The notes beneath the pieces were generated by a model, which saw nothing but the letters and a program-made list of their open reading frames with translations, was not told the origin of the DNA and did no database searches. The position numbers and the translations under genes were made by a program. A DNA stretch of 32,291 nt from an uncultured Mycoplasmatota bacterium (GTDB lineage Bacteria > Bacillota_I > Bacilli_A > RF39 > UBA660). The DNA lies in NCBI GenBank assembly GCA_948432605.1, contig CAOJCV010000004.1:1-32291 (forward strand), given 5' to 3'. Each line of letters starts with the position of its first letter. Within the stretch, counting starts at the first letter, position 1. This document shows, in pieces, positions 1 through 32,291 of this stretch.

Positions 1-1235
1 AAAGTGGAAACACGAAAACATATTCAGGAAATACAAATAACATTATCATAAAAGTGAGAGATAATGTTGGCAATGTTTATACACATGGAGCGATTAGTAT
101 TACAAAGATTGATAAAACTAATCCAACAGCTAAGATAAGTGCAACAGTTAGTTTAAATACTATTACAGTAAAAGACAATGGTTCAAGTGACTCACAAAGT
201 GGAATATCAAAAAGAGAATATAAATTAGATAGTGGCTCATGGTATAGCGGAAATACAACTTATAATTTTACTAATGTTTCTGATGGAAGTCACACTGTTT
301 ATATAAGAATAACAGATAGTGTAGGGAATTCTAGTACTGCTTCTGTTAGTGTTATTGTAAATAGTACCAATGTTTATGTCTCTAGTAGTGGAAATGATAG
401 TAATATTGGATCTTCTTCTTCTCCAGTTGCTACATTAGCTTCTGCATACTCCAAAGTGAAAAATGGTGGAAATATTATTCTTCTTAATAATATCACGCAA
501 ACTTCTACTGCTAATTTTAATAATTCTAGTAAAAGTGTGACTTTAAAAAGTAATGGAAGTAGTATTTTTTCTATTACAAGAGGAAGTTCTTTAAAAGGAT
601 CTATTTTAAGTGTTACGAATAAAAGTACTTTGACAACAACTAATATAACATTTGATGGTAATAATGTTTCTGCTACCAATCCTCTAGTATCTATAAATGG
701 TGCTACTGTAAATTTAAATTCTGGTACTACAATCAAACGTGGAAATAATACTTCTGCACATAATGGTGGAGGTTTAGGAATTATAGGTGGAAGTACTGTG
801 AATATAAATGGTGCGACAATTACTGGAAATAAGGTTCAAACTAGTGCTCCTCAAGGTGGAGGAATATATATTTCTGGCAAAAGTATTGTGACTATGAATA
901 GTGGGACGATATCTAACAATTCAGCTCTTGCAACAGGAGACGCTTGGAGTTGTGGTGGAGGAGTTATGATATGGGAAAGTACTTTTGTATTAAATGGAGG
1001 TTCTGTTCTTAATAATATTTCTACTAATGTAGGTGGAGGATTTAGTATGGGAGGAGCTACTTCTGATGCCATGTTACATATTGCTGGTGGAACTATAAGT
1101 GGAAATTCAGCCAGAGGTAGTGGAGCATTTGCTAATAGTCAGTCTTCTGATATCAATGTTATTATTCGAAAAACGGGTGGTAATGTGACAGATGCTTTGG
1201 TAGCTGATTCTCCAGCTAAAGTACACTATTTTTAA
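1..1235 (+). CDS. Secreted surface protein, Ig-like repeats plus beta-helix (3' end, partial at left edge)
   Basis: The reading frame is already open at base 3, so the true start lies outside the window; the first in-frame GTG (54) is internal. The visible part begins with the end of one Ig-like module and a full second module (D-G-S-H-T-V-Y-I-R-I-T-D-S-V-G-N core). The two share the S-G-N-T...Y-S-G-N-T and D-x-V-G-N patterns. From about base 370 the sequence changes to a Ser/Thr/Asn/Gly-rich repetitive stretch beginning VYVSSSGND. This is typical of right-handed parallel beta-helix (pectin-lyase-like, DUF1565-like) adhesins, with repeated NGGT/NGGS/GGG turns. The C-terminus (AKVHYF) has no LPxTG motif and no membrane segment, so anchoring must be N-terminal or non-covalent. 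A surface location and adhesin or matrix role are inferred; substrate unknown. Confidence 0.75.
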   Translation, partial: SGNTKTYSGNTNNIIIKVRDNVGNVYTHGAISITKIDKTNPTAKISATVSLNTITVKDNGSSDSQSGISKREYKLDSGSWYSGNTTYNFTNVSDGSHTVYIRITDSVGNSSTASVSVIVNSTNVYVSSSGNDSNIGSSSSPVATLASAYSKVKNGGNIILLNNITQTSTANFNNSSKSVTLKSNGSSIFSITRGSSLKGSILSVTNKSTLTTTNITFDGNNVSATNPLVSINGATVNLNSGTTIKRGNNTSAHNGGGLGIIGGSTVNINGATITGNKVQTSAPQGGGIYISGKSIVTMNSGTISNNSALATGDAWSCGGGVMIWESTFVLNGGSVLNNISTNVGGGFSMGGATSDAMLHIAGGTISGNSARGSGAFANSQSSDINVIIRKTGGNVTDALVADSPAKVHYF

Positions 1236-1246
1236 ATAATTGCATT

Positions 1247-1275
1247 AAAAAAACTGTTTTTAAGACAGTTTTTTT
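1247..1275. terminator. Bidirectional Rho-independent terminator between convergent genes
   Basis: Perfect 11-bp inverted repeat AAAAAAACTGT / ACAGTTTTTTT around a 7-nt loop (TTTTAAG). It is flanked by T-runs in both directions, so it can serve the beta-helix gene on the plus strand and the minus-strand gene, whose stop codon lies inside the hairpin. Confidence 0.85.
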
Positions 1276-1580
1276 ATTTCTTCTTCACCAACTATTTTAG
1301 CCCATCTTGCATAATATATTTTATTTTCATTTAGTATTGTTTTTTCTAATAAAAGATTACCCTCATTATCATACCATCCAACAAAACTATACCCTTCTTT
1401 TTCAGGCTTAGGAACTGATTTTATAGAATTATTTTTTCTGATTTCTTTTGTTTCAAATATATTGTTATCTACCACAAAAGTTATTTTGTAAACATTACAT
1501 TTAAATATTAAAGTGATTCCTAAAATCATTGTAATTAAAAAAATAATAAGATAAGCTATGTTTCTATATTTTTCTTTCAT
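1260..1580 (-). CDS. Small membrane-anchored protein with InlB B-repeat (Flg_new) domain
   Basis: The product is 106 aa from the ATG at 1580. One N-terminal hydrophobic segment (NIAYLIIFLITMILGITLIFK) is followed by an external domain. That domain contains the InlB B-repeat / Listeria-Bacteroides repeat signature: an ITFVVDNN strand, then PEKEGYSFVGWYDNEG, ending YYARW. These beta-grasp-like repeats are usually found on secreted surface proteins; here there is a single copy. An upstream TTG at 1625 in the same frame would add 15 residues but lacks a ribosome site and lies in the -35 box. The ATG at 1580 has GGTG about 6 bases upstream and a -10 box just before it, so it was chosen. Function unknown; a small surface-exposed protein is the safest reading. 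Confidence 0.65.
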   Translation of the reverse strand: MKEKYRNIAYLIIFLITMILGITLIFKCNVYKITFVVDNNIFETKEIRKNNSIKSVPKPEKEGYSFVGWYDNEGNLLLEKTILNENKIYYARWAKIVGEEEIKKLS

Positions 1581-1595
1581 GCTTTCACCATAAAA

Positions 1596-1625
1596 ATTAT
1601 AACATGTTTTTTTCTTCTTCGACAA
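1596..1625 (-). promoter_or_regulatory. Promoter of the InlB-repeat gene
   Basis: Minus strand: -35 TTGTCG (1625-1620), 18-bp spacer, -10 TATAAT (1601-1596). The expected start near 1589 gives a very short leader ending in GGTGAAAGC before the ATG at 1580. Confidence 0.55.
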
Positions 1626-1669
1626 TCTTTTTTTCTTTTGTGTGATTTAATAATAGGGGAGTGAATTAT

Positions 1670-1849
1670 ATGAAAGTAAAATGTTTTGATGAAAATTCAG
1701 AAAAGGATTTAGAATCTAAAATAAATTCTTTTCTTGCATCTATAAATGGTGATATAATAGAAATTAAGTATGAGGTCGCGATCGGAATTCAAGGTGAAGA
1801 TCAAATTTATTGTTTTTCTGCGATGGTGATTTATTGTGCAAAGGAATGA
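1670..1849 (+). CDS. Cse60-like small protein (DUF2758 family)
   Basis: The product is 59 aa from the ATG at 1670, preceded by AGGGGAGTG with about 8 bases of spacing. An in-frame GTG at 1661 lies inside that ribosome site and was rejected. The sequence MKVKCFDENSEKDLESKIN ... IYCFSAMVIY matches the layout of Bacillus Cse60/YteV, whose conserved core ends in IYCFSAMIIY. Cse60 is a sigma-E-dependent sporulation protein in Bacillus subtilis; its biochemical function is unknown, and nothing here proves that this organism sporulates. The stop codon ends 4 bases before the start of the flippase gene, so the two are probably translated from one message. Confidence 0.75.
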   Translation: MKVKCFDENSEKDLESKINSFLASINGDIIEIKYEVAIGIQGEDQIYCFSAMVIYCAKE

Positions 1850-1853
1850 TACA

Positions 1854-3503
1854 ATGAAAAAAAGCTCTTTTATTGAAGGAACTATCATTGCAACTCTTGC
1901 AATAGTAATTACAAAAATTTTAGGGATGTTATATGTAATTCCTTTTTATGCAATGATTGGTGTAAAAGGAAGTGCTCTTTATGCGTATGCTTATAATATT
2001 TATGTTATATTTTTAGATATTTCTTCTGCAGGACTTCCTGTTGCTATTTCTAAAATTATTAAGGAGTATAATACGCTTGGTTTAATGGATGCTAAGAAAA
2101 GAGCATATCAATTAGGGAAAAAGATTATAAATTCAGTATCGGTTGTAGCTTTTATAATTTTATTTTTCTTTGCAGAAAGTCTCGCGACATTAATTCTTGG
2201 AGAATTACAAGGCGGTAATACGATTTTAGATGTTACTTTTGTGATTCGTTGCGTTTCTTTTGCAATTTTGGTTATTCCATTTCTTAGTGTTTCTAAAGGT
2301 TATTTACAAGGTCACAATATTATAAATGTTTCTAGTTTTAGTCAAGTAATTGAGCAAATTGTCAGGATTACTATTATTTTAGGAGGATGTTATCTTGCAT
2401 TAAATGTATTTCATCTTTCTTTAACGACATCGGTAGGAATTGCAGTTTTTGGAGCTTTTGTTGGAGGAATTGTAGCTATTTGTTATATTCAGTGGAATAT
2501 GCGAAAGTATAAAAAAGAATTAGGTCTTATCGATTCTCCAAAAAAAGATAAAGTTACTAATTTAGAAATTGTTAAAAAGATTTTAATGTATGCTGTTCCT
2601 TTTATTATTATAGATGTCGCAGTTTCAATTTATAATTTTGTAGATATGGTTTTTATTTCCAGAACAATGACGTCTTTAGGATATTCAGCTTCAGTAACGG
2701 AGTTTGTCACTTCTTCTGTTGCAACTTGGTCTGGTAAAATTAGTATGATTGTTAATTCAATCGCTATGGGTTTAACTGTAAGCTTAATTCCAAATATTGT
2801 GGAAGCATACACTTTAAAAAAATGGGATTTAGTAGAGTCTAGGCTTAACAAAGCTTTACAAATTATTTTTATTACATGTATACCTATGGTAATTGGAATT
2901 TCTTTATTATCTAAGCCTATTTGGAGTATTTTTTATGGTACTAGTGAGCTTCAATTAGGGTCTTTGGTTTTATCATTTTACATTTTTATTGCATTATTTT
3001 TTAATATTTACATGGTTACATCGTCAACTTTACAAAGTTTAAATAAATTTAAAGCTGTTTATTTTACAACTTTTCTTGGATATTTGACAAATGCTATTTT
3101 AGATATACCACTTATGATTTTATTTCATAAGTTAGGATTTCAACCATTTATTGGGGCTGTTACAGCAAGTGCATTAGGTTATTCTTTATCTGCCTTTTCT
3201 ACGATTTTGCTATTGCGAAAAAAGCATCAAATTAAATATGGAATAACAATTAAAACTTTGAAGAAAATTATAGTTCCTACTTGTGCTATGTTATTTGTTG
3301 TGGTTCTTCTTATGTGGTTAATGCCAGTAAATTATTTTAGTAAAGTTTCATGTATTTTTTATGTATCACTTATTTCTATTCTTGGGGCTTTTGTATATTT
3401 ATTTATTTCTTATAGACAAAATTTATTAAGCGAAATATTTGGAAAAGAATATTTACAAAAAGTTGTCAAAAGATTAACGTTAGGAAAAATTAATTTAAAG
3501 TAA
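1854..3503 (+). CDS. YtgP/SpoVB/MurJ-type MOP-superfamily flippase
   Basis: The product is 549 aa from the ATG at 1854, chosen because AAAGGA lies about 8 bases upstream; the in-frame GTG at 1836 lies in the preceding gene. About 14 hydrophobic segments cover the protein. The N-terminus (SFIEGTIIATLAIVITKILGMLYVIPF) is typical of the polysaccharide-biosynthesis/SpoVB/YtgP branch of the MOP/MATE superfamily. Conserved elements include the amphipathic G-S-A-L-Y-A-Y-A-Y-N-I-Y region, SAGLPVAISKII, and SKGYLQGHN near residue 145. Members flip lipid-linked envelope precursors such as lipid II (YtgP/MurJ of B. subtilis) or act in spore cortex synthesis (SpoVB); the substrate here cannot be decided from sequence. 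It sits directly behind a Cse60-like gene. Confidence 0.85.
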   Translation: MKKSSFIEGTIIATLAIVITKILGMLYVIPFYAMIGVKGSALYAYAYNIYVIFLDISSAGLPVAISKIIKEYNTLGLMDAKKRAYQLGKKIINSVSVVAFIILFFFAESLATLILGELQGGNTILDVTFVIRCVSFAILVIPFLSVSKGYLQGHNIINVSSFSQVIEQIVRITIILGGCYLALNVFHLSLTTSVGIAVFGAFVGGIVAICYIQWNMRKYKKELGLIDSPKKDKVTNLEIVKKILMYAVPFIIIDVAVSIYNFVDMVFISRTMTSLGYSASVTEFVTSSVATWSGKISMIVNSIAMGLTVSLIPNIVEAYTLKKWDLVESRLNKALQIIFITCIPMVIGISLLSKPIWSIFYGTSELQLGSLVLSFYIFIALFFNIYMVTSSTLQSLNKFKAVYFTTFLGYLTNAILDIPLMILFHKLGFQPFIGAVTASALGYSLSAFSTILLLRKKHQIKYGITIKTLKKIIVPTCAMLFVVVLLMWLMPVNYFSKVSCIFYVSLISILGAFVYLFISYRQNLLSEIFGKEYLQKVVKRLTLGKINLK

Positions 3504-3525
3504 AATTTAAATTAATATAAATAAA

Positions 3526-3542
3526 AAAGTGCTAAGCACTTT
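3526..3542 (-). terminator. Terminator of the Met/Asn-rich protein gene
   Basis: AAAGTGCT and AGCACTTT form an 8-bp inverted repeat around one base (effectively a 5-nt loop). On the minus strand it is followed by TTTTTTAT. It overlaps the stop codon of the minus-strand gene and also lies just beyond the flippase gene, but the plus side lacks a T-run. Confidence 0.6.
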
Positions 3543-3879
3543 AAACCATATACATATTTCCATCATCATAGTTGGTTGTATTATTAAATGCATTTCCTTC
3601 TAATTTTGAAAGTCTTGCATCTAAACGGTTGATATTTCTTTCTAATTTTGATATTCTACTTTCAAGTTCAGTCATAGAAGAGTTATTTGGATTCATATTT
3701 GGATAAGCTGGTAGTGGGGTAGGCATCGGAATATTTTGTGATGCATAAAAGTTAGCGCTAGCTGTGTTCATAGTGTTTGGCATTCCCATATTTGGACCCA
3801 TCATTGGATTCATATTTTGTCCCATTGCACTCATGTTAAAATTTGAACTTTCAAAAAATGAATTACGGTCTTTTTTCAT
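3541..3879 (-). CDS. Met/Asn/Pro-rich protein with C-terminal coiled coil, hypothetical
   Basis: The product is 112 aa with a very strong ribosome site (AAAGGAGG) before the ATG at 3879. Residues about 15-65 are low-complexity, rich in Met, Asn and Pro with repeated MGxNMxP-like units (MNPMMGPNMGMPNTMN). Residues about 70-95 form a heptad-like stretch (LESRISKLERNINRLDARLSKLE) expected to make a coiled coil. There is no signal peptide or membrane segment. Short Met/Asn/Pro-rich proteins with a coiled coil occur among Bacillota coat or assembly proteins, but no family is recognised here and no function is assigned. It is transcribed divergently from trmB. Confidence 0.65.
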   Translation of the reverse strand: MKKDRNSFFESSNFNMSAMGQNMNPMMGPNMGMPNTMNTASANFYASQNIPMPTPLPAYPNMNPNNSSMTELESRISKLERNINRLDARLSKLEGNAFNNTTNYDDGNMYMV

Positions 3880-3891
3880 AAAGTCCTCCTT

Positions 3892-3904
3892 TATAATAAC
3901 TATA
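3892..3904. promoter_or_regulatory. Putative divergent promoter region (Met/Asn-rich gene and trmB)
   Basis: The 52-base gap between the divergent genes holds TATAAT on the plus strand (3892-3897, possible trmB -10) and TATAGT on the minus strand (3904-3899, possible -10 for the other gene). Neither has a clear -35 box, and the two boxes nearly abut. Confidence 0.35.
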
Positions 3905-3931
3905 TGCTAATTTTTAGAAAGAAGTGATAAT

Positions 3932-4564
3932 ATGCGTTTAAGAAATGTAAAAAATGCGAAAGAAAAATTAGAATCTTGTAATCTTTTTATTGCAAATCCA
4001 GTAGATTATAAAGAAAAATGGAGTAGTGTTTTTCAAAATGATCATGAGATACATCTTGAAATTGGTATGGGAAAAGGAGATTTTTTAATTGCTATGGCAA
4101 AAGCTTATCCTAATATTAATTTTATAGGTATGGAAAAATATGAAAGTGTTTTGGTAAGGGCAATCGAAAAAATATCTTTAGAGAATATTCCTAATTTAAG
4201 ATTTATGTGTTTTGACGCAAAAAATCTTCAGGATGTTTTTTATAAAGAAATTTCGAAAATTTATCTTAATTTTTCAGATCCTTGGCCAAAAACTAGACAT
4301 GCTAAAAGAAGACTTACTCATGCCAATTTTTTGGCAATTTATGATAATCTTTTTCAAAATGAAAAAGTAATAGTACAGAAAACGGATAATATTGATTTGT
4401 TTGCTTTTAGTTTGGAACAATTATCTTTATATGGTTATATTTTTAAACGTGTAAGTTTAGATCTTTCTTCTTTGGCTATTCCTAATTTTAAAACTGAATA
4501 TGAACAAAAATTTGAAAATTTAGGTTATAAAATTAATTATGTAGAAGCATATAAGAAAATATAG
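3932..4564 (+). CDS. trmB: tRNA (guanine-N7-)-methyltransferase TrmB
   Basis: The 210-aa product, the normal length of TrmB, forms m7G at position 46 of tRNAs using S-adenosylmethionine. The SAM-binding loop is at residues 43-50 (EIGMGKGD). The family hallmark FSDPWPKTRHAKRRL starts at residue 114 and contains the conserved Asp116 and the Arg/His/Lys cluster. Near the C-terminus the family's T-E-Y-E-x-K-F motif is present (TEYEQKF). The ATG at 3932 is preceded by GAAAGAAGTG. It stands alone, divergent from the Met/Asn-rich protein gene, with no clear terminator before the next promoter. Confidence 0.95.
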   Translation: MRLRNVKNAKEKLESCNLFIANPVDYKEKWSSVFQNDHEIHLEIGMGKGDFLIAMAKAYPNINFIGMEKYESVLVRAIEKISLENIPNLRFMCFDAKNLQDVFYKEISKIYLNFSDPWPKTRHAKRRLTHANFLAIYDNLFQNEKVIVQKTDNIDLFAFSLEQLSLYGYIFKRVSLDLSSLAIPNFKTEYEQKFENLGYKINYVEAYKKI

Positions 4565-4610
4565 AAATTTGGCTGTATCTTTTTATTTCTTCTTTTTTTT
4601 ATTAAATATA

Positions 4611-4619
4611 TGTTATAAT
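4611..4619 (+). promoter_or_regulatory. Extended -10 promoter for the tandem paralogue pair
   Basis: TGTTATAAT (extended -10: TG, one base, TATAAT at 4614-4619), with only a T-rich tract where a -35 box would be. Transcription is expected to start near 4626, just ahead of the AGGTGGG ribosome site. Confidence 0.6.
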
Positions 4620-4644
4620 AGGTTCCATTAGGTGGGTGGTTTGT

Positions 4645-6474
4645 TTGGAATTATTTGATAAATTATTAGATAATGCTTTAGAATTAGAAATTCTTTTTTC
4701 AAAAATAAAAGATAAGGAATCAGAAAGGCATGTTTATTCTGTGCCATTAGAGTATTATATCTCTAAAGAAACAGAAATTTTAAAAAGTATTTCTGCTTCG
4801 GATTTAGAAAATCTTGTGTCTTATATGAAGTCACGTTATGGATTTACTTTTGATGGCTTGTTTTTTCCTAAATTTTTTCTTTATAAAGATAATCATTTAT
4901 GTGTTTTACGTGTTTATAGACAAATATTTCAATTGAATCAGTTTTATCAGTTACAGAAATTGAGCAATGTATCTTGTTTTGAAGCTGAAAAATTAAGTAT
5001 TAGTTCTTACATGGTTGGTGTAAAAAATCAAGCAAATGCGATTTCTCTTTTTGAATCTATTTTGTTAAATAATTATCTTACTTTAGATTCTAAATATGAA
5101 TCAAAATTATCTTATCTTTATTTAACACTTGATAATAAATCTTGTGTCAAAAAGGATGTTTTTTCTTCTTCATTCATAGAAGATGTTCTAAAGTTTGTTG
5201 GATGCGATATTTATGAACTTTCAAATTCTATTTTTGAGCATTGTTTTAATTCAGAATTTTTAAGTATCTTTCAAAGTTATTTCTTTTCTTTAGAAGAAGA
5301 GTATCGCCAAGATATTTTTCAATTTATAAAAGCGGCTTATTTAAAGTGTAAAGAACATAATGAATCTTTATCTTGTGATTGGGTTACAGATTTTTTGAAA
5401 GATTATTTTGTTGGGCAATTAAATTTTTCTTTAATCGAGCCTCTTGCTATAAAACCATCTGCAAAAATAAAAAATTTCAGTTTTTCTGAACTTTCTTATT
5501 TTGATAGCATCTTCTTTTCTCTTATGGATATGACAAAGGAAATTTGGCATTTTTGTAAAGTAGTTATGGAAAGTAAGGCTAACAATGAACCAACTGAATC
5601 TCGTACTATTTATTATGAAAAGATAAAATCTTTATTGGCTAATAGAGAAATGTTCATGGATAAAATTGTTAATTTTGAAGATTTTCAGGAATATGTTCTT
5701 TTAGTTTATGGTGTAGAAGAAATAGACCCACTTTTTCTTGTTTCTCTTACCTCATCTGTTATTCATAATAGTTCTTTAGAAGATATTGAAGTAGAATATT
5801 CTTTAATAGAGGAATTTGTAGTGCGTTTTATTTTAGATTCTTCTAAAAGTATTGAACTTGATAGTAAGATCGAGCAAGATGGGATTTCAACTTCTTTATA
5901 TGAGCCTGATATTGATGAAGTTTCCATGCGTGTTTCAAAATTAGAAAAGGTATTGAAAGCATTTATTTCTTATTTTCGTAGTCATTCTACAGAAGAAGAC
6001 TTTTATGAAAAAATGAATGAATTACAATTTGATGTTGAGGATCTTTTTGAAGAAGAATCATTAAGTGAAGAAATGGATTCTATTATTTACAATAATTTTC
6101 AATTTTGTTTATATCAATATTTACTTACTCATCAAAACGATTCCTCATGTTACAAAGAAATATTATATGCTTATATTATTACTCATTTATTAGATGGAGA
6201 ATTAGACCTTTTAATTCAAAATGATTTTCAAAATAATCAAATTCCTTTAAGTACAAGAGAATTAAGTGAAAAGGAACTTATGGATTTAGAAGAAGAGTAT
6301 TATTCTCTTATTGAAATGATGTGTGAAAATTATCCTTTAAAAAGTGATTTTTCAGATACAGTATTTCACATTTATATAGAAGCATTGTCTTATATCTTTT
6401 CTGAAGAATCTTTGAATGCTTTTGAAAATTTATATTTTGGAGATCAAAATATTTTAAAAAAAGGTGGAAAATAA
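4645..6474 (+). CDS. Unrecognised large helical protein, paralogue A of a tandem pair
   Basis: The product is 609 aa if started at TTG 4645, which has AGGTGGG about 9 bases upstream; the in-frame GTG at 4636 overlaps that site. It is soluble, predicted mostly alpha-helical, acidic and rich in Phe, Tyr, Ser and Glu, with no signal peptide or membrane segment. I do not recognise a domain. It is clearly related to the next gene: both have a YGFTF/FGFTF element (residues 65-69 here) followed by a V-x-R-x-Y-Q/R motif. Both also have a mid-protein F-D-S-I-F-x-x-L segment, and matching C-terminal segments (L-L-I-Q-N-D-F here, L-I-K-Q-D-F in B, each followed by an L-I-E/F-I-E helix). It ends one base before the partner's start, so the two are probably made together and could form a heterodimer (inference). 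Confidence 0.7.
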   Translation: MELFDKLLDNALELEILFSKIKDKESERHVYSVPLEYYISKETEILKSISASDLENLVSYMKSRYGFTFDGLFFPKFFLYKDNHLCVLRVYRQIFQLNQFYQLQKLSNVSCFEAEKLSISSYMVGVKNQANAISLFESILLNNYLTLDSKYESKLSYLYLTLDNKSCVKKDVFSSSFIEDVLKFVGCDIYELSNSIFEHCFNSEFLSIFQSYFFSLEEEYRQDIFQFIKAAYLKCKEHNESLSCDWVTDFLKDYFVGQLNFSLIEPLAIKPSAKIKNFSFSELSYFDSIFFSLMDMTKEIWHFCKVVMESKANNEPTESRTIYYEKIKSLLANREMFMDKIVNFEDFQEYVLLVYGVEEIDPLFLVSLTSSVIHNSSLEDIEVEYSLIEEFVVRFILDSSKSIELDSKIEQDGISTSLYEPDIDEVSMRVSKLEKVLKAFISYFRSHSTEEDFYEKMNELQFDVEDLFEEESLSEEMDSIIYNNFQFCLYQYLLTHQNDSSCYKEILYAYIITHLLDGELDLLIQNDFQNNQIPLSTRELSEKELMDLEEEYYSLIEMMCENYPLKSDFSDTVFHIYIEALSYIFSEESLNAFENLYFGDQNILKKGGK

Positions 6475-6475
6475 T

Positions 6476-8230
6476 ATGGAAAGTTATGAACAGATAAATA
6501 ATTATAGTAATTGTATATATAAAATTTTAAAAAAAATGAATCAAAATGATTTAAAAGAGGAAGAATATGAATTACTTAATTCGCTTCTTCGAGAAATTTA
6601 TCAAAAAGAAGAGACTTATCTTGGTAATATGAATTCTAAGTCTTTTCAAGATTTAATTATTTATATAAAAGAAACATTTGGTTTTACTTTTTCAGAAACA
6701 ATCTATGAAGCATTAATTACTTATTCTTTTGAATTACCAGTTTTTAGAACTTATCAAAGAGTGAAAACAGAATATGACCGTCGCAGATTTTCTTCTCTTT
6801 TTATAAAAGAAGAAAATTCTTTTGTAGAAAATGAAATGATAAAAAAGATGAAAGATGCTCAAAAATGTATTTTTGGTTTGGATTTTTGTGTACATCGTTA
6901 TGTAAAAGATTATGATGATTTTACTTTGCAATATTTATTTTCTTCTTTTTCCTATCCTTTTAGTTCTAGTTTTACTTTTTTAGAAAACTTATTTTTGAAA
7001 GAAGATACTTATTTATCCTTAGATTATGAATATTCTTTTCCTGTTGTGCAAAGTTATCTCTTTTCTTTCATTCATACTTTTTTGAAAACTTCTAATTTAA
7101 AATATTTGGAGTATTTTAAATATTATATTACTTTAATTCCAGATGATTTTTATGAAGAGTTAGTTCAATCTCTTGAGGCTCAATATGCAAGTATTCAGCA
7201 TGCTGATTTTTCTTCTAAAGATTTAGATTCTTTAAATCAAGTATTTCTTATAAGTGGTTTACGAAAAATGAATTTAAATAATTCTTTAGAAGCAGAAGAA
7301 ACGTTTAAAAGTGAATTATTACAATTTTCTTATTCTGATATTGTAGAATTTGATTCTATTTTTTCTGAACTATATTCTTTTTCTTCTGCAATTTTGAATT
7401 TAATGTATCAAATTTATCAAAGTAAAATAAATCATGAAAATAGAGAAGCTAGGGAACTATTATTTATTAAACTCGTTAAATTAAATCAAGTAGAAAATGA
7501 GTTTTTGGATAAGGTATCTAATGTAGAATTGTTTCAAAAATATATTATGATTTGTAATGATACAAATTTTGTAACTTTACCGTTTCAACTTTATGATGTA
7601 GCTTTAGAAATTTTAAATTCTTCAAAAGATTTAAGTTTAGTAAAGAGACTTATACGTGATCGAGTTTATTCTAAGGCTATGCTTTTAAAAGAGAATCAAT
7701 CTTCTTTTCCGATTGCTTTTGATTCTGAAGTTTTGGTAATTGATCATCCTGTTCATTCTATTGGAGATTTATTTAACTATTTACTTTCTTTTACTTCTTC
7801 AGTAGACTCATCAATTCAAGAACCTTTTTGTATGGATCGTATTTTAGTTTATCAAGATCAGGAAATGTATCGTTATTTTAAAGAACATTTAACAGAAGAA
7901 AATCAAAGTCTTTATTATTTAATGATGTATCTTTTACTTTACCGAGATCCTTCTATTCTTACTACTTTAATTAAACAAGACTTTGAATATGATTATTCTA
8001 CAATTGCGCCTCAAATTAATTTAGATGATTTACTTCAAGTTGGTGAAATTCTTCATAATTTTATTGAACTTGCTTGTGAAGAATCTTTAGAACGTGAGAA
8101 ACCTGAATTATTTATGGCTTATTTAAAAACTTTTGAACCTTTTTTATCAAAAGAAATGTGTCAAACGCTTTTGGATGCTTATGAAGGAACTAGAGAAGAA
8201 TTTAAAAGAGAAAGAAAAAGGCGAGAATAG
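6476..8230 (+). CDS. Unrecognised large helical protein, paralogue B of a tandem pair
   Basis: The product is 584 aa from the ATG at 6476, with AGGTGG 8 bases upstream overlapping the end of paralogue A; an in-frame GTG at 6464 lies inside that ribosome site. It is helical, soluble and acidic, apart from a very basic tail (F-K-R-E-R-K-R-R-E). The shared FGFTF motif lies at about residues 68-72. Similarity to A is spread over the full length, so this is an old duplication rather than a shared small domain. No known catalytic motif, nucleotide-binding loop or metal-binding cluster is visible. The gene ends inside a terminator, so the two paralogues form a closed two-gene operon separate from tex. 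Confidence 0.7.
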   Translation: MESYEQINNYSNCIYKILKKMNQNDLKEEEYELLNSLLREIYQKEETYLGNMNSKSFQDLIIYIKETFGFTFSETIYEALITYSFELPVFRTYQRVKTEYDRRRFSSLFIKEENSFVENEMIKKMKDAQKCIFGLDFCVHRYVKDYDDFTLQYLFSSFSYPFSSSFTFLENLFLKEDTYLSLDYEYSFPVVQSYLFSFIHTFLKTSNLKYLEYFKYYITLIPDDFYEELVQSLEAQYASIQHADFSSKDLDSLNQVFLISGLRKMNLNNSLEAEETFKSELLQFSYSDIVEFDSIFSELYSFSSAILNLMYQIYQSKINHENREARELLFIKLVKLNQVENEFLDKVSNVELFQKYIMICNDTNFVTLPFQLYDVALEILNSSKDLSLVKRLIRDRVYSKAMLLKENQSSFPIAFDSEVLVIDHPVHSIGDLFNYLLSFTSSVDSSIQEPFCMDRILVYQDQEMYRYFKEHLTEENQSLYYLMMYLLLYRDPSILTTLIKQDFEYDYSTIAPQINLDDLLQVGEILHNFIELACEESLEREKPELFMAYLKTFEPFLSKEMCQTLLDAYEGTREEFKRERKRRE

Positions 8231-8240
8231 CCTTTTTTTT
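8216..8240 (+). terminator. Rho-independent terminator of the tandem paralogue operon
   Basis: AAAAGGC / GCCTTTT stem with 7-nt loop (GAGAATA), followed by further T residues. The left arm is the last codons of paralogue B and the stop codon is in the hairpin. Confidence 0.85.
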
Positions 8241-8287
8241 CTTGCAAATTTTTAGTAAAATAAGAAAGGTATGTTAGGAGTGTAAGA

Positions 8288-10423
8288 ATGAACAATATTG
8301 AATTATTATCGAATACTTTAGGGGTAAAAGTTTCTCAAATTGAAGCAGTTTTAAAATTGTTAAGTGAAGGTGCTACTATACCTTTTATTGCTCGTTATAG
8401 AAAAGAAGCAACAGGTTCTTTAGATGAAGAACAAATTCGCGTTATTGAAAAAGAATATACTTATCTTGAAAATTTATCTAAACGAAAAGATGATGTTATT
8501 CGTTTAATTGAAGAAAAAGATTTGATGACCGAAGAATTAAAAATTCAAATTCTTAATTGTACAAAACTTAGTGATGTAGAGGATTTGTATCGTCCATTTA
8601 AAGAAAAGAAAAAAACAAAGGCAAGTGAAGCTATTAAAATGGGTTTAGAACCACTGGCTAAAAAGATTATGGCTTTTCCTATCAATGGTAATATAGAAAA
8701 TCTTGCAAATGGATTTGAATGTGATTTAGACACTGCTGTTCAAGGTGCTAAATATATTATTGCAGAATGGATAAGTGATAATGCTTATTATAGAAAGTTA
8801 ATTAAAAATGAAATTTTTAGAAATGGATGTATTGTAAGTAAGTTAAAGAAAAATGCAGAAGATGAAAAGAAGACATATCAAATGTATTATGATTTTTCTG
8901 AACCTATTTTTCGAGCAAGGCATTATCGTATTCTGGCTATGAATCGTGGAGAAACTGAAAAAATTTTAACAATTTCTTTAGATTTTGATAAGGAGAAAAT
9001 TTTAGAAGTTTTAAAAAATAAAATTATTAAAAATCAAGACTCATTTGTTGTTCCTCTAGTTCATGAAGCTATTATGGATGCTTTAAAAAGGTTAATTTAT
9101 CCAAGTGTTGAAAGAGAAATTAGAGTGGATTTAACAGAGGATGCTTCCAAAAAAGCTATTTTAACTTTTCAAGATAATTTAGAACATCTTTTAATGACTA
9201 AGCCAATTAAGGATAAAGTTGTTTTAGGTTTTGATCCAGCTTTTCGTACAGGGTGTAAGTTAGCTGTTTTAAATCCTTATGGGGAAGTTTTAGAAATTGA
9301 AACCATTTTTCCACATGAGCCTAAAAAGGAAACAGAAAAAGCACGTGCAGTTTTGCAAAGTTTAATTCAAAAATATGGTGTTCAAATTGTTGCTATTGGT
9401 AATGGAACTGCTAGTCGTGAAAGTGAAGCATTTGTAGCTGATACGATTCGAGGATCAAATGTATTATATAATTTGGTTAGTGAAGCTGGAGCAAGTGTGT
9501 ATTCTGCAAGCCCTTTAGCTATTTCTGAATTTCCGGATTTGACTGTTGAGAAACGCAGTGCTATTTCAATTGGTAGAAGAGTACAAGATCCACTTTCTGA
9601 ACTTGTTAAGATTGATCCAAAAAGCATTGGAGTTGGAGAGTATCAACATGATGTAAACCAAAAAGAACTTGGAGAAGCACTTGATTTTACAGTTTCAAAA
9701 ATTGTAAATGAAATCGGAGTAAATATTAATACTGCTAGTTTTAGTATTTTAAAACATATTTCTGGTTTAACGAAAAAGACAATACAAAGTATTTTAGATT
9801 TTCGTAAGAAAAAACCATTTACTTCACGTGAGGAGGTAAAAAGTCTTTCTGGTTTTAGCGATAAAGTTTTTGAACAATCTATTGGCTTTTTAAGAATTGT
9901 TGATGGAAAAAATATTTTAGATAAAACAAGAATTCATCCAGAAAGTTATTCTTTGGTTCAATCTTTATTGAATGAATTAAATTTAGATCTAAACTCTTTT
10001 GGAACTGAAGAATTTAACAATGTTTTGTCGAAATGCGACGTAAATGAACTATCAAATGAACTGTCATGTGATTTGTATACTTTACGAGATATTGTAGAAG
10101 AATTACAAAATCCTGGTCAAGATTATCGAGATAAATTAGACGACATTGTTCTAAAAAGTGATATTTTAACGATTCAAGATTTAAGTATTGGAATGGAGCT
10201 CACTGGTACAGTTAGAAATGTTACTAGTTTTGGAGCATTTGTTGATATTGGATTACATGATGATGGATTAATTCATATTTCTAAAATGAGTAAAGGATTT
10301 GTAAAAAATCCTAGTGATATAGTAAGTGTTGGTGATATTGTTACCGTTTATGTTTGTGGAATTGATTTGGAAAAAGAGAAAGTTCAATTATCTTTAATAA
10401 AAGAATTTATGGATAAGGAGTAA
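8288..10423 (+). CDS. tex: Tex family RNA-binding transcription accessory protein
   Basis: The 711-aa product has the standard Tex layout. The N-terminal helical Tex domain (about residues 1-200) includes GATIPFIARYRKE and DVEDLYRPFKEKKKT. A YqgF/RNase-H-like domain begins at about residue 310 (VVLGFDPAFRTGCKLAV) and continues through AIGNGTASRE. Tandem helix-hairpin-helix motifs lie at about 480-545 (NTASFSILKHISGL ... FTSREEVKSLSGF). The C-terminal S1 RNA-binding domain spans about 635-705 (TGTVRNVTSFGAFVDIGLHDDGLIHISKM). Tex is a cytosolic RNA/nucleic-acid-binding protein of the transcription machinery in the family. The ATG at 8288 has TTAGGAG upstream. It is probably co-transcribed with the DUF1653 gene 5 bases downstream. 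Confidence 0.95.
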   Translation: MNNIELLSNTLGVKVSQIEAVLKLLSEGATIPFIARYRKEATGSLDEEQIRVIEKEYTYLENLSKRKDDVIRLIEEKDLMTEELKIQILNCTKLSDVEDLYRPFKEKKKTKASEAIKMGLEPLAKKIMAFPINGNIENLANGFECDLDTAVQGAKYIIAEWISDNAYYRKLIKNEIFRNGCIVSKLKKNAEDEKKTYQMYYDFSEPIFRARHYRILAMNRGETEKILTISLDFDKEKILEVLKNKIIKNQDSFVVPLVHEAIMDALKRLIYPSVEREIRVDLTEDASKKAILTFQDNLEHLLMTKPIKDKVVLGFDPAFRTGCKLAVLNPYGEVLEIETIFPHEPKKETEKARAVLQSLIQKYGVQIVAIGNGTASRESEAFVADTIRGSNVLYNLVSEAGASVYSASPLAISEFPDLTVEKRSAISIGRRVQDPLSELVKIDPKSIGVGEYQHDVNQKELGEALDFTVSKIVNEIGVNINTASFSILKHISGLTKKTIQSILDFRKKKPFTSREEVKSLSGFSDKVFEQSIGFLRIVDGKNILDKTRIHPESYSLVQSLLNELNLDLNSFGTEEFNNVLSKCDVNELSNELSCDLYTLRDIVEELQNPGQDYRDKLDDIVLKSDILTIQDLSIGMELTGTVRNVTSFGAFVDIGLHDDGLIHISKMSKGFVKNPSDIVSVGDIVTVYVCGIDLEKEKVQLSLIKEFMDKE

Positions 10424-10428
10424 TTTAT

Positions 10429-10677
10429 ATGAGAGAAATAAAGATTAAAGGTGTATATAAACATTATAAAGGTGATTTATATATTGTAGAAGATATTTTA
10501 TACCATAGTGAAACATGTGAGAAGATGGTTGCTTATCGTGCTTTATATGGAGAAAATAAACTATGGTGTAGACCAGTTTCATTATTTTTAGATGAAGTAA
10601 ATATAAATGGCCAAAAATATCGATTTGAATTACAAAATATAAAAAGTCATAGAGATGATTATTTGATAGACAATTAG
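10429..10677 (+). CDS. DUF1653 family protein
   Basis: The 82-aa product matches the pattern of DUF1653: an N-terminal G-V-Y-K-H-Y-K-G-x-L-Y element, then YHSETCEKMVAYRALYG and L-W-x-R-P-x-S-L-F-L-D-E-V. The real family domain covers about 60 residues, so this is a near-minimal member with a short C-terminal extension. Family function is unknown. The ATG is 8 bases after AAGGAG, which itself lies at the end of tex, so expression is expected to be coupled to tex. Its stop codon is within the following terminator. Confidence 0.85.
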   Translation: MREIKIKGVYKHYKGDLYIVEDILYHSETCEKMVAYRALYGENKLWCRPVSLFLDEVNINGQKYRFELQNIKSHRDDYLIDN

Positions 10678-10698
10678 AGAAATTTAATTGTTTTTTTT
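10670..10698 (+). terminator. Terminator after tex-DUF1653
   Basis: ACAATTA / TAATTGT 7-bp stem with an 8-nt loop (GAGAAATT), followed by an uninterrupted T-run. The stem includes the end of the DUF1653 coding sequence. Confidence 0.7.
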
Positions 10699-10717
10699 AT
10701 TGTATTTCTTTTTTTTA

Positions 10718-10726
10718 TGATATACT
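10718..10726 (+). promoter_or_regulatory. Extended -10 promoter for the C39-like peptidase operon
   Basis: TGATATACT (TG, one base, TATACT at 10721-10726) following a T-rich tract; no good -35 box. The expected start near 10733 is just ahead of the AGAGG ribosome site. Confidence 0.6.
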
Positions 10727-10749
10727 TTAGTTAATAAAAGAGGTACAGT

Positions 10750-12084
10750 GTGAAAAAGAAGGTTGTAAGTTTTATTTTAGTTTGTTTTTTATTACTAATT
10801 CTTATAGGATTTTTATTTTTTAAATTATTTAAACGAATGAATTTAGGAAGCTTTATTAAAAAAGAAATTATTGTAGAATTAGGGAATTCTCTATCTATTC
10901 AAGATTTTGTGAATGGAGCTGTAGAAGGTGTTTCTGTTGATTTTGATTTTAATTCTTTTCCTCAAGTAGGTGAATATTTTGTTAATGTTTTTGTAAAGGA
11001 AGAAGAGTTTCAGGTAAAGCTCATTGTTGTTGATACAGTTTCTCCTAAAATTGAAACAACAGATTTGTTTATTTATATGGATGAAGAACTTCCTAAAGTA
11101 AGTGATTTTATTGTTTCTATTGAAGAAAAAAGTGACTATACGATAAGTGATATTTTCTTAGAGAAAAAAATCGGAATGCAAGAAGTTGAAATTGTTATAG
11201 TGGATGAATATGGTAATGTAGGAAGCAGTAAAGCTAAGCTTTTTATTGAAAAAGATGAAGATCCACCAGTTTTTGACGGGCTTAGTTTTCTTTCTATTGC
11301 AGTCGGTGAGAAATTGGATTTAAGTTATGGGGTTACTGCGATCGATAAAAGATTTGGAAAAGTAGATTTCTCTTATGATGATCGTCAGGTGAATTATGGT
11401 GTTCCTGGAACTTACTTTATTTCTTATTATGCAGAAGATCCATTAGGTAACGCTTCTTCTGTTTTACGAACTATTGAGATTAAAGAAAAAGAGAAAACTT
11501 ATTTCATTCCTTCTTTTCCTACTTTTCATCAATATCCAGATTATCCTAATGGATGTGAAAGTGTGGCTCTTTACAATCTTCTTAATTTTTATAATGTTTC
11601 TGTTTCTATGGAAGAAATTGTGAATAAATTACGAAAAGGTTATGGACCATTTTTAAAAAATGGAATTTTATATGGAGGAAATCCAGAAGTGGAATTTGTA
11701 GGAGATCCTAGAAATCCTCATGGATATGGAGTTTTTCAAAAACCAATTATCGATGTGGCTAATTATTTTAAAAAAGGAATTATAGATTTCACGGGCCATT
11801 CATTAGATGATGTTTTAGAGATTGTTAAACAGGGTATTCCTGTTCAAGTGTGGGGGTCTATTCAAAATCTTGATACAAAAGTTTGTGCATCTTGGATTGA
11901 TGTTTCTTCGGGAAAATCAATTGATTGGATATGTAATTTACATAGTGTAGTTGTAATTGGTTTTCATAGTAAGTCTGTTTTTGTATCAGATTCTTATACT
12001 GGTCGTATTGAAGAATATAATCTTGTTCAGTTTGAGAAAATGTATAACTTATTTGGACGAAGAGCAATATATTATAAAGATTAG
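10750..12084 (+). CDS. Membrane-anchored Ig-like protein with C39-like cysteine peptidase domain
   Basis: The product is 444 aa from GTG 10750 (AGAGG 6 bases upstream). There is an N-terminal membrane anchor (VVSFILVCFLLLILIGFLFF), then two bacterial Ig-like modules up to about residue 245; the second is D-E-D-P-P-V-F-D ... G-V-T-A-I-D-K-R-F-G-K-V-D and ends AEDPLGNASSVLRTIEI. The C-terminal domain is Peptidase_C39_2-like: the candidate catalytic Cys269 lies in N-G-C-E-S, His398 in L-H-S-V-V-V-I-G, and Asp414 in V-S-D-S-Y-T-G. These three make a plausible papain-like triad, so the domain looks active. It should face outside the cell. Substrate unknown; no double-glycine exporter domains are present, so it is not a bacteriocin exporter. 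The unknown gene 11 bases downstream is its likely partner. Confidence 0.85.
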   Translation: MKKKVVSFILVCFLLLILIGFLFFKLFKRMNLGSFIKKEIIVELGNSLSIQDFVNGAVEGVSVDFDFNSFPQVGEYFVNVFVKEEEFQVKLIVVDTVSPKIETTDLFIYMDEELPKVSDFIVSIEEKSDYTISDIFLEKKIGMQEVEIVIVDEYGNVGSSKAKLFIEKDEDPPVFDGLSFLSIAVGEKLDLSYGVTAIDKRFGKVDFSYDDRQVNYGVPGTYFISYYAEDPLGNASSVLRTIEIKEKEKTYFIPSFPTFHQYPDYPNGCESVALYNLLNFYNVSVSMEEIVNKLRKGYGPFLKNGILYGGNPEVEFVGDPRNPHGYGVFQKPIIDVANYFKKGIIDFTGHSLDDVLEIVKQGIPVQVWGSIQNLDTKVCASWIDVSSGKSIDWICNLHSVVVIGFHSKSVFVSDSYTGRIEEYNLVQFEKMYNLFGRRAIYYKD

Positions 12085-12095
12085 GAGGAGTTATT

Positions 12096-13205
12096 ATGAA
12101 ATATAAAAAATTAATTTGGTTTATTGTAATCTTTATTTTAGGAGTATTATTATTTCCTATAAGAAAAGTTTATGAGGATAGAATAGAATATCATGCAATT
12201 TCTTATTCGGTTGTAACTTTTCATAAAGAAAAAACAGGGACAGAAATTCGTATTTTTTCTTATTTGATTTATCAAAATGTTAAAGTGGATAAACGAGTTT
12301 TAAAAGTAAACGGGGATCTATATTATGAAACAGAATTTCATCAAGGAGATAATTGGAATTCTTGTGGACCTTATCATGGAAAAATAAAAACTCATGTAAA
12401 AGAATTTGAAATTCCCATCAATGATGATGAATCAAATTTTGAAGGGGATTATGAGTATCAAATTATGAATGATAATGTTATTAAAATTTGTCCTGGTGAC
12501 ACTACAATTTATTTTGTGAAAAATCCTATTACAACTGATTCATTTGATTCTGTTTTAGATGGATCTTTAGATGTTAATTCTTCGTTTGTTGTAGATTTAT
12601 ATGAGAAAGTAAATCCGAGTCATGATGTTTCAATTATAAAGGGGTTATATGAAAAGGAAGGTACTTTTTCTAATGAATATATATTAAGTGTGGGAATTGT
12701 TAATTTAATAAAAGAAAAGTTTTATAGAAATGAAGAATATCTTCGTGAAGAGGATGTGTCTCAAATGATTCATCGTATTTTAGGCTTTCATACAAAGTTT
12801 GTTCATCAAGATGTCCTTGTTTTTTCTTTAGATAGCTATAGCGAAGGAATTTGTGGATACAATTATCTTCCTGAGTCGCATAAATACCAGTTACTTCATG
12901 GTTGTGGAGGCAATTTTTATGAATTTTTTAGAAGAAAGATTGTATCTGCCGAAAAAGAGGGTGATTTTGTTTATTTAAAAGAAAAATTAATTTATTTTTA
13001 TAATGATTGGAATGAATATGCAAGTAAAGTATCTGTTTATAATAATTACAATCGCGAGAAACTTTTAGATTATATAGAAAGTGATGGATCTCAAAACTAT
13101 AAAGTATCTATAGAAAATTATATGGAAAATGCAAGTACTTTTCTTTATACTTTTAAAAAACAAAATGGTGAATATATATTAGAATCATTAACAAGAGAAT
13201 TTTAA
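12096..13205 (+). CDS. Unknown membrane-anchored extracellular protein, co-transcribed with the C39-like peptidase
   Basis: The product is 369 aa with an excellent ribosome site (AGGAGGAG) overlapping the upstream stop codon. One N-terminal hydrophobic anchor (LIWFIVIFILGVLLF) is followed by an external region with several Cys residues (SCGPYHG, ICPGD, GICGYNY, HGCGGN). The C-terminal half (about residues 190-365) carries the pair ICGYNYLPESHKYQLLHGCGGN and FVYLKEKLIYFY. A similar arrangement occurs, as far as I recall, in uncharacterised membrane-anchored proteins of gut Bacillota, but I cannot name a family. The two C-terminal Cys regions could form disulfides outside the cell (inference). 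The insertion sequence sits a few bases past its stop codon and does not disrupt it. Confidence 0.65.
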   Translation: MKYKKLIWFIVIFILGVLLFPIRKVYEDRIEYHAISYSVVTFHKEKTGTEIRIFSYLIYQNVKVDKRVLKVNGDLYYETEFHQGDNWNSCGPYHGKIKTHVKEFEIPINDDESNFEGDYEYQIMNDNVIKICPGDTTIYFVKNPITTDSFDSVLDGSLDVNSSFVVDLYEKVNPSHDVSIIKGLYEKEGTFSNEYILSVGIVNLIKEKFYRNEEYLREEDVSQMIHRILGFHTKFVHQDVLVFSLDSYSEGICGYNYLPESHKYQLLHGCGGNFYEFFRRKIVSAEKEGDFVYLKEKLIYFYNDWNEYASKVSVYNNYNREKLLDYIESDGSQNYKVSIENYMENASTFLYTFKKQNGEYILESLTREF

Positions 13206-13207
13206 TT

Positions 13208-13214
13208 TTTTAAA
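13208..13214. repeat. 7-bp target-site duplication, left copy
   Basis: TTTTAAA directly abuts the left inverted repeat of the insertion sequence; the same 7 bases follow the right inverted repeat at 14819-14825. Confidence 0.75.
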
Positions 13215-13231
13215 TTTTTTTGAGTTTCCGT
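13215..13231. repeat. Left terminal inverted repeat of the insertion sequence
   Basis: TTTTTTTGAGTTTCCGT, an exact match to the reverse complement of 14802-14818. Confidence 0.88.
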
Positions 13232-13251
13232 GAAAATAAAACTAGACAAGA

Positions 13252-13288
13252 AAAAAGATGAAAATGTGAATAACTTTTTCATCTTTTT
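13252..13288. terminator. Terminator hairpin inside the left end of the insertion sequence
   Basis: A 13-bp perfect stem (AAAAAGATGAAAA / TTTTCATCTTTTT) with an 11-nt loop and an A/T-run on each side. It lies 20 bp inside the left end and upstream of the transposase, where it would stop transcription entering from the preceding operon. Confidence 0.75.
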
Positions 13289-13379
13289 GCATTTAAAATA
13301 AGGAAAATATCCCTCAAGTATAGTAAAATTAAATTGAAATAAAAAATTCATACTAAACAAAATACGAGGAGGTATTTCC

Positions 13380-14609
13380 ATGAATTATTTTACAATAAAT
13401 ACGAATGAAATGAAACGAGAAATTGTCAATTATTCAAATTATTTGACAAAAGATATCGCTTTAAAGTCAGAAAAAGACTTTTTAAGAGATATGCTTTATG
13501 GAATAAGTGCATCTAATAGTTTGATGCTATCTGATATTTCTAGAAAATTGCAAGAAAAAATAAAACTAGATAATACCATAGAAAGATTAAGTATTCATTT
13601 AGCAAATGAAATAGAAGGAAAAAGAAGTATAGAAGAAAATTACTATAAATTTGTAAGAGGAAGGATACCAGAAAATCCAATAGTTGATTTTGATAATACA
13701 GATATAACAAAACTATATGGAAAAAATTTGAATATTTAGATACAGTAGTAGATGCAAGTGATTCTAAAAAAGAAAAGAAACCAGGATATCCAGTAGTAAA
13801 TGCAGTAGTGCTAGGAAAGAATAAAAAACAACCCATCCCGATATATAGTAAAATAGTATCAACGAAAGATCCAGAATTTAAAAGTATGAATACTTATACA
13901 TTAGAAAGTATAGATAAGGCGTATGAAGCAGTAGGAAAATTTACAGGAGTATTTGATAGAGGATATGATGATAAAAAGATATTTCGATATATGGATAAAT
14001 TAGGATTAGAATTTGTAATAAGGTTAAAAACAAATCGAAACTTTCTGTTTAAAGGAAAAGTAAAAAATGTATTGGAACAAGCCAATTCGAGAAAAGGAAA
14101 AATTATGTTTAAAGCTAGATTTCAAGGAGAAGAAAAACAATTAACGATAAGTTATACAAGGGTTCAAATGACAGATGGCAAACAAGAAGAATATACATGT
14201 GTATTTGTATATGGACTTTCTGAAGAACCAATGATGTTACTAACAAATAAACAAGTAAAAAGTGCACATGAAGCAAGAGTCATAGTAAGAATGTATTTAA
14301 ATAGATGGAAAATAGAAGAAGTACATCGAGCAGAAAAACAGAGTTATGAGTATGAAAATATGAGAGTGAGAACATTAAAAGGAATGAATAATTTAAACTT
14401 TATATTTATGATGTTGCTGGGATTCATATCAAAATTAATAGAAGAAATGGATAAAAGATTGCTATCCATCAAAATAATGGAAAGAAGTCAGTCATTAAGA
14501 GAAGATTTAGTAGTGTTTTATTAGTATGTTTGCAAGAGGAATAAAAGAGATATTATCGTATGCATATATAGGAGTTTCGCATTTTAAGAAGAAAAAGAAA
14601 ATAGAATAA
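13380..14609 (+). pseudogene. IS4-family transposase, broken by two single-base frame errors
   Basis: Translation starts at ATG 13380 behind GAGGAGGT. Frame 1 runs to a stop at 13739 (119 aa). Homology continues in the -1 frame from the A6 run at 13721-13726 (FEYLDTVVDASDSKK...) to a stop at 14524. A third piece (MFARGIKEILSYAYIGVSHF) returns to the first frame at 14526-14609. Restoring one A and deleting the G at about 14523 would give a protein of about 409 aa. DDE residues are present: Asp in TVVDASD, Asp in GVFDRGYD, and Glu in the exact Y-x2-R-x3-E-x6-K signature (YLNRWKIEEVHRAEK). The first break lies at A AAA AAT, a possible -1 slippery heptamer, so programmed frameshifting is an alternative there; the second break looks like decay or a sequence error. 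Confidence 0.85.
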
Positions 14610-14735
14610 GAATGTCTATATATAGAACAATTAAGTTTACAATTATAAGTAAAGAAAAGTAGTGAACATCTTTAGAATAAAAGTGAAGAAAAATCACTGC
14701 GTTTTTAAGTGGAGAAAATCATCAAGAATAAGCAA

Positions 14736-14779
14736 AAAATCTATGATTTCATTTACATGTAAACAAGATCATAGATTTT
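14736..14779. terminator. Large hairpin with nested palindrome at the right end of the insertion sequence
   Basis: A 12-bp outer stem AAAATCTATGAT / ATCATAGATTTT encloses a perfect 12-bp palindrome TTTACATGTAAA (14752-14763), with 4-base asymmetric joints. Ending in TTTTAT, it could act as a terminator for the transposase. The nested palindrome could also be a protein-binding site (inference). Confidence 0.6.
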
Positions 14780-14801
14780 ATTGAGTAAATTTTTGAAAAA
14801 T

Positions 14802-14818
14802 ACGGAAACTCAAAAAAA
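14802..14818. repeat. Right terminal inverted repeat of the insertion sequence
   Basis: ACGGAAACTCAAAAAAA, exact reverse complement of 13215-13231. Confidence 0.88.
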
Positions 14819-14825
14819 TTTTAAA
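14819..14825. repeat. 7-bp target-site duplication, right copy
   Basis: TTTTAAA immediately after the right inverted repeat, matching 13208-13214. Confidence 0.75.
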
Positions 14826-14854
14826 TTGTTTTTTCTAATCTCTTATGCTACAAT
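14826..14854 (+). promoter_or_regulatory. Promoter of the lipoprotein gene, abutting the insertion site
   Basis: -35 TTGTTT (14826-14831), 17-bp spacer, extended -10 TGCTACAAT with TACAAT at 14849-14854. The -35 box begins at the first base after the target duplication, so the insertion left the core promoter whole. Confidence 0.7.
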
Positions 14855-14900
14855 AGCGATTGCTGTACAAAAATATTATTTTGTAATTAAGGAGATTTTT

Positions 14901-15407
14901 ATGAAAAAAGATTTAAAAAAACTATTAATACTGTTAAGCTCTTCCATGATGTTGGGTGCTTGTACAAAAGAAAAGGTAGAACAAGAAGAAACTATAATTG
15001 AAATTACTACTGATTGTTATTCTCTAGAAGATATTGTTGTTTTAGATTGTGAATCATTAGCATGGTATACTAATAAGCCAAGTGGCGCTGAAACTCTATA
15101 TGGTAAAAAATTATTTATAAAAAATCATGAGTTAAATGAATTAATGAATTCTACATATTTTTATAAAGGATTATTTGAAGATGAATCGGCTTTTTTAGGA
15201 GAAAATTATACTTCTATTCAAGATGAAAATTCCTTTGTTCACTCTTATGATTTTAATACGCTTTCTACTTTAGAAGAAGCTTTAGAAAGCTGTGGTCTTG
15301 AAGAATTTATTAAGTCAAGCTATTCTAATGCTGAATTGTTGGAAATAAATCGACAATTAACGATTTTATCCTCAAAATTATCTATATCAAGGGAGTTACA
15401 TAAATAG
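14901..15407 (+). CDS. Small lipoprotein, unknown function
   Basis: The product is 168 aa from the ATG at 14901, which has TAAGGAG 7 bases upstream. The same frame is open further upstream to 14781, but that stretch overlaps the insertion-sequence end and the promoter and is not coding. The signal peptide is MKKDLKKLLILLSSSMMLGAC with lipobox L-G-A-C; Cys21 is the lipid-modified residue. The mature part is acidic, with two further Cys residues, in D-C-Y-S-L-E-D and D-C-E-S-L-A-W-Y, and one near the C-terminus in S-C-G-L-E-E-F. No enzymatic motif is seen. It should be tethered to the outer face of the membrane. A strong own promoter and a terminator make it a single-gene unit. Confidence 0.75.
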   Translation: MKKDLKKLLILLSSSMMLGACTKEKVEQEETIIEITTDCYSLEDIVVLDCESLAWYTNKPSGAETLYGKKLFIKNHELNELMNSTYFYKGLFEDESAFLGENYTSIQDENSFVHSYDFNTLSTLEEALESCGLEEFIKSSYSNAELLEINRQLTILSSKLSISRELHK

Positions 15408-15420
15408 TTATAATTTTAAT

Positions 15421-15453
15421 AAAAGAAAAAGAGAATAATTTTTCTTTTTTTTT
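15421..15453 (+). terminator. Terminator after the lipoprotein gene
   Basis: AAAAGAAAAA / TTTTTCTTTT stem with an 8-nt loop (GAGAATAA), followed by a T-run. AT-rich but well placed between the lipoprotein stop codon and the next promoter. Confidence 0.65.
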
Positions 15454-15459
15454 GATTCA

Positions 15460-15468
15460 TGGTATAAT
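15460..15468 (+). promoter_or_regulatory. Extended -10 promoter for the LtaS-like/asnB pair
   Basis: TGGTATAAT (TG, one base, TATAAT at 15463-15468). The -35 position falls in the T-run of the preceding terminator. Confidence 0.6.
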
Positions 15469-15493
15469 TCTTTTAGAAGAGTAGGGATTTTTT

Positions 15494-17425
15494 ATGCTTA
15501 ATAAAAAGATACCAGTTGCTATAGTTTTCTGTTGCACTTTCCTTTATATGGAAATTCTTTTTCGAATTTTTGCAGTTTCCTCTTTTTTTTCTTGGAATTT
15601 TATTTTTTTATTCTTATATATAATTTTTTTATCTTTTCTTTTTTCTTTTTGTATTTCTTTATTTCGTCAAAAAGTAAGTAAATTCCTTTTTTTCACGTTT
15701 TTGTTTTTTCAAACTTTGTGGTATTCTGGAGAAATCATTTTTAAAAATAGTTTTCATGTCTATTTTAGTCTTTCTACTACTTTATTTGCAGATCAAGCTT
15801 TGGGTTTTGCTAGTAAAATATTTGAAATATTATTTTCTTATTGGTGGCTCATTTTGCTTTTGTTTTTACCTTTTTTTCTTTGTATTTTCTTTCAAAAATA
15901 TATTAATTTTGAGAAACAAATGATGAACGCATCTATTATTCTTCTTTGTGTTAGTTTAACTAGTTATTTTATCTTTGTTGGCTTTTTACAAGACACATCT
16001 TCTTATCTTTCGCCAAATTCACTTTATTATCAAGTATTGAATAATCCTTTAAATAAGGAAACCTTTGGAGCCTTTCCTTCCATTTTTATAGAACTTAGAA
16101 AACTCCTTTTTCCTAAAAAAGAAGAAATTTTTCAAATAATACAAGATGATACAGTAAATGAGGATATTCCTATTGTTTATGAAAAAAATATTTTAGATAT
16201 TCCTTTTTCTTCTTTTATAGAAAAAGAAGAAGATTTAAAATTACGTTCCATGCATGAATTTTTTATGAAAGATATGGGTACTACTCAAAATAAATATAGT
16301 GGTTATTTTAAAGGTAAAAATTTGATTTTAATTATGGCAGAAAGTTTTAATTCTATTGCTGTTCATAAAGAATTAACGCCAACATTATATAAATTAAGTC
16401 ATGAAGGGTTTGTTTTTGAAAATTTTTATTCGCCAGTTATTTTAAGTACAATTGGAGGTGAGTTTCAAGAATTAACTAGTTTATATCCTGACCTTACTTT
16501 ATTGTCTAAAACTTTTCGGGCTGGTACCAATTATTTTCCTTTTGGCTATGGGAAAGTATTTCAAGACTCTGGTTATGAAATTTTTGCTTATCATAATCAT
16601 AAGTATCAATTTCAAGATCGAAATCAGTATTTAGCGTCTCTGGGGTTTACAAACTATTTAGGATGTGGGAATGGTCTTGAAAAACGAATTAATTGTTCTT
16701 TATGGCCAGAAAGTGATCAAGAAATGTTTTCAGCTACTATGTCAGATTATATGTTTGATAATAAACCTTTTTTTACTTATTATGTGACTGTAAGTGGACA
16801 TATGAGTTATAATTTTAAAAAAAATGATATGGCTATAAAAAATCAAGATTTTGTGAAAGATTTGCCATACTCAACTGATATAAAAGCTTATTTGGCAACT
16901 CAAATTGAACTTGATCGAGCTCTTCAAAATCTAATTGTTCATTTAGAAAAAAGTGGAAAATTAAAGGATACCGTTATTGCTTTAGTGGGAGATCATTATC
17001 CTTATGATATTAGTTTAGAGCATATTAATGAAATTGCAAATCCTAAAAGAGATGATATAATAGAAATTAATCGAAGTTATTTTATTTTATGGAATAGTGA
17101 AATGGAGTTTGTTTCGATTTCTAAAGTTGGGGGAAACATGGATGTTTTGCCAACCATTTTAAATCTTTTTGATATTTCATATGATTCTCGGCTTTTGATG
17201 GGGAAGGATTTACTGAGTCCAGAAGAAGGGTTAGTTATATTTGCTGATTCTAGTTGGATTAGTGATAAGGGAACTTTTTTAGCAAATAAAGGATTGTTTA
17301 TTCCTAAAGATCAAGTGCAAAATGAAGATTATGTAAAAAGAATGAATCAAATTGTATCAAATCGTATTAATTTGAGCAAATTAATTTTAGAAAAAGATTA
17401 TTATAAGAAAGTTTTAGGTGATTAA
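15494..17425 (+). CDS. LtaS-type membrane sulfatase-fold enzyme (lipoteichoic acid synthase-like)
   Basis: The 643-aa product has five N-terminal membrane segments (to about residue 165), a linker, and an extracellular alkaline-phosphatase/sulfatase-fold domain from about residue 275. Active-site landmarks fit the LtaS family. A metal-binding Glu283 lies in M-A-E-S-F. The nucleophile candidate Thr319 lies in S-T-I-G-G-E-F, which corresponds to the S-T-x-D-x-E-F loop of LtaS. Asp500-His501 lie in G-D-H-Y-P-Y, and a further His (Y-V-T-V-S-G-H-M-S-Y) supports metal or substrate binding. Such enzymes polymerise or transfer phosphoglycerol (or other alcohol-phosphate groups) from lipid donors onto envelope polymers. 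The exact polymer is not determinable. It ends 2 bases before asnB, suggesting coupled translation. Confidence 0.88.
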   Translation: MLNKKIPVAIVFCCTFLYMEILFRIFAVSSFFSWNFIFLFLYIIFLSFLFSFCISLFRQKVSKFLFFTFLFFQTLWYSGEIIFKNSFHVYFSLSTTLFADQALGFASKIFEILFSYWWLILLLFLPFFLCIFFQKYINFEKQMMNASIILLCVSLTSYFIFVGFLQDTSSYLSPNSLYYQVLNNPLNKETFGAFPSIFIELRKLLFPKKEEIFQIIQDDTVNEDIPIVYEKNILDIPFSSFIEKEEDLKLRSMHEFFMKDMGTTQNKYSGYFKGKNLILIMAESFNSIAVHKELTPTLYKLSHEGFVFENFYSPVILSTIGGEFQELTSLYPDLTLLSKTFRAGTNYFPFGYGKVFQDSGYEIFAYHNHKYQFQDRNQYLASLGFTNYLGCGNGLEKRINCSLWPESDQEMFSATMSDYMFDNKPFFTYYVTVSGHMSYNFKKNDMAIKNQDFVKDLPYSTDIKAYLATQIELDRALQNLIVHLEKSGKLKDTVIALVGDHYPYDISLEHINEIANPKRDDIIEINRSYFILWNSEMEFVSISKVGGNMDVLPTILNLFDISYDSRLLMGKDLLSPEEGLVIFADSSWISDKGTFLANKGLFIPKDQVQNEDYVKRMNQIVSNRINLSKLILEKDYYKKVLGD

Positions 17426-17427
17426 AT

Positions 17428-19233
17428 ATGTGTGGAATTGCTGGTTTTGTAGGTAATGTAAAAAATAAAAAAAATGTTTTGAAAAAGATGACAGATCGTA
17501 TTCAACATCGTGGTCCAGATTCTGAAGGCTTTTATATAGAAGGTAATGTAGCTTTAGGACAAAGAAGATTATCTATTATAGACATTGAAGGTGGATATCA
17601 ACCGATGTTTAGTTATGATAAAAAGCTAGTGGTTGTTTTTAATGGTGAAATTTATAATTATAAAGAATTAAAAGAAGAACTTTTAGATTATCCATTTGAA
17701 ACAACTTGTGATACTGAAATTTTGCTAGCTGGTTATAAAGCTTGGGGTAAGAATTTGCCAGATCATTTACGTGGTATGTTTTCTTTTGCTCTTTATGATA
17801 TTGAAGAGAAAACTTTGTTTTGTGCTAGAGATCATTTTGGAATAAAACCATTTTATTATTATGAAGAAGATGGAGTTTTTCTGTTTGCTTCTGAAATTAA
17901 AGCCTTTTTAGATCATCCAAATTTTAAGAAGAAGTTTAATGAATCTATATTATCTAGTTATTTATCTTTTAGTTTTACCCCAACTACAGAAACTTTTTTT
18001 GAAGGTGTGAAACGTTTAGATGCTGGTTATTCTTTAACTTATGCTAGTGGATCTTTATCAATAGAACCTTATTTTTCTCTTTCTTTTCCGATAATCTCAA
18101 AAGATTATGATTCCGTTGTCCAAAATATTTCTCAAGTAATGCATGACAGTACTATTCATCATATGATCAGTGATGTGGAAGTTGGTTCTTTCTTATCTAG
18201 TGGTATTGATTCTTCTTATATTGTATCCATGGCTCGACCTAAAAAAACTTCTACAGTTGGATATGACATTCCAAAATATAATGAAATTGACTATGCAAAA
18301 GATTTGGCAGATAAATTAGGTATTCAAAATATAAGTAAAAAAATTAGTAAAAAAGAATATATGAATGTTTTAGATAAAATCATGTATCATATGGATGAAC
18401 CTGCCAGTGATCCTGCTGTTGTAGCACTTTATTTTGTAGCTAAGCTTGCCAGTGAAGACGTTAAAGTTGTGTTATCAGGAGAAGGTGCTGATGAGTTTTT
18501 TGGAGGATATAACTCGTATCGTGAAGAAGTGGATTTTTCCTTTTATAATAAAATTCCTTTTGGTATTCGTCATGCGATTTCTAAATTTTTCTCATTGTTT
18601 CCTCCAATACGTGGAATTAACTTTTTGGTTCGTCGTGGACAGAAGTTGGAAGATTCTTATATTGGGGTAAATAAGGTTTGGAGTGAGAAAGAAGTAGAAA
18701 GACTTTTAAAAATTCCTATTACAATTACGAATCAAGAAATTACTAAACCAGTTTTTGATGAGTTTAGGGGATGTAGTAATCTTGTCAAAATGCAAGCTAT
18801 TGATATCCATTTTTGGTTAATGAAAGATATTTTGCAAAAAGCAGATCGTATGACTATGGCAAATTCAATTGAAGGTAGAGTTCCATTTGTTGATAAAGAA
18901 GTTTTTCGTGTTGCTTCTTCTTTGCCTTTAGAATATAAAGTTACAAAAGAAAATACTAAAGTTGCTTTAAGAGACGCGGCTAAAAAAGATATTCCAAATG
19001 AATCATATAAAAAGAAAAAGTTAGGATTTCCTGTTCCTATTCGTGATTGGATGCGAGAAGAAGATGTTTATGAAAATATAAAGAAAACGTTTTCTTCTAA
19101 CGTGGCTAAAAAGTATTTTGATACAGATTATTTAATTAAATTACTTGAAGATCATAAGGCTCACAAAAAGGATAATTATCGTAAAATATGGAATGTATAT
19201 TGTTTTTTAAGATGGTACAAAGTATTCTTTTAG
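17428..19233 (+). CDS. asnB: Glutamine-dependent asparagine synthase family protein (AsnB-type)
   Basis: The 601-aa product has both AsnB domains. The N-terminal glutamine amidotransferase class II domain starts at the catalytic Cys2 (M-C-G-I-A-G-F) and contains HRGPDSEGFY, RRLSIID and FNGEIYNY. The synthetase domain has the pyrophosphate loop F-L-S-S-G-I-D-S-S at about residues 255-263, where the usual second Ser-Gly is S-S-G as in several Bacillota homologues, and V-L-S-G-E-G-A-D-E-F-F-G-G-Y. It either makes asparagine from aspartate or, as shown for B. subtilis AsnB, amidates meso-diaminopimelate in peptidoglycan precursors. Coupling to an envelope-polymer gene favours, but does not prove, the latter. 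The ribosome site (GGTGA) is inside the end of the upstream gene. Confidence 0.92.
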   Translation: MCGIAGFVGNVKNKKNVLKKMTDRIQHRGPDSEGFYIEGNVALGQRRLSIIDIEGGYQPMFSYDKKLVVVFNGEIYNYKELKEELLDYPFETTCDTEILLAGYKAWGKNLPDHLRGMFSFALYDIEEKTLFCARDHFGIKPFYYYEEDGVFLFASEIKAFLDHPNFKKKFNESILSSYLSFSFTPTTETFFEGVKRLDAGYSLTYASGSLSIEPYFSLSFPIISKDYDSVVQNISQVMHDSTIHHMISDVEVGSFLSSGIDSSYIVSMARPKKTSTVGYDIPKYNEIDYAKDLADKLGIQNISKKISKKEYMNVLDKIMYHMDEPASDPAVVALYFVAKLASEDVKVVLSGEGADEFFGGYNSYREEVDFSFYNKIPFGIRHAISKFFSLFPPIRGINFLVRRGQKLEDSYIGVNKVWSEKEVERLLKIPITITNQEITKPVFDEFRGCSNLVKMQAIDIHFWLMKDILQKADRMTMANSIEGRVPFVDKEVFRVASSLPLEYKVTKENTKVALRDAAKKDIPNESYKKKKLGFPVPIRDWMREEDVYENIKKTFSSNVAKKYFDTDYLIKLLEDHKAHKKDNYRKIWNVYCFLRWYKVFF

Positions 19234-19312
19234 GAAGTTTTTTCTTTCTTTTTTCTTGCTTTTCATAAGAAATTATTGTAGTATATTATATTATTTCAAG
19301 GGGTTTTGAAGT

Positions 19313-20851
19313 ATGAACGAAGATTTGAAAAGAATTAAAAAATTATATGGAGAAAAGATGGCTCATTTATGTCGGGAATTATTTCCATCTCTTTTAGAAG
19401 AAAAAGGAGATTTACCAAGATTATTAGAAACTTATTTTGCTCCAAATTGTCAATTATGTGAAGATATACTACTACATAATGCTACAGTTTCTTTTTCATC
19501 CTTTTTATATAAAAAAGCAAGGCAAGAAGAAGATATTTTAGCTAAAACAAACAAAACTCCTAAAGAGCTTTTTGCTGAAGTAGGGTATGATTTTTATGAA
19601 TGCCAAACAGTGGATGAAATTCAAAGTTTTAAAAAGTATTATCAAAAAAATGAAGAACTGTGTACGTTTCGTTGTAATAGAGAAAAAACACATCATGTTT
19701 TCTTTGCTGTAAAAAAACAAGTTGAAACTATTAAAAGATCTGACAATCCAAGACGGCAAGATGAGTATGGCATTTCAGTGTTAAGTATTCAATTTACTAA
19801 AACAAACCCATCTTTTCTTTCTATTAAAAATCGTTATAATCATACTGTACCAAATCCTGATTCAACTTTTATGAATAATTTAGATCTTATTATCCCTGGA
19901 CTTACTTTTGCTTTTGAAAATACTTATGACATTTCTATAAAAAATAGAGAATGTCAATTTGAGCTTCCTCATTATCACATGGGGGGAGATAATAAATTTT
20001 ATAAATATAATTATGAAATAAACGGAATTTACTATTGTGTAAATAATACTATTCTTGATAATGGAAAAGTTATTCATTTTGATCCTTCAAAATATCTTTT
20101 ATTTGACTATTTTTTATTGGATTTACAAAAAGATAAAAAAATTTTTCTTTATGATGAAAATTTAACTGATTCTTTTTCTGGTCATTTTGTCAAAAGCATT
20201 TTGGTAAAAAAAGAGGGAAAGAAAAAGATTATTACTGTATATTTTGAATCAAATTCTGTTCCTATGATAATGTTATTAGATAAAGAAAATCGCATAAAGG
20301 AACTTATTTGTAATACATTTTCACAAATTCAAGATGATTTTTGTATGTATGTTCAATATATTGAAAAACTTAATATAGATGCAGTACAATTTATTGGGGA
20401 TAATTTTTTTAGAATGAATAAAACTCTTTCTGAAATTAAATGTTCTCATTTAAAACAAGTTGGAAATTACTTTTTGGAATCTAATAACTCTTTGACTCAG
20501 TTTTCTGCCAATCAATTAGAAATCATTGGTGAGAATAGTATTACTTATAATATTATTTTAAGGAAACTTGACATTCAACAAATTCGATATATTGGATCTT
20601 ATTCTTTTTTCTTTAATAATGCTTTAAAAGAACTTTCTTTTTTGTATTTAGAAAAACTTGGAAAATCTGTTTTTTTTAATAATATCTCAGTAGATACTAT
20701 TACTTGTAATTATAGAATTCTAGGTGGTCTTAAATTTTTTCAGAATAATGATCATAAAAGTTTACGAAATTTGAAAAAGAAGATTCATTATTATCAACTA
20801 AAAAATTCTTTAGAATGTTCTTTACATGATACTTTGAAATTAGATAGATAA
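19313..20851 (+). CDS. Leucine-rich-repeat (BspA-type) protein without signal peptide, uncharacterised family
   Basis: The product is 512 aa from the ATG at 19313, 9 bases after AAGGGG. The first about 340 residues form an unrecognised globular region with conserved-looking segments (KTPKELFAEVGYDFYEC, RRQDEYGISVLSIQF, SIKNRYNHTVPNPDSTF, NLDLIIPGL). I recall these segments in hypothetical proteins of gut Bacillota genomes; this is memory, not a search. From about residue 350 there are about six degenerate BspA-type leucine-rich repeats of the LRR_5 kind (I-G-D-N-F-F, V-G-N-Y-F-L, I-G-E-N-S-I, I-G-S-Y-S-F, L-G-K-S-V-F). BspA-type repeats are usually on secreted proteins, but this one has no signal peptide or membrane anchor and should be cytosolic. 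Function unknown; protein binding is likely. Confidence 0.72.
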   Translation: MNEDLKRIKKLYGEKMAHLCRELFPSLLEEKGDLPRLLETYFAPNCQLCEDILLHNATVSFSSFLYKKARQEEDILAKTNKTPKELFAEVGYDFYECQTVDEIQSFKKYYQKNEELCTFRCNREKTHHVFFAVKKQVETIKRSDNPRRQDEYGISVLSIQFTKTNPSFLSIKNRYNHTVPNPDSTFMNNLDLIIPGLTFAFENTYDISIKNRECQFELPHYHMGGDNKFYKYNYEINGIYYCVNNTILDNGKVIHFDPSKYLLFDYFLLDLQKDKKIFLYDENLTDSFSGHFVKSILVKKEGKKKIITVYFESNSVPMIMLLDKENRIKELICNTFSQIQDDFCMYVQYIEKLNIDAVQFIGDNFFRMNKTLSEIKCSHLKQVGNYFLESNNSLTQFSANQLEIIGENSITYNIILRKLDIQQIRYIGSYSFFFNNALKELSFLYLEKLGKSVFFNNISVDTITCNYRILGGLKFFQNNDHKSLRNLKKKIHYYQLKNSLECSLHDTLKLDR

Positions 20852-20896
20852 AATTTAGCAAATTTTGTCTTTTGTTGTACTTTAAAAATTTTTTTT

Positions 20897-20905
20897 TGAT
20901 ATACT
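20897..20905 (+). promoter_or_regulatory. Extended -10 promoter for the PAP2 phosphatase gene
   Basis: TGATATACT, with TATACT at 20900-20905. A possible -35 TTGTAC (20875-20880) is 19 bp upstream, which is long, so the TG extension probably compensates. Confidence 0.6.
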
Positions 20906-20925
20906 TATAATAAAGAAGGTGTAAT

Positions 20926-21528
20926 ATGAAGAGTGTTTTTTACTTGCATATTTCTATTATAAGTTTTTTTTGTTTTTTCTTTTTAACAATATTTATTATT
21001 AATGGAAATCAATTATTTTTTGATATGCCTATTTATAATTTTTTTAATAATTTTTCTATGACTGCTTTTTTTAAATTTATAACTGATTTTGGAAATGTTC
21101 CTTTTCTATGTTTTTTTCTCTTTTTAACATTTTTCATTTTTAAAGAAAAGAAAAATTTTAAGTTTCTTTTGGTTATGATGCTATTTGAAGTTTTTGCTAA
21201 TATTCTTTTAAAAAATTTCTTTTGTCGTCCTAGACCCACCATTTGTTGGCTTATTGATGAGACTGGTTTTTCTTTTCCAAGTGGGCATATGATGGCTTCT
21301 ACAATGTTTTATGGATTATGTAGTTATTTTCTTTGTTCTTCAAATTGTAAAAAGATTTTAAAAATTATTGGAACGGGTTTCTTTTTTCTTTTAATTTTTA
21401 CAATAGGTGTAAGTCGTGTTTATTTAGGTGTACATTATGCCAGTGATATTTTGGGAGGATTTTTAGTAAGTATGTGTATTATGTGTTTTGGTATTTTTTT
21501 CTTTCAAAATATGCATAATAAAAGATAG
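20926..21528 (+). CDS. PAP2-family membrane lipid phosphatase
   Basis: The 200-aa product has five or six hydrophobic segments and the complete phosphatase signature: K96-x6-R103-P104 (K-N-F-F-C-R-P-R-P), P118-S-G-H121 and S163-R164-x5-H170-x3-D174. His121 and His170 are the expected catalytic pair. Family members remove phosphate from phosphatidic acid, phosphatidylglycerol phosphate or undecaprenyl pyrophosphate (BcrC/PgpB type). Which one applies here is not visible, although the active site would face outside the membrane, consistent with recycling of a lipid carrier. It has its own promoter and meets a convergent gene at a shared terminator. Confidence 0.9.
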   Translation: MKSVFYLHISIISFFCFFFLTIFIINGNQLFFDMPIYNFFNNFSMTAFFKFITDFGNVPFLCFFLFLTFFIFKEKKNFKFLLVMMLFEVFANILLKNFFCRPRPTICWLIDETGFSFPSGHMMASTMFYGLCSYFLCSSNCKKILKIIGTGFFFLLIFTIGVSRVYLGVHYASDILGGFLVSMCIMCFGIFFFQNMHNKR

Positions 21529-21558
21529 ATGCGTTATTTCTTTTTATATCTATCTTTT
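21520..21558. terminator. Shared terminator of the convergent PAP2 and CmpB-type genes
   Basis: An 11-bp perfect stem AAAAGATAGAT / ATCTATCTTTT with a 17-nt loop. The stem includes the last codons of both genes; T-rich sequence follows on each strand. Confidence 0.8.
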
Positions 21559-22220
21559 ATTTTTTTTAATTGTAAGTTAGGAAATGCATGAATCATACGT
21601 TTTTCAAATGTTTTTTTCGATTGTTCAATTTGTTTTTTTACAAGAGAAGTGATTCTTTCTGTATCATCTTTTTTTAAGATTTGCTTTTTTTGAGTTTCTT
21701 TACTTACTTTTTGGATATCATTTATTATTTTGTAAGATACGAAATTGTCTAATATATATATAATTATTAATATAATGCATATTGTGTATAAAATACTACT
21801 TGGAATTTTTTCGTAAAGATGGAAGAAAAAGGGATTTATTTTATACATGATAAGCAATCCAAATATTCCAAAAGGAATCATAGTTTCAAGACATATTCGT
21901 CCATTAATATGAAATCTTTTTTGGGAATAATCCCACCATCTTGTATGAAATATTTTTTCTAAAAAATAACTTGTAAAATATTCTAATATAGAACATGAAA
22001 GGACTATCATAATAAATAATGTAATTGGATCACCTAGGTATTTCACTAAAATTATTGTCATGAAGATGACTCCATATCCATAAATAGGACAATAAGGACC
22101 AATTAAAAAACCACGATTGATAAATTTTCGTTTTTCTATAAGTTTACAACAAACTTCCAAACACCAGCCTAAAAAAGCATAGGTAAAAAATAATAAAATT
22201 AAAATACAACTATTTCTCAT
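21534..22220 (-). CDS. Putative ABC-transporter type IV / CmpB-like membrane protein
   Basis: The 228-aa product has five or six membrane segments. The N-terminus has the family pattern Y-x-F-L-G-W-x-x-E (Y-A-F-L-G-W-C-L-E), followed by a FINRGFLIGPYCPIYGYG motif and the later LEYFTSYFLEKIF and RWWDYS elements. These mark the putative ABC-transporter type IV (CmpB) family, whose transported substrate and partner are unknown. The C-terminal about 50 residues are basic and helical. No ABC ATPase gene is adjacent. The ATG at 22220 lacks a ribosome site and lies about 6 bases downstream of the predicted transcription start, so the message may be leaderless. Confidence 0.8.
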   Translation of the reverse strand: MRNSCILILLFFTYAFLGWCLEVCCKLIEKRKFINRGFLIGPYCPIYGYGVIFMTIILVKYLGDPITLFIMIVLSCSILEYFTSYFLEKIFHTRWWDYSQKRFHINGRICLETMIPFGIFGLLIMYKINPFFFHLYEKIPSSILYTICIILIIIYILDNFVSYKIINDIQKVSKETQKKQILKKDDTERITSLVKKQIEQSKKTFEKRMIHAFPNLQLKKIKDRYKKK

Positions 22221-22232
22221 ACTATGTATTGT

Positions 22233-22261
22233 ATCATATTTTTTTGTAAACTAATAGTCAA
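22233..22261 (-). promoter_or_regulatory. Promoter of the CmpB-like gene
   Basis: Minus strand: -35 TTGACT (22261-22256), 17-bp spacer, -10 TATGAT (22238-22233). An overlapping TACAAT lies at 22233-22228. The start is expected at about 22226, only about 5 bases before the ATG. Confidence 0.65.
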
Positions 22262-22300
22262 TTTTTATTTTTTGTGGGTTTAATTTGCGATGAAAACGTG

Positions 22301-22306
22301 TATAAT
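22301..22306 (+). promoter_or_regulatory. Putative -10 box for the ytxH-like gene
   Basis: TATAAT at 22301-22306 with no convincing -35 box; transcription would start near 22313, ahead of the AAAGGATGG ribosome site. Confidence 0.45.
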
Positions 22307-22332
22307 AATAATATCGAAAGGATGGTTTTGAA

Positions 22333-22728
22333 ATGAAAAAGAAAACTGTTGGAGCATTACTTGGAGGAGCCGCAATTGGAGCAGGACTTGGTATTTTATT
22401 TGCACCTAAAAGTGGAGCAGAAACACGTGCTGAATTAAAATCTAAGATGGATGAATTAGTAAAAAAAGCAAAAGAAGTAGATATGGATGATGTGAAAGAA
22501 TATGTAATTCAAAAATCTGATGAAATTGAGGCTGCTTTAAAAGATTTGGATACTGAAAAAGTTATGAAAATTGCTCGTCAAAAAGCAAAAGATATTCAAA
22601 AAAGTGCTAAAGATTTGGTTAATTATGTGAAAGACAAAGGAGAACCAATGTTAGAAGAAGCTGCTGATGCTGTTCGTGAGAAAGCGATTGCTGTGACTAA
22701 AAGCGTTTTAGCTAAATTAGAAGGATAA
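22333..22728 (+). CDS. YtxH-like protein
   Basis: The 131-aa product begins with a Gly/Ala-rich hydrophobic segment (GALLGGAAIGAGLGILFAPKSG), the YtxH-family hallmark ending in A-P-K-S-G-x-E-T-R. This is followed by a long charged alpha-helical tail rich in Lys, Glu, Asp and Ala, with heptad-like spacing. YtxH-like proteins are small membrane-associated proteins; some Bacillus members are stress-induced, but a molecular function is not established. The ATG at 22333 follows AAAGGATGG. No terminator hairpin is evident after the stop codon. Confidence 0.85.
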   Translation: MKKKTVGALLGGAAIGAGLGILFAPKSGAETRAELKSKMDELVKKAKEVDMDDVKEYVIQKSDEIEAALKDLDTEKVMKIARQKAKDIQKSAKDLVNYVKDKGEPMLEEAADAVREKAIAVTKSVLAKLEG

Positions 22729-22814
22729 ATTGATTCATACTATTTATTCTTTTTTTTGGGTTACAAAATGCTTTTTCTTTTATGTCTAATTTATTATAAC
22801 CGACCTAATAATAG

Positions 22815-23510
22815 AAAATGATTGGACAGTAACTAAAGCAAATATCAAAATGAATAGAAAATATGGGCAAATGCAATCATATTAAAGGAAGAAACCATCG
22901 CTTACTCAAATGGTTCAGTAATACCAGAAGATAATATTTAAAGTTATTTTGTCTGGATCCCAAGATATAAATATAAAATATTCAATGATAGTTTATATAA
23001 TGGTTTAACTGAAATAGATAATAGTACAGTACTAAGAAAAAAAAGTTGAGTTTGAAAGTAAAGGTGTACCCCAAGCGAAGGAAATAAAAATAATGAATTG
23101 TTAACACATCCAGCCTTTATATCGTTTAATAGTAATGGATTTTGGGTAGGTAAGTTTGAAACGAGTAAGAGTAATTCTGCTCCAGAAAATAGTATTAATG
23201 CTTTGGGAATACAAATTAAATCAAATGTAGTATCATGGAAAAATATAAATGTTGATAATGTGTTTTATATATAATAAAAAATATGGAATGGGAAGCTATA
23301 GCCTATTTATAGTATTCAAAGTATGTAAGTGAAACTAGTGTTAGAATAAATAATCATTCAGGATACCTAACAGGAAACATCAGTGAAATTTATGATATAG
23401 GTGGTAGTGATTGTGTCAATGGTTCAGAATCTGGAAGTTTTTTTTATCATGTTTCTGGGGTATTAGAGTCTTGGTTAGGATTTCGAGTAGTACTTACACC
23501 TACTTTTTGA
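22815..23510 (+). pseudogene. Remnant of a surface-protein gene (FGE-like C-terminal domain), multiple frame errors
   Basis: The stretch between ytxH and the alarmone synthetase has no intact gene but reads as homologous protein in shifting frames. WANAIILKEETIAYSNGSVIPEDNI, then a stop at 22938-22940, then SYFVWIPRYKYKIFN; frame change near 23040; VEFESKGVPQ; frame change near 23080; NKNNELLTHPAF, GFWVGKFET and SNVVSWKNINVDNVF; stop; MEWEAIAYL, stop, YSKYVSETSVRINNHSGYLTGN, ISEIYDIGG and WLGFRVVL. These blocks are the usual order in a class of gut-Bacillota surface proteins whose C-terminal domain looks like a formylglycine-generating-enzyme/C-type-lectin-like fold (memory and inference). 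At least three internal stops and two frameshifts, plus apparent deletions, make it non-functional. The left boundary is uncertain. Confidence 0.75.
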
Positions 23511-23534
23511 TTTTTTTGAAAAATATGGTATAAT
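23507..23534 (+). promoter_or_regulatory. Promoter of the RelQ-type alarmone synthetase gene
   Basis: -35 TTGATT (23507-23512, overlapping the last stop of the pseudogene), 16-bp spacer, extended -10 TGGTATAAT with TATAAT at 23529-23534. The start is expected near 23541, directly in front of a hairpin. Confidence 0.6.
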
Positions 23535-23541
23535 ATATTGA

Positions 23542-23570
23542 GAAGTGATTTAATTCACTTTTCTTTTTTT
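23542..23570 (+). terminator. Terminator-like hairpin in the leader of the alarmone synthetase gene
   Basis: AAGTGA / TCACTT stem (23543-23548 and 23555-23560) around TTTAAT, followed by TTCTTTTTTT. It lies after the promoter and before the ribosome site (GAGG, 23576-23579). It could therefore be an attenuator in the 5' leader, or a relic terminator of the upstream gene. Confidence 0.55.
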
Positions 23571-23585
23571 GAATTGAGGTTTTTT

Positions 23586-24179
23586 ATGATTAATGGACTA
23601 TATATAAAATATGAATATGCAAAGCAAATGCTTCAAACGGAATTAGAAATTTTATTACATTCTTTTGAACATAAGCATGGATATAATCCTGTAGAGCATA
23701 TGAAATCTAGAATGAAATCTATTTCTAGTATTGAGAAAAAATTAGAGCAAAAAGGTCTTAATAATTCTTTTTTAAATATTGAGAAATCTATTACTGACGT
23801 GGTTGGGTTTCGTATTGTTGTATCTTTTATTTCAGATGTTTATGATATTGTTTCTTTGATTACTCATTCACCTAATCTTATTGTTAAAGAAAGAAAAGAT
23901 TACATTCGTACTCCAAAGAATAGTGGCTACACAAGTTATCATTTAATTGTTTTGGTTCCTATTTATTTAGAAAATGTTGTAGAGTACATACCTGCTGAAA
24001 TTCAAGTAAGAACTGTAGCAATGGATTTTTGGGCTAGTTTAGATCATAAAATTCGTTATAAATTTAAAGAAGAAATACCAGAAGATGTTCAACAGAAAAT
24101 GGAGGAGTATGCAAAAGATATTCAAGAACTTGATTATAAAATGTATTATTTAAATCAGGTTATGAGTAAATATCAATAG
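23586..24179 (+). CDS. relQ: Small alarmone synthetase, RelQ/YjbM type ((p)ppGpp synthetase)
   Basis: The product is 197 aa from the ATG at 23586, with TTGAGG upstream; an in-frame start at 23538 would run through the leader hairpin. A single RelA/SpoT synthetase domain is present with no hydrolase, TGS or ACT domains. Motifs include N-P-V-E-H-M-K-S-R-M-K-S-I-S-S-I, DVVGFRIVVSFISDVY, KERKDYIRTPKNSGYTSYHL and EIQVRTVAMDFWASLDHKIRYK; the last two carry the ATP/GTP-binding and catalytic residues, including Glu in E-I-Q-V-R-T. It should transfer pyrophosphate from ATP to GTP or GDP and make (p)ppGpp in the cytosol. Mature size and motif order fit RelQ rather than RelP, but the paralogue assignment is tentative. 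Confidence 0.85.
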   Translation: MINGLYIKYEYAKQMLQTELEILLHSFEHKHGYNPVEHMKSRMKSISSIEKKLEQKGLNNSFLNIEKSITDVVGFRIVVSFISDVYDIVSLITHSPNLIVKERKDYIRTPKNSGYTSYHLIVLVPIYLENVVEYIPAEIQVRTVAMDFWASLDHKIRYKFKEEIPEDVQQKMEEYAKDIQELDYKMYYLNQVMSKYQ

Positions 24180-24186
24180 TTTTTTA

Positions 24187-24195
24187 TGATATACT
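24187..24195 (+). promoter_or_regulatory. Extended -10 promoter for mutY
   Basis: TGATATACT with TATACT at 24190-24195, 8 bases after the RelQ stop codon. The start is expected at about 24202, which is the first base of an in-frame GTG. Confidence 0.55.
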
Positions 24196-24210
24196 TTATA
24201 TGTGATTTTT

Positions 24211-25239
24211 ATGAAAGAAAATGATATTGTTAAATTATTAAATTGGTATTCTATTAATAAAAGAAATTTACCGTGGAGACATACTGATGACTCTTATAAA
24301 ATTTGGATTTCTGAAGTTATGCTTCAGCAAACTAGAGTAGAGGCTGTAAAAGAGTATTATCATCGTTTTTTAGTGCAATTGCCTGATATAGAATCTTTAG
24401 CAGCTGTATCTGAAGATAATCTTTTAAAGCTTTGGGAAGGATTAGGGTATTATAGTCGTGCTAGAAATTTAAAAAAATGTGCAGAGAAAGTTTTATCTCT
24501 TGGTTATAAAAAACTTCCGAATACAGAAGAAGAAATTAAAAATTTACCTGGGATTGGGCCTTATACTGCTGGTGCAATTTTGTCTATAGCTTATCACCAA
24601 TGTGTGCCTGCTATTGATGGAAATGTCATGCGAATCTTATCGAGAGTTTTTGAAGATTCTCGTGATATGCTAAAAAAATCTGTTCAAGAAGAATATCGTT
24701 CTCTTTTAAAATCTTTTATGAAAGAAAAATATGCACGTGATTTTACTGAAAGTTTTATCGAACTTGGAGCACTTATTTGTCTTCCTAATGGAACTCCTAA
24801 ATGTTTGGAATGTCCTTTTCGTTCTATTTGCAAAAGCTATAAACATCATACTATGTTAAATTATCCTGTAAAACGTAATAAAAAAGAGCGAAAAGTTGAA
24901 GAGAAAACTGTTTTTGTTTTTCAATATAAGAATACTTTTTTCATACAAAAGAGAAATAATACTGGTTTATTAGCTTCTTTATACGAATTTCCAAATGAAG
25001 CCTTTAAAATGTCTTTAGAAGAAGTAAATAATTATTTATTACAGCATAATTATTTTTTTTCTAGTGTATTTTATTTGGGAGAATTTCGTCATATTTTTTC
25101 TCATGTTGAATGGCATATGAATGCCTATGTTATTTTGCTAAATCAAAAATTTAAGGGTTTATTTTTAGAAAAAGAAGATATAGAAACGAAATATTCTTTA
25201 CCAACTGCTTTTTTAAAAGTTTATCAAAAAATAAAATAA
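24211..25239 (+). CDS. mutY: A/G-specific adenine glycosylase MutY
   Basis: The product is 342 aa from the ATG at 24211. It removes adenine mispaired with 8-oxoguanine in base-excision repair. N-terminal catalytic domain: Glu35 in S-E-V-M-L-Q-Q-T, helix-hairpin-helix LPGIGPYTAGAI, catalytic Asp in P-A-I-D-G-N-V-M-R. The 4Fe-4S cluster is CLPNGTPKCLECPFRSIC, a C-x7-C-x2-C-x5-C spacing that I recall in Clostridia-type MutY rather than the usual C-x6. The C-terminal about 120 residues form the NUDIX-like recognition domain (FIQKRNNTGLLASLYEFP). The in-frame GTG at 24202 lies at the predicted transcription start. Neither start has a ribosome site, so translation may be leaderless. Confidence 0.93.
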   Translation: MKENDIVKLLNWYSINKRNLPWRHTDDSYKIWISEVMLQQTRVEAVKEYYHRFLVQLPDIESLAAVSEDNLLKLWEGLGYYSRARNLKKCAEKVLSLGYKKLPNTEEEIKNLPGIGPYTAGAILSIAYHQCVPAIDGNVMRILSRVFEDSRDMLKKSVQEEYRSLLKSFMKEKYARDFTESFIELGALICLPNGTPKCLECPFRSICKSYKHHTMLNYPVKRNKKERKVEEKTVFVFQYKNTFFIQKRNNTGLLASLYEFPNEAFKMSLEEVNNYLLQHNYFFSSVFYLGEFRHIFSHVEWHMNAYVILLNQKFKGLFLEKEDIETKYSLPTAFLKVYQKIK

Positions 25240-25252
25240 TTTTTTTAAATTA

Positions 25253-25261
25253 TGATATAAT
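25253..25261 (+). promoter_or_regulatory. Extended -10 promoter for the popT-natAB run
   Basis: TGATATAAT with TATAAT at 25256-25261 after an A/T tract; start expected near 25268, where the AAGGTGGTG ribosome site begins. Confidence 0.6.
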
Positions 25262-25283
25262 TTTTATAAGGTGGTGTAGTATT

Positions 25284-26174
25284 ATGAATTTCATTTTAAA
25301 TTGTTTTAGAGGTTTTTGTATGGCTCTTGCTGATAGTGTTCCAGGTGTAAGTGGTGGAACCATTGCTTTTATTTTAGGCTTTTATGATAAATTTATTAAT
25401 TCTTTAGATCGGTTAATGTTTGGAAATAATAAAGAAAGAAAAGATGCTCTTTTGTTTTTAATTAAACTTGGTATTGGATGGATTATCGGAATGATCTTAG
25501 CCATTCTTGTTTTAACAAATTTATTTCAAAGTCATATTTATCAAGTTAGTTCTTTATTTATTGGTTTTGTATTATTTTCAATTCCTTTGATTGTAAAAGA
25601 AGAAAAATCAAATTTAAAAGGTCATTATAAAAATATTTTTTTCTTAATTCTAGGAATATTACTTGTTTCTTTTATTACTTATTTTAACCCAGTAAGTGGT
25701 TCAGAAAATATTGTGAATTTGTCACATTTGAATGTTGGGTTATGTCTTTATATTTTAGTAGCTGGAATGATTAGTATTTCAGCGATGGTTCTACCTGGTG
25801 TTTCAGGATCTACTTTGCTACTTATTTTTGGACTTTATATTCCTATTATTTCTGCAATTAAAGAATTTTTACATTTTAATTTTAGTACAGTTCCTGTTTT
25901 AGTTGTTTTTGGAATAGGTGTTTTGCTTGGAATTGTTTTGGTTATTAAACTTATTAAAATTGCTTTACAGAAATATCGAAGTCAAACTGTATATGCAATT
26001 ATAGGATTAATGATTGGTTCTTTTTATGCAATTGTTATGGGACCAACTACTTTAGAAGGAAACTATTCTCCATTAGAAATTGAAACGTTTTCTATTCTTT
26101 GGTTTATCATAGGGGGATTATTTATTCTTCTTTTAGAAAAAGTAAAAGTATTATTAAACGAAAATAGATTTTAG
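25284..26174 (+). CDS. popT: DUF368 undecaprenyl-phosphate transporter (PopT-like)
   Basis: The 296-aa product has about eight membrane segments. It contains the two inverted-repeat motifs of DUF368: A-D-S-V-P-G-V-S-G-G-T-I-A-F near residue 15 and A-M-V-L-P-G-V-S-G-S-T-L-L-L near residue 170. DUF368 proteins have been shown to return the C55 lipid carrier (undecaprenyl phosphate) across the membrane so it can be reused for cell-wall and teichoic-acid synthesis. The ATG at 25284 follows AAGGTGGTG. It heads a tightly packed run of six genes on one strand, and there are other envelope genes in the window (PAP2 phosphatase, LtaS-like enzyme, flippase). Confidence 0.9.
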   Translation: MNFILNCFRGFCMALADSVPGVSGGTIAFILGFYDKFINSLDRLMFGNNKERKDALLFLIKLGIGWIIGMILAILVLTNLFQSHIYQVSSLFIGFVLFSIPLIVKEEKSNLKGHYKNIFFLILGILLVSFITYFNPVSGSENIVNLSHLNVGLCLYILVAGMISISAMVLPGVSGSTLLLIFGLYIPIISAIKEFLHFNFSTVPVLVVFGIGVLLGIVLVIKLIKIALQKYRSQTVYAIIGLMIGSFYAIVMGPTTLEGNYSPLEIETFSILWFIIGGLFILLLEKVKVLLNENRF

Positions 26175-26189
26175 AAAGGAATGATTTGT

Positions 26190-26900
26190 TTGAGCGTATT
26201 TGTAAAAAAATTTGAAGTTTTGGAGAAAGTGAAAAAGCATCAGAATGATGTATTTCATTTATTTTGGGATGAAGTAAAGGACTTTTGGTATTTTACTCTT
26301 TGTAATTCTAATCAAGAAGAAGATTTTTTTGGCATTTTTTATTCAAAAGAAGCAATAAGATTTTTATTAGATTATTTTATTTGGAAAAGAAATATTTCTT
26401 TAGATGGAAATATGGATACAATTCGTGTAAGTTATCGTGAAAAATTATTAGGTTATATTCGCTTTTTAAATAGAACTCATGTTGTAGAAGAAAAACCACT
26501 TATTGTAGAGCAATTATTGTATCAAGTGTTGCAAATGTTTGAAGAAGAATATAAGGCTGTTCATATTATTCATAATCCTAAACATTTAAATGGAAGTATT
26601 CTTACGTTTTCAGGCTCATCGAAGGGGAAAAATTTTGTTGTAGAATCTTTTGAAGATCAAACTTCTCGAATGGATTATTTGCTTCAAACACATGCAAATA
26701 ATAATTCTTCTTGTTTTTTTCGAGAAGATGATAGAGATTATTATTTTGGAAATATTTCTTTTGGGAAAGAAGGGTTATTAAATGAGAAAAAATATTTATT
26801 AAACATTTATCAAGCAAGGGGATATCAGGACGGGCAAAACGCATCTTTAATGAGAACGCTTTATCAAGCTGTACAAGATGCGAATCGAAGAAAGTCTTAA
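26190..26900 (+). CDS. Uncharacterised cytosolic protein in the popT-natAB run
   Basis: The product is 236 aa if started at TTG 26190, 9 bases after AAAGG; the ATG at 26181 abuts that ribosome site and is less likely. It is soluble, mixed alpha/beta, with no signal peptide or membrane segment. The N-terminal half (about residues 1-100) contains F-W-D-E-V-K-D-F-W-Y-F and F-G-I-F-Y-S-K-E-A-I-R-F-L-L. The C-terminal half contains I-H-N-P-K-H-L-N-G-S-I-L-T-F, E-D-D-R-D-Y-Y-F-G-N-I-S-F and a basic tail (D-A-N-R-R-K-S). No known domain or catalytic motif is recognised. It sits 15 bases after popT and 12 bases before the NatA-like ATPase gene, so it is probably co-regulated with both. Confidence 0.65.
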   Translation: MSVFVKKFEVLEKVKKHQNDVFHLFWDEVKDFWYFTLCNSNQEEDFFGIFYSKEAIRFLLDYFIWKRNISLDGNMDTIRVSYREKLLGYIRFLNRTHVVEEKPLIVEQLLYQVLQMFEEEYKAVHIIHNPKHLNGSILTFSGSSKGKNFVVESFEDQTSRMDYLLQTHANNNSSCFFREDDRDYYFGNISFGKEGLLNEKKYLLNIYQARGYQDGQNASLMRTLYQAVQDANRRKS

Positions 26901-26912
26901 GAGGTGAGTTTT

Positions 26913-27662
26913 GTGTTAAAAGTAGAGCATGTAAAAAAGAAGTTTGTTAAAGTAGATAAAAAGAAAAAGAAGCAAGAGTTTTGGGCTGATAATGATATTA
27001 CTTTTGAAGCTTATGAAGGAGAAATTATTGGGATATTAGGTCCTAATGGAGCAGGAAAAACAACGCTTCTTCGTATCATTGCAGGTATTTTAAATCCAAC
27101 GGAAGGAGAAATTACTTTTGATGGACTTCATTATGAAACGGATGAAATCAAAATAAAAAAAAATTTTGCTTATCTTTCTGGTAATACTAAAATTTATCAA
27201 ACCTTAAGTGCGTATGAATTACTTTTGATGTGTGCAGAATTTTATGGTGTTGATTCTTCTATCATAAAAGAAAAAATAAAAAAAATATCTACTTATTTAA
27301 ATATGGACTCTTTTTTACATCAAAAGATTGGAAACTTATCTACTGGTCAAACTCAAAGAGTTAATATTGCGCGTTGCTTAATTCATGATCCAAAATATTA
27401 TATTTTAGATGAAGCAACAAGTGGTTTGGATATTATTTCTAGTCAAATTATTTTAGATTTTATAAAAAAAGAAAAGGAAAATGGAAAAACTATTTTATAT
27501 TCTACTCATTATATGGAAGAAGCTGAAAATATTTGTGATAAAGTTTTATTAATTCATCATGGTGAAGTTATTAAAAGAGGAACTCCTCATGATATACTTG
27601 AAAGTACAAATACTTCAAATTTAAGAGATGCTTTTTTTAAATTAATTGAAGAAATGGAGTAA
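26913..27662 (+). CDS. natA: ABC transporter ATP-binding protein, NatA-like
   Basis: The product is 249 aa from GTG 26913, which lies 7 bases after GAGGT; an in-frame GTG at 26904 overlaps the ribosome site. Canonical ABC ATPase motifs: Walker A G-P-N-G-A-G-K-T (residues 43-50), signature L-S-T-G-Q (142-146), Walker B Y-Y-I-L-D-E (162-167), H-loop in Y-S-T-H-Y. The closest architecture is NatA of the NatAB Na+ efflux pump, based on the paired permease downstream (NatB type). A more general ABC-2 exporter function is not excluded. It drives export by ATP hydrolysis with the permease that starts 4 bases later. Confidence 0.85.
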   Translation: MLKVEHVKKKFVKVDKKKKKQEFWADNDITFEAYEGEIIGILGPNGAGKTTLLRIIAGILNPTEGEITFDGLHYETDEIKIKKNFAYLSGNTKIYQTLSAYELLLMCAEFYGVDSSIIKEKIKKISTYLNMDSFLHQKIGNLSTGQTQRVNIARCLIHDPKYYILDEATSGLDIISSQIILDFIKKEKENGKTILYSTHYMEEAENICDKVLLIHHGEVIKRGTPHDILESTNTSNLRDAFFKLIEEME

Positions 27663-27666
27663 ATAA

Positions 27667-28812
27667 ATGATGAAAACTAGTTTATGGTATGTTTTAAAAA
27701 AAGAAATTAGAGAAATGTTTCGTGATAAAAAATCTTTATCTATGATGCTTATTATTCCTTTAATGATTCCGTCACTTGTTATTGGTATGTCTTATTTATT
27801 TGAAATGCAAATGCATAAACCAATAGAAGCATATAATAAGATTGGCTTTGCTTATTCTTTAAGTGACCCGGAAAAAGAAATTTTAGCTAATATGAATATA
27901 AATTATATTGAAAAAAGTTTTCATGAATTAGAAATAGACTACAATAATGAACTTGTTGATTTATATGTTTCTTTAGATGGTAATGTTTATACTATTCATG
28001 GAAATGAAAGTGAAACAACAACTTTTGCGAGTCGTTTAGTGGAATCTTATTTTGATGTTTATAAAGAATATTTGCAACAAGAGTATTTAGCTTCTGTTAA
28101 TGTGAATCCTCAAGATGTAACTAATATTATTGAATTAAAAAATGAAGTTCAGAAACAAGAAATTTATTTTGCAAATTATGTGACTAATTATGCCTTTTTG
28201 TTTATTATTATGGCTATTACTGTCTCGGCTACTTATCCTGCTACTGACGTGACTGCTGGTGAAAAAGAACGTGGAACACTTGAAACTTTGTTAACTTTTC
28301 CAATTAAAAGTAGGGATATTATTTTAGGTAAATTTTTAAGTGTGACTTTTTCTTCTTTTATTACAGGTCTTGTAAGTTTATTACTAATGATTATTTCACT
28401 ACTTATTGCAGGAAATATGTATTCTATTTATGAAGGACAAAATTTAATGCTGTCGGCTTCTAGTTTCTTATTTTCTTTTCTTGTTATTGTCTTATATTCA
28501 TTTTTGATTAGTGGATTTTGTATTGCAATTGCAAGTAAATCTAAAACATTTAAAGAAGCTCAAAGTGCTTTAACACCACTTAATTTTATATGTTTCTTTC
28601 CTGGTATGATTGCATTTATGATAAATATTCGTGCAACAGCATTACTTTCTTTAATTCCATTTTTAAATTATACATTACTTTATACTGATGTTTTAAATGG
28701 CGTGGTGGATTATTTTAATATTTTTTTGATGATATGTTCTACCATTCTAATTATTCTTTTTGTATTAGTTATAATTATTAAACAATATAAATCAGAACAA
28801 GTATTATTTTAA
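27667..28812 (+). CDS. natB: ABC-2 type permease, NatB-like
   Basis: The 381-aa product has an N-terminal membrane segment (MMLIIPLMIPSLVIGMSYLF), a roughly 140-residue extracytoplasmic domain, and then five membrane segments from about residue 170. The region T-A-G-E-K-E-R-G-T-L-E-T-L-L-T-F-P-I (about 195-215) is the conserved coupling element of ABC-2/NatB permeases, contacting the ATPase. With the preceding ATPase it should form an exporter; NatAB pumps Na+ in Bacillus, but substrate here is inferred by family only. GGAG lies 7 bases before the ATG at 27667. Confidence 0.83.
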   Translation: MMKTSLWYVLKKEIREMFRDKKSLSMMLIIPLMIPSLVIGMSYLFEMQMHKPIEAYNKIGFAYSLSDPEKEILANMNINYIEKSFHELEIDYNNELVDLYVSLDGNVYTIHGNESETTTFASRLVESYFDVYKEYLQQEYLASVNVNPQDVTNIIELKNEVQKQEIYFANYVTNYAFLFIIMAITVSATYPATDVTAGEKERGTLETLLTFPIKSRDIILGKFLSVTFSSFITGLVSLLLMIISLLIAGNMYSIYEGQNLMLSASSFLFSFLVIVLYSFLISGFCIAIASKSKTFKEAQSALTPLNFICFFPGMIAFMINIRATALLSLIPFLNYTLLYTDVLNGVVDYFNIFLMICSTILIILFVLVIIIKQYKSEQVLF

Positions 28813-28823
28813 GGAAGGGTTTT

Positions 28824-29462
28824 ATGAAAGTACAAGAGCCAATTATTAAAAAAGTAGAATATAAGGATTTTTTTCAAAATTTAGAGGATTGTACAAATGG
28901 TGTCTTTGAATCTTTAAAAAGTGATCAACAAATTATTTTGGAATCTCAAACAATAGAAGAATGTATTTTTAGAAAATGTGATTTTCAAAATATTGATTTA
29001 AAAGATGTTTATTTTATGGACGTTATTTTTGAAAATTGTGATTTATCAAATCAAAGATTTATAAAGAAATCTTTTGGGAGAGTTATTTTTCGAAATTGTA
29101 AATTAGTAGGAACAACTTTTTTTGATTGTTCTTTAAGGGATATTTCGTTTTGTGATTCTCTTTCAAAATACATTAATTTTTCAGGGTGCAAAATGAGTTC
29201 TATGATTATTTCTAATTGTGATTTTTCTTATGCTACTTTAGAAGAAAATGTGTTTCATAATATTTTTGTAGATCATGTGAATTTTTCTAATGCAGAATTT
29301 GTTAAATTGAATCTTAAAGGAATAGATTTTTCTAGTTCAGATATTACAAATGTTCTTTTTGAACGTAATATGGTAGAAGGAATGATTATAAATTATTCTC
29401 AAAGTTTTGAACTTGTTAAATTGTTGGGAATTTATATTAAAGAGGAAGAAGATTTTTTTTAA
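28824..29462 (+). CDS. Pentapeptide-repeat protein
   Basis: The 212-aa product is built almost wholly from A(D/N)LXX-type pentapeptide repeats, here with F or I centres: C-D-F-Q-N, I-D-L-K-D, C-D-L-S-N, C-K-L-V-G, I-S-F-C-D, I-N-F-S-G, C-D-F-S-Y, V-N-F-S-N and I-D-F-S-S between about residues 45 and 180. These should form a right-handed quadrilateral beta-helix. The C-terminus (S-Q-S-F-E-L-V-K-L-L-G-I-Y-I-K-E-E) resembles the short helical end seen in Qnr/MfpA-type gyrase-protecting proteins, but that function cannot be assumed. It is cytosolic, without signal peptide. It lies 11 bases after the NatB-like gene with its own AAGGAAGG ribosome site. Confidence 0.85.
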   Translation: MKVQEPIIKKVEYKDFFQNLEDCTNGVFESLKSDQQIILESQTIEECIFRKCDFQNIDLKDVYFMDVIFENCDLSNQRFIKKSFGRVIFRNCKLVGTTFFDCSLRDISFCDSLSKYINFSGCKMSSMIISNCDFSYATLEENVFHNIFVDHVNFSNAEFVKLNLKGIDFSSSDITNVLFERNMVEGMIINYSQSFELVKLLGIYIKEEEDFF

Positions 29463-29508
29463 TATAATATTTTTCTTTTTTTTTAATAAAATGGTAAGGG
29501 TGAAGGTA

Positions 29509-30603
29509 ATGGGTTCTATTCTTCTTTTTTTCTTGTTTCTGCTTTTTTTATTTTTTGTAAGCAAATATTATAGTATCTTGTTGCAACGTTTTGGGTCTTA
29601 TTTTTCAGTAAATGAAAAGAAATGGAAATTGCCAATTGATTTTTTTTCTTATTTTTTAAGTTTTTGTACTTTAAATGTTTTTTCCTCTCTTGGAATATTT
29701 CTTATACATTTTTTAGTATTATCTTTCTTTTTTGAATTTATCTTTTTGCTTCTTCCAAAGAGGTTTAAGTCAATTTCAAAAATTGACTTTTTAAAGCAAT
29801 GTAGTGTGATTCCATTTTTTTTAACTTTGATTCTTTTTATTTATGGTTTTTTTAATATTCGAAATATTGTTTTAACTTCTTATGAAATTTCTACTACTAA
29901 AAATCTTTCTTCCTCTTTTCGTATTCTATTTGTATCTGATGCCCATTATGGAACGGTATTAGAAAAGAATGATCTGGATCAAATTTGTAATGAATTAGCA
30001 AATTATTCTTTTGATGTGGTAATTTTAGGTGGAGATATTGTGGATGAAAATACTTCTTTTAAAGAAATGAAAGAAATTTTTTCAACTTTTGGTAATATAG
30101 AAAGTAAATATGGAACTTATTTTATTTATGGAAATCATGATCGCCAGAAGTATACCAATCAAAAAAGTTTTTCTGAAGAAGAATTAGAGCAAGCACTCCT
30201 TGAATTTCATATAACTAGCTTAATAGATGAAGAGGTTTTGCTTGGAGATAATGTTCTCTTATTAGGGAGAGAAGATGCTAGTGAGAAACGAAAAAATATT
30301 AATTCATTAGTTGGTTCTTTGGATTCTTCTAAGTTTGTGATTTTAGTAGATCATCAGCCTGTATCTTTTCAAGAGAATGCCCAATATGGTGTCGATTTAA
30401 TGCTTTCTGGACATACGCATGCTGGGCAAATTTTTCCAGCTGGTTATTTAATTAAGTGGTTTCGTTTGAGTGATTTATGGTATGGGCATGATAAGATAAA
30501 GCAAATGGACGCTATTGTATCTTCTGGGCTTACTGGATGGGGATATCCTATTCGCACACAAGAACATTCTGAATATGTCATTATTGATATTGTAATGAAA
30601 TAA
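29509..30603 (+). CDS. YkuE-like membrane metallophosphoesterase
   Basis: The product is 364 aa from ATG 29509; upstream in-frame starts (ATG 29491, GTG 29500) have poorer ribosome sites, since GGGTGAAGG precedes 29509. Four N-terminal membrane segments (to about residue 125) are followed by a calcineurin-type phosphoesterase domain with all metal ligands: Asp144-x-His146 (S-D-A-H-Y-G), Asp176 (G-G-D-I-V-D), Asn209-His210-Asp211 (G-N-H-D), His328-region (V-D-H-Q-P) and G-H-T-H-A-G-Q at about 301-307. It belongs to the YkuE/YaeI group, some of which act on lipid or envelope phosphates. The active site should face outside the cell given the anchor (inference). It is the last gene of the popT-natAB run; a hairpin follows. 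Confidence 0.85.
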   Translation: MGSILLFFLFLLFLFFVSKYYSILLQRFGSYFSVNEKKWKLPIDFFSYFLSFCTLNVFSSLGIFLIHFLVLSFFFEFIFLLLPKRFKSISKIDFLKQCSVIPFFLTLILFIYGFFNIRNIVLTSYEISTTKNLSSSFRILFVSDAHYGTVLEKNDLDQICNELANYSFDVVILGGDIVDENTSFKEMKEIFSTFGNIESKYGTYFIYGNHDRQKYTNQKSFSEEELEQALLEFHITSLIDEEVLLGDNVLLLGREDASEKRKNINSLVGSLDSSKFVILVDHQPVSFQENAQYGVDLMLSGHTHAGQIFPAGYLIKWFRLSDLWYGHDKIKQMDAIVSSGLTGWGYPIRTQEHSEYVIIDIVMK

Positions 30604-30607
30604 TATG

Positions 30608-30634
30608 AAGTAAAATAAATTAATTTACTTTTTT
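30608..30634 (+). terminator. Terminator after the metallophosphoesterase gene
   Basis: AAGTAAA / TTTACTT stem with a 9-nt loop (ATAAATTAA), followed by TTTT-rich sequence; closes the popT-natAB run. Confidence 0.6.
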
Positions 30635-30710
30635 GTGAGAAAATGGACATGATAGGATAAAGAGGAATAGAAAAATAATAGAATTTTTCATAGAAGTAGT
30701 AGTGAATGTT

Positions 30711-31349
30711 ATGAAAAAGAAAACAGGATTATTAGTAGTATTATTATTTGTTGTAATTGGGATTACTATAGGAGTTACATATGCTATATGGCAAATCACA
30801 TTAGAGCAAAGTTCTTTGAATGTAATCTCAACAGGATGCTTTCAAATCGAATTTCAAGATAGTAATCCTATTACAATTCAAAAAGCGTATCCAATAAGTG
30901 AAGAGGAAGGAAAGAAACTTGTTCCTTATCATTTTACAATAGAAAATAGTTGTGGAAATGCAGCTTCTTATCAAATCAATCTTGAAATAATAAATAACAC
31001 AACTATTGAAAATTTAGAATATATAAGAACAATGTTAAATGAAAATAATACTCTTCTAAAAGAAAATGAAGAAGTAGAAAAAACTTTAGAAAATGCAATA
31101 ACTTCTTATAAGTTATCCTTTGGATATTTAGAAAAAGCTGAAAAAAAGGATTTTACTTTGAGATTGTGGTTAGATGAAAATACGCCATTAACAGAGGAAT
31201 ATATGAATCAGTTTTTTGAAAGCAAAATAACAGTTATAACTACAGCTTTAGAGAAAATAGATAAAGTAAAGCCACTAGCAAATGCGACAATTAGAAAAGA
31301 AGAAAATAATATTATAGTTGATGCAAGTACATCAGAAGATGAGGAGTAA
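30711..31349 (+). CDS. SipW-type-signal surface protein, N-terminal part (ends at a frameshift)
   Basis: The first part is 212 aa from ATG 30711. Its N-terminus is a hydrophobic segment followed by T-Y-A-I-W-Q-I-T-L-E-Q-S-S. This is the T-x-A-x-W type processing region of TasA/CalY-like exported proteins that use a SipW signal peptidase, so secretion is expected. The next domain (S-T-G-C-F-Q-I-E-F ... K-A-Y-P-I-S-E-E-E-G ... P-Y-H-F-T-I-E-N-S-C) is the TasA-like beta-sandwich, followed by an Ig-like domain start (V-D-A-S-T-S-E-D-E). The frame stops at 31347-31349, but the other frame continues the domain in register from 31339. No good ribosome site is visible (AGTAGTAGTG only). Confidence 0.7.
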   Translation: MKKKTGLLVVLLFVVIGITIGVTYAIWQITLEQSSLNVISTGCFQIEFQDSNPITIQKAYPISEEEGKKLVPYHFTIENSCGNAASYQINLEIINNTTIENLEYIRTMLNENNTLLKENEEVEKTLENAITSYKLSFGYLEKAEKKDFTLRLWLDENTPLTEEYMNQFFESKITVITTALEKIDKVKPLANATIRKEENNIIVDASTSEDEE

Positions 31350-32291
31350 AAAATATTACTATAGCTTAGATGGAGAAACTTATATAATGCAAAAAGAGAG
31401 TACATTTGTGATAGAAGATAAAGGATTAGAGTATGGAATAGCAGATGCTGTAGTAAAAAGTGTTGCCAATTTTGATTGTTATATTAAAGTAGAGGATGGA
31501 TTTGGAAATATAAGTGATGTAAAGAAAGTAAGTTTAAAAAGAAGTCCATCATTAGAATATGATAAAACAGTAGATAATAATTTAAGATATATAGGAAAAA
31601 ATCCAAATAATTATGTAAGATTTAATAATGAGTTGTGGAGAATAATAGGTGTGATGAACAATATGAAAACGGATGTGAATGATAAAGGAGAATTAAGATT
31701 AAAAATTATTAAATCAACACCATATAGTACAAATATGGCATGGAATACAAGTGATGGTACAAGAAACTCTTGGGCAGTGGCAAGTAGTAATGCAACTCTT
31801 AATGGAACATACTATAATTCATTTACAGAAGAAGCAAAAGAAATGACAGCTCTTACCTTGTGGAATATTGGAGAGACAAATGGAATTCAACATAATTATG
31901 CACAAACCTATGGAGACTCAGCGATGCAATTTTATATAAATGAAAGAGGAACAAGAGTAAATAGTGAAAGAACACCAAAAAAGCCAACTTGGTTAGGTAG
32001 AATAGGATTAATGTATGCAAGTGATTATGGATTTGCAACAAGTGGGGGAGGAAGTTATACTAGAGAAGCATGTTTAAATAGGCAGCTTGGATTTTGGAAT
32101 GATATATATGATTGTTATGGAAATAGTTGGCTTTTTAGATCAGATAGAATTCAATGGACCTTATCGCCAAAATTGGACAATTATAATAGTATATTTTTTA
32201 TTTTGAGTAGTGGAGAAGGCTCAATAGGCTCGGTTAGTACTGCAAGTATAAATCATAATGCTAATCTATCTATTACTCCAGCACTTTATTT
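31339..32291 (+). CDS. Surface protein, C-terminal part in the +1 frame (partial at right edge)
   Basis: The +1 frame is open from about 31339 to the window end. It continues the upstream gene with no missing residues (S-E-D-E | S-K-K-Y-Y-Y-S-L-D-G-E), so one extra G at 31341-31346 splits an otherwise intact gene. The part covers an Ig-like module (Y-Y-Y-S-L-D-G-E ... V-E-D-G-F-G-N-I-S) and then a C-terminal domain starting R-Y-I-G-K-N-P-N-N-Y-V-R-F-N-N-E-L-W-R-I-I-G. Later blocks are W-L-G-R-I-G-L-M-Y-A-S-D-Y-G-F-A-T-S-G-G-G, R-E-A-C-L-N, N-S-W-L-F and Q-W-T-L-S-P. The end N-L-S-I-T-P-A-L-Y-F resembles the G-V-R-P-V-L-Y-L end of similar proteins that I recall from gut Bacillota, so the true stop should lie just outside the window. 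An FGE/C-type-lectin-like fold is possible (inference). Confidence 0.7.
   Translation, partial: MRSKKYYYSLDGETYIMQKESTFVIEDKGLEYGIADAVVKSVANFDCYIKVEDGFGNISDVKKVSLKRSPSLEYDKTVDNNLRYIGKNPNNYVRFNNELWRIIGVMNNMKTDVNDKGELRLKIIKSTPYSTNMAWNTSDGTRNSWAVASSNATLNGTYYNSFTEEAKEMTALTLWNIGETNGIQHNYAQTYGDSAMQFYINERGTRVNSERTPKKPTWLGRIGLMYASDYGFATSGGGSYTREACLNRQLGFWNDIYDCYGNSWLFRSDRIQWTLSPKLDNYNSIFFILSSGEGSIGSVSTASINHNANLSITPALY

Follow-up and report, generated by a model that had tools for sequence, protein, structure and literature searches.

A fast-changing orphan protein family of uncultured gut Bacilli, encoded beside tex in most carrier genomes and as a tandem pair in two

Known hypervariable chromosomal loci that are exchanged by homologous recombination between conserved flanks encode capsules, restriction systems or effectors. 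Orphan protein families are also, as such, a familiar kind of thing, and they can reflect fast change combined with failure of homology detection (PMC7660931). The locus described here lies in a window of 32,291 nucleotides, the whole of contig C4 of a MAG from an uncultured Mycoplasmatota bacterium (1.06 Mb, 78.6% complete). It comprises two genes, A and B, followed by the gene tex. The features read in this region are the following.

4611-4619, + strand: extended -10 promoter-like element TG-T-TATAAT, without a good -35 (sequence reading)
4630-4635, + strand: Shine-Dalgarno-like AGGTGG of gene A (sequence reading)
4645-6474, + strand: gene A including stop (coding 4645-6471), 609 aa, TTG start
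4651-4833, + strand: predicted internal helical module of about 60 aa, copy 1, residues 3-63 of A (hhalign)
5509-5712, + strand: predicted internal helical module, copy 2, residues ~289-356 of A (hhalign)
6460-6467, + strand: Shine-Dalgarno-like AAAGGTGG of gene B, within the 3' end of A (sequence reading)
6476-8230, + strand: gene B including stop (coding 6476-8227), 584 aa, ATG start, paralogue of A
8208-8243, + strand: intrinsic terminator (AAAAAGGC...GCCTTTTTTTT), hairpin then T-run, overlapping the 3' end of B
8288-10423, + strand: tex, with Tex_N, Tex_YqgF, S1 and HHH Pfam matches, used as synteny anchor

The ORF reading bears out the two-gene arrangement of the original prediction, with products of 609 and 584 aa and a single base separating the stop of A from the ATG of B. 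The TTG, nine bases behind AGGTGG, is the best-fitting start of A; a second in-frame option, GTG at 4636, is disfavoured because it leaves too little room behind the ribosome-binding site. Gene B carries a Shine-Dalgarno-like stretch of its own, so the "strict" translational coupling to A that had been proposed is unproven. The pair had also been credited with its own promoter and terminator. The second of these holds: the unit is closed behind B by a predicted terminator (-13.5 kcal/mol, z -2.6), and several relatives have a hairpin and T-run at the equivalent position. The extended -10 is readable, and its action as promoter of A and B is rated only as plausible because a good -35 is missing and a scan of this AT-rich region gave 37 promoter-like matches against 31 expected, which is the chance level.

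A and B are related along their full length, as had been claimed. BLASTP aligns them with an E-value of 1e-9 across A197-353, their global alignment reaches z = 14.9 against local shuffles, and the N-terminal and C-terminal thirds score z = 4.5 and 4.2, respectively, against the same kind of control. The motifs quoted as shared (YGFTF/FGFTF, V.R.Y, FDSIF and LIQNDF/LIKQDF) fall in common columns of the family alignment, and YG[FY][TD]F is found again in further members. This paralogy supports an origin of the two genes by tandem duplication. Their identity is 19%, both ORFs are intact, and their branches (2.06 for A and 2.45 for B) are among the longest in the family tree. When the N-terminal part is compared with the middle part by hhalign (E 2e-6), residues 3-63 of A are found repeated at about 289-356, so that the protein holds two copies of one helical module.

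Neither A nor B has a match in Pfam or NCBIfam above the curated cut-off. Among all 17 family members, searches of Pfam-A, PHROGs and PADLOC gave chance-level matches only, led by RH_dom (0.011, Pfam) and Csm2 (0.0043, PADLOC); the NCBIfam search covered A and B. The family profile found nothing significant among PDB sequences (best 0.32). With Foldseek at E <= 0.001, the models of A and of L046, a single-copy member, retrieved nothing from the PDB, where only generic helical proteins were listed, and the model of L046 retrieved nothing from viral models. Phage searches for family homologues likewise found nothing; the variability of the profile was too high for viral contigs to be scanned with a pattern. 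The profile searches called for by the original prediction thus uphold its view that no known family is visible, and A and B are members of a new, previously undescribed orphan protein family.

A direct search with A among 59 relatives found only genome G015, and a search with B found no other genome among the 37 of the genus, so that by sequence search alone the window pair would pass for an isolated two-gene system. The position beside a conserved gene recovers the family where sequence search fails. The gene tex, a separate unit behind the terminator of B and a conserved neighbour of the family gene, was located in 35 of the 37 congeners, and the region upstream of it was then read in loci from uncultured Bacilli/Tenericutes MAGs. 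In 13 genomes tex is directly preceded by one ORF of about 555-602 aa, and G014, inferred across a contig break, is the fourteenth. Leave-one-out profiles, built without the tested member and its closest relatives, matched all 17 members with E-values no higher than 1.2e-28, and none of 671 decoy ORFs did better than 2.6e-3; A was matched at 2e-51 and B at 1e-28. Both fit the definition of a tex-adjacent orphan family (held-out match over their length, ~555-615 aa, all-alpha, acidic), the all-alpha character being taken from the AF2 model of A.

The genus-wide profile search places the family in 19 of 37 genomes; in 16 of them, G014 included, the gene adjoins tex and has the same direction. 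The three others carry the gene away from tex, flanked by the genes of a sortase-domain protein and a MurJ-like flippase in G025 and G032 and by metG and tatD in G059. The G059 member is the most divergent and the least certain, although its length is that of the others: the genome search matched it over 66 residues at E 7e-5, and a small local set gave 8e-9. No family gene stands beside tex in the congener MAG Candidatus Ventrenecus stercoripullorum, and the metG-tatD gap of other species holds no family member. In the genome of the window, a 626-aa HerA/DUF87 ATPase is encoded between metG and tatD (contig C49, L134:890-2767, minus strand); in most relatives read these two genes abut. Sampled profile searches outside the genus found no member in 149 other genera of its taxonomic family, in 191 of the class or in 154 of the phylum, and tex in other genera is preceded by a different gene. 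As far as profiles can see, the family appears confined to a single genus of uncultured Bacilli from the gut; absence beyond the genus may be a failure of detection (PMC7660931) and not a truly new origin, because orthologues within it are already only 14-20% identical.

One full-length copy is found in 17 of the 19 carrier genomes, beside tex in 14 and elsewhere in three, and only the window and G015 have a tandem pair. The G015 pair, its genes 21 bp apart, lies directly upstream of tex, and no hidden second copies are present upstream of the family genes of G029 and G023. The idea of a pair-specific system was dropped after the tex-upstream gene had been read in about 30 congeners: the two-gene arrangement is an exception in the family and not the system itself. 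The original prediction took duplication and strict coupling as signs of a two-subunit complex, a view to be given up if homologues often stood singly in unrelated contexts; this is largely the case, and an obligate A:B complex is for that reason unsupported for the family. For the window pair, the reading that A and B would be specialised, obligate subunits translated from one mRNA draws on the one-base spacing, on full-length paralogy, on the tandem pair of G015 at an equivalent place and on the fact that both copies stay intact despite their low identity and long branches. It is nevertheless doubtful in view of the single-copy genomes and of the Shine-Dalgarno sequence of B. In addition, an AU test fails to show the two pairs as one old duplication. 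Neither the grouping of A with B (p-AU 0.45) nor that of the two G015 copies (p-AU 0.43) is rejected, and A groups weakly with the downstream G015 copy, not with the upstream one, in a tree that is unresolved at such depth. The window and G015 may share one duplication or may have had two separate ones. The window pair itself may have become a heteromer, a reading that can coexist with the scaffold role proposed below.

The soluble and helical character ascribed to A and B fits the family at large, whose sequences have no evident transmembrane or signal segment. Every member has a pI of 4.5-5.3 (4.5 for A and 4.7 for B). AF2 predicts an all-helical structure for A (pLDDT 76.5, pTM 0.69) and an all-alpha one for L046 (pLDDT 80.0, pTM 0.52); the packing of domains is uncertain in both models, and "scaffold" as used below is therefore no fold assignment. 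No column is invariant among 17 aligned sequences, Q104 and Y355 being near-invariant. In a set of 15 sequences a C-terminal K is invariant and Q104, F347, Y355, P362 and Y577 are nearly so. These residues read as structural, and the lack of conserved catalytic-type residues argues against a conserved active site. In 20 of 21 members, three or more of the ten C-terminal residues are K/R. This basic tail was considered as a functional signal, a view weakened because the 5' arm of the terminator, rich in A, overlaps the end of the ORF and itself writes Lys/Arg codons. The overlap accounts partly for the Lys/Arg-rich C-terminus; the G059 copy runs directly into tatD, yet has the basic tail too.

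Family members are mostly 14-30% identical, whereas Tex of the same genomes is 74-84% identical to that of the window. Close pairs give a dN/dS of about 0.32-0.43 for the family gene against about 0.02-0.07 for tex where dS is not tiny, which speaks for a genuine coding gene under weak purifying selection; for distant pairs the Nei-Gojobori dS is near saturation. Between G034 and G035, dS is 0.03 for the RNB gene, 0.44 for lgt, 1.59 for the gene of a small exported protein, 0.98 for a camelysin/TasA-like gene, 0.91 for the family gene and 0.06 for tex. The divergent stretch from lgt to the family gene thus stands between near-identical flanks, and the simplest account is that homologous recombination replaced some 4-5 kb as a block, lgt included. 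The case is one genome pair, in which MAG chimerism is possible, though the assemblies are independent records.

Several other observations concern gene order and mobility around these loci. The gene of ~633-670 aa upstream of lgt (L018:5495-7393, minus strand; also in G008, G013, G019, G027, G034 and G035) codes an N-terminal part of ~300 aa with no Pfam match, followed by an RNB exoribonuclease domain (E 1e-38). Its ~633-aa form was considered as a further family member and set aside, being ribonuclease-like with no family match. The G013 copy shares only about 40% identity with its counterparts in close relatives, so this gene also looks swapped. On contig C2 of G034, the first ~70 residues of an ORF (L128:3715-4158) match the N-terminus of the tex-linked copy of that genome and continue into unrelated sequence. 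This extra N-terminal fragment of 77 residues, preceded by a camelysin/TasA-like gene as at the tex locus, is interpreted as either a partial duplication or an assembly chimera. Directly upstream of A, positions 1836-4564 of the window hold a MurJ-like flippase gene and trmB; the family gene of G025 lies within about 5 kb of the same two genes in a different order, hinting that the MurJ/trmB and tex regions were rearranged together. Downstream of a C39-peptidase gene, an ORF of 238 aa (13808-14521) with a partial DDE_Tnp_1 Pfam match codes a DDE transposase, suggesting insertion-sequence activity within the window.

It is tentatively proposed that the family protein serves in the cytosol as a non-enzymatic helical scaffold or adaptor binding a fast-changing partner, a reading that may well be right and that leaves ample room for others. 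The gene encodes an acidic, apparently soluble protein, all-alpha by prediction, with a helical module repeated in its N-terminal and middle parts. The protein would reside in the cytosol and act by binding or scaffolding and not by catalysis, a role proposed because of the missing catalytic signature and the all-alpha prediction. Its partner would change fast; replacement of the family alleles along with neighbouring surface-protein genes is seen in one genome pair. In the window and G015 both copies kept after tandem duplication may act together, and a single copy suffices in most relatives. For the family, neither a partner nor a ligand nor any homologue with a known function turned up, and its fast change could also be mere loss of constraint.

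The genes of the exchanged block invite a role at the cell surface, in which the family protein would be an intracellular factor working with the variable exported proteins. Its co-replacement with lgt, the small exported protein and the camelysin/TasA-like gene (Pfam Peptidase_M73) in G034/G035 agrees with this, as do the sortase-domain and MurJ-like neighbours in G025 and G032 and an LRR-type exported protein beside the G015 copies. Such a role is nonetheless unlikely, for members in G033, G021, G027 and the window have no camelysin/TasA-like gene beside them and the linkage may reflect only a recombining region. Rather improbable is a related reading, in which a genus-specific cytosolic helical protein of new fold, swapped as a cassette with surface-protein genes, would be a recognition component; recombination would renew its specificity, and in two species tandem duplication would have given two specificities. 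An arms race could also drive the fast change if the protein were an anti-phage sensor or effector, and patchy presence in the genus (19 of 37) and block exchange are compatible with this. The idea is likewise rather improbable: PADLOC matches of members stay at chance level (best 0.0043), no phage homologue was found, and a stable adjacency to tex is not what a defence island would show. Around the family gene stand tex, lgt, uvrA and camelysin-like genes, none of them a defence gene; among nine neighbours in the window, PADLOC gave a single match, a RelA/SpoT-domain protein (23538-24176, PDC-S33) 15 kb away. That same adjacency, co-directional in most carriers, would suit a partner or regulator of Tex. 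This is very improbable, given the terminator that intervenes in the window and similar hairpins in relatives, the three genomes with the gene far from tex, the near-universal presence of tex but not of the family gene, and the conservation of Tex set against the divergence of the family protein. The helical scaffold or adaptor remains the preferred, tentative reading.

The significance of the family lies in a large, apparently structured bacterial protein that differs this much between orthologues of one genus while the product of the adjoining gene stays conserved. Should a changing partner lie behind this speed, the family offers a natural allele series for finding it.

The helical prediction recalls alpha-solenoid or HEAT/ARM scaffolds (importins, cohesin STAG, designed armadillo repeats), which are all-alpha and lead the Foldseek list for L046. 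The resemblance is in secondary structure only (best E 0.13, TM about 0.15 to 0.2), and HEAT or ARM Pfam matches in the family do not rise above chance. The G034/G035 block resembles hypervariable loci exchanged between conserved flanks in the contrast of dS between its genes (0.44 to 1.59) and their flanks (0.03 and 0.06), and differs in its content, namely lgt, exported proteins and a protein without export signal. A further likeness is to lineage-specific orphan families (PMC7660931): members are seen only in close relatives, most are revealed by synteny and not by sequence, and with 14-20% identity within the genus remote homologues are expected to escape detection. The family stands apart from these in its size of ~600 aa, its predicted structure and internal repeat, its tandem duplication and, in one case, the exchange of its alleles as part of a block.
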